A stretch of 64,000 bases of DNA from an uncultured Rubritalea sp. (GTDB lineage: Bacteria; Verrucomicrobiota; Verrucomicrobiia; Verrucomicrobiales; Akkermansiaceae). The DNA is taken from positions 38,243 to 102,242 of the forward strand of contig CAKZNV010000248.1 of assembly GCA_937132085.1 (NCBI GenBank). The letters run 5' to 3'. This document shows, in pieces, positions 1-64,000 of the stretch. Every line of letters begins with the position of its first letter. Within the stretch, counting starts at the first letter, position 1. Under the pieces are notes generated by a model. That model did no database searches, was not told the DNA's origin, and saw only the letters and a list, made by a program, of their open reading frames with translations. The position numbers and the translations under genes are program-made.

Positions 1-146
1 AACTAAAAGAATATCTCGCAAATACAGACATGAGTATTGGCGAAATTTCCTATTCAATGGGATTCAAAGCAAGCGAAGAAGCCTCTCGATTCTTTAAGAA
101 AATGACAGACATCACCCCTACTGAATACCGCAAAACTCAGCGTTAG
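1..146 (+). CDS. AraC-family transcriptional regulator, C-terminal fragment
   Basis: Only the last 47 codons are present; the gene begins before the window and ends at the TAG at 144-146. Reading from base 3, the peptide contains MSIGEISYSMGF, then FFKKMTDITPTEYRK, the signature of the second helix-turn-helix of AraC/XylS regulators (recognition helix, then the conserved F..KxxxxTPxxYR tail). It would be a DNA-binding transcription factor; its effector domain and target are not visible. It converges on the asparaginase-like gene, nine bases away. It was too short for the ORF track. Confidence 0.85.
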   Translation, partial: LKEYLANTDMSIGEISYSMGFKASEEASRFFKKMTDITPTEYRKTQR

Positions 147-155
147 ATAGCCATA

Positions 156-641
156 TTAGGCTGGAGTTTTTTCAAATTTACCAGCCTTACGGTTTTTCCA
201 AACTTTGCCAGCTTCAAATAACTCTCCACTCATCGCAATATAGACACCAGACCCTTTAGATTGGGCTGCTCCCATTGCGAGACCTAAATTAAACACAGCG
301 TCTGTGATTCTGAATCTTGCTGGAGAAAGAGCTCCAGTAATCACGATCGTTTTACCTTCGATACCCATGAGGTATTCAGCAGTTTCACACATCGTGTCAG
401 TGCCATGCGTAATGAGGATCTCATCTTGTTTACTTTCTTCGCAGCTTTTTCTAATAAGAGCTCTGTCATCATCGTTGAGCTCAAGACTGTCTTTGCGCAT
501 CAATGAGATCAGTTCATAATCAACATGCACACCCACTTCATTAAAAATATGCGGGATGGTAGGCTCACCAATTTCGTATTCTGATGTAGCATCAAAGTAG
601 ATTTTATCTATCGTCCCGCCAGTCGTGAGTATTTTGATCAT
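156..641 (-). CDS. Short asparaginase-like protein (N-terminal domain only)
   Basis: 161 aa related to the N-terminal domain of type I/II L-asparaginases. It keeps both signature segments that carry the active-site threonines and acid: TTGGTID at residues 7-13 and HGTDTMCETA near residue 79. Full-length asparaginases are about 320-350 aa with a second domain completing the site at the dimer interface, so this is half length. The ORF ends cleanly with a normal basic tail and no remnant of the second domain is evident between its stop and the convergent AraC gene, so it looks like a natural short form and not a recent truncation. Asparagine hydrolysis is unproven. No Shine-Dalgarno precedes the ATG. 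Confident of family, unsure of activity. Confidence 0.8.
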   Translation of the reverse strand: MIKILTTGGTIDKIYFDATSEYEIGEPTIPHIFNEVGVHVDYELISLMRKDSLELNDDDRALIRKSCEESKQDEILITHGTDTMCETAEYLMGIEGKTIVITGALSPARFRITDAVFNLGLAMGAAQSKGSGVYIAMSGELFEAGKVWKNRKAGKFEKTPA

Positions 642-739
642 GTCTTTTATAGAGTGCTATTGTTAGCTCTCATTAGTCTTAGCCTATTTATTTAGCAACA
701 TCAAATACAGATGATCAATGAAATCAAATATCAATACGC

Positions 740-3034
740 TTACTCCTTCATTTTCAAATCTTTCGCATTCCAGGGTAGATTTCTTTTTTTAGCCGCAGCT
801 CTAATTTCCTCAGCTTCTACTTCAGATACATATCCTCCTTTGTTTACCCCCATGTTTCTGATAAAATTTAATAAATCTGCAAGTGCTTTATCATCTTTAA
901 GGGCTGGGTTCTGAATATAAGGAGGCATCGCCATGTTGGTTTTCACTTTTTCACCATTGACGGTGATCGGCCCCATAAGACCATTTAAGATTACCTTACC
1001 GAGAATATGCTTATCACCTACTACCCAATCTGATGGTGCAAGCGGTGGCACACCAGTAGCATCCTGTCCCTCACCTTTAAGGCCATGACAAGCTGCACAT
1101 GCAGCCGCAGTAAATACTTTTTCTCCTCGCTTGAAGCTCAATAAATGCTCTCCTTTGAGACCTTCTCCAGACTTCTTCACTTTCTTCTTAGGTGAACCTT
1201 GGAGCTGCTTAAGCAGGCCGTTTAATCGCTTATCACTTGATGCTAAGTTTTTCACCCTAGAGGAGTCTTTTAAATTCCTAGATCCCACGATGAACAGATC
1301 TTGTAAATACTTCGCTTTAGGAAATTTCTTAACAATCCCTTCTAGCCTAACAACAGTCTTGTAAAAAGCATGCGATCCCAGAGCGTAGCTGTATGAATAA
1401 ACAGTCTGCTGAGTAGGCTCATAGTTTATTAAAATATCATCCAATGGCTGATCAGAAAAGTGAGATAACTCTAGAGCTATCGTCTGGAGTTGATTAGATT
1501 CTGAAGCCAATGCTCTCAATAGCAACTGACTAGGTATCACACCAGTTACTTCAAGCGTCCACAAAAGGTGCACCATCTGGTATTCATTGTTTGATTTCAA
1601 CCCTACTTCCAATGCCTTCGCTAGAATTTTGGAATTTTCAGCTGCATCCGTCTTCTCCAGTTTCTCAACTAAGAGCCTCTGGGCTTTATCTCTAACAGTC
1701 CCATTTGCATGTCCTAAAAATTCAATGAGCTCTTCGTTACTGGCCTTTGACAACTGAGGAACTTTACCTAGTGGATTAGCAGCATAACTTATTCTATAGA
1801 TTCTACCTGAATGCTCAGCCGGCTTATCCAGACCTCTTGAAGAATATTGTTTTCTCAAGTAAGTCGTCATGTAGGTCTTATGCTGAATCAAACCAAAGTG
1901 CATATCCAACATCCATACTGAACCATCTGGTGCAGTATAGAGATTCACTGGGCGAAACCATTCATCCGTTGAAGCGATCAGATCTTTTGTCTTAAAGGGA
2001 TTCGATGATGTTGCTGACTGATTCGAATTACGTTTAAGATCTAACATCGAGACAGTATTTACACACGGAGCACTAATTAGACTGCTTCCTTGATACCTTT
2101 TAGGGAAGTTCTGCCCTCTATAGATCGTCATGCCAGAAGCCGCAGTAACCTTAAAAAGCTTACCTGTCTTTTTATCTAAAATTCCAGTATAGGCCCTGTT
2201 TACACCTGGGTTAACTCGGATAGGGTTCACTCTATTACCAAGATACGAGGTAGGCGACTTACTTAGCTTCACCTTTGGATAAGTTAGCGTCAGCCCTGGT
2301 CTGAAATAATCCGACTGCAGTAAGGTTGAGTTGTTGTTAGAATAAAGTCTACCATAGCTATCCTGAGCGATTCCCCATTGACCTCTAAACAGAGTCGATT
2401 CTTTAACCCACTTACCATTTACCCTACGATAACGCTTATTAGATTTAGCATTATAATACCAGTTATCCAGACCTCGAAGAAGACCATTAGCCTTGTGCTC
2501 TGCATTTCCACCAGCGGCATACTCAGCATCGATCAGCTGTTTCTCCCCTACTGGTTTATATCCATCTCTCTTGATGAAAAACAGCTTATCCTCACTACAG
2601 TAAAGCACCCCATCAGAAGTAACCGCTATCGCTCTAGGCAGGATAAGATCATCTAAAAAGACCGTAGCCTTATCTAAGTTTCCATCACCATTACTATCTT
2701 CTAAAATACGAATCTGCCCATTTGGCTCATTCTCGTCACTACCGTCGAGATCGAGCATGTAATTTCTCATTTCTACTACCCAAGCTCCTCCATCAGCATC
2801 AAAATCTAACGCCACTGGCATTCTAACAATTTCACCATGAGCGATAGCATCAAGCTTGAACCCCTCAGCCACCTCAAAAGTTTTAAGTGAATCTTTAATG
2901 TTCAGATACGGAGACGGTGGTATCTGATCCGCAGGTATAGGATCTATTTGCTTCCCCTTAGTTCTGTCATCACCGTTTTGAGCAAAAGCCTGTGTAATCA
3001 ATAGAGCAGACACTCCTAATACTGTAAATTTCAT
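740..3034 (-). CDS. PVC-type membrane-bound dehydrogenase/heme protein with C-terminal cytochrome c
   Basis: I start at the ATG at 3034, not the track start at 3127: from there the protein opens with a signal peptide (MKFTVLGVSALLITQAFAQ), whereas the longer version overlaps the upstream gene. That gives 764 aa. Residues about 40-420 form a beta-propeller-like domain of the PVC 'membrane-bound dehydrogenase' family (FxxDADGGAWVVEM, ILEDSNGDG). The middle is helical and may be HEAT-like. The C-terminus is a cytochrome c domain with CAACH near residue 646 and a likely distal Met in NMAMPPY. It is probably a periplasmic electron-transfer enzyme acting on sugars or alcohols; the substrate is unknown. 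It lies 70 bp after the symporter gene and may be cotranscribed. Confidence 0.85.
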   Translation of the reverse strand: MKFTVLGVSALLITQAFAQNGDDRTKGKQIDPIPADQIPPSPYLNIKDSLKTFEVAEGFKLDAIAHGEIVRMPVALDFDADGGAWVVEMRNYMLDLDGSDENEPNGQIRILEDSNGDGNLDKATVFLDDLILPRAIAVTSDGVLYCSEDKLFFIKRDGYKPVGEKQLIDAEYAAGGNAEHKANGLLRGLDNWYYNAKSNKRYRRVNGKWVKESTLFRGQWGIAQDSYGRLYSNNNSTLLQSDYFRPGLTLTYPKVKLSKSPTSYLGNRVNPIRVNPGVNRAYTGILDKKTGKLFKVTAASGMTIYRGQNFPKRYQGSSLISAPCVNTVSMLDLKRNSNQSATSSNPFKTKDLIASTDEWFRPVNLYTAPDGSVWMLDMHFGLIQHKTYMTTYLRKQYSSRGLDKPAEHSGRIYRISYAANPLGKVPQLSKASNEELIEFLGHANGTVRDKAQRLLVEKLEKTDAAENSKILAKALEVGLKSNNEYQMVHLLWTLEVTGVIPSQLLLRALASESNQLQTIALELSHFSDQPLDDILINYEPTQQTVYSYSYALGSHAFYKTVVRLEGIVKKFPKAKYLQDLFIVGSRNLKDSSRVKNLASSDKRLNGLLKQLQGSPKKKVKKSGEGLKGEHLLSFKRGEKVFTAAACAACHGLKGEGQDATGVPPLAPSDWVVGDKHILGKVILNGLMGPITVNGEKVKTNMAMPPYIQNPALKDDKALADLLNFIRNMGVNKGGYVSEVEAEEIRAAAKKRNLPWNAKDLKMKE

Positions 3035-3049
3035 ACAGCCAATGTAATA

Positions 3050-3085
3050 GACAATAAGCAATAAACAATTACGAATTGCGCATTG
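3050..3085. repeat. Short degenerate tandem repeat in spacer
   Basis: Read on the minus strand this spacer shows ATTG-starting units of 7-8 bp (ATTGTTT, ATTGCTT, ATTGTCT, ATTACATT). It is one of several intergenic micro-repeat islands in the window, each with a different unit. Confidence 0.5.
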
Positions 3086-3104
3086 GTTACTAGGAAATTG
3101 CGAC

Positions 3105-4652
3105 CTACTTGTCTGGTCTACTATCAATCTCCATCATGTGATCATCATAGAGTTTCACTTCTTCCTTTATCTTAGGAAGCAGGAAGTAGATTCCAATAAA
3201 GTTAGGGAAACACATCGCAAACACCATAGCATCTGAGAACTTAATCACGCTCACTAGGTTAATTGAAGTTCCAATCACAATGAATCCACAGAAAATCAGC
3301 TTATAAACGATCTCCATTTTTCTACTTCTACCGAACAAATAAGCCCAAGCAGTTTGTCCATAGTAAGACCATGAAATCATAGTTGAGAATGCGAATAAGA
3401 TTACTGCTATGAATAAGACATAGGGGAAGAATGAAATAACGCTTCCAAAGGCATCCGATGTCACTCCAATCGCTTGTCCCCAGCTTGCACCAGCAGCAGT
3501 CTTAGCTCCTGTGATGATGATAACTAGAGCTGTCATTGTGCAAACCACTACTGTATCAATAAATGGCTCTAGCAATGCTACGTAACCTTCAGATGCTGCC
3601 TTACGAGTCTTCACTGCAGAGTGAGCAATAGGTGCAGAACCAAATCCTGCTTCGTTAGAGAATGAAGCACGCTTCACCCCTTGGATCAACACACCGATAA
3701 GACCACCTATTCCTGCATCCATGGAGAACGCCCCATCAATAATACTCTTAACAGCCATTGGGATTTCTGAGAAATGCGAGAAGATGATATAAAGAGCACA
3801 GACTACATAAATTCCACACATGAATGGCACTAGTTTAGAGGTAACCTTACCAATACTCTTGATACCACCAATAATTACAGCTCCGACAGCGACAGCCAAT
3901 AGAACACCGAATAACCAACCTTTACCTATAAACCAGCTATCTGCTCCTCCAGAGACTGCAACCATTTGTTCAAATGCTTGATTACCTTGAAACATATTGC
4001 CTGCTCCGAATGAGCCAAACACACATGCCACAGCAAAGATCACAGCTAAAATCTTACCGATTACAGGCACACCTAGCTCACTAAATCCCTTACTAAGGTA
4101 ATACATACCACCACCGTAAACTTTCCCGTTTTCATCTATGTCACGGTATCTCACACCCAGTGTGCACTCACAAAACTTCGTCGTCATTCCCAGTAATCCA
4201 CAAACGATCATCCAGAAGGTGGCGCCTGCACCACCGATTGAGATAGCAATCGCTACACCAGCTATATTTCCTAATCCAACAGTTGCCGAAAGCGCTGCAG
4301 AAAGAGCCTGAAAGTGAGTAATCTCACCCGGATCGTCCTTACTGCTATACTTGCCTTTTATCGTTCTGATCGACTTACCTAGACCTCTGATATTAATAAA
4401 CCCAAAAAACACTGTTAAAAATAGCGCACTCACCGAAAGCATTACCAAAACGAATGGAACCTCAATATCTGTGCCAGGTATAGGCACTAGAAAGAAAACT
4501 TTCTCATCAGCAAAATCTGCCACCTCTTCCATGACACCACCTAAGGTCACCCCCTTGCCTTCACCAGCCCAAGCACTTCCAGTCATTAAGAACAGACAGG
4601 ATATGGCGGAAATGTAGCGAGAAAGTGTCTTAGTTTTTGAAAATTTTATCAT
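3105..4652 (-). CDS. Sodium:alanine symporter family protein (AGCS)
   Basis: 515 aa inner-membrane transporter of the alanine/glycine:cation symporter family. It imports a small neutral amino acid with sodium. The family signature TVGLGNIAGVAIAIS is present near residue 125, as are KRASFSNEAGFGSAPIAH and about ten further hydrophobic spans. The N-terminus has an extra hydrophobic stretch ending SAWA that looks like a cleavable signal; extensions of this kind occur in marine homologues. It starts at ATG 4652 and is transcribed divergently from the DUF4175 locus across a 255-bp spacer. It is followed at short distance by the PVC heme protein. The exact substrate cannot be told from sequence. 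Confidence 0.93.
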   Translation of the reverse strand: MIKFSKTKTLSRYISAISCLFLMTGSAWAGEGKGVTLGGVMEEVADFADEKVFFLVPIPGTDIEVPFVLVMLSVSALFLTVFFGFINIRGLGKSIRTIKGKYSSKDDPGEITHFQALSAALSATVGLGNIAGVAIAISIGGAGATFWMIVCGLLGMTTKFCECTLGVRYRDIDENGKVYGGGMYYLSKGFSELGVPVIGKILAVIFAVACVFGSFGAGNMFQGNQAFEQMVAVSGGADSWFIGKGWLFGVLLAVAVGAVIIGGIKSIGKVTSKLVPFMCGIYVVCALYIIFSHFSEIPMAVKSIIDGAFSMDAGIGGLIGVLIQGVKRASFSNEAGFGSAPIAHSAVKTRKAASEGYVALLEPFIDTVVVCTMTALVIIITGAKTAAGASWGQAIGVTSDAFGSVISFFPYVLFIAVILFAFSTMISWSYYGQTAWAYLFGRSRKMEIVYKLIFCGFIVIGTSINLVSVIKFSDAMVFAMCFPNFIGIYFLLPKIKEEVKLYDDHMMEIDSRPDK

Positions 4653-4907
4653 GATTGCGTGTGTTTTTAGTAGCGAGTAGTGGACTCTGGCATTTGCGAC
4701 CCTCCTGACTCAAGGAAAAACCTATTTAACTTAACGAAAATATTCTACAGATATTTAGATAAATGTGCTCCCTACCATCGCTACTTTGTTAATAATTGAG
4801 AAATTTTATGATTTTAATTTGAGGTAATAAGTAATAATGTGCCACTCATCACGTATAGTTTAATAGCTTAAAATCATAATCGGACTCTATATCCAGCAAC
4901 TAAATAC

Positions 4908-7646
4908 ATGTCAGATCCACTGAAACCACAACACTTAGCGCCACTACCTGAGTCACTACGCAAGCAGCTTGAACAATTCAAGAAGCATCTCTGGCGCATA
5001 AAAATCACGGAAGCTGTCTTAGCAGGTATCTTAGGACTAGTTGCTTCATTCGCACTCGTGTTCGCACTCGACCGTATCTGGGATCTTTCTCCATTACTTA
5101 GAACAGTCATCCTTATTCTTGGTGTTTCACTATTTGCAGTCTTCGCCCCACTCTGGATCAATCGATGGGTATTTAAACACAGACGTGAAAATCAGTTAGC
5201 TAAACTCATCTCTAACCATTACCCAAACCTAGGTGACCGCCTTCTCGGTGTTGTCGAACTTCAGGATCAAAATGAGAACTCTAAAGCGCTTTCTCCTGAA
5301 CTCCGTGAGGCTGCAATGATCGCCGTAGCAAGCGATGCTAAATCTAGAGACCTAGATCTGGCGCTCTCATCCACTTGGCTCAAAAAACTCACCCTAGGTG
5401 TAGCGGGACTAGCTCTCATCGCAGGCACAGCCTTCATGATCTACCCTAATGCAGGTAAAAACGCTCTAAAGCGTTGGTTCATGCCACTTTCTGACACGGA
5501 GAGATTCACCTTCACTAAAGTAGACCTATCAGATATCCCTCAGCCTCTCTACGTCCCATTAGACGAACCCTTCACACTTCACATTCCACTCTCCTCTGAC
5601 ACTGAGAACAAACCAGAATTCACCGAGTCTCGCTACGAAACGAAAGGCAGCTACACGAAGTGGGAGAAATTTGCTCTCAACGCAAACGCTTACGATCTAA
5701 AGTTCAAAGGAAAAAGATCCAAGGGAGAAATTACCTTCAAACTAGGTGATGCAAACCACACTCTAGAAGTAATTCCTGTAAAGAGGCCAAAACTAGCAGG
5801 TATTAAAGGCCATATTACCTACCCTGAATACCTCCAGAGAACACCAATCACTGAAGATTTCTCTACTGGCCAAATCGACATCTTAGAAGGCAGTAAGCTA
5901 TCCATCATAGCTAAAGCAGACAGAAATCTAAAATCAGCGACTGTAGGACCACTCTCGATCGAACCATACATTGACCTATCAGACCTAGAGTCACTTGAAA
6001 TCCAAGGCATAGATCCAAACAATCTACCTGAGCCTACGTTTAAAGATCTCAACCACAAGATCAGCTCGGATAAAATCCTCGCTGACCCTATTACTATCTC
6101 TAAGAACTCACTCACATTACCGATCAAGTGGGTTGATGCATATGGCATCCACGGACTTAGAGAGTCAGAAATTAATATTTCACCAATCACAGACTCAGCA
6201 CCATCCACCTACATCCGTGGAGTTAAAAAGCAGATCTATATTCTCCACACTGAAGTCCTAGCACTAGGTTTAGTAGCTGAAGATGACTTCGGCATCAAAT
6301 CAGCGGGCTTCGATTGGGTCGGAGAATTCAATACTCCATCAGCAAATGCTCCAGCGAAAGGTGAACAAGAGTTCATTAAAGGTGATCCTTATAAAAAGAA
6401 TGTAGAGGACGAAATCTTGATGGACTTCGCAGCTAGAAACATCCCACCACAAAAACTGACGATCAAATCCTATGTAGACGACTACAATCCTGCTACTAAA
6501 CGTGTCTACTCTGAGCCTATCGAAGTCTTTCTCCTCTCAGAATCTGAACATGCTAACTATCAAAAAGAGCGCATCAAGGAGATCCAATCAGACCTAGAAG
6601 ATGTGATCCGTAAGGAGACAGAGCTACTTTACGAGAACAAAAGAATCGAAAAAGACCTCAAAGATCCTAAGAAAGCTGATGAAGCTAAGAAGAAACTAGC
6701 TGACCAGAAAGACAAGGAACTCGATAACAAAGAGGAGATGAAAAAGCTAAAAGAGAAGATGAAAGATGTTCTCAAGCAATCGATGAAAAACGATAGTATC
6801 GATTCTAAAACCCTCAAAGAAATGTCCGAGACTGCTCAGAAGCTTGAGAAGATGGAGCAAAAAGATATGGAAGACATTGCTAAGAAGCTTCAAGACGCTC
6901 AAAGCAATAAGAACTCCAAAGAAAAGACTGAGAAAGACCTTAAAGAAGCTATTAAAAAGCAGGAAAAACTCATCGAGGAGATGAAGGACACTGCTAAAAA
7001 GGCTGAAGAGGCTAATAAGAAACTCGAATCTAGCACCTTTGTTAATCGTCTCAAACAAGCAGCTGAAGAAGAAGATAGCATTCACTCTAACTTACTTGGC
7101 AACTGGGACCAACTTGGTAGCCGTAACTATTCTCAGCTAGATCCAGAGATTAAAGATCTAGCACAAGCCCTCTACTTACAACAACAGCAAGCATCATCAG
7201 ATATTCGCTGGATCCAGGAAGACTTGAAATTCTTCCACGCTCGCACTCAAAAAGAACAACATAAGAAGCTAATCGATCAGATGACTGAGGCTAACATCGA
7301 TGAGGGTATGTCCTTCCTTGAAAGCCGCTTAGAAAACAATCACACTTACGTTTCAGCAGCTAAAGCTAAATACTGGGCTAACCTCTACCGTGAATGGGCT
7401 AAAGAGCTCGACGGCGCTAAAGAAGACAAGCCACCAGGTGGCGGCGGCGAAGGTGGCGATCAAAACACAGAAGATCAAGACTTCGAGTTCATGATCAGAG
7501 TCATGAAAATGATTCAAAAAGAGCAAGCCATCCGTGCGCGCACTAGAGCACTAGAACAAAGTAGAAGAGACGCCACAAAGCAACTTCCTGCTGCACCAAG
7601 AACCAACCCTGGCTTTGAAGGCAATAATTTTCAAACAATCGAATAA
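4908..7646 (+). CDS. DUF4175-like membrane protein with long coiled coil
   Basis: 912 aa. Three transmembrane helices lie in the first 180 residues (about 33-55, 62-84, 155-177), in an arrangement typical of DUF4175 proteins (LGDRLLGVVEL after the second helix). A beta-rich extracytoplasmic region follows to about residue 530. Then comes a highly charged Lys/Glu coiled coil (about 535-700), a helical C-terminus and a Gly-rich linker (GGGGEGG). As I recall, DUF4175 genes in planctomycetes and verrucomicrobia sit in MoxR/DUF58/Bat-type loci; those partners are not in this window. It heads a same-strand run reaching 15217, suggesting a shared envelope role. Function unknown. Confidence 0.75.
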   Translation: MSDPLKPQHLAPLPESLRKQLEQFKKHLWRIKITEAVLAGILGLVASFALVFALDRIWDLSPLLRTVILILGVSLFAVFAPLWINRWVFKHRRENQLAKLISNHYPNLGDRLLGVVELQDQNENSKALSPELREAAMIAVASDAKSRDLDLALSSTWLKKLTLGVAGLALIAGTAFMIYPNAGKNALKRWFMPLSDTERFTFTKVDLSDIPQPLYVPLDEPFTLHIPLSSDTENKPEFTESRYETKGSYTKWEKFALNANAYDLKFKGKRSKGEITFKLGDANHTLEVIPVKRPKLAGIKGHITYPEYLQRTPITEDFSTGQIDILEGSKLSIIAKADRNLKSATVGPLSIEPYIDLSDLESLEIQGIDPNNLPEPTFKDLNHKISSDKILADPITISKNSLTLPIKWVDAYGIHGLRESEINISPITDSAPSTYIRGVKKQIYILHTEVLALGLVAEDDFGIKSAGFDWVGEFNTPSANAPAKGEQEFIKGDPYKKNVEDEILMDFAARNIPPQKLTIKSYVDDYNPATKRVYSEPIEVFLLSESEHANYQKERIKEIQSDLEDVIRKETELLYENKRIEKDLKDPKKADEAKKKLADQKDKELDNKEEMKKLKEKMKDVLKQSMKNDSIDSKTLKEMSETAQKLEKMEQKDMEDIAKKLQDAQSNKNSKEKTEKDLKEAIKKQEKLIEEMKDTAKKAEEANKKLESSTFVNRLKQAAEEEDSIHSNLLGNWDQLGSRNYSQLDPEIKDLAQALYLQQQQASSDIRWIQEDLKFFHARTQKEQHKKLIDQMTEANIDEGMSFLESRLENNHTYVSAAKAKYWANLYREWAKELDGAKEDKPPGGGGEGGDQNTEDQDFEFMIRVMKMIQKEQAIRARTRALEQSRRDATKQLPAAPRTNPGFEGNNFQTIE

Positions 7647-7679
7647 GCGAGTAATTAGAACATAAACAACGTATAAACT

Positions 7680-8060
7680 ATGAAAAAGACAATACTTATA
7701 ACCACATTTACAGCCCTCGCCTGCTGTGCTGTCAACGCTGGAGGTTTGAAAGATGATCTCAAGAAGAACAATAGTAAGACTCCTAAAATTGCTCCTAAAG
7801 AAATGCTTAAAAAGCACGCTAAGGATGCTACTAAAGTTGCCGGAGAACAAGACGAACTTTCTGCCGACGTGCAAGATCTTGTTCAGGAACAAACTGATCC
7901 TAAAGTAATCGAACTCCTCAACGCAGCTGAAGAGCTCATGGGTGAAGCCACTGAGCTTCTCGAAAACAAGAAAACTGACGGTGGCACTCTCGCTATCGAA
8001 ACAGAAATCATCGAGAAAATCTACGAAGCAGCTAAGAAAAAACAGTCCAATAGTAGCTGA
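7680..8060 (+). CDS. Small secreted protein, N-terminal part before in-frame UGA
   Basis: 126 aa with a signal peptide (residues 1-20, ending VNAGG) followed by a Lys/Glu-rich helical region. The gene stops at TGA 8058-8060, but the same reading frame continues without another stop to 8342. The two parts together would make a secreted protein of about 220 aa. Its position, 33 bp after the DUF4175 gene and before the alpha-toroid gene, suggests it belongs to the same operon. Either the UGA is a nonsense mutation or sequencing error, or the gene naturally ends here. No homologue recognised. Confidence 0.6.
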   Translation: MKKTILITTFTALACCAVNAGGLKDDLKKNNSKTPKIAPKEMLKKHAKDATKVAGEQDELSADVQDLVQEQTDPKVIELLNAAEELMGEATELLENKKTDGGTLAIETEIIEKIYEAAKKKQSNSS

Positions 8061-8078
8061 CAAAGCAGCAAAAAAGGC

Positions 8079-8342
8079 ATGGGTTCCATGCTCGAAATGA
8101 TGAAAGGAATGATGGATAAAAAGCCTGGAGACAAGAAGGGTGATAAGCCTGGAGATCAACCTGGTGAAGGTGGCGAAGGCACAACAGATAAAACCAGCAG
8201 TAAGATCGATGGTTCTGCTAACAACACCAAAGAAGAACGCCGAGTCCCTAAAAATCCGTCTGCTGCTAGCAGAACACTTCCTAGAGAAGAACAGAGAGCG
8301 ATTGATGCCTACAACAAGCAGAAAAAAGCCACAAAAAAGTAG
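8079..8342 (+). CDS. In-frame continuation of the small secreted protein (possible 3' half of a split gene)
   Basis: 87 aa from the first ATG after the UGA, low in complexity: Met-rich (MLEMMKGMMDKK), then Gly/Lys/Pro/Asp repeats (PGDKKGDKPGDQPGEGG), then a basic tail. It has no signal peptide, no ribosome site and no independent start context, and it is in the same frame as 7680-8060 with only six sense codons between the UGA and this ATG. I therefore read it as the C-terminal half of the same original gene. An independent small protein is less likely. The overlapping ORF at 8140-8352 is a frame shadow. Confidence 0.5.
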   Translation: MGSMLEMMKGMMDKKPGDKKGDKPGDQPGEGGEGTTDKTSSKIDGSANNTKEERRVPKNPSAASRTLPREEQRAIDAYNKQKKATKK

Positions 8343-8367
8343 AATACTTTAAAGTCACATTCACATA

Positions 8368-9408
8368 ATGCGAATCAAGAATATCACCAAAACATCTCGT
8401 CAATGGAGCACGTGCTTAGCACTTGCCCTAGGTCTGGGTGCCGTGCCATTGCTGCCTAATAATGCCAATGGCCAAAGCATTCCTCGCCGTGGCGTAGATG
8501 TCATCCCTAATGAGGTTGAACTAGCCTATAAGAAAGGTCTCAAATATTTAGCTAAATCACAGACCCCAGATGGATCGTTTGGTGGCGGTGGATTTGGTGC
8601 TCAGCCAGGACTTGTAGGCGTCTGCGTATTATCATTTCTAGCTCACGGCGAAGACCCTGCTCATGGTCAATATTCAAAGAATATTCAAAAGGGCATCGAC
8701 TTCCTCATCAAGTCACAGAATAAAACGACAGGTATGATGGGCTCTAGCATGTATAATCATGGATTCGCCACTCTCGCCCTCGCTGAAATCTATGGAATGG
8801 TAGAAGACAAACGTGTTGAGTCAGCTCTACAAAAAGCGGTGAACCTCATCGTTTCCTCTCAAGAACGTAACCCAACCAATGCTTGGAGATATGGCCCTGA
8901 CGACAAGACTGCTGATACAACAGTTGCAGGCTGTCAGATAGTTGCTCTCCTTGCAGCTAGAAACGCTGGTATTCCAGTGGCTGATAAGAACATTGATAAA
9001 GCCCTAGCATACATGGCTAGCTGTAGAGCATCTAATGGTGGCTACGGCTACACATCTAAAAACTCTCCACGCACCACACTTACTGCGATTGGTTCCCTTT
9101 GCCTTTCATTGGCAAAACAAAAGGATGACAAGGCGTTCCCTGTCATCACGAAGTTCCTGAAAAGCCGATTAGAAGACTCCTCCCATCACTACGTATTCTA
9201 CCACGAATACTACATGGCTCAGGCTCTTTTCCATGCTGATGAAGAACTATGGAAGATTTGGAATGAAAAGAACACAAAATTAATGACTGCTTCACAGATG
9301 CCTGATGGCAGCTGGAACGACAGCCGAATGGGCCAGTCTGGTGCTACTGGATTCGCTCTCCTTTCAATGGCTCTCAACTACAGATTCCTACCAATTTACG
9401 AAAAATAG
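8368..9408 (+). CDS. Secreted squalene-oxidase/prenyltransferase-repeat (alpha-toroid) protein
   Basis: 346 aa with a signal peptide (about 1-35, ending NANGQ) and repeated QW-type motifs of terpene-cyclase/prenyltransferase alpha-alpha toroids: TPDGSFGGGGFG near residue 66, SNGGYGYTS near 219 and MPDGSWND near 312. These family repeats form a barrel. No DxDD cyclase motif is seen and the protein is exported, so it is unlikely to be a hopene or squalene cyclase. A binding or structural role in the periplasm is more plausible (inference). It starts 25 bp after the small secreted gene, and its stop is two bases before the next ATG, so it is tightly coupled to the tandem paralogue array. Confidence 0.85.
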   Translation: MRIKNITKTSRQWSTCLALALGLGAVPLLPNNANGQSIPRRGVDVIPNEVELAYKKGLKYLAKSQTPDGSFGGGGFGAQPGLVGVCVLSFLAHGEDPAHGQYSKNIQKGIDFLIKSQNKTTGMMGSSMYNHGFATLALAEIYGMVEDKRVESALQKAVNLIVSSQERNPTNAWRYGPDDKTADTTVAGCQIVALLAARNAGIPVADKNIDKALAYMASCRASNGGYGYTSKNSPRTTLTAIGSLCLSLAKQKDDKAFPVITKFLKSRLEDSSHHYVFYHEYYMAQALFHADEELWKIWNEKNTKLMTASQMPDGSWNDSRMGQSGATGFALLSMALNYRFLPIYEK

Positions 9409-9410
9409 TC

Positions 9411-10886
9411 ATGCAATTATCTTCTTCAACGCTACCTCTCATTCTCACTCTTCTAGCCACTCCCCTCTGTAAATCAGATCAGAAGGATTTCATTAATTTT
9501 GAGAATGACGACACGCTACACGGATCATTTCAGGGGCTCACTACCAGTGGAAAAATCATCTGGAAAAGTCCACAGGCTAACAACAATATCGCTTTCTCTA
9601 CTGATGAACTAAGACAGATCGTCTTTAATAATGGTGAACTTAAAAAGCCATTCACACACACTAGCTACATCACTCTGACAAACCTTGATGTCATCCCAGG
9701 CAACATCGCTAAAATGGATGAGGGCTTTGTCACGGTTAAAACTGACTTTGCAGGAGAGATTAAAATCCCTAATGATCAAATTTCGAACATAACATTTCAG
9801 CCACTAGGTGACAAAATCCTCTACCGCGGTCCATACTCAGAAGAAGGTTGGACAGCTACACCATTTCAGTCGACCAAGACTGACGACAAGAAGTCTGACG
9901 AAGAAAAAAAACAGACTAAAAAGGAAGGATGGACATTCAACAGCTTCACTTGGAAGCATACAGGCACTCCTAGCCTATTGATGAGTAATTTGAAACTCCC
10001 AGATAAGTTTCGATTTACTTTTGACATGGATTCACAAAGCAACAGTTATATCAATCTCGTTGTTTTAGCTGACATGAATCCTCCTAAAGAGGAAGAAGCT
10101 AAGGATGAAAAAGCTCCTAAAGTGAAAAGAACCAATAGTGCTAGTGTTATAGCTAACGCGATAGGCACAGGTCTCTCTTTCCGTATGACTACTAGTTCAG
10201 CCTCACTCCTGTTCTATGGCTTCGATAAAGAAGGCGTAGCATACACTAAGACTCTAACAAATTTGATTCAACACCGTTCATACCAACCCAACTACACACA
10301 GAAAAACTTCTATGATGTCCGAGTTGATAAAGCCAATAATTCCGTCTTATTCTATAAATCAAAGGTTCTTATCGGACAATGGGACATTTCGAATATCGCT
10401 GACGAACTCAAAGGCGATAAACTAGGCTACTATGTTCAATACAACAACTCAAAGAAGGTGAACAAATTCACTGATATGACTCTAAGCTCTTGGAGTGGAG
10501 TCATTGACCCTGCTATCACTTTGGAGAATGACAACAGAGACATCGTTATGCTAGCTAATGGCACAGATAGGTTTTCAGGTAAAACTATTGGCATAAAAGA
10601 AAACATCTTAGACCTCAAAGGTCCATTTGCTGAATTAGCTATTCCTACTGATCAGATTCAAACACTTTCCTTTGCTAAGAAAAACCAAGCAGAGCCCGTT
10701 ACCCCTTCTAGTGGTGATGTTGCGATTAGATTCTATGGATCAGGAAAAATCACTGGGGCTCTCAGTAAAGGACCTGATGGCTCATTCTACCTAGAAAACC
10801 CAACGCTCGGCAAACTAAAGATTAGCTTCGACTACATCACATCCATTCAATTTTCAGATCTAGATTACATCTACGAGATCGAGTAA
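9411..10886 (+). CDS. Tandem paralogue 1: secreted NGD-module / LamG-like protein
   Basis: 491 aa, signal peptide at residues 1-22. First of four consecutive related genes. The layout is two short beta-modules (residues about 25-75 and 80-130), a jelly-roll, LamG-like central domain (about 175-365) closing with SSWSGV, and two more modules (about 372-425 and 435-490). Each module follows hydrophobic-NGD/T-x-hydrophobic-xG, a turn, then 'IP..I..I', for example LANGTDRFSGKTIG. This copy has an inserted Lys/Glu-rich segment before and inside the central domain. It begins 2 bp after the alpha-toroid gene. No catalytic motif is visible; carbohydrate or cell-wall binding is a guess from the fold. 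Confidence 0.7.
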   Translation: MQLSSSTLPLILTLLATPLCKSDQKDFINFENDDTLHGSFQGLTTSGKIIWKSPQANNNIAFSTDELRQIVFNNGELKKPFTHTSYITLTNLDVIPGNIAKMDEGFVTVKTDFAGEIKIPNDQISNITFQPLGDKILYRGPYSEEGWTATPFQSTKTDDKKSDEEKKQTKKEGWTFNSFTWKHTGTPSLLMSNLKLPDKFRFTFDMDSQSNSYINLVVLADMNPPKEEEAKDEKAPKVKRTNSASVIANAIGTGLSFRMTTSSASLLFYGFDKEGVAYTKTLTNLIQHRSYQPNYTQKNFYDVRVDKANNSVLFYKSKVLIGQWDISNIADELKGDKLGYYVQYNNSKKVNKFTDMTLSSWSGVIDPAITLENDNRDIVMLANGTDRFSGKTIGIKENILDLKGPFAELAIPTDQIQTLSFAKKNQAEPVTPSSGDVAIRFYGSGKITGALSKGPDGSFYLENPTLGKLKISFDYITSIQFSDLDYIYEIE

Positions 10887-10953
10887 CTTAGACAATTCGT
10901 CCACTCCTTCATTTAGTAACCACACTTTTTCATCTTCTTTAAAAAAGACACTC

Positions 10954-12270
10954 ATGCGTTCATTCATTACATTTTCAAGCATTATAGCCGCCCTATTTAT
11001 CGGCGTCACCGCTAGCTCAGCTCAACATAAAGTTACTCTAACAAATGGAGATCAGCTTTCAGGAAAGCTCATCGATAGCGATACTGAGGGGGTGATATTC
11101 CTCGAGTATCCAAATTCCAATAAGCCGATCAAACTGCTAGAATCATCTATTCAGAATATAAAGCTTAACAGCAAAAGCGTTCTCGCTGACGGAAAACACA
11201 AGGAGCGCATCAAGCTCGTTAATGGTGATGAATTCCCAATAAGTCTTACATCTTTAGATAAAGACACGGTCTCGTTTAAGACTAGTTACGCTGGGAGTCA
11301 CACTATTCCTAGAGCACAAGTCTCAGGTATTTACTTCAATAACCTTGCTGAAGACCTTCTTTATCAAGGACCAAATAAGCTTACAAATTGGAAGCAGTAT
11401 GGCGGAAAATGGGAAGTTGTAGAAAATAAACTCACTTCCGTCCAAAGAGGCAAGATTTCTAAAAACATCAATAACTTAACTGAGAACTTCAAGATCGAAT
11501 TCGTTTCTAGTTGGACAGAGGTTGCTCCAAATATGAGAATTTATTTCTCCACCACTTCTGGAGACATTAACAAGAAACAGGATTGTTACTACATGGAGAT
11601 CAATGTCAGTGGGCAACGACTTGTCAAAAAAACAAATAATCGACTCACCTTCATTGGCACTAATCTCGTCCAGGCTGATACCTACAAAAATAAATCTGCT
11701 AAGTTTGAAATATTTGTAGATCGTCAATCCAACGTAGTCACCCTCTTTATTGATGGTAAAAAAGTCAAAGAATTTAAGGACAAAGACGCGGCACCAAAAG
11801 GCTCACAGATCATCTTTGAATGCTCACAACGACATAATGAGAAAATCTCATTTGAAGATATCTCTATCTCAAGCTGGAATGGCATCGCTCCTTCTAATAA
11901 TAAAAAGAACGCTGAAGCTCTCAAAAAGAATGACCTCATTATGAACACTTCTAGCACTCAGATGGCTGGCTCTATTGATAAGATAGTGCGTTCCAATAAT
12001 GACCTTCAAGTTCATCTCAACATCCCATTTGCTAAGAAACCTAGTGTCATTTCGAGCTCTAAAATCCAACACATTCTCCTCCAAACAGCAGATAAAGCTG
12101 AAGGATTGAAAACGACTAAATTTGGAGCGACTCTATCAATTGGTGGTAAACTATCTTTCAACCAATCCAAAATTGCTGGAGACACCATGACCGTCAGCCA
12201 TCCCATCATTGGAGAGCTTAACATCCTTCTCTCTTCTCTCCACGAAGTGAAGAGAAATACTGAAAAGTAG
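10954..12270 (+). CDS. Tandem paralogue 2: secreted NGD-module / LamG-like protein
   Basis: 438 aa, signal peptide 1-23 (ending SSAQ). Same architecture as its neighbours. Module 1 is LTNGDQLSGKLIDSD, module 2 is LVNGDEFPISLTSLD ending IPRAQVSGI, then the junction LLYQGPNKLTNW that all four copies share in some form. A LamG-like core follows, with IFVDRQSNVVTLFIDGK and SSWNGI. The C-terminal modules are more diverged. It starts 67 bp after paralogue 1. Probably exported to periplasm or outer surface; function unknown. Confidence 0.7.
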   Translation: MRSFITFSSIIAALFIGVTASSAQHKVTLTNGDQLSGKLIDSDTEGVIFLEYPNSNKPIKLLESSIQNIKLNSKSVLADGKHKERIKLVNGDEFPISLTSLDKDTVSFKTSYAGSHTIPRAQVSGIYFNNLAEDLLYQGPNKLTNWKQYGGKWEVVENKLTSVQRGKISKNINNLTENFKIEFVSSWTEVAPNMRIYFSTTSGDINKKQDCYYMEINVSGQRLVKKTNNRLTFIGTNLVQADTYKNKSAKFEIFVDRQSNVVTLFIDGKKVKEFKDKDAAPKGSQIIFECSQRHNEKISFEDISISSWNGIAPSNNKKNAEALKKNDLIMNTSSTQMAGSIDKIVRSNNDLQVHLNIPFAKKPSVISSSKIQHILLQTADKAEGLKTTKFGATLSIGGKLSFNQSKIAGDTMTVSHPIIGELNILLSSLHEVKRNTEK

Positions 12271-12290
12271 AACGGACATCCACATCGAAG

Positions 12291-13739
12291 ATGAAAAAAT
12301 CAACAAAATGCGAAATCTACAGAACTGACCATCGAGTCAGCGCATTTTGTTTACTATTACTCTGCTTCACACTCCCGCTCCTGCCTCAGCTTGGGAACGC
12401 CCAAACTGAACCTACTGCATCGTTACCTAGTTCTGAACATAGTTATCGATTAGTATTCAAAAATGGAGACTCGATGCATGCAAAAAGACTCTCCACGTCT
12501 AATAAATCTGACGACTCCATCTCTATCGAATCTAGATATTTGTTAGAAACCGCAGACTTTTCAATATCACAACTCAAGAGCATTGAGTTACAACTCGCAG
12601 CACAACCAAATAGCAAATTCTCTCCAGAGCACCTCGCCACTATCACCATTAGCGTAGCTAACCCTAAAGATGAACTTCTGAAGATTACTGAGAGAATAGA
12701 AGGTCAAATTATAAAGCTCGATGAAAACTATGTTACTCTCAAAACTCATTTTGCGACTAATCTCACTATCCCAAGAACTGAAATTCAGGATATAGAAATT
12801 GAAGACCAAACAGGAATTCTTTTTAAGTCCCCACGTTCAATCGGCAACTGGAGAGTGCATGACCAAGCGAATCCCTCGTGGAAAATTCAGCACCAACAAT
12901 TCATCAGCACCAAACAACAATGTGAAATCTCTAAAGACATCAAGCTTCCTGACCTCGCACATATTAGCTTTGAAGTGGAACATCAGAAAACACGTAGGTT
13001 TTATCTCTACTTCTATGCTGCTCAAAATGCTGATGATGATGAAGAGAAAACGAACTACTACCAATTTGTCACCCAGACTGGAACCCACTTTATTCAGCGT
13101 GTCACCAATGGAGTCATCCATCCCTTACAGCGTAAAATAGACAGGAACGCACCTAGGATCCGTAGCTCTCGAAGAAAAAAGCTAAGCTACGATCTCTACC
13201 TTGATCGTGAAAATGGTCAATTCCACATCTATATTGATGGTAATTTCTATCGTTCATTTCATGATGAAAATCCACAAACTGCCACATTAGGAACGTCGAT
13301 TCATCTCGTCTCTAAATCAGCTCCTCACATCATCTCAAATTTCAAAGTCAGAAGCTGGAGTGGAGCCCTAAACATGTCCACGCAGCTGGAACAAGATGAC
13401 ACGGACATCACCCCTAATCAGATCAAGCTTCACAACGGAGATTCAATCACAGGAACCACCAACAGCATTAAAAGTGAAGCCATCATGGTAGAAACTCAAT
13501 TCGGACTCCTAACAGTCCCACTAAAAGGAGTTTCGAAAATCCATAGCTCTACAGATAAAAAAACTACTCCTCTCAAGTTAACAAACACGCACATCAAAGC
13601 TAGCTTCCTAAACGAGGATTTTATCATACTAAAACTCAATAGCATCAAAGGCTATCAACTCAACGCCTCGCATCGAATCTTCGGAGAAAACACATACGAT
13701 TTGAGAGCATTCTCGAAAATTGAATTTAATCTTCAGTAA
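12291..13739 (+). CDS. Tandem paralogue 3: secreted NGD-module / LamG-like protein
   Basis: 482 aa with a longer basic N-region before the signal helix (about 17-37, ending GNAQ). Modules: FKNGDSMHAKRLS, then a second ending IPRTEIQDIEI, a LamG-like core (YLDRENGQFHIYIDGNFY, RSWSG), then LHNGDSITGTTN and a last module ending FGENTYDLRAFSKIEF. This copy and the next are the most alike of the four, sharing that C-terminal FGE..(Y/F)DLRAF block, which suggests the most recent duplication. It starts 20 bp after paralogue 2, so cotranscription is likely. Confidence 0.7.
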   Translation: MKKSTKCEIYRTDHRVSAFCLLLLCFTLPLLPQLGNAQTEPTASLPSSEHSYRLVFKNGDSMHAKRLSTSNKSDDSISIESRYLLETADFSISQLKSIELQLAAQPNSKFSPEHLATITISVANPKDELLKITERIEGQIIKLDENYVTLKTHFATNLTIPRTEIQDIEIEDQTGILFKSPRSIGNWRVHDQANPSWKIQHQQFISTKQQCEISKDIKLPDLAHISFEVEHQKTRRFYLYFYAAQNADDDEEKTNYYQFVTQTGTHFIQRVTNGVIHPLQRKIDRNAPRIRSSRRKKLSYDLYLDRENGQFHIYIDGNFYRSFHDENPQTATLGTSIHLVSKSAPHIISNFKVRSWSGALNMSTQLEQDDTDITPNQIKLHNGDSITGTTNSIKSEAIMVETQFGLLTVPLKGVSKIHSSTDKKTTPLKLTNTHIKASFLNEDFIILKLNSIKGYQLNASHRIFGENTYDLRAFSKIEFNLQ

Positions 13740-13798
13740 TCACCACTCTATAACACTTAAAAATTAAAGTCTAACGACTAACTTCACCATAAATCACC

Positions 13799-15217
13799 AT
13801 GATAAAATCTATCACAACATCACTCTTACTCTACGCCGCATCACTAGGAAGCATCATGGCTCAAGATGAGCAGCCACTGTCAGCGAAGCTGAACTTCCTC
13901 AATGGTGACACGTTCTCAGGACAAATCATAAAATGGGACACAGAAAAAATTCAAATCAAGAGCGCGTTCCTAGTAGACCCAGCTACCTTCCCTACTGCAA
14001 ATCTCGTCGACGTCATTCTAGAGAGTGACGGCACCCCGATTATCCAAAAAGATGATCCTAATGCGAAAGAGAAGGCTATCACCACCATTAAAATGAATAA
14101 TCGCTTCAACATGTCTGATGAACATGATGTGATCAAAGGTGAATTTAAGCAGATAGATGATGATTCTGTCACCATCGACACTGCATACGCGGGTCAGCTA
14201 AAGATCGATCGAAAGATGATCAACAAACTTTGGATTGAGACTGAGTCAGGTTATATCTACAGTGGCCCAAACAACTTAAAAGAATGGCATAACAACGAGC
14301 CTAGCCAAGTATGGAGATACACCAACAACTCCCTTATTGCTGAAGCTACAGCAAGCATTTCAAAAGATGTAAAGCTACCAAATCAAGCTGTGATAAGCAT
14401 GGATCACGAATGGAAAGGTAATCCCTATTTTTCTACTAAACTCTACTCTAGCGATCATGAGCAGTCTCGTCCTGACTTCCACTACGAATTCGTTGCCCGC
14501 TCTGGTAGCCTATATATCCAAAAAGTATTTGAAAATAGAACAACTCGACTCAACACAAAAAACCAACTAGGCAATCGTCCTTTTGGCCGTGGAAGAGTTT
14601 TAAATAACGCGAAAAGTGCTCATTACGACATCTATATGGATATCGATAAAGGCATTTTTCATATCTACTTAAATGGCAAGCTCTTTGGAACTTACACGGA
14701 CCCATCCCCTAAACCTGAAAAATTTGGAACTGCAATACACCTCTTTAACCATAATAATTCTAAATCAAAGATCTCTAAAATAAGAATCAATGCCTGGAAC
14801 GGAAATGAACCACAAAATGAAGATGACTCAGCTCTAAAGGCTCTCAAAGGTGAAGGTCAAAAAGTGCTACTTCGTAACGGAGACGCTGTGCTCGGTCAGA
14901 TTGGTGCAATCAAAAATGGCTTCATTGAAGTTGTTACTGAATTTGGCCCACTGAAAATTCCAGTGATAGGTATGAGAACAATTGACCTCTCTGGATCAGA
15001 GAAGCACAAACCTAAAAGATATAAGGAAGACATCAAAGCATGGTTCAATGAACAAGAATGGGTCATCCTTAAGCCGATAGAAATTAACGGCAATAAACTC
15101 AAAGCTTTCCACCAAGCATTTGGTGAAAAAGAATTTGATCTTAGAGCATTCACACGTATCGACCTTCACGTCAATAATGAGAAGATCAATAGTCTTCGTA
15201 AGGTTGAAGAATGGTAA
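13799..15217 (+). CDS. Tandem paralogue 4: secreted NGD-module / LamG-like protein
   Basis: 472 aa, signal peptide 1-21 (ending SIMAQ). Modules: FLNGDTFSGQIIKWD, then a second with SVTIDTAYAGQLKI and the shared YSGPNNLKEW junction, the LamG-like core (YMDIDKGIFHIYLNGKLF, NAWNGNEP), LRNGDAVLGQIGAI ending IPVIGMRTI, and the C-terminal FGEKEFDLRAFTRIDL block shared with paralogue 3. It is the last gene of the array; a weak hairpin follows at 15243. Function unknown. Confidence 0.7.
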   Translation: MIKSITTSLLLYAASLGSIMAQDEQPLSAKLNFLNGDTFSGQIIKWDTEKIQIKSAFLVDPATFPTANLVDVILESDGTPIIQKDDPNAKEKAITTIKMNNRFNMSDEHDVIKGEFKQIDDDSVTIDTAYAGQLKIDRKMINKLWIETESGYIYSGPNNLKEWHNNEPSQVWRYTNNSLIAEATASISKDVKLPNQAVISMDHEWKGNPYFSTKLYSSDHEQSRPDFHYEFVARSGSLYIQKVFENRTTRLNTKNQLGNRPFGRGRVLNNAKSAHYDIYMDIDKGIFHIYLNGKLFGTYTDPSPKPEKFGTAIHLFNHNNSKSKISKIRINAWNGNEPQNEDDSALKALKGEGQKVLLRNGDAVLGQIGAIKNGFIEVVTEFGPLKIPVIGMRTIDLSGSEKHKPKRYKEDIKAWFNEQEWVILKPIEINGNKLKAFHQAFGEKEFDLRAFTRIDLHVNNEKINSLRKVEEW

Positions 15218-15242
15218 TCCTCCTACTTATTACTAACATTAA

Positions 15243-15271
15243 AAGGCTTAGCTAATATTAAGTTTAGCCTT
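15243..15271 (+). terminator. Weak hairpin after the tandem paralogue array
   Basis: AAGGCT (15243-15248) can pair with AGCCTT (15266-15271). The trailing sequence is AT-rich but lacks a solid T tract, so termination here is only possible. Confidence 0.3.
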
Positions 15272-15303
15272 CAATAAATTCATTTTCATGGTTTAATACA
15301 TGC

Positions 15304-17571
15304 ATGCAAAATGAAGATAAACCGATTAGCGTAAAGAAACCTAAAACATGGGCTGCAGGTCGCCCAGCGGTGACCTCCTCGATGAAGCAAATCATCTCCA
15401 CCGCAGGATTGGTGCGTGGAACTAAAGCTCTTCTAGAATTAAATCAGACTGATGGATTCGATTGCCCTAGCTGCGCCTGGCCTGACCCAGATGATCATCG
15501 TGCTACTACCGAGTTTTGCGAAAACGGTGCCAAAGCAGTCGCTTCTGAAGCTACTTCTAAAATAGTCGATGAACGATTCTTCCGCTCCCACTCTATCGAA
15601 CAACTCCAAGCTGAGAGCGACTACTGGCATGACCAACAAGGCCGCCTAACCAGCCCAATGGTGCTCCGTGAAGGCGACACTCATTATCAACCAATCAGCT
15701 GGGACGATACGTTCGCATTGATCGCAGATGAACTAAATTCTCTCTCTCACCCTGACGATGCCGCATTTTACACCTCAGGCAGAGCTAGCAATGAAGCAGC
15801 ATTTCTCTACCAACTTTTCGTCCGTGTATTCGGCACAAATAACCTCCCCGATTGCTCTAACATGTGCCACGAATCCAGCGGCTCTGGACTCGGTGCCTCC
15901 ATCGGCATCGGTAAAGGCACAGTTTCGCTCGAAGACATCCAGACCTCAGACACCATCATCGTAGTTGGTCAGAACCCCGGCACCAACCACCCTCGCATGT
16001 TGGCTGCACTCGAAGACTGTGTGAACCAAGGCGGCAAAGTAATAGCTGTCAATCCACTCATCGAAGCTGGTCTCCTAGCCTTCGCCCATCCTCAGAAAAT
16101 CTCTGGCATGTTCAACCGTGCCACACCACTCACTTCTCAATATCTGCAAGTCAGAGTCAATGGAGACATGGCTCTCTTCCGAGGCATTGCCAAATCTCTC
16201 TTCGAACGTGAAGAGCAAGCTCCGGGAACAATCCTCGATCACACCTTTATTGGCGAACACACTACTCAGGCAGCTGAATATGAAGCCGCCGTCGAAGCTA
16301 CTTCTTGGCAGCAGATCATCGATGACTCAGGCATACCTCGTGAAGAAATCGAGAAGCTTACTGACACCATTCTAGACCGAAATCAAAAACTCATCACCTG
16401 CTGGGCAATGGGAGTCACTCAGCAGAAAAACGCAGTCGACACCATCCGTGAAATCGTCAACGTCCACCTACTCATCGGTGCAATCGGCCGTGACGGAGCT
16501 GGACTCTGCCCAGTCCGAGGCCACTCCAATGTCCAAGGCGACCGCACCATGGGAATCTTCGAGAAACTCCCTGAATGGTTCCACCTATCTCTAGAAAAAC
16601 ACTTCAGATTCGAATCCCCACGTAAACATGGATACGACGTAGTGGAAGCGATCCATGCCATGCACTCTGGCGATCTTAAAGTCTTCATCGCTCTCGGCGG
16701 AAATTTCCTCCAAGCTGCACCAGACACCGACTATACCGCTGAGGCTCTGAGAAAGACTAATCTCACCTGTCACATCGCTACCAAGCTCAACCGCTCTCAC
16801 CTCGTCACCGGAAAAACTGGCCTCATCCTCCCCTGTCTAGGGCGCTCAGACCGCGATACTCAGGCATCTGGCGACCAATTCGTCACCTGCGAAAATTCCA
16901 TGGGAGTCGTCCACAAATCGAAAGGCAAACTAACACCAAACTCGGATCTCATGATGTCAGAGCCTATGATTATTGCTCGCATGGCAGAAGCAACCCTCGG
17001 TGATACCGATACCATTAAATGGACAGAGCTAGGCGATGACTATGATCGCATTCGTGACCACATCGCTGCCGTCATCCCAGGATTCGAAGACTTCAACCAT
17101 CGTGTCAGTGAGCCGGGAGGATTCTACTTACCCAATGCACCGAAACAACGCATTTGGAGCACCGATACCCAAAAAGCTAATTTCAACCCAGCTGCACTTA
17201 GTATCTTCAACGTCGCCCCTGGCCACCTAGCCCTACAGACACTACGCAGCCACGATCAGTATAACACCACCATCTACGGCCTAGATGATCGCTACCGTGG
17301 CATAGGAAATAACCGCATGATCGTCTTCCTCAACCCTGACGACATGAAAGACCGAGGTATCAAACCACTCCAGCCACTGCGTATCACCAGCCATTTCCAA
17401 GGCGAACTCAGACATGCGGATAATTTCAAAGCCATCCCATACGACATGCCGAGAGGAGCAGCTGCAGCCTACTTCCCAGAGGCAAATGGACTAGTTCCGA
17501 TCAACTCTACAGCCGATATCTCAAACACACCGACCAGTAAAGGCATCGAAATCTCACTCGAAATCCTCTAA
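15304..17571 (+). CDS. FdhF/YdeP-family molybdopterin oxidoreductase
   Basis: 755 aa, the usual length for YdeP-type enzymes of the DMSO-reductase/formate-dehydrogenase superfamily. The N-terminus has the YdeP hallmark FDCPSCAWPDPDDHR near residue 52, a Cys pair with a third Cys in TEFCENGAKAV. The molybdopterin region shows SNMCHESSG near residue 188, where the Cys is a candidate Mo ligand (inference). VGQNPGTNHPRML, HSNVQGDRTMGI and the C-terminal aspartate-decarboxylase-like fold (NRMIVFLNPDDM) fit the family. It has no signal peptide, so it is cytoplasmic. Substrate is unknown; E. coli YdeP is linked to acid resistance. Eleven bases separate it from ispD, but the two roles are unrelated. 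Confidence 0.92.
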   Translation: MQNEDKPISVKKPKTWAAGRPAVTSSMKQIISTAGLVRGTKALLELNQTDGFDCPSCAWPDPDDHRATTEFCENGAKAVASEATSKIVDERFFRSHSIEQLQAESDYWHDQQGRLTSPMVLREGDTHYQPISWDDTFALIADELNSLSHPDDAAFYTSGRASNEAAFLYQLFVRVFGTNNLPDCSNMCHESSGSGLGASIGIGKGTVSLEDIQTSDTIIVVGQNPGTNHPRMLAALEDCVNQGGKVIAVNPLIEAGLLAFAHPQKISGMFNRATPLTSQYLQVRVNGDMALFRGIAKSLFEREEQAPGTILDHTFIGEHTTQAAEYEAAVEATSWQQIIDDSGIPREEIEKLTDTILDRNQKLITCWAMGVTQQKNAVDTIREIVNVHLLIGAIGRDGAGLCPVRGHSNVQGDRTMGIFEKLPEWFHLSLEKHFRFESPRKHGYDVVEAIHAMHSGDLKVFIALGGNFLQAAPDTDYTAEALRKTNLTCHIATKLNRSHLVTGKTGLILPCLGRSDRDTQASGDQFVTCENSMGVVHKSKGKLTPNSDLMMSEPMIIARMAEATLGDTDTIKWTELGDDYDRIRDHIAAVIPGFEDFNHRVSEPGGFYLPNAPKQRIWSTDTQKANFNPAALSIFNVAPGHLALQTLRSHDQYNTTIYGLDDRYRGIGNNRMIVFLNPDDMKDRGIKPLQPLRITSHFQGELRHADNFKAIPYDMPRGAAAAYFPEANGLVPINSTADISNTPTSKGIEISLEIL

Positions 17572-17582
17572 TTACTAAACAC

Positions 17583-18227
17583 ATGCTCTCCGTAATTATT
17601 GTAGCAGCTGGCTCTAGCAGAAGAATGGGCTTTGATAAGCTCATGGCTCCGCTAAATGGCAAACCAGTCCTCCATCACACTCTCACAGCACTACTCACCG
17701 CTGCAGAAGTAGGTGAAGTCATCCTCGTCAGCACTCAGGAACGCTACGATGAACTCAACATCAGCAACCCAAATCTCAAGCTCGTCTCAGGCGGTTCAGA
17801 GCGTCACGACTCAGTCGCTAACGGAATAGCTGCCATATCAGCTGACAGTAGCTACATTGCAGTCCACGACGGAGCACGACCACTCATCACTCACGAACAG
17901 ATCACCAATGTGCTAAACTCTGCCAAGCAACATGGAGCAGCCACATCAGCCAGAAAAATCACTGAGACCGTCAAACGCTCGAACGATCAGCAATTCGCCA
18001 TCGAATCCGTCAGCCGAGAAAACCTCTGGCTCATGGAAACCCCACAAATCTTCAAAGCCGACCTCCTGCGCAAAGCCTATCAGCACGTCAAAGACTCCAG
18101 TGCTCTAGTCACAGACGAAGTCTCCGCTCTAGAACTCATCGGCATCCCCACCTTCCTAGCAGAAAACGCCACCCCAAACCCAAAGATCACCTTCCCCCAC
18201 GATCTAGTAATCTTAGAAGAATCCTAA
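17583..18227 (+). CDS. ispD: 2-C-methyl-D-erythritol 4-phosphate cytidylyltransferase
   Basis: 214 aa enzyme of the non-mevalonate isoprenoid pathway. It joins CTP and MEP to give CDP-ME in the cytoplasm. The nucleotide-binding N-terminus VAAGSSRRMGFDKLMAPLNG has the Gly-rich loop with catalytic Arg and Lys. VHDGARP near residue 97 and VTDEVSALE near 178 are further IspD signatures. The length is slightly short of the typical 225-235 aa but complete. ispF, often fused or adjacent, is not nearby. It starts 11 bp after the YdeP-like gene with no Shine-Dalgarno. Confidence 0.95.
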   Translation: MLSVIIVAAGSSRRMGFDKLMAPLNGKPVLHHTLTALLTAAEVGEVILVSTQERYDELNISNPNLKLVSGGSERHDSVANGIAAISADSSYIAVHDGARPLITHEQITNVLNSAKQHGAATSARKITETVKRSNDQQFAIESVSRENLWLMETPQIFKADLLRKAYQHVKDSSALVTDEVSALELIGIPTFLAENATPNPKITFPHDLVILEES

Positions 18228-18236
18228 CAGCCTCTA

Positions 18237-18370
18237 CCCGCACTCCAAAGGAGTCACATCTACAACAAAAGGCTGAAAACCTAACAAATACTCCAGCCCA
18301 GGCTGCAGCGAAGTAAGCCCTGGGTTTATGATTTAGTAAGACACAAAGGCCTGAAAGGCTGACACATGCT
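18237..18370. repeat. Dispersed intergenic repeat, CCAAAGG/AGCCCAGG type (copy 1)
   Basis: This spacer contains the 13-bp palindrome ACTCCAAAGGAGT (18242-18254), GGCTGAAAACC, a CCCAGG...CCCTGGG hairpin (18297-18324) and GGCCTGAAAGGCT. The last bases of the window (63960-64000) carry the same kind of palindrome (GCACCAAAGGTGC) followed by a related AGCCTAGGGCAACGCCCT. It lies after the ispD stop and outside any credible ORF. Confidence 0.6.
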
Positions 18371-18397
18371 CACTCCACCTCCGAACACCTCTAAAGA

Positions 18398-18742
18398 CTA
18401 ACGGTATTTATCAAACTCAGACTGAGCATCGTCACCTTGCTTCTCTAGTTTTTCCATACTCTCGTCAGCTTGTTGCTCAGCATTCTCTACTCGTTTCTCA
18501 AACCAGAGCTTGTTCATTTCACCTAACTTCTCTTCTTGTAAATCATAAAAGAGTTCATCGTAATCGATCGGCTTCACGTCTTGCTCCCACTCCGAGTCAT
18601 ACTCCACATCAGGTCCAGCTCCTACATTCAACTCAATTGAATCAGACTTAAACAAATCAAACTGATTGACCACAAAAATAGCAACAATCGCTCCCAAAAA
18701 GGATCCAATCAGTAAATACCATAACACGTTAAACGCCTTCAT
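18398..18742 (-). CDS. Small membrane-anchored hypothetical protein
   Basis: 114 aa. One N-terminal transmembrane helix (about residues 7-28, VLWYLLIGSFLGAIVAIFVV), then an acidic, mostly helical soluble part rich in Glu/Gln/Lys (ENAEQQADESMEKLEKQG) likely to form a short coiled coil. It lies 26 bp upstream of mnmE on the map, that is downstream of mnmE in transcription, so it may share its transcript. I recognise no family. Confidence 0.6.
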   Translation of the reverse strand: MKAFNVLWYLLIGSFLGAIVAIFVVNQFDLFKSDSIELNVGAGPDVEYDSEWEQDVKPIDYDELFYDLQEEKLGEMNKLWFEKRVENAEQQADESMEKLEKQGDDAQSEFDKYR

Positions 18743-18768
18743 CGTTAGAGTATAAGCAGATTATTTAC

Positions 18769-20112
18769 TTACTTTCCAATACAAAACGCACCGAAGATAG
18801 CATCAAAGATTTCCTCAGTATCTACTCGGCCAGCCACCTCACCGATCGCTTCCACTGCATCTCTGAGATCCAGCGCAGAGAACTCAGCCCCAACTCCTAT
18901 TTCTAAACTTTCTCTAGCTGCCACCAATGCCACTCGACCTCGCTTCAGACATTCTTGATGTCGAGCATTGATCGCCACCGCGTGACCACCCCAAGCATTT
19001 TCACTCAGCATTAGCGTATCTGCGATCACTTCCCCCAGTGTCTCCAGACCACCCTCACTACTACACGAAATCTTCACTCCGTCAGCTCCTGACCACTTGT
19101 CACTCACACCGAGATCATTCTTGTTGATCACGAGAATATGTGAACGCTTCCCGATCATTTCATCAGTCAAAAGTCTCTCACTAGCCTTCGATCCATCCAC
19201 CACTTCGATGATGAGATCAGCCAACTCGATCTGCTTCTCCGAGCGCTCGATTCCCTTCATCTCGATCACATCCTCTGAACTTCTCACACCAGCTGTATCA
19301 ATAAGCCTCAGCGGGATACCCTGTATATTCACGACTTCTTCCACAGTATCTCTAGTAGTGCCTTCTATGTCACTGACGATCGCTCGCTCGTAACCCAGTA
19401 GTCCATTTAGTAAGCTAGATTTACCCACATTAGGCTCCCCACAGATCACAGTGCGCACACCCTCTCTGAGGATACGTCCCTGCTCTGCAGTCGCTAACAT
19501 TTTGTCAATTCCTGCCAAAACTTCGTCGATACGTTTCAGCATCGCTGCACCAGTATCTGGATCAATATCTTCATCTGGAAAATCAATAAATGCCTCCACA
19601 TGAGCCACCACTCCGATCAACATTTCACGCAAATCTTCACTCTGGTCACCTAGTTTACCCTGCATCTGCTCATGCGCAGCTCGCATCGCTAGATCAGTCT
19701 GGGCAGAAATGAGATCCATGATCCCCTCAGCCTGTGTCAGATCCATCTTGCCATTCTCGAACGCTCTTCGGCTAAATTCACCCGGCTCTGCACTACGAGC
19801 ACCACAGTCTAAGATCCGCTCCAGCACTCTCCTAGTCACCAGAACACCACCATGACAAGCCAGCTCCACCACATCTTCACCAGTGAAGCTTCGTGGATTC
19901 TTAAATACCGTCGCCAGCACCTCATCGATCACTACATCATCCGCAGTGACCACCTTACAAAGTGTAGCATAACGCTCCGCCGAATTCTCGATCCCAAGCT
20001 TACATCGCAGCAGCTTGCCACAGATCTCCACAGCCTCTGGTCCAGAGACTCGAATCAACGAAACAGCCCCTACTCCAGGAGCAGAAGCGATAGCAGCGAC
20101 AGTAGAATTCAT
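18769..20112 (-). CDS. mnmE: tRNA uridine-5-carboxymethylaminomethyl modification GTPase MnmE
   Basis: 447 aa, full length. With MnmG it installs the 5-carboxymethylaminomethyl group on wobble U34 of certain tRNAs. The N-terminal folate-binding domain begins IASAPGVGAVSLIRVSGP and contains FTGEDVVELACHGG. The inserted G domain has GEPNVGKSSLLNG (G1), DTAGVRSSEDVIE (G3) and NKNDLG (G4). The protein ends in the invariant CIGK, whose Cys is essential in the family. mnmG is not nearby. It starts 19 bp after the hisC stop, so the two may be cotranscribed. Confidence 0.97.
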   Translation of the reverse strand: MNSTVAAIASAPGVGAVSLIRVSGPEAVEICGKLLRCKLGIENSAERYATLCKVVTADDVVIDEVLATVFKNPRSFTGEDVVELACHGGVLVTRRVLERILDCGARSAEPGEFSRRAFENGKMDLTQAEGIMDLISAQTDLAMRAAHEQMQGKLGDQSEDLREMLIGVVAHVEAFIDFPDEDIDPDTGAAMLKRIDEVLAGIDKMLATAEQGRILREGVRTVICGEPNVGKSSLLNGLLGYERAIVSDIEGTTRDTVEEVVNIQGIPLRLIDTAGVRSSEDVIEMKGIERSEKQIELADLIIEVVDGSKASERLLTDEMIGKRSHILVINKNDLGVSDKWSGADGVKISCSSEGGLETLGEVIADTLMLSENAWGGHAVAINARHQECLKRGRVALVAARESLEIGVGAEFSALDLRDAVEAIGEVAGRVDTEEIFDAIFGAFCIGK

Positions 20113-20131
20113 TTATATTTAAAACGTAAAA

Positions 20132-21238
20132 TTAAACAGATCCTTTTGACGATAAGACACCCTTAAGAACACTCAAACAGCGATCATTCTCTTTTTCAGT
20201 GCCTATCGAGATCCTCACCCAGTCTGGCAGTTTATAGCCACGCATCGCTCTCACAATGACTCCCTGCTTCAGCATTTCTGCGAAAACATAGTCGCCACCA
20301 CGCACATTCACGAGGATGAAATTCGCCACACTCGGCACATATTCGAGTCCCATTTCTTGGAACGCCACTTCGTAAAACGCCAAGCCTTTCGCATTGTTTT
20401 CCACCGTAGCATTGACGTGATCCACGTCATCTAGAGATGCCAGAGCAGCACGTTGAGCCACCTCATTCGTATTAAATGGCTGTCTCGCCTTCTGTAAAAT
20501 ATTCACCACCTGAGGAGAACCGAGTCCGTATCCGATGCGCAACCCAGCCAGACCATACGCCTTACTAAATGTTCTCAGAACGATCACATTTCTCCCCTCC
20601 CTCACATACTTAAGAGTGTCAGGAGCATTAGTCAGAAATTCATGATATGCCTCATCGAACACAACAACTACGTGATCTGGCACCTTAGCCATGAATCGAT
20701 CAATCGTCTCTTCATCCACTATCGTCCCAGTCGGGTTATTCGGATTCGCAATAAATAGTAAACGAGTCTCATCAGTCACAGCTGCAGCCATCGCATCGAG
20801 ATCATGCACAAAATTCGGATCTGGCACCTCCACATAGTTAGCCCCGAACAATGTCGCCATCAGTTTATAAACTACAAAAGCGTGCTCAGCCGCAATCAGC
20901 GCAGCATTCTTATTCAAGAAACTATGGCAAAGCAACTCAATGATCTCATTAGAACCATTACCGAGAATCACATTCTCAAAATTCAGATCATTCTTAGCTG
21001 CCAGCGCAGTGCGTAGCTTATAGCCACCACCATCTGGGTAAATGTGCATCTGCTCAGCTGCTCCACGGATCGCATCCAGAGCCATCGGCGCAGGGCCTAA
21101 TGGATTCTCATTCGATGCCACCTTAACTATACTAGCTGGATCTAAGCCCAACTCGCGTGCAGTTTCTTCAATCGGCTTCCCTGGCTCATAAGCCACCAAG
21201 TCACAAACAAAGTTGTTCGCAAAATTCTCAATCGTCAT
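20132..21238 (-). CDS. hisC: Histidinol-phosphate aminotransferase
   Basis: PLP-dependent class II aminotransferase converting imidazole-acetol phosphate and glutamate to histidinol phosphate. The pattern ASNENPLGP, NPNNPTGT, the PLP lysine in FSKAYGLAGLRIGYG and the C-terminal RAMRGYKLPDWVRISIG all fit HisC. I prefer ATG 21238 (MTIENF, 368 aa) over the track's GTG at 21265, because homologues start close to this point; neither has a Shine-Dalgarno. It is not beside other his genes. Confidence 0.93.
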   Translation of the reverse strand: MTIENFANNFVCDLVAYEPGKPIEETARELGLDPASIVKVASNENPLGPAPMALDAIRGAAEQMHIYPDGGGYKLRTALAAKNDLNFENVILGNGSNEIIELLCHSFLNKNAALIAAEHAFVVYKLMATLFGANYVEVPDPNFVHDLDAMAAAVTDETRLLFIANPNNPTGTIVDEETIDRFMAKVPDHVVVVFDEAYHEFLTNAPDTLKYVREGRNVIVLRTFSKAYGLAGLRIGYGLGSPQVVNILQKARQPFNTNEVAQRAALASLDDVDHVNATVENNAKGLAFYEVAFQEMGLEYVPSVANFILVNVRGGDYVFAEMLKQGVIVRAMRGYKLPDWVRISIGTEKENDRCLSVLKGVLSSKGSV

Positions 21239-21403
21239 GCCGCAAACACTAGCCACAAAGCCCACTTAGGCAAGACCCAATATCAGAAACACACTGGAAT
21301 TACAGCCTAGTTTTTCAGTAGAAATCACGTCAATCCATCACAACCCAAAAATTATTCACTTCTAGTTTGCCCAAGTAACAAAAATCGTTACAGTTGGTCT
21401 AAC

Positions 21404-21670
21404 ATGTCAGACACCGTTCAACCTGATCTTCGTTTTAACGATTTCGTCCTACTTCAAGCCCAGAATGCTGGGCTCTTCCTCGGCCAGCTCCCACACCCAA
21501 CTACTGGGCAAAAGTCGGTCAATCTTCAAGCTGCTAAGAGCGTTATCGATTCTCTAGAAATGCTAAAAGTCAAAACTGCTGGCAACCTTACCCAGCCAGA
21601 GCAGAACCTACTTAATAAAGCGATTGAGAATCTCCAGCACCTCTACACAGAAGCTGAAGACTTAGGCTAG
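21404..21670 (+). CDS. DUF1844 domain protein
   Basis: 88 aa and complete. The pattern FNDFVLLQAQNAGLFLGQ, then NLQAAKSVIDSLEMLKVKTAGNL and a helix to the end, matches the small all-helical DUF1844 family. No signal peptide or membrane span is visible, so it is presumed cytoplasmic. It lies 46 bp before kdsA and may be in the same transcript. Function unknown. Confidence 0.85.
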   Translation: MSDTVQPDLRFNDFVLLQAQNAGLFLGQLPHPTTGQKSVNLQAAKSVIDSLEMLKVKTAGNLTQPEQNLLNKAIENLQHLYTEAEDLG

Positions 21671-21675
21671 CCACT

Positions 21676-21711
21676 CAATCTCAAATTATAAATCACAAAT
21701 CTCAAATCACC
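21676..21711. repeat. Short tandem repeat in spacer before kdsA
   Basis: AATCTCAAAT occurs twice about 21 bp apart, with AAATCAC variants between and after. It fills most of the spacer between DUF1844 and kdsA and is one of several micro-repeat islands. Confidence 0.5.
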
Positions 21712-21716
21712 ACACT

Positions 21717-22499
21717 ATGAATCAACCATTTTTCATCCTCGGCCCATGCGGTCTTGAAAGCGAAGAGTTTGCCTGGGATATGGCTAGAGCGATCAAAGAA
21801 ATCGCTGATAGACTCGATATCAAATACTACTTTAAAGCATCCTACGATAAAGCAAACCGCACATCTGGCGACGCCTTCCGTGGACCTGGCGTCAAAGAAG
21901 GATGCCGTATCCTAGGAGAAATATCTCGTGAACTCGGCGTCCCAGTGACTACCGATATTCACAACGCACAAGATGCAGAGATCGCCGCAGAAAACATCGA
22001 TCTCCTACAGATCCCTGCCTTCCTCTGCCGTCAGACCGACCTCATTGAGGCCTGCGCCAAGACTGGACGCACCGTCAACGTTAAGAAAGGTCAATTCCTC
22101 GCACCTTGGGACACAGTGAACATCGCTAAAAAGCTCCAAGACTTCAACTGCGAAGACTTCTACATCACCGAGCGTGGAACTACATTCGGCTACAACAACC
22201 TCGTAACCGACATGCGCTCACTCTACTGGATGCGCCAAGAAGGCATCCGTGTCATCTTCGACGCCACTCACTCTGTGCAGCGACCTGGCGGACTAGGCGG
22301 CTCTACTGGTGGTGATGGCGAACTAGCTCCAGTTTTAGCCAGAGCAGCAGTCGCTACTGGTGTCGACGGCGTCTTCATGGAGACTCACTCTAACCCAGCT
22401 GAAGCGCTTTCTGATGGACCAAACCAGATCCCACTCACAGAGATCGAATCAGTCCTCAAATCACTTATCCGCGTCCACGCTGCGGCACATCAAGCTTAA
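21717..22499 (+). CDS. kdsA: 3-deoxy-8-phosphooctulonate synthase (KDO8P synthase)
   Basis: 260 aa TIM-barrel enzyme condensing PEP with arabinose 5-phosphate to KDO-8-phosphate for LPS inner core. Motifs: GPCGLES at residues 9-15, FKASYDKANRTS, FRGPGVKEGCRIL, DIHNAQDAE, QIPAFLCRQTDL and DATHSVQRPGG. The Cys in GPCGLES occupies the place of the metal-binding Cys of the Aquifex-type enzyme; the metal-free E. coli class has Asn there, so this should be a metal-dependent enzyme (inference from family knowledge). It heads an LPS cluster with the LptC/A-like gene, lptB and hpf. Confidence 0.96.
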   Translation: MNQPFFILGPCGLESEEFAWDMARAIKEIADRLDIKYYFKASYDKANRTSGDAFRGPGVKEGCRILGEISRELGVPVTTDIHNAQDAEIAAENIDLLQIPAFLCRQTDLIEACAKTGRTVNVKKGQFLAPWDTVNIAKKLQDFNCEDFYITERGTTFGYNNLVTDMRSLYWMRQEGIRVIFDATHSVQRPGGLGGSTGGDGELAPVLARAAVATGVDGVFMETHSNPAEALSDGPNQIPLTEIESVLKSLIRVHAAAHQA

Positions 22500-22506
22500 T
22501 CTAATC

Positions 22507-23814
22507 ATGCTCAAACTCATCACCGGTCTCAGTCTATGCACTCTGCCTCTATTGGCCGATGATGATACGAGCGATCCAGCCAAAGACGACAAGAAAGCAC
22601 ATAGCGTCCTCCCTGTCTTAAGAGTATTGCCAGCAGGCAGTATTCTTAAAGACGTTAGCATCCCACGCTATAATCCTGACTACACCCCCGCCTCTATCCT
22701 CATTGCCAAGCAGCTTAAAATTGTCAGCAAACAACAAATCATAGGTTCTAAAGTAGAGATCACTCTGTTCGACGAATTCGGCAATGCTACGGTCAATACT
22801 AAACTGAATTCCGTAGACTACAATCAAAGCAAAGGCCTACTCCAGAGTAATGAAAGTTTACTCTTCTCAGCCGACACCTTCCAGATCAGCAGCCAGGGCG
22901 TTGTGCTCGACTGGGACAACCAACGTGGTTTTTTCCTAGGCAAAAACCAAACCATGTTCTACCTTAAAGAATCTGTTTCAATGAAAGATACCACAAAAAA
23001 TTCTCAAACTGAGGCGCTAGACATAGTGACTAAAAAGAAAGCTAGCAAATCTCAGGCCGCATTAGCTGCCGCAGCTGCTGCGTCACTAGCCAGCACCCCT
23101 ACTATCCTCAGCGCAGAAGACCTGGCATATTATGACCGCCTAGCTCAGCCATCTACTGCCCACATCCAGCAGATTCATACTCAAACTTCAGCTGAAATTT
23201 CTAAATCAAAAGAAGCCGCAACAAAAGCAGATGAGGCAAAGGCATCACTCACTAAGATGATCGGCGTCATTCCAGCCCCCAAAGCGAATCAAGCTGATCC
23301 AGGTGAACTGAAGCCAATCGAAGGTAAAGCCAATCTCTCAATCAAAAGCGATGGTGTAATGTTCTTCGATGCCAACAAAGGCATCATGGTATTTTCCGAC
23401 AACGTGACACTCACCCACCCTAAATACACATTCACTTGTGAAGGCGAACTCAAGGTAATCCTTAAAAAGAAACCAAAGCCAGCTGACGACAAAAGCAAAG
23501 ATCCTAAAAAAATAAACAAGCCCAACGAACGCTTTGGAGACATCAGCCAAATCATTGCTACTAAAAATGTTCTATTAAAAAGCGTAGATAACAAAGGCAA
23601 CCCGATCGTGGCGAGGGCAGGAAGACTTATTTACAATCACACAACTGGTGCTATCGTGTTACAAGGTCTTAATTCACGTATCACGACAGTCGATAAACAA
23701 ATCAAGATTACAAAAAAAGATGGTAACATCACCATCGATAAAGATTACCACGTAAGTGGAAAAGGAACTCAGTTAGACTTCAACGTCGAGGACCTCAAGA
23801 ACAACGCAAGATAA
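22507..23814 (+). CDS. LPS transport protein, LptC-like plus LptA/OstA-like domains
   Basis: I start at ATG 22507 (435 aa, signal peptide ending LPLLADD), 7 bp after kdsA; the track start at 22360 runs back through kdsA in another frame. Residues about 45-170 look LptC-like (FSADTFQISSQGVVLDW, GFFLGKNQTMFYL). An Ala/Lys-rich linker with AAAAAAASLAS follows. Residues about 310-435 resemble the LptA/OstA beta-jellyroll (GIMVFSDNVTLTHP, FTCEGELKVIL, ATKNVLL). It lies 8 bp before lptB. The likely role is bridging LPS across the periplasm from LptB2FG to LptD; the fused layout is my inference from weak pattern similarity. Confidence 0.75.
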   Translation: MLKLITGLSLCTLPLLADDDTSDPAKDDKKAHSVLPVLRVLPAGSILKDVSIPRYNPDYTPASILIAKQLKIVSKQQIIGSKVEITLFDEFGNATVNTKLNSVDYNQSKGLLQSNESLLFSADTFQISSQGVVLDWDNQRGFFLGKNQTMFYLKESVSMKDTTKNSQTEALDIVTKKKASKSQAALAAAAAASLASTPTILSAEDLAYYDRLAQPSTAHIQQIHTQTSAEISKSKEAATKADEAKASLTKMIGVIPAPKANQADPGELKPIEGKANLSIKSDGVMFFDANKGIMVFSDNVTLTHPKYTFTCEGELKVILKKKPKPADDKSKDPKKINKPNERFGDISQIIATKNVLLKSVDNKGNPIVARAGRLIYNHTTGAIVLQGLNSRITTVDKQIKITKKDGNITIDKDYHVSGKGTQLDFNVEDLKNNAR

Positions 23815-23821
23815 AATTTCA

Positions 23822-24679
23822 ATGGCAACAAAGGCTCCCTTAGCTAACCAAAAATCTAAAATAGAATCCGCTGCAGTTTCCTCTGTAAGCGCAGCAGCAG
23901 ACGCATCTATTCTAGCTGGACAAGACACTCCCTCACGTCGCAAAGCCACTAAATTCCTACTCCTCTCTCACGACCTCAGAAAAGTCTATGGTGGCAGAGC
24001 AGTAGTAGATGAAGTTAGCATCCGTGTCGGACAAGGCGAAATCGTAGGTCTACTAGGACCTAACGGAGCAGGAAAAACCACTACCTTCTACATGATAGCA
24101 GGTCTAGTGCCCCCTAACTCCGGAGTCGTAAGCTTCTCTGGTAACCAAATCACCGAACTGCCAATGCACAAACGAGCTCGCCTCGGTATGGGCTACCTCC
24201 CCCAAGAAGAATCAATTTTCCGCAAGCTCACAGTTAGAGATAACCTTCTAGCTGTGCTTGAAACTCAGAAGCAATACAACAAGAAGCAACGTCTCGAAAG
24301 AGCCGACCAGCTCATGGAACGTTTCCGCATCACAAAACTTCGTGATTCAGAAGCACTCACCCTCTCTGGTGGTGAAAAACGCCGCCTTAGTATCGCCCGC
24401 TGTCTCTGCACCGACCCTAAACTTCTCATGCTTGACGAACCATTCGCTGGCGTTGACCCGAAAGCGGTCGAAGACATCCACCGCATCGTCACCGAGCTCA
24501 GAGACGACGATGGACTCTCCATTCTCATCACAGATCACCACGTCCGCGAAACACTCAAGATCGTCGACCACGCCTACGTCATGGACGATGGCAAAGTCAT
24601 CATCGAAGGCTCCGCCGATGAAATAGCCAACGATCCACTTGCCAGAAAGCATTATCTAGGCGAAGACTTCACACTCTAA
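23822..24679 (+). CDS. lptB: LPS export ABC transporter ATP-binding protein
   Basis: 285 aa. Walker A GPNGAGKTTTFYMIAGL, the LptB-specific GYLPQEESIFRKLTV Q-loop region, signature LSGGEKRR, Walker B LLMLDEPFAGVDP and the H-loop ITDHHVRETL are all present. It powers extraction of LPS from the inner membrane with LptF/G, which are not in this window. LptB is usually about 240 aa; the first 45 residues here are an extra Ala/Ser-rich tail with no obvious domain. If that tail is not translated, a later start is possible, but I see no better one. Order kdsA-lpt-lptB-hpf resembles the proteobacterial kds-lpt-rpoN-hpf cluster without rpoN. Confidence 0.95.
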   Translation: MATKAPLANQKSKIESAAVSSVSAAADASILAGQDTPSRRKATKFLLLSHDLRKVYGGRAVVDEVSIRVGQGEIVGLLGPNGAGKTTTFYMIAGLVPPNSGVVSFSGNQITELPMHKRARLGMGYLPQEESIFRKLTVRDNLLAVLETQKQYNKKQRLERADQLMERFRITKLRDSEALTLSGGEKRRLSIARCLCTDPKLLMLDEPFAGVDPKAVEDIHRIVTELRDDDGLSILITDHHVRETLKIVDHAYVMDDGKVIIEGSADEIANDPLARKHYLGEDFTL

Positions 24680-24686
24680 CATTTCA

Positions 24687-24706
24687 ACCTAACAACACCT
24701 AACAAC
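24687..24706. repeat. 10-bp tandem repeat, two units
   Basis: ACCTAACAAC occurs twice back to back in the spacer after lptB. Confidence 0.55.
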
Positions 24707-24769
24707 CAACAACAATTTCAAGTAAAAAAACGAAAGTCACCAACAAACAAAGGCTTCATCAACAAAGCC

Positions 24770-24797
24770 CAATGACTAATGACCATTGACCAATGAC
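24770..24797. repeat. Degenerate 7-8 bp tandem repeat (AATGACC-like)
   Basis: CAATGACTAATGACCATTGACCAATGAC style units lie in the lptB-hpf spacer; the repeat could also fold on itself (AATGACC against CATTG). Confidence 0.5.
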
Positions 24798-24865
24798 TTT
24801 TTCGAAGAAAACAATCTCAGCCTCACTGGATGGGCCAGTGGAGAGCGATACATAAAACACAAAAG

Positions 24866-24880
24866 AAAGGAAATATAATG
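24866..24880 (+). promoter_or_regulatory. Strong Shine-Dalgarno of hpf
   Basis: GAAAGGAAATATAATG places an AAAGGA core seven bases before ATG 24878. It fixes the hpf start, and it is unusual because almost no other gene in the window has such a site. Confidence 0.7.
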
Positions 24881-25462
24881 CAAACAAGCAATGCAAACCC
24901 CCAAGTAACGATAACAGTAAGACATGAATCTGTAACTGACTCGATACGTGACTTCGTGCAGAAGAAAATCGGGACACTCCACTTGGATTACCCGAAGATC
25001 ATCGAAGCACGAGCTATCCTCGACGTTCAGAAGAATAGACACATCGCTGAAATCATACTTTTCTGCGCTAACCACATCACCATCGATGCCTCCACTGAAG
25101 GCAAGGATATGTATGCAGCGATAGATGAAACTATTTCCAAGATCGCCCGCAGAATGCGCAAGCACAAGACTCGTCTACTCAAGCGCAACAAGATCAAGCC
25201 TGAGCAGAGCATCAAGCATCTCGATGAAAAAGTCTTTGCTGCTAACATCCTCGACACTCACCTCGATGAGTCAAATGTAGATCCAGAGCCGATGATCGTT
25301 CATCGCGAGAGCCAGACTCTCAAGACCCTCAATAAAGAGGACGCTATTCTAGAGCTAGAGCTCACAGACCGCCCATTCCTCGCGTTCACTAATGCTCGTA
25401 GAAATGTGCTGCAGATCATCTATAGACGATCAGATGGCGACTACGCAATCATTCAACCGTAG
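24878..25462 (+). CDS. hpf: Ribosome hibernation promoting factor, long form
   Basis: Started at ATG 24878 behind a clear Shine-Dalgarno, giving 194 aa; the track start at 24830 adds 16 unlike residues. The N-terminal S30AE/YfiA domain (VTITVRHESVTDSIRDFVQKK; ITIDASTEGKDMYAAIDE) binds the 30S decoding region. The C-terminal domain (RPFLAFTNARRNVLQIIYRRSDGDYAIIQP) is that of long HPF, which dimerises ribosomes into 100S particles. It should act in stationary phase or starvation. It is followed by a hairpin with a T tract at 25508. Confidence 0.96.
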   Translation: MQTSNANPQVTITVRHESVTDSIRDFVQKKIGTLHLDYPKIIEARAILDVQKNRHIAEIILFCANHITIDASTEGKDMYAAIDETISKIARRMRKHKTRLLKRNKIKPEQSIKHLDEKVFAANILDTHLDESNVDPEPMIVHRESQTLKTLNKEDAILELELTDRPFLAFTNARRNVLQIIYRRSDGDYAIIQP

Positions 25463-25507
25463 GCGCTCCAAAGCATCTAACGATTCTAACAATAGAATCT
25501 AACATTC

Positions 25508-25562
25508 ATGGCATTTTAGCTGATAACTTCTAAAGTATATCACTAAAATGCCATCTTTTTTT
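25508..25562 (+). terminator. Rho-independent terminator after hpf
   Basis: ATGGCATTTTAG (25508-25519) pairs perfectly with CTAAAATGCCAT (25543-25554), followed by C and seven T residues. The 23-nt loop is long but the 12-bp stem is perfect. It ends the kdsA-hpf cluster. Confidence 0.75.
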
Positions 25563-25647
25563 AGTTCCCTGTCTTTCCTTAAACTGATAAGAATTTAGTA
25601 AGCATTATTCCCACCTCCTAAAACACAACTCTAACAAACACACCAAT

Positions 25648-26601
25648 ATGCGCTGGCAAGATAGAAGAAAAAGCTCGAACGTAGAAGACCGCAGAGGAGA
25701 ATCCGTCCCACAAGGTCGCAGCAGAGGCATGGGCGTAGCTGGTGGATTAGGTATTGGTAAAGTCCTGTTTTCACTCTTTTCACGAGGAAGCGCTAAAACA
25801 AAAATGTTCCTCGTCATCGGCGTCATCATCGCCATGTTCGTGTTTAAATTCAACCCACTCTCTCTTTTGGGAATGGGAAGCCCTACTAATAACCAAAATG
25901 CTAGCTCTGCTAATACCGAGCAACGTGGGCGTTCTGCACCGAATGATGAACACCAAGCGTTCATCAAAGCCGTTCTTGGAGCTAATGAAGATGTCTGGAA
26001 AAAAGAATTCACTAAAGCCTATGGAGTCCGCTACAAACCAGCTCGATGCATTATCTATAGCCAGAGAACTCGACTCGGTGATGGAAACATGGCCGATGCA
26101 GGTATGGGGCCATTCTATTACCCAGCAGACAGCACCATCTATCTCGACCCTACTTTTTTCACGGAAATGGAAACAAGATTCGGAGCCGATGGAGACTTTG
26201 CCAGAGCCTACGTTATTGCTCATGAGTTCGGCCACCATCTACAGCATCTACTTGGACGCACCACTAACCTTCACAAGATGCATGGAAAAGTAAAAAAAAC
26301 AGATTACAACAAAGCCTCTGTTAGACTAGAACTCCATGCTGACTTCCTCGCTGGAGTTTTCGCCCATCACGACGAGAAAAACTTCAATTCACTAGAACGT
26401 GGAGATATCCAAGAAGCGATGAAAGCAGCCAAAGCAATCGGAGATGACCGTTTACAAAAACAAGCAGGAGGCAGAGTCCAACCTGACCACTTTACCCATG
26501 GCACCTCCGAGCAACGTGCCCGCTGGTTCATGGCTGGTTACCGTTCCGGCAGGCCACGTGATGGAGAACGCATCTACACGATGGATTACTATGATCTCTA
26601 A
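25648..26601 (+). CDS. ypfJ: Neutral zinc metallopeptidase, YpfJ family
   Basis: 317 aa. Cytoplasmic N-terminus RWQDRRKSSNVEDRRG typical of the family, a Gly-rich stretch, one transmembrane helix (about residues 52-70), then the peptidase domain. The zinc site is HEFGHHLQHLLG near residue 192, with a downstream RLELHADFLAGVFAHH supplying the third ligand and the YpfJ-type tail (SEQRARWFMAGYRSG). It is a membrane-anchored protein with unknown substrate, often annotated as a putative neutral zinc metallopeptidase. It stands alone after the hpf terminator. Confidence 0.93.
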   Translation: MRWQDRRKSSNVEDRRGESVPQGRSRGMGVAGGLGIGKVLFSLFSRGSAKTKMFLVIGVIIAMFVFKFNPLSLLGMGSPTNNQNASSANTEQRGRSAPNDEHQAFIKAVLGANEDVWKKEFTKAYGVRYKPARCIIYSQRTRLGDGNMADAGMGPFYYPADSTIYLDPTFFTEMETRFGADGDFARAYVIAHEFGHHLQHLLGRTTNLHKMHGKVKKTDYNKASVRLELHADFLAGVFAHHDEKNFNSLERGDIQEAMKAAKAIGDDRLQKQAGGRVQPDHFTHGTSEQRARWFMAGYRSGRPRDGERIYTMDYYDL

Positions 26602-26666
26602 TAGCTAACTGCGCCCGTGTAGCTAGTTAAACACATCGATTTTTCTACTTCTATTCTAAACACTCA

Positions 26667-27587
26667 GTGGAAAAATCGTCCCTACAACCTCTAGAATCAA
26701 AGCCATACTTTCAGCTTCATTTTCTCGTAGTCATCTTAGCATGCACGGCGATACTTGGGAAACTGATAGACCTCCCCGCTGCCACACTCGTCTTCTGGCG
26801 CACCCTCATTGCAGGAGCTGTTCTCTTCATTTACCTCTACGCCAAAGTTGCAAATAGAGCCTCCTTGTTTAGCTCTCCATTTAGAAACAAAGCCATACTC
26901 ACCGGCATCATTCTCGGCGCTCACTGGATCACGTTTTTTGGAGCCATTAAACTCTCTAACATTTCTATCTGTCTCTGTGGTATGGCCACTACATCACTCT
27001 TCACTGCCACTATAGAAGCCATTTCAGAGAAAAGAAAACCCTACAGTCATGAGATCATTCTTAGCTTGCTCATCGTCCCAGCTATCATCTTCATCATAGG
27101 TGTAGAGCCACTCCATCTACTCGGGATGCTCTGCGCACTAGCCTCAGCTGCCCTCGCAGCAACCTTCACTGTCATCAATAAAAGCATCGTCCGTCAAGGA
27201 GCCAACCCAGCCACTATGACATTCCACGAAATGATAGGAGCCTCCACCACCTGCCTCATTTTTATACTCTACTCCACTGGTCAGATAAGCTCCAGCATAC
27301 TCCCTAACTCCTCCGACTGGTTCTGGCTCATCATCCTAGCCACCTTCTGCACAGTCTACGCCTTCACTCTTCACATCAAACTCCTTAAATGCTTCAGCGC
27401 CTATGAAACCAACTTAGCCATCAACTTCGAGCCCGTCTATGGCATCATCCTAGCGGCCTTTCTGTTCTCTGAACACAAACACCTCAACCCCCTAGTCTTC
27501 CTAGGAGCCTTCATCATCATAGCTGTCAACCTGCTCAACCCTGCTTTCGCCAGAAAGTCTGAACGTAGAAAAATGCCTTCGGCATAG
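26667..27587 (+). CDS. EamA/DMT-superfamily transporter
   Basis: 306 aa from a GTG start (26667). Ten hydrophobic spans in two repeats of five, the EamA fold of drug/metabolite transporters (AGAVLFIYLYAKV, LCALASAALAATFTVINKSI, the second-repeat NLAINFEPVYGIILAAFLF). It is an inner-membrane exporter or importer of a small metabolite; substrate unknown. Its last codons (ATG CCT TCG GCA TAG) form one hairpin that may be part of its terminator. Confidence 0.9.
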   Translation: MEKSSLQPLESKPYFQLHFLVVILACTAILGKLIDLPAATLVFWRTLIAGAVLFIYLYAKVANRASLFSSPFRNKAILTGIILGAHWITFFGAIKLSNISICLCGMATTSLFTATIEAISEKRKPYSHEIILSLLIVPAIIFIIGVEPLHLLGMLCALASAALAATFTVINKSIVRQGANPATMTFHEMIGASTTCLIFILYSTGQISSSILPNSSDWFWLIILATFCTVYAFTLHIKLLKCFSAYETNLAINFEPVYGIILAAFLFSEHKHLNPLVFLGAFIIIAVNLLNPAFARKSERRKMPSA

Positions 27588-27591
27588 TTTT
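27571..27591 (+). terminator. Possible terminator overlapping the DMT transporter stop codon
   Basis: ATGCC-TTC-GGCAT is a tight hairpin followed by AGTTTTA; upstream A residues can pair with the T residues. The stem lies inside the coding end of the transporter gene. Confidence 0.5.
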
Positions 27592-27614
27592 ATGTGTTAT
27601 GTTTTATGTGTTAG
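27587..27614. repeat. 14-bp tandem repeat, two units
   Basis: GTTTTATGTGTTAT is followed immediately by GTTTTATGTGTTAG. Confidence 0.65.
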
Positions 27615-27623
27615 TCTCCACTA

Positions 27624-27700
27624 AATCCATCAACCCAAGTTTCATCGTGCACAAAAATTCTGTTCAATTCTGTAAATTCTGTCCAAAAAATCAACACCCT
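27624..27700. repeat. Dispersed 'AATTCTGT' intergenic repeat, copy 1
   Basis: Contains CATCGTGCACAAAAATTCTGT followed by further AATTCTGT-type units and an A tract. A near copy including the leading ATCCAT and CATCGTGCACAAAAATT lies at 42237-42310, and a shorter one at 29036-29090. Confidence 0.65.
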
Positions 27701-27722
27701 ACACCTCTCTAAAACAAACCTC

Positions 27723-27751
27723 TTGACGTGTTCTGAAAAACAGTGTTCAAT
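27723..27751 (+). promoter_or_regulatory. Predicted lexA promoter
   Basis: TTGACG (27723-27728) and TTCAAT (27746-27751) are spaced by 17 bp and match 5/6 and 4/6 of the sigma70 consensus. The start site would be near 27758, directly at the ATG, so the mRNA could be leaderless. Confidence 0.5.
27729..27742. promoter_or_regulatory. Predicted LexA operator (SOS box)
   Basis: TGTTC-TGAA-AAACA matches the verrucomicrobial LexA consensus TGTTC-N4-GAACA (as I recall it from the literature) at 9 of 10 positions. It lies inside the predicted lexA promoter spacer, as expected for autoregulation. Confidence 0.7.
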
Positions 27752-27757
27752 TAAACC
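27744..27757. promoter_or_regulatory. Second, weaker LexA-like site
   Basis: TGTTC-AATT-AAACC matches 8 of 10 consensus positions, 15 bp after the first site, covering the predicted -10 and start region. Confidence 0.4.
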
Positions 27758-27758
27758 T

Positions 27759-28373
27759 ATGAGCAAAGGACTGACAACGAGACAACAAGAAGTTTACGAT
27801 TATTTAAAAAATGAAGCACGAATCACAGGCATCATGCCCTCCACTCGTGAAATCCAGCATCACTTCGGATTCGCCAGCCAGACCGCAGCCATGAATCACC
27901 TCCGTGCTCTGGAGAAAAAGCAAGTTATCCAACGTGTCCCAGGTAAAGCCAGAGCAGTTGTCTTCCCTGAAGAACTCGACCGTGAAGAAATTATCGACAT
28001 CCCAATCTATGGCAGCATCGCCGCAGGCATGGGAGAAGACCAAGAACAAAATAAAGAAGGCTGCATCTCCATCGATATCTGTAGCCTAGGCCTCAAGCAC
28101 AACGCCCGCACCTTCGCTCTCAAAGTTAGAGGTGAATCCATGGTCGACGCCCACATCTGTGATGGCGACACCGTCGTCCTAGAATTCCGTGAACCACGTA
28201 AAAACGACATCGTAGCCGCACTAATCGACGGTGAAACAACACTCAAACGCTACGTCATGGAAAAAGGCAAACCTTTCCTCAGAGCCGAAAACGAACTCTA
28301 CCCAGACCTAATCCCAGCCAGAGAACTAATCATCCAAGGCGTCCTAGTAGGCCTAGTAAGAAGCGCCGCCTAG
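27759..28373 (+). CDS. lexA: SOS repressor LexA
   Basis: 204 aa from ATG 27759; the track's TTG start at 27723 would fall inside the promoter. The N-terminal winged helix (LTTRQQEVYDYLK, PSTREIQHHFGF) binds the SOS box. The S24 domain has an Ala-Gly autocleavage site in YGSIAAGMGE, the catalytic Ser in VRGESMVDA and the Lys in DGETTLKRYV. It represses DNA-damage genes and is inactivated by RecA-stimulated self-cleavage. Two LexA-like boxes precede it, which implies autoregulation. Confidence 0.96.
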   Translation: MSKGLTTRQQEVYDYLKNEARITGIMPSTREIQHHFGFASQTAAMNHLRALEKKQVIQRVPGKARAVVFPEELDREEIIDIPIYGSIAAGMGEDQEQNKEGCISIDICSLGLKHNARTFALKVRGESMVDAHICDGDTVVLEFREPRKNDIVAALIDGETTLKRYVMEKGKPFLRAENELYPDLIPARELIIQGVLVGLVRSAA

Positions 28374-28390
28374 GCACTCGACTAGAGTCG

Positions 28391-28419
28391 AATTAGTGAA
28401 TTAGTGAATTAGTGAATTG
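28391..28419. repeat. 8-bp tandem repeat AATTAGTG
   Basis: AATTAGTG occurs three times in direct succession with a partial fourth unit, just after lexA. The preceding TCGACTAGAGTCGA is a short inverted repeat. Confidence 0.7.
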
Positions 28420-28490
28420 GTTACCAGTTACTGTTACATAATGTAAGACATGCTCTTCCAGCATCCATTATACACAATATAGATAACAAA

Positions 28491-28829
28491 ATGGAATCAT
28501 CTCAGTTCATATCCTACGCTCACCAGGAGTTAGCTCGTAAGCGTATCATCAAATACGCCTCTCAGTATAAAGATGTAAATATGGCAAAACTGATCGGAGC
28601 AGATGAAGATCATTTTCCGTTCATAGTCGATGACGGATCTACAGTCTCAGTCTGCTTTTGGAATCCATACTCGGGGATCATGATGCACTTAGATGAAGAT
28701 CAAGTCAGAGAACACGCTACATTAGAATACCTTCGAGAGCATACCTATCCTATATTCAGTAGCTTCAAGGCCGCAGAAAATCATTCAGCGAAACGAGAAT
28801 GGCCCCGTAAAAATCAACTCACAGAATAA
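28491..28829 (+). CDS. Hypothetical small soluble protein
   Basis: 112 aa, no signal peptide or membrane span. Mixed helix/strand composition with a helical N-terminus (AHQELARKRIIKYAS), a central strand region (FPFIVDDGSTVSVCFWNP) and a basic tail. I recognise no family. It stands alone after lexA, so it is worth checking for SOS control, but I see no LexA box before it. Moderately sure it is coding because of its ATG start, length and normal composition. Confidence 0.5.
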   Translation: MESSQFISYAHQELARKRIIKYASQYKDVNMAKLIGADEDHFPFIVDDGSTVSVCFWNPYSGIMMHLDEDQVREHATLEYLREHTYPIFSSFKAAENHSAKREWPRKNQLTE

Positions 28830-29035
28830 GAGATAATTTACGACTAACAGCTGCTTAGCTTACAAAGTAAAAGCTAGTCCCCATCACTCTAAATTTCATG
28901 AGGATTCGTCGAAAAAGTTTCATCATGCTGGTTCCGCATAACTCAGCGCCTTCCACTAGCGGAGCAAGCCCCGCAACTGCAGTGATGGTTCAAAAGCTCC
29001 ATCGTCCACCCACAAGACACAGCCCAGAAGATCAC

Positions 29036-29090
29036 AACCCAAGCAAAATTCTGTTAATCCTGCCAAATTCTGAAATTCTGTATAAAAAGT
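29036..29090. repeat. Dispersed 'AATTCTGT' intergenic repeat, copy 2 (short)
   Basis: AAAATTCTGTTAATCCTGCCAAATTCTGAAATTCTGT resembles the core of the copies at 27624 and 42237 but lacks their CATCGTGC leader. The 64-aa ORF at 28898-29092 that covers it is probably not a gene. Confidence 0.55.
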
Positions 29091-29106
29091 GAATCCTCAA
29101 AAAACT

Positions 29107-29850
29107 CTACTCCTCAGCCAACAACTTCGCTAAATCTTCCAAGCTGATCAGCTTCTCCAGAATAGCCTCTCGACCAATCGTCTTAAGATCCATCGCTGGA
29201 ATAGCGTTAGTCAGATCTATCTTACCGGAACGGATTCTCCTCAACGCAGACAAATGAGCTCCACAGCCAAGTCTCTGACCGATATCGTGAACATAGGTGC
29301 GAACATAAAAACCCTTAGAACTCTCCACAGTGAAATCAACTTCTGGTAACTCAGTGCGGTGAATCTGATAGCTCTCCACTCTCACAGGACGCGGATCTCT
29401 CTCCACTACTTTCCCCTGTCTAGCTAACTTATACAGACGGACCCCATCCTTCTTAACTGCTGAAACCATTGGTGGGATTTGCTCAAAAGCCCCAACATAC
29501 TCCTTAAAGACATCATCCACTTCCTGATCAGAAAATGCGGGCACCTCCTTTTCTTCGATAGGATCACCTTCAGCATCTTGTGAGTCTGTCACGATCCCTA
29601 GCTTCATCGTCCCATCATAGACCTTAACATTTGCCATCAGTAGATCCTGCAGCTTGGTCGCTTTATTGATCAGCAAGACCAGCACACCAGTAGCCATAGG
29701 ATCTAGCGTCCCAGCGTGACCAATTTTCCTAATCTTCAGTGCTCCACGAGCGATCGCTACCACATCATGCGATGTCATATCCTGCGCTTTATCGATTACT
29801 AAAACTCCACTCGGCAAGCTATCTGCGTCTTCTTTTTGTCTTCTACCCAT
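29107..29850 (-). CDS. truB: tRNA pseudouridine(55) synthase TruB
   Basis: 247 aa. It isomerises U55 in the T-loop of tRNAs. Motif I GVLVIDKAQDMTSHDVV and the catalytic motif GHAGTLDPMATGVL, whose Asp attacks the uracil, are present, as are RLYKLARQGK and SSKGFYVRTYVHDIG. The C-terminal PUA-like region is short, as in compact TruB forms. It is four bases downstream of nrnA, a common pairing in bacteria (rbfA-nrnA-truB). Confidence 0.96.
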   Translation of the reverse strand: MGRRQKEDADSLPSGVLVIDKAQDMTSHDVVAIARGALKIRKIGHAGTLDPMATGVLVLLINKATKLQDLLMANVKVYDGTMKLGIVTDSQDAEGDPIEEKEVPAFSDQEVDDVFKEYVGAFEQIPPMVSAVKKDGVRLYKLARQGKVVERDPRPVRVESYQIHRTELPEVDFTVESSKGFYVRTYVHDIGQRLGCGAHLSALRRIRSGKIDLTNAIPAMDLKTIGREAILEKLISLEDLAKLLAEE

Positions 29851-29854
29851 CTGT

Positions 29855-30868
29855 TTATTTTAATCTGTTAGTTACTTCTGCGATCACCTTTGCACGAGCA
29901 TCAGCGATTGGTCCTTCCATACGAATCCCTGCCGCCTTGGCATGTCCGCCACCACCGAATACTTGCGCAACTTCACAGGCATCAAGCGAATCCACTCCTG
30001 AGCGAACACTCACTCGGATCGATTCATCAGCTAGCTCCTCAAAATACAGCGCCACTGTGACACCATCGATACTGCGGATCATATTAATCAGATCTTCACT
30101 ATCGTCTGGCTTAAGATCCAGCTCATGCTTCACGCTTAGAAGTAACTGCCAATCTGCAATTCTACCACAGTCTGACATTTCGAGTGTATTAAGCAGTGAA
30201 CGAATCAATGCAATCCTGCGGAATGGATGACTATCATAAGTCAGTTCATTAATCTTACCCACATCCACACCTCGGCGCACGAGATCCGCAGCCATTTCGT
30301 ATGTGGCAGCAGTCGTCCCACTGTATTTAAACGATCCTGTATCAGTCGAAACTGCCACATAGATCGAGTCACGAGACTCAGCAGTGAATGGCATATCTTC
30401 CTGCGTCAAAAGATCATAAAGGATTTGCCCAGTCGCTGGTGAGACAGAGTCAATGTGATTCAAATCGCCGTAGCCTGGATTTGACTTGTGATGGTCGATA
30501 TTAATCCATGTCTTAGCATTGGCAGCCATTTTGAGAGCATTTTCGCCGAGTCGTGGCTTATTGGCACAGTCCACTGCAATAGCTACATCAACATCTAGCA
30601 CAACATCACTAGGAGTATTCACTCTATCAGCACTTGGTAAAAATGCCAAACTATCAGGCACTCCGTCCTCATTGATCATCGTTACTTTCTTACCCATCGC
30701 CTCAAGCGCACTACCTAGCGCTATCGTAGATCCGATCGCATCACCATCAGGGCGAACATGGCTCAAAATCACAAACGAGTCATTGGCTTTCAGCGCCTCC
30801 GCTATCTCTCCTAAAGAATTCATAAACGCATCGTCTAACACCATCGCTAAAAGGCAAGTTTTTTGCAT
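29855..30868 (-). CDS. nrnA: DHH-family phosphoesterase, NrnA-type oligoribonuclease/pAp phosphatase
   Basis: 337 aa as tracked; an internal ATG giving MNSLGEIAEALK (start 30823) fits family N-termini better. The DHH domain has VILSHVRPDGDAIGS with metal-binding His/Asp, VDCANKPR and NIDHHKSNPGYGD. The C-terminal DHHA1 domain has the substrate-binding FGGGGHAKAAGIRM. NrnA degrades short oligoribonucleotides to mononucleotides and dephosphorylates pAp, in the cytoplasm. Its gene overlaps no neighbour and precedes truB by four bases. Confidence 0.93.
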   Translation of the reverse strand: MQKTCLLAMVLDDAFMNSLGEIAEALKANDSFVILSHVRPDGDAIGSTIALGSALEAMGKKVTMINEDGVPDSLAFLPSADRVNTPSDVVLDVDVAIAVDCANKPRLGENALKMAANAKTWINIDHHKSNPGYGDLNHIDSVSPATGQILYDLLTQEDMPFTAESRDSIYVAVSTDTGSFKYSGTTAATYEMAADLVRRGVDVGKINELTYDSHPFRRIALIRSLLNTLEMSDCGRIADWQLLLSVKHELDLKPDDSEDLINMIRSIDGVTVALYFEELADESIRVSVRSGVDSLDACEVAQVFGGGGHAKAAGIRMEGPIADARAKVIAEVTNRLK

Positions 30869-30993
30869 GGCTTAACCCAGTATTATCACTCCCACACCTC
30901 CACTCACCTCGGTAGATTAAATTATCAGCCCTATTAAATAAGCCTGCTAATTGATTGCTATTTCTAAATCAACTCCTTAGCATCTGAACACAC

Positions 30994-32052
30994 ATGCAGC
31001 ACCTAGAGACTATTACTTTTCCTCATGATATCAGTGAGTTTTCAGACATTATCGATGTCCGTTCACCCGAGGAATATGAACTCGACCACATCCCTGGTTC
31101 GATCAATCTCCCGGTCCTAGATGATCTCGAACGCAAAGAAGTAGGCACGATCTATAAGGATAATCCCTTTGAAGCCAGGCGACTAGGAGCAGGATATGTT
31201 TCTGCCAATGCAGCAAAACACCTACAAACCATCTTAGCTGATAAACCTCCTGAGTATAGACCTCTCCTCTACTGCTGGAGAGGTGGTATGCGTTCACGCT
31301 CATTCACCATGATCCTAAAATCAATCGGCTGGAAAGCACATCTGATCCGTGGTGGATACAGGACATTTCGCCAACACGTAGTGGCTGAAATCGATGAATT
31401 TTTCAACAGTGAATCACTCAATCTCCAAGTCCTCTCAGGGCTCACTGGTGTAGGGAAAACACGATTACTCAAAGCCATAGAAGCTGAAGGTGGACAAATC
31501 ATCGACCTCGAAGGACTAGCCAATCACAAAGGATCACTCCTAGGTGAATCACCAACTAGCGGCCAACCACTACAAAAGAAATTCGAAACCCTATTGTGGC
31601 ATCACACTTCTCAGCTAGATCTCAACAAACCAATTTTCATCGAAGCCGAGAGCAACAGAATCGGTAATGTTCATTGTCCTCCAGCTCTATGGAAAGCTTT
31701 AAATGGTGCTCGCGTAGTAAATGTTAACCTACCTACTAAGGAACGCATCAAACTACTCCGCGAAGATTACCCACATTTTCAAGATAGCCCTGATGAGCTT
31801 CGCAAGTTACTCGAGGTGCTAGTTAGACTACGCGGCAATGAAACTGTCGATCAATGGAAAGCGCAAGTTGATGCTAGAGAATGGGATGCATTCGTCGAAT
31901 CCATCTTAATCAACCACTATGATCTGTGCTACAGAAAACCTGGTCATGAGAAATCCAACTACCAAGAAGTGACTGCCAATATTGAAGTAAAGGATGCTAG
32001 CCCTAGCAGTTATAGAGAAACGGCTAAGCAGATATTGTCCTCATCTTATTAA
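30994..32052 (+). CDS. selU: tRNA 2-selenouridine synthase
   Basis: 352 aa, also called MnmH/YbbB. It replaces sulfur by selenium on wobble 2-thiouridine of tRNAs, through a geranylated intermediate. The N-terminal rhodanese domain has DVRSPEEYELDHIPGS and the active Cys in LLYCWRGGMRSRSF near residue 91; the C-terminal P-loop domain has LSGLTGVGKTRLL near residue 146. Together they are diagnostic. Selenium use would need selenophosphate synthase (selD) elsewhere. It is divergent from nrnA. Confidence 0.95.
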   Translation: MQHLETITFPHDISEFSDIIDVRSPEEYELDHIPGSINLPVLDDLERKEVGTIYKDNPFEARRLGAGYVSANAAKHLQTILADKPPEYRPLLYCWRGGMRSRSFTMILKSIGWKAHLIRGGYRTFRQHVVAEIDEFFNSESLNLQVLSGLTGVGKTRLLKAIEAEGGQIIDLEGLANHKGSLLGESPTSGQPLQKKFETLLWHHTSQLDLNKPIFIEAESNRIGNVHCPPALWKALNGARVVNVNLPTKERIKLLREDYPHFQDSPDELRKLLEVLVRLRGNETVDQWKAQVDAREWDAFVESILINHYDLCYRKPGHEKSNYQEVTANIEVKDASPSSYRETAKQILSSSY

Positions 32053-32112
32053 TGGGGCGGTAATTTCATTATTTGGTTGCAGTTTTTCACAGCATGACCC
32101 ACAAGTCACCTC

Positions 32113-33183
32113 GTGATCACCGAAAATTTAACAGAGAGTTCTGAAAAGCCTACAACTAAGGCAGATGTTTACAGTAACCCGAAAGAATGGCGTAAAATAG
32201 TAGTGAAATACCAAAAACCTTGCCTTAAAAAGGCAGCATTTCAAATCGCTAATACATTGATCCCTCTTTTACTTTGCTGGATCGGGATGGCTTACACTTA
32301 TGAGAAATCATTTTGGCTCACATTACCACTTATTCTCATCGCTGGAGGACTAGTCATTCGCACCTTCATTATCTTTCACGACTGTGGTCACCAGTCATTC
32401 TTTAAATCCCGTAAAGCCAATGACATCCTCGGATATATCACCGGCATACTCACCTTCACACCCTACAGGTTTTGGCACTGGGAGCACGGTGTTCACCACT
32501 CTACCGCTGGAAATTTAGACCACAGAGAAGAAGGCGATGTCTGGACAATGACTGTCGAGGAATATGAAGCATCCTCTAAAGGAATAAAATTCGCTTACCG
32601 ACTCGTTCGTAGCCCATTCATACTCTTCACCATTGGACCTATGTTCTTATTTTTAATCTGGCAGAGATTCTCTGTAAAGAGAGCAAAGATGCGTGACCGC
32701 CGCTCAGTATGGTGGACGAATCTCGGCGTAGCTGGCATGGTAGCACTTGGCTGCTGGTTACTAGGATGGCAAAAATATGTAGTTCTTCAGCTCTGCATTA
32801 GCGCTATCGCCACTACAGCGGGCGTCTGGATGTTCTATGTCCAACACCAGTTTGAGGACGTTTATTGGTCACGGAAAAAGGACTGGAACTTCGCCGCAGC
32901 GGCACTCGAAGGAAGCTCATACTACAAGCTCCCTAAGATCCTCCAGTGGTTCACTGGCAACATCGGTTTCCACCACATCCACCACCTCAGCTCACGTATA
33001 CCTAACTACATGCTAGAAGAATGCCATAATGCAGAACCTCTTTTCCAAGAAGTCCCCTGCCTCACCATCGGCAAAAGCCTTGCATGTGCGAAGCTAAGAC
33101 TACTCGATGAAGAGAACAACCGACTAGTCGGATTCAAGTATCTGAAAGAGTATCGCAAAAACAACTCTACGAGTGCTGCCTAA
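32113..33183 (+). CDS. Membrane fatty acid desaturase
   Basis: 356 aa from a GTG start. The three histidine boxes of membrane di-iron acyl desaturases are intact: HDCGH near residue 91, HGVHH near 126 and HHIHH near 291, separated by four membrane spans. FTPYRFWHWEHGVHHSTAGN is typical of acyl-lipid (omega-3/delta-12-like) desaturases. It would introduce a double bond into membrane lipids using a ferredoxin-type donor. Regiospecificity cannot be read. It is a single gene between selU and sdhB. Confidence 0.92.
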   Translation: MITENLTESSEKPTTKADVYSNPKEWRKIVVKYQKPCLKKAAFQIANTLIPLLLCWIGMAYTYEKSFWLTLPLILIAGGLVIRTFIIFHDCGHQSFFKSRKANDILGYITGILTFTPYRFWHWEHGVHHSTAGNLDHREEGDVWTMTVEEYEASSKGIKFAYRLVRSPFILFTIGPMFLFLIWQRFSVKRAKMRDRRSVWWTNLGVAGMVALGCWLLGWQKYVVLQLCISAIATTAGVWMFYVQHQFEDVYWSRKKDWNFAAAALEGSSYYKLPKILQWFTGNIGFHHIHHLSSRIPNYMLEECHNAEPLFQEVPCLTIGKSLACAKLRLLDEENNRLVGFKYLKEYRKNNSTSAA

Positions 33184-33279
33184 GCAGACAATCGAACCAG
33201 TTTCTAATGGTTCAAAATTATTAACAATTCAACTTCACAGGATTAGCTATTCATGCTAATTTTTGCTCAGAAATTCACT

Positions 33280-34041
33280 ATGGCTAATTTAAATCTAACG
33301 CTCAAAGTCTGGCGCCAAGCAAACGCAAAGGACAAAGGAAAGATCGAAACCTACGATGCAAAATCAATCCCTCAGGAAGCATCGTTCCTAGAAATGCTCG
33401 ACATCGTAAATGAGCGTATCATCGAAGACGGCAATGACCCAATCCACTTTGACCACGACTGTCGTGAAGGCATCTGTGGTATGTGCTCACTCACGATCAA
33501 CGGTGTCCCTCACAGCAAAGAAACTGGTATCACTACTTGCCAGCTTCACATGCGTAAATTCAACGATGGTGAGACTATCTGGATTGAACCATTCAGAGCG
33601 AAAGCATTCCCAGTCGTAAAAGACCTCGTTGTCGATCGTCAAGCATTTGACCGCATCATGGCTTCAGGTGGTTTCATCGATGTCCGCACTGGCTCAGCTC
33701 CAGACGCGAACTCAATGCCTGTCGACAAGAAGATTGCTGACGAAGTATTTGACGCAGCAGCTTGTATCGGTTGTGGTGCATGTGTGGCAGCTTGTAAGAA
33801 CGGTAGCGCTATGCTCTTCGTTTCTGCTAAAGCAGCTCACCTCAATAAGCTTCCACAGGGTAAACCTGAGAAGAACAAGCGCACACTTTCAATGGTTAGA
33901 CAAATGGATTCCGAAGGCTTCGGTAACTGCACTAACCAATACGAATGTGAAGCAGTCTGTCCTAAAGAGATCAGCGCTGACAACATCGCTAAACTCAACC
34001 GTGACTTCGCTATCGCAGCAGCTAAAGAAGCACTCGTATAA
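33280..34041 (+). CDS. sdhB: Succinate dehydrogenase / fumarate reductase iron-sulfur subunit
   Basis: I start at ATG 33280 ([11 protein letters not shown], 253 aa); the track adds nine residues. The N-terminal plant-type ferredoxin domain has [15 protein letters not shown] for the 2Fe-2S centre; the C-terminal domain has [13 protein letters not shown] and [16 protein letters not shown] for the 4Fe-4S and 3Fe-4S centres. It matches the subunit B type that pairs with a single SdhC membrane subunit. sdhA and sdhC are not next to it, which is unusual. A strong terminator follows. Confidence 0.94.
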
Positions 34042-34092
34042 ATATATTTTCAGAAACTAAGATAGAAATATCTAGTTTCGTGTAATTTATCT

Positions 34093-34130
34093 ACCACCAG
34101 CTAAGTAATTAGCTGGTGGTTTTATTTTTT
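34093..34130 (+). terminator. Rho-independent terminator after sdhB
   Basis: ACCACCAGCTAA pairs with TTAGCTGGTGGT over 12 perfect bases with loop GTAA, followed by TTTATTTTTT. It isolates sdhB from the tricorn-like gene. Confidence 0.9.
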
Positions 34131-34202
34131 ACACAAATAACAAAAACGATACCGCTAAGCATTTAGCACTAATACAACACTTTTCAGACAATCTAAAATT
34201 TT

Positions 34203-37200
34203 ATGACTCATTCAGTAATCAAATCATTCTGCTTCACTCTCGCTCTGGGGTCCACAGCTCTCTCTAAAACGGAGATGCTCATGCCTGTGACTCCCACAGT
34301 CTCACCAGATGGTAAAACAATCGTCTTCTCATGGGAAGACGATCTCTGGATGAAGTCCACTGACCCAGCTGATAAGTCAGACGCAGTCCGCCTCACTATT
34401 CACCCAGCTAGAGAGCTGAACCCGACCTTCTCACCTGACGGGAAAACAATCTACTACAACTCTAATAAAGAAGGTAGCTTCCAGGTCTGGTCAATGCTCG
34501 CCGATTCTTCTGGTCAACCTAAGCAAATCACATTTAGCTCAAACTCAAACCTGATCGAAGACATCAGCAATGATGGATCAGAAGTCCTTTACCGATCAGT
34601 CAGAGACTTTCCTGGCAGAATCCCTTACCGCCTCTACACTCAGAAACTAGGTGAAAAAGTCCCTGAACAACTCGTCTTCAATGCCCATGGAAAAGACGGC
34701 AAGCTATCTCCTGACGGCAGCAAGATCTTATTCACAAGAGAGGGTGTGAACCCATACCGTAAAGGATATAAAGGCACACAGGCTTCACAAATCTGGCTTT
34801 ACGACAAAACGAACGATTCATTTAGTGAACCAGTAAAGGACGACATGGGATGTCGCAGCCCAATCTTCATGAGGGATGGATCAGGTTTCTACTATGTATC
34901 AGGCAAAAGCGGAAACTTCAACCTCTGGAAGCATGAGTTCAATGGATCTAAGAACACTCAAATCACAGAATACAAAGAAAACTCAGTCATGTTCCCAGAG
35001 CTTTCACATGATGGCTCAACTCTGATTTTCAGAAAGCTATTCAGTTTCTATAAATACGACACAGCTACTGGAAAAATTGATCAAATCAAGCTGCATCATA
35101 ATCTTGATATCAATAGTAAAGACAAACAGGATTACACCATTAAAAGAACAAGCGACGCTGACTTTTCACCTTCTGGTCTAGAAATCGTCTTCGCTAGCAA
35201 TGGCGACCTCTATGCCATGGATACCGTCCTCAGAGAGCCTAAGCGTTTGACTTATAGCAAAGCATACGAGTCTAACACATTCTTTGGAGACAAAGGAAAA
35301 GCGGTTTACCACCTCTTCGATGACGGAGTCAAAACCTCCATCAATACTCTTACTAAAAAGGATAAGTCGCAGTTTTGGTGGAATGCTACCGATCTAATTT
35401 CTACCACCCTCATTAGCTCTGAGAGCACCATCAGCTCCTTCACTCCTAGTCCAGATGGCAAGAAGATAGCTTACACTACCGATGATGGAAAACTCTACAG
35501 CTTTAATTTAAAGTCAAAAGTAAGCCAGCTCATCGCAAGCTCATGGAGCACACCTAGCTTCGATTGGTCACCAGACTCTAAATGGATCACCTATTCACTT
35601 CAGGACAACAACTTCAACAGCGATATCTTCCTAGCTCCGCTCGATGGATCAGTAGCCCCAGTCAATATTACAAAGCACCCAGACAACGAATTTGCACCAG
35701 CCTTTTCGCCTGACGGAAAGAAAATCGCATTCATGGGCAGACGACGCGGCACTAGCTACGACCTCTACTATGTAGACCTCACACCATCAGGATCTGAGAA
35801 AACTTCTCGTGAAAAGAAGCTTGAGGCAGCTAAGAAGGTGATGAAAAAAGACCCAATCTATAACACACCTGCAGCCAAGCTGAAAAAAGCTATCAACAAG
35901 CTAGCACCTAAAAAGACTCCGAAAACAGAGCCTAAAAAAGCTGATCCTAAAAAAGCACCTGCTAAGCCGGATCCAGCCAAACCTGCGCCAGCTAAACCTG
36001 TGCAGCCGAAGCCAGAAGCTGAGAAGAAAGAACTGAAGAAGGTAGAAAAGAAAGAAGTGAAAACAAGTCTTTCTGAGTCTAATTACGATCTCGACGACAT
36101 CCAAAAACGCATAGTGAGACTCCCTATGAAGGGTGTCACTCCTACTCGATACTTCTGGAAGCATGACTCTGGATCAATTCTAGTGCATAGCTCATCCTTT
36201 GGTAAAGCTACCTACGCTCTCAATATAACAAGCAAGAAAGCAGCCAAATATATTGAGACATCAGGTTCACCAATTCGTATTGAAAAAAATGGCACTATCT
36301 ATTGGCTAACAGATGGAGTTCCAGCTGTCGTCAAAGGTGGTAGATCGACCAAATACACATTTTCAGCTCAATCTGAATTCTCCACAAGCAACTACAATAG
36401 ACACATCTTCCGAGTGATCTGGAGAACAATGAGAGACGGCTTCTATGATGAGCACCTAAATGGTAAAAACTGGGATGCAATTCTCGCTAGATATGAAGAT
36501 GCTGCAGCTCAGACAAAGAGCCCAGAATCATTCGACCGTATTGTGTCAATGCTTCTCGGTGAACTCAACGCCTCGCACACTGGATACACCAATAATAAGA
36601 AATCACTCTGGCAGAAAAAAGTTCCATGGTCAGAAGAGATGAGACACCTAGGCCTCAAATATGCTCAAAAAGTAGACGGTTGGCATGTAAATCAAGTCCT
36701 CCCTACTGGACCTACCGATAAAGAAGTCAGCCGAGTAAAAGTCGGTGAAATCATCACAGCCATCAACGGAGTTGCTGTTAATGACACAACTATCGAATAC
36801 GATGTGCTTTGGGGTCAACTTAAGGACAACATCAAACTAAAGGTAAAAGGAATCGATGGCAAAGAACGCACCGTAACTATCATCGGCATCACCTATCGTA
36901 TGGCATCTGCACTCATCGCTGAAGCTGTGATCGAAGACAGAAAAGAACAGGTCGAAAAACTCAGTAATGGCAAACTAGGATACATTCATATTTCTAGAAT
37001 GATGTGGGATGAATTCGAAAAGTTTGAACAACACCTCTACGAGAATGGTGCAGGTAAAGACGGTATCGTGATCGATGTTAGAGACAACGGTGGCGGATTC
37101 ACCACTGACCACCTTCTCACAGCGCTCACTCAGCCTCGTCACGCATACACCATCCCTAGAAACGGTGGTCGTGGATATCCTCAAGACAGATTCGTTTACG

Positions 37201-37586
37201 CTACATGGGACAAGCCGATCATCGTGCTCTGTAACCAAAACTCATTCTCAAATGCAGAGATCTTCGCCCATGCAATCCGTTCACTGGATCGCGGTCAGAT
37301 CGTAGGTGTAGCAACAGCAGGTGGCGTCATTTCAGCAGGACAGTCCAGCATACTCACAGCAGGTAAACTCCGTATGCCATTCCGCGGATGGTTCGTCATT
37401 GGTTCAGGTGAAGACATGGAACTCAACGGCGCAGAACCACACCACACTCTCTGGCCCCAGCCGGGTGAGATGACTGCTGGCATCGACAAGCAAATCCAGA
37501 AAGCTGTCGAAGTCCTCACTCAAGAAGTCAAAGAAGAAAACAGCAAGAAAAAGCAACTCCCACCTATCTACCATAATAGGAAGTAA
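34203..37586 (+). CDS. Tricorn-protease-like S41 peptidase with beta-propellers and PDZ
   Basis: 1127 aa, signal peptide about 1-20. WD40-like PD40 repeats (PTVSPDGKTIVFSWEDDLW, NPTFSPDGKTIYY, APAFSPDGKKIAF) form two propellers to about residue 560. Then comes a Lys/Pro/Ala-rich linker, a second beta region and helical core, a PDZ domain (PTDKEVSRVKVGEIITAINGV), and the S41 catalytic core. Candidate catalytic residues by analogy with Tricorn are Ser-His in NASHTGY, the nucleophile Ser in NSFSNAE and a Glu in MELNGAEPHH. It is probably a periplasmic oligopeptide-degrading protease. It is flanked by terminators on both sides, so it is monocistronic. Confidence 0.93.
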   Translation: MTHSVIKSFCFTLALGSTALSKTEMLMPVTPTVSPDGKTIVFSWEDDLWMKSTDPADKSDAVRLTIHPARELNPTFSPDGKTIYYNSNKEGSFQVWSMLADSSGQPKQITFSSNSNLIEDISNDGSEVLYRSVRDFPGRIPYRLYTQKLGEKVPEQLVFNAHGKDGKLSPDGSKILFTREGVNPYRKGYKGTQASQIWLYDKTNDSFSEPVKDDMGCRSPIFMRDGSGFYYVSGKSGNFNLWKHEFNGSKNTQITEYKENSVMFPELSHDGSTLIFRKLFSFYKYDTATGKIDQIKLHHNLDINSKDKQDYTIKRTSDADFSPSGLEIVFASNGDLYAMDTVLREPKRLTYSKAYESNTFFGDKGKAVYHLFDDGVKTSINTLTKKDKSQFWWNATDLISTTLISSESTISSFTPSPDGKKIAYTTDDGKLYSFNLKSKVSQLIASSWSTPSFDWSPDSKWITYSLQDNNFNSDIFLAPLDGSVAPVNITKHPDNEFAPAFSPDGKKIAFMGRRRGTSYDLYYVDLTPSGSEKTSREKKLEAAKKVMKKDPIYNTPAAKLKKAINKLAPKKTPKTEPKKADPKKAPAKPDPAKPAPAKPVQPKPEAEKKELKKVEKKEVKTSLSESNYDLDDIQKRIVRLPMKGVTPTRYFWKHDSGSILVHSSSFGKATYALNITSKKAAKYIETSGSPIRIEKNGTIYWLTDGVPAVVKGGRSTKYTFSAQSEFSTSNYNRHIFRVIWRTMRDGFYDEHLNGKNWDAILARYEDAAAQTKSPESFDRIVSMLLGELNASHTGYTNNKKSLWQKKVPWSEEMRHLGLKYAQKVDGWHVNQVLPTGPTDKEVSRVKVGEIITAINGVAVNDTTIEYDVLWGQLKDNIKLKVKGIDGKERTVTIIGITYRMASALIAEAVIEDRKEQVEKLSNGKLGYIHISRMMWDEFEKFEQHLYENGAGKDGIVIDVRDNGGGFTTDHLLTALTQPRHAYTIPRNGGRGYPQDRFVYATWDKPIIVLCNQNSFSNAEIFAHAIRSLDRGQIVGVATAGGVISAGQSSILTAGKLRMPFRGWFVIGSGEDMELNGAEPHHTLWPQPGEMTAGIDKQIQKAVEVLTQEVKEENSKKKQLPPIYHNRK

Positions 37587-37620
37587 GCTGTTAGAGCAGT
37601 CGACTCATTATCAAACTCAA

Positions 37621-37661
37621 AAAAATCCTGCTGGTAAATTCACCAGCAGGATTTTTAGTTT
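37621..37661. terminator. Bidirectional terminator between convergent genes
   Basis: AAAAATCCTGCTGGT pairs perfectly with ACCAGCAGGATTTTT (15 bp, loop AAATTC). A and T tracts on both sides let it serve the tricorn gene and the minus-strand SHD1-like gene. Confidence 0.9.
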
Positions 37662-37688
37662 TTAAGATTTGTAGTCTAAAAGTAGAGA

Positions 37689-38933
37689 TTACTTAAACGA
37701 GCGAGATTTAATAAACTCGATCCAGTCATTCTGAAATGCCTCTACACTCTCGAAGCCGAAAATCTTAGCAAACTCAGCTGGCTCAGGGATCTCATTTGAT
37801 GAATTAACAAGTCTCACAAGAGTAGCGTAGTTAGCGATGCGCTTTTGCGAGCTCTGAATGTAGTAAGAGAGTGAATACATTGTCACTAGCTTCTCAGGAT
37901 CTAACTCAGAAGCATCCTTGATATTGAGAATTCTTACTAGATCAGGCTTCACCTCACCTTTTTTCACAAGCTTTTGCAGAGTCTTAGCCCATGAGGTTCC
38001 GTCTTTAAATCCTGATTTAGAGCTAATATCATCTGCGTATTCTTTAGACAACAAATGAGTCTCAGTCTTCTTAGTTAGTTTGATTTCCTTGTAGTATGAA
38101 TGTCCAGTAGAGAGAGCGAAATACCCCTGACCTTCAACTTTTGTGACACCATCAGATTGCAGAACGAATAGGTCTCCACAGATTACATGAGTTTGGTATG
38201 AGTTAAAATCCTTACGGAAGTCTTTCTTGTCTTTCACCTGGAACACGATCGCATTGCTCTTAAGCTTGAACTCCTCTTTCTCCTTTTCTGGTGTGATAAT
38301 ACTAGGTGCCCCTACACGATCCCAAGTAGCTTTTACGTTGTTAGCGTGATCGGCATGACCAGCTTTGTTTAGCGCTACTACCTGATAGGTTCCTATAGCT
38401 TGGTAGAGAGCTTTATCATTAGGAATGAGGATAAGTTTCTTAGTAGTGCCCCAGTTTTTGCGGAACTCATAGTGCTGAGACGCCATACCATGCCAACATG
38501 CCTCAGCAGTCTCAGCTAGTCCGTGTGGCTTAACGCCTCTAGTCACTCCTAAGAGATAATGTTCAGTTTCCCAGAGCGTAAATACTGCATCTGATGAGCC
38601 ATCGAAGCTCATCGTCTGCTCTAGTTTCTTGATAAAGTCTTTAGGTTTTTTATACACATGCTCAGGCACAGACGGATCCCCCTTGAATATTAGATCACCC
38701 TTCGCACCCGCTACCTCGATAAGGTATTGTCTATCTGCTATGCTTAAGGTCGAGGCTTTAAGTTTGATTTCCTTAGGAGCCTTAGTAGTGAGCTTTACTT
38801 CACCATTCTCATAGCTGACGAACTGAGCTTCGATACTGGTTCCCTTAAGAGATGTCCAGATACGAAAATCCGCAGCGTGTGAAAATAGTGATGTAGCAAT
38901 AAGTGCTAGTAGAGTGGTTTTTAGTGGTTTCAT
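37689..38933 (-). CDS. Secreted protein with SHD1-like domain
   Basis: 414 aa, signal peptide 1-20 (ending FSHAAD). Residues 23-75 resemble the SHD1 (SLA1-homology-1-like) domain common in planctomycete/verrucomicrobial secreted proteins: FRIWTSLKGTSIEAQF, VKLTT, LSIADRQYLIEV. The rest shows ALYQAIGTYQVVAL and a helical C-terminus (TMYSLSYYIQSSQKRI) that vaguely recalls DUF1570/gluzincin-like secreted proteins, but I see no HExxH motif. Function unknown. It is monocistronic, divergent from the TIR cassette. Confidence 0.65.
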   Translation of the reverse strand: MKPLKTTLLALIATSLFSHAADFRIWTSLKGTSIEAQFVSYENGEVKLTTKAPKEIKLKASTLSIADRQYLIEVAGAKGDLIFKGDPSVPEHVYKKPKDFIKKLEQTMSFDGSSDAVFTLWETEHYLLGVTRGVKPHGLAETAEACWHGMASQHYEFRKNWGTTKKLILIPNDKALYQAIGTYQVVALNKAGHADHANNVKATWDRVGAPSIITPEKEKEEFKLKSNAIVFQVKDKKDFRKDFNSYQTHVICGDLFVLQSDGVTKVEGQGYFALSTGHSYYKEIKLTKKTETHLLSKEYADDISSKSGFKDGTSWAKTLQKLVKKGEVKPDLVRILNIKDASELDPEKLVTMYSLSYYIQSSQKRIANYATLVRLVNSSNEIPEPAEFAKIFGFESVEAFQNDWIEFIKSRSFK

Positions 38934-39161
38934 AATGAGGAGTAGATATAGATTTATTAAATTATTAATATATTTTTACAGGCAATTAAATAGAGAGCCA
39001 AAACTCCCCTGTCGAGGTGATAGTTCATTTCTTTATACATAGGTAAATTGGCTAAATTAGTAAGCTAATAATTCTGATAAACCCCATTCCACTTTTCAAC
39101 TTGTCGGATTAGAGCGCCCCCTGTTAAACTGACCAGCTTCATCATCTAGACTGATAAAACA

Positions 39162-40799
39162 ATGGCTGAATCTAATTCTATTTCTGACACTAAAAAAAAC
39201 TACTGGGCATTTATCTCTTACCGTCATGCTGACAACAAGGAACAGGATAGAGAATGGGCGTCATGGCTTCACCGTGAAATCGAGCAATATGAAGTTCCAG
39301 CTGAGTTAATCGGAACCACGAACGAACGAGGCATTGTAATCCCCGAACGTATCTACCCTGTATTCCGTGACGAAGAATCACTACCAGCAGATGCCAGCCT
39401 AGCTGATTCTATCGGCGCAGCGCTCGACATGTCAGAATTTCTAGTCGTGCTCTGTTCTCCGCAAGCTGTGGAGAGTCTCTATGTAGCTCAAGAGATCGAT
39501 CAATTCAAAAATACAAACAAGTCTAATTACATTATTACAGGTATCATCTCTGGTGAACCCGGTCACCCTACAGATGAATGCTTCCCCACCCCTCTTCGAG
39601 ATCTTAAATCAGCTGAAGGAAAGTTAATCGAACCCATAGCGGCCGACTTCAGACTCCCCAATGGATCAGAGGGCTTCACCTCATCCGAGGCATATCGGAA
39701 ACATCTACTCAACCAAAAGCTCCCCACCAAGCAAGCTAAACGCAAAGCCGAAGCCTATGATGAACGCCTCCAGCTAATGAAACTAAAGATCATTGCTGGC
39801 ATCCTAGGCGTCCCACTAGAAACCCTCCGAAATCGAGACAAAGCCTATCAACTAGCCAAAGCAAAAAAACGCCAACGCTTTCTAACTGGAGTCATCGCTA
39901 CCGTATCAGTTCTAGCCATTTTAGCATTCATAGCAGGATTTATCGCTCTTCAACAAAAACAACAAGCGGATCTAAATGCAACAGAAGCAAGTTTACAGAA
40001 ATCCGTAGCTGAAGATAAGACGGAAGAGGCCAAAAAACAGAAAAGACAAGCTGACAAGAATGCTGATGAAGCGGAGAATCAACGAGATCTAGCAATCGCG
40101 GCTAAATCTGAACTCAATGAAAAAAATAAGACTCTGGACCTTACACTAGAGACAACTCTTCGGTTTCTTCCTAGAGCTGGAGTTTGCACGAGTCTCTACA
40201 GTAGTATCGCCTACCAGAAATTCGTTGATGAAGCTAACTATCCTAGAGAAACGATTACTCACACATTAGAAGAATGTAATATACTTGCTTCTGCATTAAT
40301 CTCTCGAAACACCAGCAAACTCGATTCATTAAACAATGATGAAACCTATGTTCCAACATATAATCAATTGTCCGCAATCAACTACACGAAAGATCTAACA
40401 GCGATAGAGGCTACATTAGTGACGCTAAAACTGACTATTACTAAAGACCCAACAACAGGAATACTAGACAATCTCGAAACTCAACTAAACGACGAAGAGA
40501 CTAAGCAAATTGCGGCAATATTGGACACAATACATTATCGCCTCGCTGATCCGAATTTACCCGATCTAAAAACCTCTGAAATCAAAGATAACAGGAAGTG
40601 GAGATTTCTTATTCTCTACCAGCTGGCTCACCTTCTTCATGACTGGCCAGAGACTGATATTGGAAGCACCATCGAGCAATATTATTTGATACATGGAAAC
40701 TTAGATATCATTAACGAGCTACCAAACAACTACTGCAAAATCATCGTCTATGAGCAACTCTTCCTCCATCTACTAGTCTCTGAACATGGCAATGGCTAA
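39162..40799 (+). CDS. Membrane-anchored TIR-domain protein
   Basis: 545 aa. Residues 13-150 are a TIR domain: YWAFISYRHAD at the start, YPVFRDEESLPADASL, then VVLCSPQAVESLYVAQEID, in which Glu111 lies where the catalytic NADase Glu of active TIR proteins is found. A helical segment follows, then one transmembrane helix (about 241-263), a Lys/Glu/Ala coiled coil (about 265-330) and a helical C-terminal region of about 200 residues that I do not recognise. TIR domains cleave NAD or make cyclic-ADPR signals in immunity; the Glu suggests activity, but membrane anchoring could also mean a scaffold. It is first in a cassette with a kinase-like and a PP2C gene. Confidence 0.88.
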   Translation: MAESNSISDTKKNYWAFISYRHADNKEQDREWASWLHREIEQYEVPAELIGTTNERGIVIPERIYPVFRDEESLPADASLADSIGAALDMSEFLVVLCSPQAVESLYVAQEIDQFKNTNKSNYIITGIISGEPGHPTDECFPTPLRDLKSAEGKLIEPIAADFRLPNGSEGFTSSEAYRKHLLNQKLPTKQAKRKAEAYDERLQLMKLKIIAGILGVPLETLRNRDKAYQLAKAKKRQRFLTGVIATVSVLAILAFIAGFIALQQKQQADLNATEASLQKSVAEDKTEEAKKQKRQADKNADEAENQRDLAIAAKSELNEKNKTLDLTLETTLRFLPRAGVCTSLYSSIAYQKFVDEANYPRETITHTLEECNILASALISRNTSKLDSLNNDETYVPTYNQLSAINYTKDLTAIEATLVTLKLTITKDPTTGILDNLETQLNDEETKQIAAILDTIHYRLADPNLPDLKTSEIKDNRKWRFLILYQLAHLLHDWPETDIGSTIEQYYLIHGNLDIINELPNNYCKIIVYEQLFLHLLVSEHGNG

Positions 40800-40904
40800 A
40801 ACAAAACTAGTTCATGCCTACAAAATACTCACCGATAAATAGCTAGCATATAAAGAAAGAAAAATGTTCGTGCCAAGTTAGGATTGATTCGCTTTACTAC
40901 ATTC

Positions 40905-41294
40905 ATGCGTAATCTCAAGGACGGCATCCGCTCACTGGTAAAGATCGATTTCTATGGCCATGTTCATAAGTATTTTCGAGGCACTGACGCGGACAAGCGT
41001 GCAGAGAATGAAGCCTATGTATTAAAGGTGCTCGAAGAAAGAAACTGCCCCAATGTGCCCAGATTACTCGAATACACCGCTGAGGAAAACTACATCGTTA
41101 CCACCAACTGCGGAAGTCCCACTCCTAACATTACTAGGAAGAAATCCGATTATCTCTATGCACAACTAAAGGAAAATTACGGAGTAATTCACGATGACCC
41201 AGAGCCTCGAAATATCACCTACGATGAAAATATGGGTGAATTCTGCATTATAGATTTCGAACTAGCCACTGTCATCCAAGACTTCAAAGCATAG
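40905..41294 (+). CDS. Minimal protein-kinase-like protein (Bud32/RIO-like size)
   Basis: 129 aa from ATG 40905; the track uses TTG 40884. Kinase-type residues can be placed: Lys22 in VHKYFRG, Glu in RAENEAYVL, hinge-like NYIVTTNCG, then the catalytic loop VIHDDPEPRNI with Asp98 and Asn103 spaced as in the HGDLxxxN of Bud32/RIO kinases, and metal-binding Asp117 in IIDFEL. It is too small for a Hanks kinase but near the minimum of Bud32-like ones. It sits 105 bp after the TIR gene and 15 bp before a PP2C phosphatase, suggesting a kinase/phosphatase pair. Family assignment is inference from motif spacing. Confidence 0.65.
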   Translation: MRNLKDGIRSLVKIDFYGHVHKYFRGTDADKRAENEAYVLKVLEERNCPNVPRLLEYTAEENYIVTTNCGSPTPNITRKKSDYLYAQLKENYGVIHDDPEPRNITYDENMGEFCIIDFELATVIQDFKA

Positions 41295-41309
41295 ACCTCT
41301 ATCCTACTT

Positions 41310-42128
41310 ATGTCTGCAAATTTTCAATGGTCCGCCGCTTCAGTATCAGGTTCTAAAAAACCTGAGAACGATGACTCATGGGTCGTTTTTTCAGCCGGAA
41401 TGAATGGCTGTGATGTCCTATCTGAACAAGGTGATTTTTCTCTCTCAGAAAAGGATATCATCTTTGCTGTATCAGACGGAATGGGCGGAGGAAACGCTGG
41501 CTACCTAGCGTCCAGCCTCATACTAGAGCATATCAGCTCACTCATCCCAAAGACCTTCAAAGCAGCAGCGCAAGGATTCAACCCAGACTACCTAGAACAA
41601 CTCGTGCTCCAACTCGAAAAAGTGCATGAGAAGATCAACGCAGTCGGAGCTGGTGAAGAAAACTACAAAGGCATGGGCGCCACACTCACCCTCGCTTGGT
41701 TCACACCTGAAAACCTCTACGTAGCCCACATCGGAGACTCCAGACTCTATCTTCACCGCGATGGCGAAACGACTCAGATTTCAGAAGACCACACCTTCGC
41801 CTGGAAAAAATTCCAGCGGGGCGAGCTCTCCGAGTATAAATTCCGCCATCACCCAAGAAAGTCTGCCCTCTACGAAGTCATCGGCGGAGGCCACCGCAAC
41901 ATTCACCCTATGGTCGCAGCCATCCCCTACCAGTCAGGCGATAAATTCATGCTCTGCTCAGACGGCGTCATCGATGGACTCTGGGAAAAGCACATCCATG
42001 CTGCCTTCCTAGAAAACCCAGCTCCAGAAGCGCTCCAAAAAGCCCTCCTTACCAGAGCCCTAGAAAACGACGGCCTAGACGACACCACACTGATTACCAT
42101 TAGTGTCGCCTTAAACGATGAAGTTTGA
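41310..42128 (+). CDS. PP2C-family serine/threonine protein phosphatase
   Basis: 272 aa soluble phosphatase with the metal-binding aspartates of PP2C: DIIFAVSDGMGGGNAG near residue 50, GMGATLTLAWF, VAHIGDSRLYLHRDG, FMLCSDGVIDGLW and the final DDTTLITISV. It would remove phosphate from Ser/Thr of proteins in the cytoplasm. It follows the kinase-like gene by 15 bp, and the two very likely act on the same target. The spacer after it holds a dispersed repeat, so it ends the cassette. Confidence 0.94.
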   Translation: MSANFQWSAASVSGSKKPENDDSWVVFSAGMNGCDVLSEQGDFSLSEKDIIFAVSDGMGGGNAGYLASSLILEHISSLIPKTFKAAAQGFNPDYLEQLVLQLEKVHEKINAVGAGEENYKGMGATLTLAWFTPENLYVAHIGDSRLYLHRDGETTQISEDHTFAWKKFQRGELSEYKFRHHPRKSALYEVIGGGHRNIHPMVAAIPYQSGDKFMLCSDGVIDGLWEKHIHAAFLENPAPEALQKALLTRALENDGLDDTTLITISVALNDEV

Positions 42129-42426
42129 AGGTAGATTGTAGAAGTTCCTGCATGCAACGAGTAAGTTTATAGTCATAGGGACTAACTTGCCTTAAATACA
42201 ACATTCGTGAAGACTCGTGCATATCCAAGGTTCAAAAATCCATTAACCAAACCCCATCGTGCACAAAAATTATGTGAATTCTGTTAATTCTGTCAAAAAA
42301 ACTACCCACTAAAAACCCCTCTAAATCTCCCCTAGCCCCACACCTTTACAATTTACACTATTTAGACTCTTTACGCTTGGAAAAGCTAAGATTCCTCCCT
42401 ACTAACGGTCTCAGCAACCTATCACT
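42129..42426. other. 298-bp spacer without a credible gene
   Basis: It contains the dispersed AATTCTGT repeat (42237-42310) and otherwise AT-rich sequence. No ORF with coding features, no tRNA fold and no ABC-transporter ATPase remnant was seen ahead of the GldF-like permease. Confidence 0.6.
42237..42310. repeat. Dispersed 'AATTCTGT' intergenic repeat, copy 3
   Basis: ATCCATTAACC, CATCGTGCACAAAAATTATGTG, AATTCTGTTAATTCTGTC and an A tract parallel copy 1 at 27624-27700 in order and spacing; both are followed by CCTCTCTAAA/CCCCTCTAAA. Confidence 0.65.
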
Positions 42427-43191
42427 ATGCGTAGTCTTCTCATTTTACTCAAAAAAGAGCTCAAACAGTATTTTTTCACTCCATTTGGATGGATTGTTCT
42501 GACGATAATCATCCTCCTACAAGGATTCTCTGTCTCAGCAGTCCTCGAGGCTTATGAGTCAAAGCCAGTAGGCACAAACATGCTACTCGACAGCTTCTCA
42601 GCTGGTGGAGTTTTCTACATCTACTTCCTGTTCCTGTTTCCACTGCTCACTATGAAGCTCTTTTCAGAAGAAGAGCGCAGTGGCACTATGGAAACCCTGA
42701 TGACAGCTCCCATCCGCACTTGGCAGGTCGTTTTTTCTAAATACATTGCTGCTCTTAGTTTCTATTGCTTTCTCTGGTTACCTCTCATCTTGCATATCAA
42801 GATTTTCACCTGGGTCACAGGCACCCCTGCTCCAGCATCTCAAGAACATTTCATCGGAGTCTTCTGTATACTCTTCCTAATCGGCACTTTTTTCATCGCC
42901 ATTGGCTGCCTCGCATCAGCGATCACATCTAGCCAGATCATTGCTGCTATTCTAACTTTTGGTATGATCCTCGCTCACGTCTTTGTAGGATTCATCCCTA
43001 GTATGATGGGCGAATCTTTCAGAATCGCGGCAGGTGCCCAATTTTTCCACTACATCGCTGCGCACGAGCACCTCAGTAGCTTTGGTATTGGATTACTCGA
43101 CTCCCGAGCCTTTGTTTACTACCTTTCTATGGCGGCATTCACCCTGCTAGTCACCCACCACGTCGTCGATTACAGACGTTGGAAGAACTAA
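42427..43191 (+). CDS. ABC-2 type transporter permease, GldF-like
   Basis: 254 aa with six membrane spans. The N-terminus LLILLKKELKQYFFTPFGWIV and the motif EEERSGTMETLMTAPI are typical of GldF/NosY-type ABC-2 permeases. With GldG- and DUF4340-like genes following, this is the widespread 'gliding-type' ABC set, found also in non-gliding bacteria, whose substrate is unknown. The ATPase gene that normally precedes it is absent from the window. It is 24 bp before the GldG-like gene. Confidence 0.9.
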   Translation: MRSLLILLKKELKQYFFTPFGWIVLTIIILLQGFSVSAVLEAYESKPVGTNMLLDSFSAGGVFYIYFLFLFPLLTMKLFSEEERSGTMETLMTAPIRTWQVVFSKYIAALSFYCFLWLPLILHIKIFTWVTGTPAPASQEHFIGVFCILFLIGTFFIAIGCLASAITSSQIIAAILTFGMILAHVFVGFIPSMMGESFRIAAGAQFFHYIAAHEHLSSFGIGLLDSRAFVYYLSMAAFTLLVTHHVVDYRRWKN

Positions 43192-43215
43192 TTTATCTTC
43201 TCATTCTTCACTGAA

Positions 43216-44913
43216 ATGACCACTCAAGATTCACCATCTACTCATACAGAGAATAGCGACCAAAACACGGTCGCTGAATCATCTGCATCGGCTAATAAGC
43301 CGCCAAAGCCACGTAAAATAGGCAAAATCGCAAGGATTAACCGACTCGGAATTGGTTTTGTGATCATGCTTCAGATATTACTCGCTCTCGCTAGTGTTGT
43401 CCTACTCAACTACCTCACAGCTCCGCATCATATTCGTAAAGACCTCACGGAGAGTAGCACATTCACTGTATCAGAATACACCGATGCATTTTTGAAAAGC
43501 GACCTCATCCAGAAACATGATGGCGAAATAAAAATCATCGCTCTGCTAAAGCGTAACTCACCGCACAAACAACGAGTCCGCGGTATCCTAGAAGAGTATA
43601 GCCGACGAGCACCAGGAATCATCGATATTGAAATTGTAGATTATATCAAAGAAGCAAACCGCTTCAACGAACTCTCATCAATCTACGGTAAAAACTTCTA
43701 CGAAGAGACTATTTTAATCGATGCCAGAACCGATGCTGAACGAGAAAAGTCCAGCCAAACGATGAGTGATTCTACCCAGCCTAAAGGAACGCCTGCTCCA
43801 TTAGTTGGACAAGCCGGACAAGATCAGCCAATCAATCCATTACTGAAAATCCGTCAATTCCCCCTACAGCTACTTTATAAAACCTCAGAAGACGGCAAAC
43901 GCATTTCTGGCTGGGAAGATGAGAAACACATCACTTCTTATCTACTCAGCGCAGTCGAAGGGATTAGTAGAAAGTTCTACCTCATCACTGATAAAAGCCA
44001 AGTCGATGAAGTAGGTAGTGGCACTCCTGCTTGGAGTGCATTCCAGCAACACCTAGACTCACAAAACATTCAGCTAGAAGCCTTCCAAATCTCATCTGGA
44101 AAACCACTCCCCGCTGACGCTGAAGGTCTAGCCATCATCGGACTCGACAGTGACTTCGACCGCAACGAAATCAAAATTTTACAAGAATACTGGGATCGTA
44201 ACAGTTCAGCAATATTCATCACCATCAATCCTGATGCCAAGCTCACGAATATCCGAAGATTTATGAAATCCTACGGAATAGCAGTAGAAAAAGACCGTGT
44301 GATCACCACCTCAAATGGACGCATGCTTACCAAAGCTAGAGGTAATTTCGTCAAAGGTTCAGACATCACTAAAGGATTTGGTAATAAAGCCACACAGTTA
44401 GACGGCCCATCCAGATCGATCAGTATCGTTGATGTGAACACCCTTTCTTCTAAAAACATCAGCGTCTTCTCAGTCCTCCATGCATCACCAGGCTGGTGGG
44501 GTGAAGTGAACTACAATCAACCGAATCCAAAGTTCACTCCAGGAAAAGATCATGGCACAGCTCCAAACGCTGTGATTCATAGACCACTAGTCCTATCCGC
44601 TGCAGTCGTTCGTGGCCGTGAAGACTTAGACCGCACTAAGCATCTCACCTCTAAAATGATCGTCATTGGTAACACTCAATTCCTCAAACCCAGCAACACT
44701 AGAAGTGAACTCACTCACTTTATTAATTCCTCTATTAATTGGCTAGCTGGCAGAGAGAAACTCGTGGGAACTATCGGAAGCAAACCAGTCTATCAACAAA
44801 AACTGACAATCAAAAAAGACGATAAAGACCAGATCGATCTCATTGTTATCCTCATCATTCCTTCCATAGGACTCGCTATCACATTACTCGTCTGGTTTAA
44901 CCGCAAATCGTAA
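43216..44913 (+). CDS. GldG-like ABC transporter auxiliary protein
   Basis: 565 aa. A Ser/Thr/Asn-rich cytoplasmic N-terminus, a transmembrane helix (about 46-70), a large periplasmic domain of the GldG type (RKDLTESSTFTVSEYT, VRGILEEYSRRAPGI, GLDSDFDRNEIKILQEYWDRN) and a C-terminal transmembrane helix (about 540-560). The architecture matches ABC_transp_aux/GldG proteins. It partners the GldF-like permease upstream and the DUF4340 protein downstream (20 bp spacing). Confidence 0.9.
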   Translation: MTTQDSPSTHTENSDQNTVAESSASANKPPKPRKIGKIARINRLGIGFVIMLQILLALASVVLLNYLTAPHHIRKDLTESSTFTVSEYTDAFLKSDLIQKHDGEIKIIALLKRNSPHKQRVRGILEEYSRRAPGIIDIEIVDYIKEANRFNELSSIYGKNFYEETILIDARTDAEREKSSQTMSDSTQPKGTPAPLVGQAGQDQPINPLLKIRQFPLQLLYKTSEDGKRISGWEDEKHITSYLLSAVEGISRKFYLITDKSQVDEVGSGTPAWSAFQQHLDSQNIQLEAFQISSGKPLPADAEGLAIIGLDSDFDRNEIKILQEYWDRNSSAIFITINPDAKLTNIRRFMKSYGIAVEKDRVITTSNGRMLTKARGNFVKGSDITKGFGNKATQLDGPSRSISIVDVNTLSSKNISVFSVLHASPGWWGEVNYNQPNPKFTPGKDHGTAPNAVIHRPLVLSAAVVRGREDLDRTKHLTSKMIVIGNTQFLKPSNTRSELTHFINSSINWLAGREKLVGTIGSKPVYQQKLTIKKDDKDQIDLIVILIIPSIGLAITLLVWFNRKS

Positions 44914-44933
44914 ATTTCTCTACTGCTACTCAC

Positions 44934-46862
44934 ATGCGCATTCTGACCACCATGTTCCTGATCATGACCACTACACTTCTCGTAGTTTGGTTCATTTTCG
45001 ATGTGATTGAGAGTAATCATAAAGCATCACAAGAGCATTATGAGATCAAGCCGAATGACTCCACACTATACACAGACGAGGACATCACAGGTGCTACTCA
45101 GATCACTCTGACTAATAGTAATAACATTCCTCATCGCTTCAGCATTAACCCATATGATCGTCGGACGTATTGCTCTGAACCCTATAAAGATAGAACAGAT
45201 CCATACTTTATCGGACCAATAGACGTATTTACCACCAGCTCTATCATTGTTGATTCTATCCCTCTCACCGAGCTCGAACTCAAGGAATACGGTTTCGATA
45301 AAGACTGGGTCGAAGTGAAATTTAACAATACTGAAGGAAAAAATCTGGTTACTTATAAAATCGGAATGTCGTCAACATGGCACAAACGAGTTATCCACGT
45401 TGATGAAAAGATGCAGAAGATAGTCAATGATTCTCCCACCGTTTTCGTTCTCAAGGAAAACGCAATTGATGACAATGTCCTCTATCTAGTCACAGATCCT
45501 ACCTTAAAAATTCATAAGCTCTTTGCTAATAACTTTGAAGGCTTCAGAGATCACCACCCTTTCGCCCTTAATATTAATCACCTAGAACAGCTCCGAATCA
45601 AACGTGCTAACAGTGAAATTGTCATCGATAAATCCACACCCACTACTCCCTGGAGAATCAGTAAGCCACTAGACCTCGCTACAGACAATAAAAGTATTGA
45701 GTCGCTGTTTGTCGGCATTTCTAAACTCACTGCAGTGAAGCTCCATCCTCTAGGATCCATCACCCTGCCAGAAGAATCGAAAGATAAACTCATCATTGGC
45801 ACCAGAAACAGAGGCTCTGATGAGGAGACTGTGCTGACTATTTACCCCACTGAAAGCAACGCAAAGACAGCGTATGCAACCATCAGTGATCGTCCGAACG
45901 TCATCTTCGAATTACCGACCCAGCCAACAGCTGAAGGCCTGAGCTCACTAGCCTCTATCCCATCTAGTATCAATGAAATACGTGAGCGCAACATGCTCAC
46001 GATTAATCGAAAAAACATCAGTAAAATCATCATCCGACCAGAGTTCAATCAAACTATTCTCATAGGCAGACACTCTCAGAGAGATAAATACAAACTCTAC
46101 AAGTCTGATAATACAGTTCACAACATTAATGAACTTAACCTTCAAAACCTAATAGCATCAATCTCTATCCTACCAGTCAAAGCATTCACTTCAGATGCGG
46201 CAACAGACTTAGCTGTCTATGGGTTTGAAAACCCTATCCTCACTATCGACATTAGGCCATTCGTCGGTCCTCCACAGAGACTCATATTCTCACGTAAGGA
46301 TGGTAAAATCTATGCCAACAAGTTCCGCTCATCAGTAGTCTGGGAAGTAGATCCTATTGCCTTCGAAAGCATAGTAGTTAAAGAATACGAGTGGAAAGAC
46401 AACACAATTTGGCAACTACTCATCAACGACATCACAGGCTTCAGTATCCAAAAACAAGGCCAAGAAAAGGTCACTGTGAACTACGATTACCTAGGAGACA
46501 CATTCACTGCTACTCATGGTCAGAAAGATGTCTCAACTCAACTCAGCCCCATCCAGGCTAAATACTTCCTAAACAACTGTCACTACATCGCAGCAAGAAA
46601 ACGTCTTGGACCAAAGCATGCGCTAGCACAAAAAGCATTAGAAAGTCCGACTCTATCAGCGACCATCAATTCAGCCATATTCAACAACGACGGCCTCATG
46701 ATGGATGAGAAGAAGAAATCCATCATCCACTTTGCTAAGCCATCCATCACAATGACCAACCCACCCTTCTATTATGCCAAAGTAGAAGGACAAAGTGACT
46801 ACCTCATTGTCTCACCTATCATTTATAACTACTTCGCTCTCGATCTCTTTAGCGATGAGTAA
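44934..46862 (+). CDS. DUF4340-like protein of the GldF/GldG operon
   Basis: 642 aa with an N-terminal membrane anchor (about 2-24) and a periplasmic beta-rich region with repeated DUF4340-type units, for example KSTPTTPWRISKPLDLATD and the later AATDLAVYGFENPILTIDI, where the 'YGL.P..' type motif recurs. DUF4340 genes habitually follow gldF/gldG homologues, which supports the call. It is the third gene of the operon; sufS starts 21 bp later. Function unknown. Confidence 0.82.
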   Translation: MRILTTMFLIMTTTLLVVWFIFDVIESNHKASQEHYEIKPNDSTLYTDEDITGATQITLTNSNNIPHRFSINPYDRRTYCSEPYKDRTDPYFIGPIDVFTTSSIIVDSIPLTELELKEYGFDKDWVEVKFNNTEGKNLVTYKIGMSSTWHKRVIHVDEKMQKIVNDSPTVFVLKENAIDDNVLYLVTDPTLKIHKLFANNFEGFRDHHPFALNINHLEQLRIKRANSEIVIDKSTPTTPWRISKPLDLATDNKSIESLFVGISKLTAVKLHPLGSITLPEESKDKLIIGTRNRGSDEETVLTIYPTESNAKTAYATISDRPNVIFELPTQPTAEGLSSLASIPSSINEIRERNMLTINRKNISKIIIRPEFNQTILIGRHSQRDKYKLYKSDNTVHNINELNLQNLIASISILPVKAFTSDAATDLAVYGFENPILTIDIRPFVGPPQRLIFSRKDGKIYANKFRSSVVWEVDPIAFESIVVKEYEWKDNTIWQLLINDITGFSIQKQGQEKVTVNYDYLGDTFTATHGQKDVSTQLSPIQAKYFLNNCHYIAARKRLGPKHALAQKALESPTLSATINSAIFNNDGLMMDEKKKSIIHFAKPSITMTNPPFYYAKVEGQSDYLIVSPIIYNYFALDLFSDE

Positions 46863-46883
46863 AACATCCTTCCAAGCAATCTA

Positions 46884-48104
46884 ATGTTAGATATTTCTCA
46901 CATCCGCTCACAGTTCCCTATTCTGCAACAGTCAGTCAATGGAACCCCCATCGTCTACCTCGATAACGCGGCGACAACCCATAATCCACAAGCTGTCATC
47001 GATGCTTCGACTCGCTATTACACGGAGTTGAATTCTAACATCCACCGTGGCGTCCACTATCTCTCAAGAGCTGCCACAGAAGCTCACGAAGCAGCGAGAA
47101 CCACCATAGCTAAACACCTCAACGCAGCTCACGATCACGAAGTCATCTTCACCTCAGGCACTACCGATGGCATCAACCTCGTAGCAAACTGCCTCAGTCG
47201 CTCAGGTAAAGTCCAAGCCGGCGACCGCATCCTCATCTCTGGGCTTGAGCACCATTCTAACATCGTCCCATGGCAGTTTCTCTGCCAAGACACAGGCGCC
47301 GAGCTAGACATCATCCCTATCACCGACTCAGGCGAATGGGATCTAACAGCACTCGACTCACTCATCACAGAACGCACAAAAGTCGTCGCAGTCAGCCACA
47401 TCTCAAATGCTTTAGGAACCATCAATCCTATCGAACAAGTCATCAAAAAAGCCAAATCTGTAGGCGCTATCACACTCATCGATGGAGCTCAATCCGCAGC
47501 GCATTGTCCGATAAATGTGCAGACTTTGGGAGCAGACTTCTACGCCTTCTCTGGTCACAAATGCTACTCCACCACAGGCACAGGCATCCTCTGGGGACGT
47601 GAAGACATTCTCAACGAACTCCCACCTTACCGTGGCGGTGGCGAAATGATCAAGCGTGTCACATTTGAGAACACCACCTTTAACGAGCTTCCATTCAAAT
47701 TCGAAGCAGGCACACCAAACATCGAAGGCGGAATCGCTCTAGCAGCCGCATTTGATTGGATCAACGCCACTGGTCTAGATGCCATCACAGCGCATGAAGA
47801 TCACCTTCTTAAAATCGCTACCGACGAGATTTCTCAGATCGACAATATCAACATCTACGGAACATCAGCCAATAAAGCGGCAGTTCTATCATTCAATATC
47901 GACGGAATCCATCACTACGACCTCGGCACACTCATGGATCAGATGGGCGTCGCAGTCCGCACCGGCCACCACTGCTGCCAGCCACTCATGCAGAGATTCG
48001 GCATCACCGGCACTGTCAGAGCCTCATTCGCCGCTTATAATTCTGAGCAAGAAGTCGAGGCACTAATCAAAGCGATTAAAAAATCAGCAATGATGTTAGG
48101 CTAA
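46884..48104 (+). CDS. sufS: Cysteine desulfurase SufS
   Basis: 406 aa, class V PLP aminotransferase fold, group II. It releases sulfur from cysteine as an enzyme persulfide for Fe-S cluster assembly. The start YLDNAATTHNPQAVIDA, the PLP lysine in FSGHKCYSTTGTG, PYRGGGEMI and the catalytic Cys in RTGHHCCQPLMQRFG are SufS-specific. sufBCD and sufE/U are not adjacent. It is close behind the DUF4340 gene (21 bp), probably only by shared transcription. Confidence 0.95.
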   Translation: MLDISHIRSQFPILQQSVNGTPIVYLDNAATTHNPQAVIDASTRYYTELNSNIHRGVHYLSRAATEAHEAARTTIAKHLNAAHDHEVIFTSGTTDGINLVANCLSRSGKVQAGDRILISGLEHHSNIVPWQFLCQDTGAELDIIPITDSGEWDLTALDSLITERTKVVAVSHISNALGTINPIEQVIKKAKSVGAITLIDGAQSAAHCPINVQTLGADFYAFSGHKCYSTTGTGILWGREDILNELPPYRGGGEMIKRVTFENTTFNELPFKFEAGTPNIEGGIALAAAFDWINATGLDAITAHEDHLLKIATDEISQIDNINIYGTSANKAAVLSFNIDGIHHYDLGTLMDQMGVAVRTGHHCCQPLMQRFGITGTVRASFAAYNSEQEVEALIKAIKKSAMMLG

Positions 48105-48126
48105 TACTAAGTAGAACTCAAACCCC

Positions 48127-48957
48127 ATGAATACCCCTATCTACAAACTCATCTTACTTCCTATAGTAGCACTACTCATGTGTTTTACTTCCTGTTCTAA
48201 AAAACATGAACCTAAGGACAAAGAAGCCTATTACTTCACTTCTGGTAATGCACCAGAAGACACTAAGTTTTTTGTAAACGGAAACCCTACTAACAGGGGC
48301 AACGCTATCTCACTGTTCCTAATTGAAGGTGAAAACGAAATAGATTATCAAAGTGAGTTCAAGGACGAAGGCTACTGGATGCGTATCGTGAAAACCAAAA
48401 ATCTATTCAGTAATGATTTCGAGGTAATCATCGATGAAGAAAAAGATGAAGCCGAAGCAAAGAAATCATCCACAGCTACATTCAAAATTGATCAATGGTG
48501 GCGTTGGGCATGGCAGGATTGTGACACGATCACTGAAATCACTGACAAAGATAAAGAAGAGATCTTAGGTCTTTTTGATACAATGTGCAGTGCAGCAAAT
48601 GACTTTGAGAATAACAAAGAATTCCTAACAAATCATCCAGACATCTTGCTATGGACCGAGCATTCATTTTTCACAGAAAGAACAGAAAAAATGTTTAAGC
48701 AAGTAATCGCCAACCTTCCAGCTCGAAGTGAACTTGTAGAAACTAAAGCACCTCGTGAAGAAATAGAGTTTATTGTAGGCAAACAAATCATTCTGCTTCT
48801 CCCAACCAAAAGCGCTAAACTCTACGATCTAAGCGCTCCACCTAAAGAGAATAAAGAGGATGAAAATGGCGTTACTTGGACTTACTCACTAGGCTTTAAT
48901 GAGATGTTTTTCGCTAAGAAAGACGGTAAATGGAAAATGATGTTACCAGTCAATTAG
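48127..48957 (+). CDS. Predicted lipoprotein of unknown function
   Basis: 276 aa. The signal peptide ends in a lipobox-like LMCFTSC; Cys23 is the likely lipid-modified residue, followed by SKKHEP. The mature protein is rich in Glu/Lys, with an early beta-rich part (TSGNAPEDTKFFVNG) and a helical middle (DKEEILGLFDTMCSAANDF). No known domain recognised. It starts 22 bp after sufS. Confidence 0.7.
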   Translation: MNTPIYKLILLPIVALLMCFTSCSKKHEPKDKEAYYFTSGNAPEDTKFFVNGNPTNRGNAISLFLIEGENEIDYQSEFKDEGYWMRIVKTKNLFSNDFEVIIDEEKDEAEAKKSSTATFKIDQWWRWAWQDCDTITEITDKDKEEILGLFDTMCSAANDFENNKEFLTNHPDILLWTEHSFFTERTEKMFKQVIANLPARSELVETKAPREEIEFIVGKQIILLLPTKSAKLYDLSAPPKENKEDENGVTWTYSLGFNEMFFAKKDGKWKMMLPVN

Positions 48958-49084
48958 CCACCACTAGGCCTTGTAGTATTATATTCTCATTGCATCCTCA
49001 ACATTTCTTAACTAAAGTCAGATTTGTCACACCTAACTGATCTAGGCTCAGACAAATTTTAAATCCTTACTTTTCAAACCTACC

Positions 49085-49858
49085 GTGATCCACTCCACAG
49101 CTATCATCTCAGACTCTGCCAGCATTGGCGAAAATGTCAGCATCGGTCCATACTGTGTTATTAACGAAGAAGTCACTATTGGCGACAACTGCGTTCTTAA
49201 ATCTCACGTAGTCATTGATGGTCACACCACTATTGGTAAGGACAATATTTTCTTCCCATTTGCAGCGATCGGACAGCTCACTCAGGATCTTAAATACAAG
49301 AATGAGCCGACCTATCTCATCATTGGTGATCGCAATACTTTCCGAGAAAACTGCACCATCCACCGTTCTACTCAGCCAGACACACCGACCACTATCGGAG
49401 ATGATAACCTCTTCCTCTGCTACTCACACGTAGCTCACGACTGCGTTATCGGTAATCACTGTATATTCTCTAACAACGCCGCTCTAGCTGGCCACGTCCA
49501 AGTCGAAGATCATGTCATCGTTTCAGGACTCTCAGGTGTGCATCAGTTCTGCCGAGTCGGAGCTCACTCTATCATCGGAGGATTTACTAAGGTCGTCAAA
49601 GACGTCCCTCCATTCACCATTGCAGATGGAAACCCTGCTGTCATCCGTGGGGTAAACCAGATCGGTCTCCAACGCCGTGGCTTTGCAAATGAAGATGTCT
49701 CTTTCTTACGCCGTGCCTACAAGCGTGTCTTCTTGAAAAAAGAACGTAATCTCTCCGAAGTGATGGCCGAGCTAAAAGAAGCTGACTGCGCTACTAACGA
49801 GCATGTTCAGCATCTCATCAGCTTCATTGAAGCCAGTGAGCGTGGCATCACTCGATAG
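49085..49858 (+). CDS. lpxA: Acyl-ACP--UDP-N-acetylglucosamine O-acyltransferase
   Basis: 257 aa from a GTG start. First step of lipid A synthesis: transfer of a 3-hydroxyacyl chain from ACP to UDP-GlcNAc, in the cytoplasm. The left-handed beta-helix is plain from the hexapeptide series (ISDSASIGENVSIGPYCVI). The catalytic His is in YSHVAHDCVIGNH near residue 120, and HQFCRVGAHSIIGG plus the helical tail (GFANEDVSFLRRAYKRVF) are LpxA hallmarks. lpxD, fabZ and lpxB are not nearby. Confidence 0.95.
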   Translation: MIHSTAIISDSASIGENVSIGPYCVINEEVTIGDNCVLKSHVVIDGHTTIGKDNIFFPFAAIGQLTQDLKYKNEPTYLIIGDRNTFRENCTIHRSTQPDTPTTIGDDNLFLCYSHVAHDCVIGNHCIFSNNAALAGHVQVEDHVIVSGLSGVHQFCRVGAHSIIGGFTKVVKDVPPFTIADGNPAVIRGVNQIGLQRRGFANEDVSFLRRAYKRVFLKKERNLSEVMAELKEADCATNEHVQHLISFIEASERGITR

Positions 49859-49918
49859 TCGCTACTTTTACTCAATTAGTGCTTTGCCTGTGAGTCAGAT
49901 TCTCTATTCTGACCACCT

Positions 49919-51430
49919 ATGAAATTCCGAACCCAGCGTTTTCTATTAACCGCTTCAGCACTGTTCACGGCTGCCCTTGTGCCTCAAGCGCAGGCTCAGT
50001 TAGCACCTCCTATCCAACCCACTAATCCTGCTGTTTCTAAACTTTCAGCGATCTATCAGTCTGTCGTCCGCATCGAGGTAGCTACCCAAGTCCCAGACTA
50101 TAAGGCTCCGTGGAACTCTGGACGCTACAGCGGAGGCACTGGCACAGGATTCCTTATCGGTAAAAATAGATTTCTCACCAATGCTCACGTCGTCTCTGAT
50201 AGCAAACAAGTCGTCATTACCATGCACGGCTCAGCGAGAAAACACCTTGCCAGAGTCATCCACATCGCACACGACTGTGATCTAGCTATTCTCGAAGTCG
50301 ACGACTTCAGCTCCTTTGAAAAACTCCCTTATCTACAAGTAGGCAAGGTCCCAAAACTAGAAACTCAAGTCCGCGTAATTGGCTACCCAGTTGGTGGCGA
50401 TCGCATCTCAGTAACTAGAGGAGTCGTCTCCAGAATCGACTTCCGCCCCTATTCACACAGCCGAGCCGACCAACACCTCGTCGTTCAGATAGATGCTGCG
50501 ATTAACCCAGGAAACTCTGGTGGCCCAGTGCTACAAGATGGAAAAGTCGTAGGCGTAGCCTTCCAAGGGCTCACCTCTGCCGACAACACAGGCTACATGA
50601 TCCCTACCCCAGTTATCTCACGATTCCTTAAAGACATCGAAGATGGAAAATACGATCACTACGTCTCACTCGGTATCTCCGAATTTCCAATTTTCAACCC
50701 AGCCATGCGCAAGGTCTACAATCTCTCAGAAGATGATCCTGGCGTCCTCATCGCTAGAGTCATGAAAGATACTCCCTGTGATGGCATTCTAAAAGTAGGC
50801 GACGTCCTCACTGCTCTGGATGGTCAGCCAGTCGATAGCTCAGGTAGTATCGAGATAGATGGTGAACGAGTCGACATGAATGAAATCGTGGAGCGCAAGT
50901 TCGCCGGCGACAAAGTCAAACTCGACTTCACTAGAGATGGTAAAGCCATGTCCTCCGAAGTAACGCTAAAGCCATTCCCTGCGGCCCAGATTTTCTCAGT
51001 CCAGTATGATAAACGCCCACGCTACACCATCCAAGGCGGCCTAGTATTCCAGCCACTCAGCCTCAATCTCTACTCCGCTCTAGGGATTAGTAATCCTAGA
51101 GTCAGACGATTATTCTCTAAATACACCTCAGAAAATATCTACAAAACGAGGAAGGACATCGTCATTCTAACAAAGGTCTTTAATGATCCAGTCAACAGAG
51201 AGCTTGCCGGCTATACTGGCAATGCTGTCCAGAGTGTCAACGGCACCAAGGTCACCAGTATTGAACAACTACACTCATTACTAAACCCAGAAGAAACCCC
51301 AGAGTTCTTCGTCATTCGCTGCGATGGATTAAACCGTCCGCTCATCCTACCGGGTAAGAACATCAATCAAATCAATCAACGCATCCGCCAAAACTATGGC
51401 ATCAAAGAAGCTTCCTACTTAGGTAAGTAA
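49919..51430 (+). CDS. HtrA/Deg-type serine protease with PDZ domains
   Basis: 503 aa, signal peptide 1-27 (ending AQAQ). Trypsin-like domain with an intact triad: His90 (FLTNAHVV), Asp121 (HDCDLAIL), Ser200 (INPGNSGGPVL). A PDZ domain follows (about 265-340, TPCDGILKVGDVLTALDGQ). The second half, with PRYTIQGGLVFQPLSLNLY and a second PDZ-like region (GNAVQSVNGTKVTSIEQLHSLL), matches the plant Deg9/Deg2-like group more than E. coli DegP. It is probably a periplasmic protein-quality-control protease. It is followed 32 bp later by a catalytically degenerate homologue. Confidence 0.93.
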   Translation: MKFRTQRFLLTASALFTAALVPQAQAQLAPPIQPTNPAVSKLSAIYQSVVRIEVATQVPDYKAPWNSGRYSGGTGTGFLIGKNRFLTNAHVVSDSKQVVITMHGSARKHLARVIHIAHDCDLAILEVDDFSSFEKLPYLQVGKVPKLETQVRVIGYPVGGDRISVTRGVVSRIDFRPYSHSRADQHLVVQIDAAINPGNSGGPVLQDGKVVGVAFQGLTSADNTGYMIPTPVISRFLKDIEDGKYDHYVSLGISEFPIFNPAMRKVYNLSEDDPGVLIARVMKDTPCDGILKVGDVLTALDGQPVDSSGSIEIDGERVDMNEIVERKFAGDKVKLDFTRDGKAMSSEVTLKPFPAAQIFSVQYDKRPRYTIQGGLVFQPLSLNLYSALGISNPRVRRLFSKYTSENIYKTRKDIVILTKVFNDPVNRELAGYTGNAVQSVNGTKVTSIEQLHSLLNPEETPEFFVIRCDGLNRPLILPGKNINQINQRIRQNYGIKEASYLGK

Positions 51431-51462
51431 TTCCCTAACAGAATAACCTAACACATTTTATT

Positions 51463-52920
51463 ATGAAATTCTATTTAACAATTCTCGCTGCATTTTCAGC
51501 ACTCACTGTCTGGGTCAGCGCAGAGGTCTCTGTGCTCAGAGTCTCCTCCACACTCCAAAGCTACAACATCAGTCAGCCTTGGGAAAAACAAGCTCCCTAT
51601 AACCGACGTGGCCTCGGTGTTGTCATCGGTAAGAACCAGATCCTCACCACTGCAGAGATGGTAGCTAACGCCACATTCATCGAGCTTCAGACAGCCGATG
51701 GTGAAAAATCTATCCCAGCAACAGTCATCGCTGTGGACTACGAGGCGAACCTAGCACTACTAGCTGCGAAGGATCCAGAAGACATTAAATTCATCGAATC
51801 CATGAAGCCAGTGGAACTTGCAACTCCTTCTAAACTAGGTGAGACCGTGCAGGTGTTTCAGATCGAAGACAACGGAATGCCTCTTCTCACCAACGGCATC
51901 ATCCGAGGAACGGATGTCGTTTCTACCTTTGTCGATGGCCATTTCTTTCTTAACTATGAGATCAAGGCAGCCATGCAGAGCGCACCTAACAGTTTCACTA
52001 TCCCAGTGCTAAAAGACAACAAACTGGCAGGCCTCCTCACCAGCTATAGTAGTAAAGACCAGCTGTTAGATGCTACCGCTACTGAGATAATTAGCGCATT
52101 TATAAAAGATGCTGCAGATGGAAAATACGTGGGATTCCCTGATCTAGGTGTCAGCATCGTTCGCACTAGTGATGAAAATTTCAGAGGCTGGCTCAAGCTC
52201 ACAGACGCCCAAGGAGGCGTCTTCATCAACCGTGTCCAGCGCAACAGCTCAGCTGAAAAGGCAGGGATTAAAGTAGGTGATGTCATTCTAAAGGTAGCTG
52301 ATTCAGCGATCAATCGTCGTGGCTACTACACCTCCAAGAACTACGGAGAACTCTACTGGTCACATCTGATCCGTGGCACTCATGTCACTGGCGATGAAAT
52401 CCAGATCACACTCCTACGTGATGGAATAGAACTCGTCAAACAAGTGAAACTAGAGCGTCCTATCGAAGGCATCATCCCATCTCACACCTACGGCAAAGCT
52501 CCTCGATATATGATTAAAGGAGGATTCGTTTTCCAAGAACTTACCGAATCATACTTGAAACTCTTTGGCGATGACTGGAAATCCAGAGCCCCAATGACAT
52601 TACTCGATGCTCTCAATCACCCAGAAGATTACGAAAAAGGTAAAAAGCGTCTCGTCATCCTAAGCAGAACCATCCCGACCAAAGCCACCATCGGCTACGA
52701 GCGTATCCGTGCTACGATTGTCACCAAAGTAAATGGCCAAGAGATCCCAGACATCCCAGCTCTCATCAAAGCCTTTAAGACTCCAGGTGAAAATGGTATC
52801 CACACTATCGAACTCGATAACGACATTGAAAAAATCTACCTTGATGCTGAGACAGCGTCCAAGGTCGAAGCAGAATTTCTCCAACAAGGACTTCCAGCAC
52901 TATCCAGAGACAAGGAATGA
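51463..52920 (+). CDS. Catalytically degenerate Deg-type protease homologue
   Basis: 485 aa, signal peptide 1-20. It aligns by eye along its length with the preceding protease (shared DAADGKY.../DIEDGKY, PRYMIKGGFVFQEL versus PRYTIQGGLVFQPL, PDZ region AEKAGIKVGDVILKVAD). The triad is lost: the His position reads LTTAEMV (Glu65), the Asp position reads YEANLALL (Asn96), and GNSGG has become PNSFT. It should therefore be a non-proteolytic partner, adaptor or substrate-binding protein. Its stop overlaps the selO start as ATGA, so the two are translationally coupled. Confidence 0.85.
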   Translation: MKFYLTILAAFSALTVWVSAEVSVLRVSSTLQSYNISQPWEKQAPYNRRGLGVVIGKNQILTTAEMVANATFIELQTADGEKSIPATVIAVDYEANLALLAAKDPEDIKFIESMKPVELATPSKLGETVQVFQIEDNGMPLLTNGIIRGTDVVSTFVDGHFFLNYEIKAAMQSAPNSFTIPVLKDNKLAGLLTSYSSKDQLLDATATEIISAFIKDAADGKYVGFPDLGVSIVRTSDENFRGWLKLTDAQGGVFINRVQRNSSAEKAGIKVGDVILKVADSAINRRGYYTSKNYGELYWSHLIRGTHVTGDEIQITLLRDGIELVKQVKLERPIEGIIPSHTYGKAPRYMIKGGFVFQELTESYLKLFGDDWKSRAPMTLLDALNHPEDYEKGKKRLVILSRTIPTKATIGYERIRATIVTKVNGQEIPDIPALIKAFKTPGENGIHTIELDNDIEKIYLDAETASKVEAEFLQQGLPALSRDKE

Positions 52921-54359
52921 TCCCATTTAAAAACACCTACGCCAAACTCCCCTCCCGATTTCACAGCGCCACTACTCCAGCTAAATCGCCAGCTCCTACA
53001 TTGATCGAAGTCAACGATGAGCTAGCGAAAGAACTAGGAATAGATCCAGAATGGCTACGCTCAGAACAAGGACTAGCCGTGCTCTCTGGCAATACCATAG
53101 CCGAAGGATCTGAACCGATTTCTCAAGCCTACGCTGGCCATCAGTTCGGTGGATTCTCACCGCAGCTTGGCGATGGACGAGCCGTTCTGTTAGGTGAAGT
53201 CATTGATGTAAATGGCAACCAAAAAGACATCCAGCTCAAAGGCTCTGGCAGAACTGCCTATTCACGTGGCGGCGATGGTAAATCAGCGCTTGGTCCAGTC
53301 ATCCGTGAGTATCTCATGAGTGAAGCCATGCACGCTCTCGGCGTCCCCACCACCAGAGCACTAGCAGCAGTCACCACTGGCGAAAAAGTCCGCCGTGAAA
53401 CACCACAAGACGGAGGAATCTTCACCAGAGTCGCCTCCAGTCATCTCCGTGTCGGAACATTCCAATTCTTTGCAGCCAGAGAAGACAAAGAAGCTCTCAC
53501 GATCCTAACAGACTACGCTCTCAAACGACATTACCCAAATGCCGAGAATTCTCCCATCCCAGCTATTAACCTACTAAACGCAGTCATGTCTGCTCAGGTA
53601 AAACTAGTCGCTCAATGGATGTCTCTAGGCTTCATCCACGGTGTCATGAATACTGATAACTCATCCATCTCAGGCGAAACTATCGACTACGGCCCCTGCG
53701 CATTTATGGATGAATTCCACCCACAGTGCGTCTTCAGCGCCATTGATCGTGACGCTCGTTACGCATGGGGAAACCAAGCACCCATCGCCCACTGGAACCT
53801 CACCAGGCTCGGCGAAGCTCTCCTCCCAGTCATCGATGACAACCAAGACAAAGCCATCGAATTAGTAGAACAAACCTTGAACAAGTTCTCAGATGAATTC
53901 CTCCAACACTATCTAACAAACTACTCTAACAAGTTTGGTTTAAAAGAAGGCACAGCCATCGAATTCATTCAAGACTCACTAGCCATGCTAGCGGAAGAGC
54001 ACATCGACTACACCCTCTTCTTCACCTACCTAACAGACTACGTAGAAGACGAAACAAGTCTGGCTAATTTCGAATCACTCTTTGCCGACAACGACATCTG
54101 CCAACAATGGCTAGCCGACTGGAAACTGCGACACGATCCAGCCAAACTAGACACCATGCAGAACACCAACCCCGTTCTAATCCCCAGAAACCACCAAGTA
54201 GAACAAGCCATCCAGCAAGCCTACCAAGGAGACTTCACCCTCTTCCACAGACTCAACCAAGCCTGGAAAACCCCCTACCAAAAATCCAACAACAACCAAG
54301 ACCTCCAACTCCCCCCAACCAAAGACCAAAGAGTCCTCCAAACATTCTGTGGAACCTAG
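52917..54359 (+). CDS. selO: Protein adenylyltransferase SelO (YdiU/UPF0061 family)
   Basis: 480 aa, full length. Pseudokinase-fold enzyme that transfers AMP from ATP to Ser/Thr/Tyr of proteins, linked to redox stress. Family motifs: QAYAGHQFGGFSPQLGDGRA, LKGSGRTAYSRGGDGKSALGP, FIHGVMNTDNSSISG and DYGPCAFMD. The C-terminus is Cys-Gly-Thr, so Cys478 holds the antepenultimate position of the conserved C-terminal Cys/Sec of SelO. The start overlaps the stop of the degenerate protease gene by four bases. No signal peptide, so it is cytoplasmic unlike its partner gene. Confidence 0.95.
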   Translation: MIPFKNTYAKLPSRFHSATTPAKSPAPTLIEVNDELAKELGIDPEWLRSEQGLAVLSGNTIAEGSEPISQAYAGHQFGGFSPQLGDGRAVLLGEVIDVNGNQKDIQLKGSGRTAYSRGGDGKSALGPVIREYLMSEAMHALGVPTTRALAAVTTGEKVRRETPQDGGIFTRVASSHLRVGTFQFFAAREDKEALTILTDYALKRHYPNAENSPIPAINLLNAVMSAQVKLVAQWMSLGFIHGVMNTDNSSISGETIDYGPCAFMDEFHPQCVFSAIDRDARYAWGNQAPIAHWNLTRLGEALLPVIDDNQDKAIELVEQTLNKFSDEFLQHYLTNYSNKFGLKEGTAIEFIQDSLAMLAEEHIDYTLFFTYLTDYVEDETSLANFESLFADNDICQQWLADWKLRHDPAKLDTMQNTNPVLIPRNHQVEQAIQQAYQGDFTLFHRLNQAWKTPYQKSNNNQDLQLPPTKDQRVLQTFCGT

Positions 54360-54371
54360 AGATTGAAAATT

Positions 54372-54884
54372 ATGAAAAAACTCGCATTCATCACCTTAAT
54401 CATCGTTTTAGCAATCTTCTATTTCCAGTTTAACTTCAATACGAAAAGTGACCAGTATATGATCGACGATGATTATATCTCTAAAATAGACAGCCTTAAA
54501 GTTATTCACTCTAATTCAGACAAAGAAGAGCTGGCTAAAGCAAAAATAAAAGCTCATCTGAAAAGCTTAAACAAAAAAAATAGCGAATTTAGAAACACAT
54601 TGCTTACAATTGCTGATCTAGATTTTGAATCTATAGAGTTAAAGAACAACTGCTGGACGATAGTTTCCTCTGATCCAGATGCCGTAATGCACCTGTATTA
54701 TCAATACATAGATTTAAAGTGTTTAGCTAAAATTGGTGAATCTTTTTCTATAAGTAAGGATAAAGTTAAAGAATTAGAAACTGCATTTCAAAACATGGAC
54801 AAAGAAAGTCTTTTTGTAGAGATAACACCCAGAATCAAGATTCTAACCAAACCTACCAGCTCTTGTTTCACCAAAGTAAGATGA
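54372..54884 (+). CDS. Hypothetical protein with N-terminal membrane anchor
   Basis: 170 aa from ATG 54372; the track's 54363 start is a TTG three codons earlier. One hydrophobic helix (about 4-20, LAFITLIIVLAIFYFQF), then a charged Lys/Asp/Ser-rich soluble part with two Cys near the middle and one at the end. It is noticeably more AT-rich than selO before it, which may mean a different origin. No family recognised. Confidence 0.55.
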   Translation: MKKLAFITLIIVLAIFYFQFNFNTKSDQYMIDDDYISKIDSLKVIHSNSDKEELAKAKIKAHLKSLNKKNSEFRNTLLTIADLDFESIELKNNCWTIVSSDPDAVMHLYYQYIDLKCLAKIGESFSISKDKVKELETAFQNMDKESLFVEITPRIKILTKPTSSCFTKVR

Positions 54885-54971
54885 TTTTTTTCTAACATTT
54901 GATCAAGCTTAAATTTCTACGCCTGTTTCATCAGCCTATAGCCAAAAGTTACATCATGCGTCCCCCATTAA

Positions 54972-55736
54972 CTAGTCACCGTTGACTGGTGCTGCCCCAT
55001 ACTCATACTCCAAAATACTCTTCACTGCCACTACATGTGCCTCAACTCTATGTCGCATCGCCAAACCACTCGGTGATTCCAGAGTAAACGATAACGGACA
55101 GCCGTTCTTCGCCATATAAATAGCTTCTGGCCATTCATCAGGCAAATCTGCTTCAGCTTCATGATAGATCCAGCCTTCTAAGCGCACTTCATGATCATCG
55201 ATGACTGACTCATTCTCCATCAACATCACTTCTTTAAGCTGTGACACTATGTATTCGTAGCGATTCGGGTCATCATCCTTGGTATTGATTTCATAGAAAT
55301 AATAACCACCACTCTCCCAGTCCTCATGTAGCGAGATAAAAAGCTCAGGCTGAATCTTCTCCAACCATTGCACATGTCCCTGCACTTCCATACTACGCAT
55401 ACTAGAATAATCTCTGTTCATATCCAGCACACTACTCTCTGAGCAATTTTCACGCGTCCCATTCGCTAGCCCAGTCGGATTCAGCGCTGGGCAGATGTAA
55501 AAGCTAAGATTTCTATCAAGAAGGCCACTATTTACTAACTCCAACAAAGCCAGTGGTCCAGCAGGCTCATCCCCGTGCATCCCTGCTGAGATATAGATAG
55601 CTGGAGCGCCCTCTCTTACTAAACTATAGCCCTTTAGCTGATAGTCACAGACATCCGCATACACTTCTACCTCAGCACCGGCGGCGACCAATGCTGTGTC
55701 GATTTCCTTCAGGTAATGTTGAAGATCGAATTTCAT
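54972..55736 (-). CDS. M14-type zinc carboxypeptidase / succinylglutamate desuccinylase-like hydrolase
   Basis: 254 aa. The zinc motif GMHGDEPAGPLALLEL (His/Glu pair, residues about 53-56) with the third ligand His in FISLHEDWES, and the substrate-binding Arg in LDMNRDY, fit the M14 family with aspartoacylase-like proportions. No signal peptide, so it is cytoplasmic and may act on a peptide, amino-acid conjugate or small amide. It is transcribed alone against its neighbours. Confidence 0.88.
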   Translation of the reverse strand: MKFDLQHYLKEIDTALVAAGAEVEVYADVCDYQLKGYSLVREGAPAIYISAGMHGDEPAGPLALLELVNSGLLDRNLSFYICPALNPTGLANGTRENCSESSVLDMNRDYSSMRSMEVQGHVQWLEKIQPELFISLHEDWESGGYYFYEINTKDDDPNRYEYIVSQLKEVMLMENESVIDDHEVRLEGWIYHEAEADLPDEWPEAIYMAKNGCPLSFTLESPSGLAMRHRVEAHVVAVKSILEYEYGAAPVNGD

Positions 55737-55850
55737 GGCATATTCTTACCCATTATTCACCCTATCCTACAACTCAGTAATCAATATATTTTACCCTTCA
55801 GATCATGATTAACTATTTGCTAAATGACGCTTTTTATGGTTAATTAAGGT

Positions 55851-56729
55851 ATGCGAAACAAATTGATTCATCTCAGCCTGATCGCCATCATGGCGCCATC
55901 GTTCTCATTAATGGCTCAGCAAGCAGAAAAACCTGCCGACAAGCCGGCAACTGCTAAAGAGGATGACGAGAATGCTAGAGTTCCGGTTCCTAAAGATCTC
56001 ATCGAAGACGATCACGTGCGTGAAGAGCTAGGTATTAATGAATTCACAGCTCCATCTATTCGCCTCATCTTTGACGATCTCGACCAGCTCACACCGATGC
56101 CTGTGAAAGAAACGCAACACAAGCTCCCTGTGCGCATGCCTCTTAGCCGTTCTGACCTAGCCATGGAGATTGGATTCCTTATTGCTGATGGATTCCTCGC
56201 TGTGCAGCATGGAAATTTCGATGAAATAGAACCACTCGCTAAAGATCTCTCCAAATACGGCCGAGCTCTCGGTGCAGGTGAACGTGTCAACCGCCACGTC
56301 GCAGCTATCCTAGATAGCGCTAAGAAAAAAGACATCGAGAAACTCAAAGACGAACTCGCTGCCACTCAGAAAGACGTCGAAAAAGAACTCGTTCAGCTCC
56401 GTGATGCTGACCTCGCACACCTCATTTCTCTAGGCGGATGGCTTAGAGCACTCGAATGCGCCTCCGCTGGTGTGAGCAAGGATTTCACTGAAGAACGTGC
56501 TAACCAACTCTTCCGTGAAGATATCGCAGAATATTATGAGTCATCTATCGGATCACTCGACCCACGTATTTCTAAGCTACCTAACTACGTCGCTATGCGA
56601 AACATCTGCTCAGGTCTTAAAGTCACCATGACACTCTCAGAAGACGAAGAACCATCAGAAGACCTAGTCAAAGAGATCGCAGCACAAGCTAAGAAGCTAG
56701 CCCTGCTAGCTCTGACTAGAACGAAGTAA
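55851..56729 (+). CDS. Secreted hypothetical protein
   Basis: 292 aa, signal peptide 1-22 (ending LMAQQ), then a Lys/Ala/Pro/Asp-rich linker (KPADKPATAKEDDEN). The remainder is mostly helical, with FLIADGFLAVQHGNFDEIEPLAKDL and a coiled-coil-like DIEKLKDELAATQKDVEKEL. No family recognised. It precedes the 4-PDZ protease but a terminator lies between, so it is transcribed separately. Confidence 0.65.
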   Translation: MRNKLIHLSLIAIMAPSFSLMAQQAEKPADKPATAKEDDENARVPVPKDLIEDDHVREELGINEFTAPSIRLIFDDLDQLTPMPVKETQHKLPVRMPLSRSDLAMEIGFLIADGFLAVQHGNFDEIEPLAKDLSKYGRALGAGERVNRHVAAILDSAKKKDIEKLKDELAATQKDVEKELVQLRDADLAHLISLGGWLRALECASAGVSKDFTEERANQLFREDIAEYYESSIGSLDPRISKLPNYVAMRNICSGLKVTMTLSEDEEPSEDLVKEIAAQAKKLALLALTRTK

Positions 56730-56756
56730 TCAAACCACTTCACCACCAATTTCCTC

Positions 56757-56792
56757 ATCCCTTTTTCTATTTTAGAGAAAGGGATTTTTTTT
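56757..56792 (+). terminator. Rho-independent terminator
   Basis: ATCCCTTT with AAAGGGAT around an 11-13 nt loop, followed by eight T residues (56785-56792). Confidence 0.8.
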
Positions 56793-56854
56793 ATAAGACA
56801 AGTTCAGCCATTTACTACGCTCTGAATGATATCAACACACTTTAAAAATCAACT

Positions 56855-58909
56855 ATGAAATCAATCAACATCATCACCGCATCATTAGCGTGTATTGGCT
56901 CGCTCTCAGCGCAGACCACTATAGAGAAAGCTAATCAACCCCAGAAAGTGACTCGTATCACTAGCAGTGCGGACCAAGCTAAGATCGATAACGCGATCGC
57001 CAAGGTCTATCCATCTCTTGTTCGTATCCACGTAGTAGCAGAAACACCAAAAGACGGCCGTATGCAGAAAATCGGCGGCACAGGCTCAGGAACGATTATT
57101 CACCCAGACGGCTACGTCCTGACCAACCACCACGTAGCGGGTGAAGGCACTAGAATCTGGGTAAGACTCTCTAATAAGGTCAAAGTAGACGCCACTCTCG
57201 TAGGCACTGACCCTCAGACTGATCTGTGTATTTTAAAGCTCAACCTAGACCAAATCCCAGCCGACATGAAACCACTCCCTGTGGCTAAGTTCGGAGATTT
57301 CAAATCACTCCACATCGGAGACTCTGTGCTAGCAATGGGTTCCCCAGCTGGTGTTTCTCAGTCAGTCACACTCGGTGTGGTTGCTAACCTAGAAATGATT
57401 ATCCCTGGTGGGCAAGGCACTACTCAAGCTGGTGAACGTGTCGGTGATCTAGTCCGCTGGATCGGTCACGATGCTGTCATCTACTTCGGAAATAGTGGTG
57501 GCCCACTAGTAAATCTAAAAGGCGAAATCATCGGCATCAACGAAATCGGCCTCGGCTCACTCGGTGGAGCGATCCCATCAGACATCGCTAAATACGTCAC
57601 TGATGAACTTATCAAACACGGCACTGTCCGCCGCTCATGGACTGGACTCTACCCTCAGCCTCTACTCCTTTCTGGAGCTCAGAAACAAGGCGTTCTCATC
57701 GCCACTGTGCTCGAAGACTCACCTGCTGCTAAAGCTGGGCTTGAAGCTGGTGACATCATCACTCACTTCGACAGCGTAGAAGTCAATGCTACCGCACCTG
57801 AGCACATCCCACTTTTCAATAAAGTAGAACTAGGAACACCTGTCGGCAAAACAGTCGATGTCAAATACGTCAGAGATGGCAAGCAGCTTACTACTAAGCT
57901 CACTACCATCGAACGATCTAAAGCTAAAGGAGCAGACCTCGCTATCCGCGAATGGGGCATCACAGCGAGAGACCTAACAGACCGTAGTGCGATCCGTCGT
58001 AAGAAGAAATCTACTAACGGAGTTCTCATCTCATCTATCAGTAAAACTGGCCCAGTAGCAGCATCTAAACCATCACTTCAGCCTGGTGACTTGATTGTAA
58101 AAGTCAACGGAACAGCGATCAAAACTCTCAAGAACCTAACAGACATCACAGCTGAGAGAGTAGCTGGTGATAAATCAGATGTTAAAACCATCGTAGAATT
58201 CGAGCGTAAAGGACAACTCCTAGCCTCAGTGGTAGAGCTCAACATGCAGCCTAACAGCTCACAGTCAGCTGCGGCTCAGAAAGCTTGGTTAGGGCTTCAG
58301 ACTCAGGTTCTTACTAGAGACCTAGCAACAATCCTCGACCTCAAAGGCAAGAAAGGTGTGCGTATCACTCAGGTGATTCCTAACACTACTGCCGCGAAAG
58401 CTGGTCTTCTAGCTGGCGACATCATCCTAAAGCTAGATGGAACAGTTATCCCAGCTGAGCGTGAGCGTGATGCTAATATCTTCGAATCCATGATCCGCGA
58501 ATACCCTGCTGATGAGTCAGTAGAACTCGCTATCATGCGTGGAACAGAAGCTCTCACCATCAAGTGCCCACTAGAAACTGCGCCTACTCCTACTAAAGAA
58601 TTCCGCAAGGTATCTAACGATGTCTTAGAGATCACTCTCAGAGAGCTATCTAAAGCGAAAGTGGACGAAGCAAAACACGATCAAGGCGTATTAGTGCAGA
58701 GAGTCGAGTCAGCTGGCTGGGCATCTCTTGCTGGACTTAGAGCTGGAGATGTGATCGTCTCTATCAACAATAAGCCAGTCACTACTCTCGACATGATCGA
58801 AAAAGAACTCGAACTCGTTGAAAAAAATAAGCAGGATTATGTTGTCCTATTTATCAAACGTGGCAACTTTTCTACCTTCATCGAAATCCACCCAATCTGG
58901 AAAAAATAA
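56855..58909 (+). CDS. HtrA-like serine protease with four PDZ domains
   Basis: 684 aa, signal peptide 1-20 (ending LSAQ). Trypsin-like domain with intact triad: His93 (LTNHHVA), Asp123 (DPQTDLCIL), Ser214 (YFGNSGGPLV). Four PDZ domains follow, each recognisable by its carboxylate-loop and GD(I/L/V)I core: KAGLEAGDIITHFD, PSLQPGDLIVKVNG, KAGLLAGDIILKLDG and LAGLRAGDVIVSINN. Usual HtrA proteins have one or two PDZ domains. It is probably a periplasmic quality-control protease. It is followed 37 bp later by a degenerate protease-fold gene, so the two are likely an operon. Confidence 0.93.
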   Translation: MKSINIITASLACIGSLSAQTTIEKANQPQKVTRITSSADQAKIDNAIAKVYPSLVRIHVVAETPKDGRMQKIGGTGSGTIIHPDGYVLTNHHVAGEGTRIWVRLSNKVKVDATLVGTDPQTDLCILKLNLDQIPADMKPLPVAKFGDFKSLHIGDSVLAMGSPAGVSQSVTLGVVANLEMIIPGGQGTTQAGERVGDLVRWIGHDAVIYFGNSGGPLVNLKGEIIGINEIGLGSLGGAIPSDIAKYVTDELIKHGTVRRSWTGLYPQPLLLSGAQKQGVLIATVLEDSPAAKAGLEAGDIITHFDSVEVNATAPEHIPLFNKVELGTPVGKTVDVKYVRDGKQLTTKLTTIERSKAKGADLAIREWGITARDLTDRSAIRRKKKSTNGVLISSISKTGPVAASKPSLQPGDLIVKVNGTAIKTLKNLTDITAERVAGDKSDVKTIVEFERKGQLLASVVELNMQPNSSQSAAAQKAWLGLQTQVLTRDLATILDLKGKKGVRITQVIPNTTAAKAGLLAGDIILKLDGTVIPAERERDANIFESMIREYPADESVELAIMRGTEALTIKCPLETAPTPTKEFRKVSNDVLEITLRELSKAKVDEAKHDQGVLVQRVESAGWASLAGLRAGDVIVSINNKPVTTLDMIEKELELVEKNKQDYVVLFIKRGNFSTFIEIHPIWKK

Positions 58910-58946
58910 TATAACCTCAATCTACAACATCTAAACAACACACAAT

Positions 58947-59717
58947 ATGAAACTAAAATCATTATTCAAATTCCTCACCGTAGCGACACTCAGCTTCGGA
59001 TCTATCTCAGTAGCTAGCGCAGACTCAGACGCAGAAGCTCTCCGCAAGGTATACAACGAAAAGAAAGCCTCAGTTTACGGAGTCAAAGGTATCCTCAAGC
59101 TAAACATCACATTCAATGGACAAGCTCAGAACCAAGAGGCTCCTCTCTGGTCAAATGCTACTTGCATCGGTGACGGAATCCTCGTTGCATCCTACGCATC
59201 ACTCAGCCCACAACTCGGTGCTGGTCGTCCAGGACTAGAGGTCACTAAAGAACTCGAAGGCCTCAAGCTCATCAACGCAGCTGGCGAAGAATTCGATGCT
59301 AAGCTCATCCTTCATGATGAAGACCTCGGCCTCGCATTCCTAGCGCTCGACCCTAAAGGTGAAAATGCAGCTGGCTGGAAAGCTACTGCGATCGATATCT
59401 CTAAAGACGTAGAACTCAAGCACCTCGACACCACAGTAAACATCTCACGTCACAACACAAACTTCAGATACCAAACTGGTGTCACTAAAGGTTCTGTTGC
59501 GACTATCCTTGAGAAGCCTAGAAAGTCATACCAGATCATCGGAGCTTCAATGAGCGCTCCTTGTTTCACGACTGCAGGTGACTTCATCGGCATCACAGTA
59601 GCTAGCAGCAGCCCAGTAGCTAAAGGTCAACAGCCACAAGCTGTAACGATCCCTGCTAAATATATTCGTAACCTCGTAGAGCAAGCGAAAGCAAAGCAAG
59701 CTGAGCTCGCTAAGTAA
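58947..59717 (+). CDS. Catalytically degenerate trypsin-like protein
   Basis: 256 aa, signal peptide 1-25 (ending VASAD). It resembles the protease domain of the gene before it, without PDZ. The Asp strand is kept (LILHDEDLGLAFL, Asp126), but the His position reads LVASYAS (Tyr) and the Ser loop GNSGGP reads ASMSAPCF, so it cannot be a serine protease. A binding partner or regulator of the upstream enzyme is my best guess. Its terminator overlaps the 3' end of the convergent methyltransferase gene. Confidence 0.75.
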   Translation: MKLKSLFKFLTVATLSFGSISVASADSDAEALRKVYNEKKASVYGVKGILKLNITFNGQAQNQEAPLWSNATCIGDGILVASYASLSPQLGAGRPGLEVTKELEGLKLINAAGEEFDAKLILHDEDLGLAFLALDPKGENAAGWKATAIDISKDVELKHLDTTVNISRHNTNFRYQTGVTKGSVATILEKPRKSYQIIGASMSAPCFTTAGDFIGITVASSSPVAKGQQPQAVTIPAKYIRNLVEQAKAKQAELAK

Positions 59718-59740
59718 TACAGGAAACAACCTAATTTCTA

Positions 59741-59776
59741 AAAGCCATCCAGCTAACCAGCTGGGTGGCTTTTTTT
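59741..59776 (+). terminator. Rho-independent terminator overlapping a convergent gene
   Basis: AAAGCCATCCAGCT pairs with AGCTGGGTGGCTTT (14 bp, one G-T wobble), loop of about four bases, then a T run to 59776. The hairpin also encodes the last residues (KKSHPAG) of the minus-strand methyltransferase. Confidence 0.85.
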
Positions 59777-60436
59777 GTAACTTGAACTCTGATACATCGG
59801 AATTCCTAATACTCTAAATAACTTCCTCTTCTCTAACTTCATACCCAACCCAGTCATCACCGCATCGTAATGATAGATTCCATGCCAAGTATTCGCAGTC
59901 ATTAGTCTAAACAAAAGCAACGCTAGATACCAATTCACACGCTGGAAAGATCTTTGGAAAACTCCTGTTAGACCACCCTTGTCTCGACTCAGATAAAAGT
60001 CTCCGACGATTAGTTCGCCATCTTGTTTTAAATTCGCCATCACCAGAGACACTATCGTTTCAAGCTCTGACAGAGGAAATACGTTGAGAAAGAAATTCGC
60101 TACAACTTTATCAAACGACTCCTCTGAATCTTTCAGAAATGCCATCACATCGTCCTGCACGATTCGTATAGTATGCTTAAATTCTGATGCTCTAAGCGTC
60201 ATCTTTTGCTTAAATTTATCCAGCATACTCGCTGACAAATCCACCACAGTCACTCTCGCTCCATTCCTAGCCGCATGAATCGCCTCATCACCATGCCCAA
60301 CACCTATAAAGCAAATCGTAGTATCCAATAGCTCTCCAGATAAGCCAGCCACCCTACATTTAGGAATCGCCCCCAGGCTATAAACATGGCTCAGCTTGTT
60401 ATAAATCTTGCTGACTATTTTGTATTGGTCATCCAT
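59753..60436 (-). CDS. Class I SAM-dependent methyltransferase
   Basis: 227 aa. The SAM-binding motif I is ICFIGVGHGDEAIHAARNGARV, followed by the acidic end of strand 2 (TVVDLSASMLDKFKQKM) and motif IV-like FDKVVANFFLNVFP. The pattern is close to UbiE/MenG-like small-molecule methyltransferases, but the substrate cannot be called. It sits alone, divergent from the next gene by 38 bp. Confidence 0.88.
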   Translation of the reverse strand: MDDQYKIVSKIYNKLSHVYSLGAIPKCRVAGLSGELLDTTICFIGVGHGDEAIHAARNGARVTVVDLSASMLDKFKQKMTLRASEFKHTIRIVQDDVMAFLKDSEESFDKVVANFFLNVFPLSELETIVSLVMANLKQDGELIVGDFYLSRDKGGLTGVFQRSFQRVNWYLALLLFRLMTANTWHGIYHYDAVMTGLGMKLEKRKLFRVLGIPMYQSSSYKKSHPAG

Positions 60437-60474
60437 TTCTTCTTACTTGATTATTTAATCACAGCATTCATTCT

Positions 60475-61497
60475 ATGAGAACTATGAAAACATTTAGTTT
60501 GCTGCTCTCAGCCTTCTTTACATTGGCCACCTTGCTCACTGCCACACCTGACTGGACTGAGAACACCTATGAGAAATTCCTAGGCTCTAACAAGGATCGC
60601 TACGCCACCATCAAGACGGTGATCGATAACCAAGGCAGCCACTATTCATGGAGAGAGATCAAGATCCTAACAGAATACTCTAAAGCGAACAATGCCATCC
60701 TAAATTCACAGACGATCTCAGATATTGTTTACAACATCGACGCCACTCACGATGACCCGAACACAGCTCCGACCATCACCAAAAAAGTCAACGAAACGAA
60801 CGACACAGTAAAGCTGTCCTATATCACCAAGGAGTATCACATTTCTGCACTACCGCACCAAAAAGGAGCAGGTGTTGAACGTCTTAGTTGGAAGGATAAT
60901 AAGCTCGTTCTAGACGAGAAAATAACTGTGCTCACTAAGACTCAGCTAGAAAACTTGGAGATCTTCCTAGAGCAAGTGACGACCAAACCACCCAAGGAAA
61001 TTGTCTCCTCTGTAAACACCGACTTTGATTGCTTTTACCTCACCCTCAACGTAGATCTCGAACCAGAAGAAGGAACTCGTGTAGTCTGTATTTCTAGTAA
61101 AGTCAGCAAAATCATCAGAGACAGAATTTTCATCAAACCTAGCTACCCACTCCTCGGTGATTACAAAACTAGAGAAGAGGCAAACACTGCAGCTCTCGAC
61201 TTGATCAAACTCTGCCATGACAAAAACTTCTTCAGTATCCTACCTGAAATCTGGTCAGTCAAAAAAGATAACAAGCTCAGCTACTTCCTCGTTCAGCATC
61301 CCATCGAAGAAGATAAAATAAAAGAACTAGAACTCATCTCAAACAAATCAATCAGCATGACCTCCAGTGATCTATTCATCGAAAAATGGAGACCCTACGC
61401 ACCTCAGCCAAAATTAGAAGAACAGCCTGATCCAGAACCTGAAGAGGAAGAATTAGAGGACAGCAATAATCTAGAGACCTTACCTGAAGTTCCCTAA
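60475..61497 (+). CDS. Secreted hypothetical protein with acidic C-terminus
   Basis: 340 aa, signal peptide about 1-23 (ending TATPD; a second ATG at 60484 is equally good). Beta/alpha mixed body, with KLSYITKEYHISALPHQK and the strands VVCISSKVSKIIRD, and a Glu/Pro-rich tail (EEQPDPEPEEEELEDSNN). No domain recognised. Confidence 0.6.
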   Translation: MRTMKTFSLLLSAFFTLATLLTATPDWTENTYEKFLGSNKDRYATIKTVIDNQGSHYSWREIKILTEYSKANNAILNSQTISDIVYNIDATHDDPNTAPTITKKVNETNDTVKLSYITKEYHISALPHQKGAGVERLSWKDNKLVLDEKITVLTKTQLENLEIFLEQVTTKPPKEIVSSVNTDFDCFYLTLNVDLEPEEGTRVVCISSKVSKIIRDRIFIKPSYPLLGDYKTREEANTAALDLIKLCHDKNFFSILPEIWSVKKDNKLSYFLVQHPIEEDKIKELELISNKSISMTSSDLFIEKWRPYAPQPKLEEQPDPEPEEEELEDSNNLETLPEVP

Positions 61498-61558
61498 AGT
61501 CATATTTACCAAATTTTAGCCTTTCCAGCGCCCTAAGAATGTCAAATATATCCCACGT

Positions 61559-63856
61559 ATGACATCTGACTCAGTAAGCGCACAGGAACTCAACCTACAA
61601 TTCATAGCCACCATAGCCAAGGAGCTAGGCGTATCCGAAAGCCAAGTAGCAGCGACGAGTAAACTCCTCTCAGAAGGCGCCACTGTCCCCTTCATCTCAC
61701 GTTACCGAAAAGAAGCCACTGGATTACTAGATGAAGTAGCTATCACTCAGATCCGTGACCGCATGCAGCAGCTCGCAGACCTAGAGCGCAGACGCGGAGC
61801 TATAGTTAAAAGCCTAGACGAAAGAAAACTCCTCACAGCAGAACTAGCTAAGAAAATCGCTGAAGCGCTCACTCTAACAAGACTAGAGGACATCTTCGCA
61901 CCCTACCGCCCAAAACGCCGCACCCGTGCTACTATGGCGAAAGACAAAGGCCTAGAACCACTAGCTGACCTCATCTGGGACAATGCAGTCGATCCTATTT
62001 CCGAAGCTGACAAGTTCATCGTAGAGTCAGAAGACAAAGATGTAGCAGTAGCCACCGCAGCTGATGCACTAGCAGGTGCTCGTGACATCCTAGCGGAGCG
62101 ATTCGCAGACGATGCAGAGGCTCGTGCTGAGCTTAGAGAGATCATCGCCAAGACAGGCGTCATCTCATCCAAAGTCCTCACCAGCAAAGCCGAGGACCCA
62201 GCTGCGCAGAAATTTAAAGACTACTTCGAGTGGTCAGAGCCACTAAAAAGCGTCCCATCTCACCGACTCCTAGCCATGCGTCGTGGTGAAAAAGAAGGCT
62301 TCATCTTCATGCGCATCTCAGCCGATCAAGAAACTGCCCTCCAGTCACTACGCTCAAGATTCCTCCCTACCAATCCACTCAGCGATCAAATCGAACTAGC
62401 TCTAACAGATTGCTACAAACGTCTACTCTCGCTTTCCCTAGAAACAGAGTTCCGCATGAGCACCAAGAAAGAAGCAGACATCGAAGCCGTCAGAGTATTC
62501 TCAGACAACCTCCGTGAACTACTACTCTCATCTCCACTCGGTCAGAAACGCACTCTCGCTATCGACCCAGCTTTCAGAACTGGCTGCAAGACCGTCGTCC
62601 TCGATGCTCAAGGCACGCTTCTCCATGACACCGTCCTCCATCTCACACTCAGCGTAGCACAGGCTAAGCAAGCGATTGCACAAGTCATCGCACTGGTCAA
62701 AGAATACAAGATCGAAGCCATCGCCATCGGTAACGGAACAGCCTCACGTGAAGCAGAAGGCGCCATCAAACTAGCGAAACTCCCTAGCTCCATTCCAGTA
62801 GTCATCGTCAACGAATCCGGCGCATCCATCTACTCAGCCAGCGAAGTAGCTCGTGACGAATTCCCAGACAAGGACGTCACTGTGAGAGGCGCAGTCTCCA
62901 TTGGTCGCCGACTCATGGACCCCCTTTCTGAGTTGGTAAAACTCGATCCTAAAAGTATCGGAGTCGGCCAGTATCAGCACGATGTAGAGCAGAACCTCCT
63001 CAAGAACACACTCGATGACACCGTCATTTCCTGCGTCAACGGAGTAGGAGTAGAAGTCAACACAGCCTCCAAACAACTCCTCTCCTACGTCTCAGGCCTT
63101 AACTCATCCATCGCAGCCAACCTCATCACCTATCGCTCTGAGAACGGACCATTCAAGTCACGAGCAGAGCTAAAGAAAGTTCCGCGTCTCGGAGACAAAG
63201 CCTTCGAGCAAGCAGCTGGATTCCTCCGCATCCGTGGAGCCAAGCACCCACTAGATTCCTCATCCGTCCACCCAGAACGCTACGCCCTCGTAGAGCAAAT
63301 GGCTAGCGATCTAGGATGCAGTCTCGACGAACTACTCAGCAGCGAATCAGTCAGAAAGAAAATTAACCTGCAAAACTACGTCTCAGCAGAAGTCGGCCTC
63401 CCAACTCTCAAAGACATCCTCTCCGAACTCTCAAAACCTGGCCGAGACCCAAGAAAGCAATTCGAGCTATTCAGCTTCGCCGACGGAGTAGAAAAGCCAG
63501 CCGATCTAGAAGTAGGCATGAAGCTCCCCGGCATCGTCACCAACGTAACCAACTTCGGTGCCTTCGTAGATGTAGGCGTCCACCAAGACGGCCTAGTCCA
63601 CATCTCACAAATGGCCGACCACTTCATCGAAGACCCATCCGAAGTCGTCAAAGTAGGCCAAAAAGTCAACGTAAGCGTCACCGAAATAGATCTGCAAAGA
63701 AACCGCATCGCCCTCTCCATGAAAGCCAACCCAGAGTCTGCACCAAAAAGAAACAGCGGAAGCAATCAAGGCTCAAGAAACCAACGCCCCGCTAAGAAAC
63801 AAGCCAGTAACAACTTCGGCGGAAATTGGTTCGATAATGCGATTAAAAAGAAGTGA
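61559..63856 (+). CDS. tex: Tex-family RNA-binding transcription accessory protein
   Basis: 765 aa, full length. Order of domains: helical Tex N-terminus (TVPFISRYRKEATGLLDE), YqgF/RNase H-like (KRTLAIDPAFRTGCKTVVLD), helix-hairpin-helix (FKSRAELKKVPRLGDKAFEQ) and a C-terminal S1 domain (GIVTNVTNFGAFVDVGVHQDGLVHIS), then a basic Asn/Ser-rich tail. It binds nucleic acid in the cytoplasm; in other bacteria it affects transcription and ribosome-linked RNA processes. Single gene. Confidence 0.96.
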   Translation: MTSDSVSAQELNLQFIATIAKELGVSESQVAATSKLLSEGATVPFISRYRKEATGLLDEVAITQIRDRMQQLADLERRRGAIVKSLDERKLLTAELAKKIAEALTLTRLEDIFAPYRPKRRTRATMAKDKGLEPLADLIWDNAVDPISEADKFIVESEDKDVAVATAADALAGARDILAERFADDAEARAELREIIAKTGVISSKVLTSKAEDPAAQKFKDYFEWSEPLKSVPSHRLLAMRRGEKEGFIFMRISADQETALQSLRSRFLPTNPLSDQIELALTDCYKRLLSLSLETEFRMSTKKEADIEAVRVFSDNLRELLLSSPLGQKRTLAIDPAFRTGCKTVVLDAQGTLLHDTVLHLTLSVAQAKQAIAQVIALVKEYKIEAIAIGNGTASREAEGAIKLAKLPSSIPVVIVNESGASIYSASEVARDEFPDKDVTVRGAVSIGRRLMDPLSELVKLDPKSIGVGQYQHDVEQNLLKNTLDDTVISCVNGVGVEVNTASKQLLSYVSGLNSSIAANLITYRSENGPFKSRAELKKVPRLGDKAFEQAAGFLRIRGAKHPLDSSSVHPERYALVEQMASDLGCSLDELLSSESVRKKINLQNYVSAEVGLPTLKDILSELSKPGRDPRKQFELFSFADGVEKPADLEVGMKLPGIVTNVTNFGAFVDVGVHQDGLVHISQMADHFIEDPSEVVKVGQKVNVSVTEIDLQRNRIALSMKANPESAPKRNSGSNQGSRNQRPAKKQASNNFGGNWFDNAIKKK

Positions 63857-63957
63857 GTTTCTAACATAAACTGGATAATTAATACCAATTATTCAAAGAT
63901 CTAAGATTAGGCATCGTAGATTATTCTATCGTAAAATATGTTAGCTAGTGATTCTTT

Positions 63958-64000
63958 CCGCACCAAAGGTGCAACCTATGCCAGCCTAGGGCAACGCCCT
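63958..64000. repeat. Dispersed intergenic repeat, CCAAAGG/AGCCTAGG type (copy 2, cut by window end)
   Basis: GCACCAAAGGTGC (63960-63972) followed by CCAGCCTAGGGCAACGCCCT, parallel to the palindrome and hairpin arm at 18237-18370. Confidence 0.6.

Follow-up and report, generated by a model that had tools for sequence, protein, structure and literature searches.

The window, i.e. the whole 64,000-nucleotide stretch of DNA analysed here, from an uncultured Rubritalea sp., carries a tightly packed operon encoding the proteins PA4175, SM, PT and the four related proteins N1–N4 (Table 1).

Gene content and protein architecture

Table 1. Genes of the operon in the window and the main features of their products.
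Gene	Coordinates	Strand	Product
PA4175	4908..7646	+	912-aa membrane protein, first operon gene; two N-terminal TM-like segments (hydropathy, composition)
SM	7680..8060	+	126 aa; probably exported small protein (hydrophobic N-terminus); follows PA4175 in the conserved order
PT	8368..9408	+	346-aa secreted alpha/alpha-toroid, prenyltransferase/squalene-cyclase-like (PF00432, PF13243)
N1	9411..10886	+	491 aa; barrel-barrel-jelly roll-barrel-barrel; ortholog group N1
N2	10954..12270	+	438 aa; predicted barrels 25-70 and 84-127, jelly roll 135-307, barrels 327-375 and 390-434; ortholog group N2
N3	12291..13739	+	482 aa; extra, fast-diverging intact copy inside the N4 clade
N4	13799..15217	+	472 aa; predicted barrels 27-74 and 93-148, jelly roll 152-332, barrels 354-396 and 412-455; ortholog group N4

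PA4175 contains a Lys/Glu-rich, coiled-coil-like stretch at about residues 556–720, and a distant ortholog matches DUF4175 below the cut-off (E 1.2e-4, 20.7 bits vs 27.3). The squalene-cyclase matches of PT cover the repeat region only, and because the DxDD catalytic motif was found in 0/26 PT orthologs, an active terpene cyclase was ruled out for this protein. Between SM and PT, the window has a gap of 307 nt (8061–8367), compared with a family median of about 7 nt; in other genomes SM frequently has a greater length. Immediately 3′ of N4 (15304–18227) lie genes for a molybdopterin oxidoreductase and for IspD, which are kept there only in the closest Rubritalea-like genomes. Rfam and tRNA scans across the window returned no matches, and a promoter/terminator scan gave a promoter count about equal to that of shuffled sequence.

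All-against-all BLASTP of N1–N4 returned significant matches for 6/6 pairs (E 4e-8 to 3e-54, identity 22–29%). Family profiles aligned over nearly the full length, with 413 columns between N4 and N1 (E 5e-58) and 405 columns between N4 and N2 (E 7.5e-58), compared with a probability of 0.6% for the N4 profile against that of the neighbouring PT, used as a negative control. Profiles of the individual modules also matched each other, with probabilities of 76–100% for the majority of pairs and weaker values for several involving M4 or N1 M1; the jelly-roll control gave 0–2%. Since the BLASTP, family-profile and module-profile matches all stand against low-scoring controls, the resemblance among N1–N4 is not due to chance, and the original prediction of four paralogous ORFs of 438–491 aa at 9411–15217 was confirmed, the four being full-length homologues. 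Among the proteins of this genome, only N1–N4 were matched by the module profile at meaningful E-values.

AlphaFold models built with orthologs for N2 (pLDDT 89.8) and N4 (pLDDT 88.4) predict a signal peptide, two barrels, a concanavalin-A-like jelly roll, a short helix and two further barrels. Judging from the strand pattern in the models, the N2 and N4 modules would be small 5-stranded, SH3/Sm-like barrels with a short helix before the last strand; at the sequence level the N-protein barrels gave weak matches only (Hfq, Hfq_1, Myosin SH3, RimP C-terminal domain and YajC). The originally proposed secreted, modular design with one common architecture and a central jelly roll was borne out in N1–N4, export of the operon proteins being judged solely from N-terminal hydrophobicity. 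Describing the modules as 'NGD' modules was half right: four related modules are present, but the literal NGD is degenerate, reading NDD and NLD in N1 and being absent from module 2 of N3 and of N4. Likewise, the FGE..(Y/F)DLRAF block, which had been taken as distinctive of copies 3 and 4, turned out to be the N4-clade form of module 4, a module also carried by N1 and N2. The barrels are on average better conserved than the jelly roll in N1 and N4, with a slight difference in N2. Foldseek matches to the botulinum/tetanus binding domain were rejected (TM about 0.3, rmsd near 20 Å), only the jelly-roll fold being shared.

Neither Pfam nor NCBIfam holds a model that names the complete N protein, the structural search with the N models found no solved structure matching a whole N protein, and a limited open-access literature search returned no description of the operon. 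The view that the family is undescribed therefore stood, as no curated family names the whole protein, with the PF06439 match of N2 discussed below as a partial exception. The N-terminal NGD-type barrel module of N2 resembles two NCBIfam families from Leptospira, LB_137 and the LA_0442/LA_0875 N-terminal domain, which are matched at E <= 0.01 by 15/53 and 13/53 N2 orthologs, respectively; however, N2 scores 21.9 bits against LB_137, whose family cut-off is 200, and the remainder of the protein is unlike.

Operon order and ortholog groups in Akkermansiaceae

In the operons recovered by whole-genome and named-record searches, the gene order PA4175-SM-PT-N1-N2-N4 recurs almost everywhere in Akkermansiaceae with little variation. 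It is shared by the 80 loci with both PA4175 and PT (a count in which some genomes entered by two routes), which include Rubritalea, Roseibacillus, Haloferula and Akkermansia, and the median gaps at most junctions are −4 to −19 nt, i.e. overlapping or near-zero. In one genome of the same taxonomic order, PT is followed by a 1300-aa N-like protein (L066:4450-8352) with a C-terminal thioredoxin/AhpC-like domain at about residues 1155–1284.

In a tree of 81 proteins, N1 (98) and N4 (97) each formed one supported clade spanning the family. For the N2 label, two changes were required, since four long-branch rows fall outside; these come from divergent genomes, and their labels and placement are unsure. 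N3 was nested in a Rubritalea subclade of N4 on a branch of 1.53, compared with 0.56 for N4, and was absent from the other sampled genomes of the genus, which carry three N copies except for one genome with a second N1–N2 pair (L039/L075) and one in which two copies were recognised (L044). Overall, N copy number ranges from 1 to 5, with four copies in genome G079. N1, N2 and N4 occupy three paralogous positions of ancient origin in the operon, and N3 is an added N4-type duplicate. Given the tree, the conserved order and the three copies in most genomes of the genus, the array is an old operon plus one extra copy; a recent four-copy expansion is ruled out by the tree.

Linkage and co-occurrence with MoxR-Bat genes

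In distant Verrucomicrobiota classes, the PA4175-PT-N genes directly continue a MoxR AAA+ ATPase-DUF58-BatA-VWA (X750) operon. The MoxR/DUF58/BatA/X750 genes lie upstream of PA4175-PT-N, fully or partly intact, at loci L172, L180, L181, L190, L192, L193 and L195; MoxR adjoins the DUF58/BatA/X750 genes in genome G115, and DUF58 and BatA N-terminal domain proteins were also seen in G068 and G063. The distant operons continue with a fused PA4175-SM and with PT, which is followed by between one and four N genes, in some cases fused. Since PA4175 and SM form a single ORF of 1020–1152 aa in several distant loci (L156, L158-L162, L165 and L172), the two appear to be split in Akkermansiaceae.

The genome that contains the window encodes the orthologous MoxR-DUF58-BatA-X750 set, on contig C48 rather than on the contig of the operon, with matches above cut-off to AAA_3 (209 bits), PF01882 (DUF58, 161 bits) and PF07584 (BatA, 65.8 bits). 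The X750 protein of this set has the MIDAS 'DGSGSM' and is 33–37% identical to the distant X750 proteins over about 750 aa. In another Rubritalea genome (G004), the two halves lie about 390 kb apart on contig C1 (X750 at 667 kb, N4 at 1,060 kb). On contig C46 of the window's genome (locus L184) there is a further MoxR-DUF58-BatA-X750 set, diverged from the first, and after it a gene with weak similarity to PA4175 (40 bits).

Among 145 genomes of the phylum, PT and X750 were both present in 24 and both absent in 121, with none holding one alone (24/0/0/121, Fisher 6e-28), and N agreed with PT or X750 in 142/145 (22/1/2/120, Fisher 1e-22), where the tests ignore the shared ancestry of the genomes and the cut-offs (E<1e-95 for PT, E<1e-200 for X750 and E<1e-40 for N) were set after the distribution was seen. 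The exceptions were G153, with N present and strong PT absent, G038, in which a weak N-like 1257-aa protein adjoins PT, and G178, in which PT is close to a contig end. Solo N genes or N-N fusions in varied contexts, with PT not adjacent, were observed in other classes (L157, L163, L166 and L168-L171), so N genes also occur outside the operon.

Candidate function and alternative readings

We lean towards reading N1–N4 as the exported components of an old envelope system, found throughout the family, in which a Bat-type MoxR/VWA machine assembles or controls an N–PT complex. The cellular location, complex formation and biochemical role of N and PT are what we infer from the genes, and their part as exported client or scaffold of MoxR/VWA is suggested by analogy. 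Like other MoxR/VWA pairs, MoxR and the membrane VWA proteins would use ATP to drive assembly or activation, and PA4175/SM could relay this action across the inner membrane. On the far side, in the periplasm or at the outer membrane, PT and the N proteins would then build a hetero-oligomeric scaffold in which each position is filled by a different N subunit, and the jelly roll would probably bind an envelope glycan or protein partner, with no enzyme role required. The closest known arrangement is the Bat (Bacteroides aerotolerance) operon, which the distant-class operons resemble in combining MoxR, DUF58, a BatA N-terminal-domain protein and a further VWA protein; in contrast to Bat operons, they extend into PA4175(+SM), the toroid PT and the N proteins, the system is split over two loci in Akkermansiaceae, and BatC (TPR) and BatD had no Pfam match among the operon members scanned. 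For Bat proteins a periplasmic complex has been proposed, but the analogy gives no firm function, because deleting them in Leptospira biflexa left growth and stress phenotype unchanged (PMC3557215). As for the proposed action, a MoxR ATPase and a VWA adaptor mature dedicated complexes in NorQ/NorD (PMC9976466) and RavA/ViaA (PMC3893208); unlike those pairs, the present system has membrane VWA proteins and exported partners. A limited open-access search found no experiment on an N/PT complex or phenotype.

The main rival to the scaffold/client reading takes the N proteins for lectins of the cell surface or periplasm, whose jelly roll binds glycan, whose barrels are spacers and whose copies differ in specificity. 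The best single-domain fold matches of the jelly roll are indeed carbohydrate-binding, with CBM66 as the nearest fold (TM 0.66–0.73), N2 matches PF06439 (28.4 bits vs a cut-off of 26.8), and glycan-degrading lifestyles are common in the group. Against this, PF06439 was detected at E <= 0.01 in 2/22 N2 orthologs and in no N4 ortholog. In the window itself, N1, N3 and N4 do not reach its gathering score. The N jelly roll shares its fold with PF06439 and CBM66 concanavalin-like domains and differs from them in being flanked by four barrels, the sequence match being marginal and confined to few orthologs. At a conservation of at least 80%, the jelly-roll positions are for the most part Trp, Gly and further residues with a likely structural role; for the originally suggested glycan binding, the CBM66-like fold speaks in favour, but these positions do not. 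The N copies are moreover fixed by position rather than proliferating, they are linked to MoxR-Bat genes, and glycoside-degrading enzymes were not noticed beside the operon, so that we regard a lectin function as a rather unlikely, though serious, explanation. Far less probable is an enzymatic role for the N proteins, as 3-keto-disaccharide hydrolases (PF06439): the N2 score and the presence of 3u1x, a structure of this type, among the structural matches of the jelly roll point in that direction, but most orthologs fall below the PF06439 level, and the jelly-roll positions of at least 80% conservation showed no Asp/Glu/His cluster resembling a catalytic site. A lineage-specific expansion under diversifying or dosage selection, as the original prediction had read the array, could draw on the extra, fast-diverging N3 and on the variable copy number described above, including the second N1–N2 pair. 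This too appears improbable, since three of the four copies are ancient orthologs in an order fixed family-wide, and the ortholog tree partly refutes it; the step from the array to selection for diversity or dosage was not supported.

MoxR-Bat systems are widespread, and we know of no work that has resolved their targets. The N/PT proteins, a fixed exported set whose presence and absence across the phylum match those of the MoxR-Bat machine, are a concrete candidate client. Extending the envelope-system reading, we tentatively propose a previously undescribed seven-part Verrucomicrobiota machine (MoxR-DUF58-BatA-VWA/X750-PA4175/SM-toroid-N), in which an ATP-driven inner-membrane MoxR/VWA complex would build or operate an exported hetero-oligomeric scaffold consisting of a new multi-barrel protein family; if true, Bat systems would thereby gain a concrete exported client. 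Akkermansia is a human gut bacterium, and because the N/PT system occurs in Akkermansia muciniphila records and is missing from some Akkermansia-like genomes, the question is testable in a studied gut organism. Five genomes of genus g3 are without PT, X750 and N, which may reflect one single loss event; the genus is Akkermansia-like, its N4 protein sharing 67% identity with that of an A. muciniphila record. Of the A. muciniphila records, L148 has two N genes after the PT position and L149 is truncated after the first N gene.
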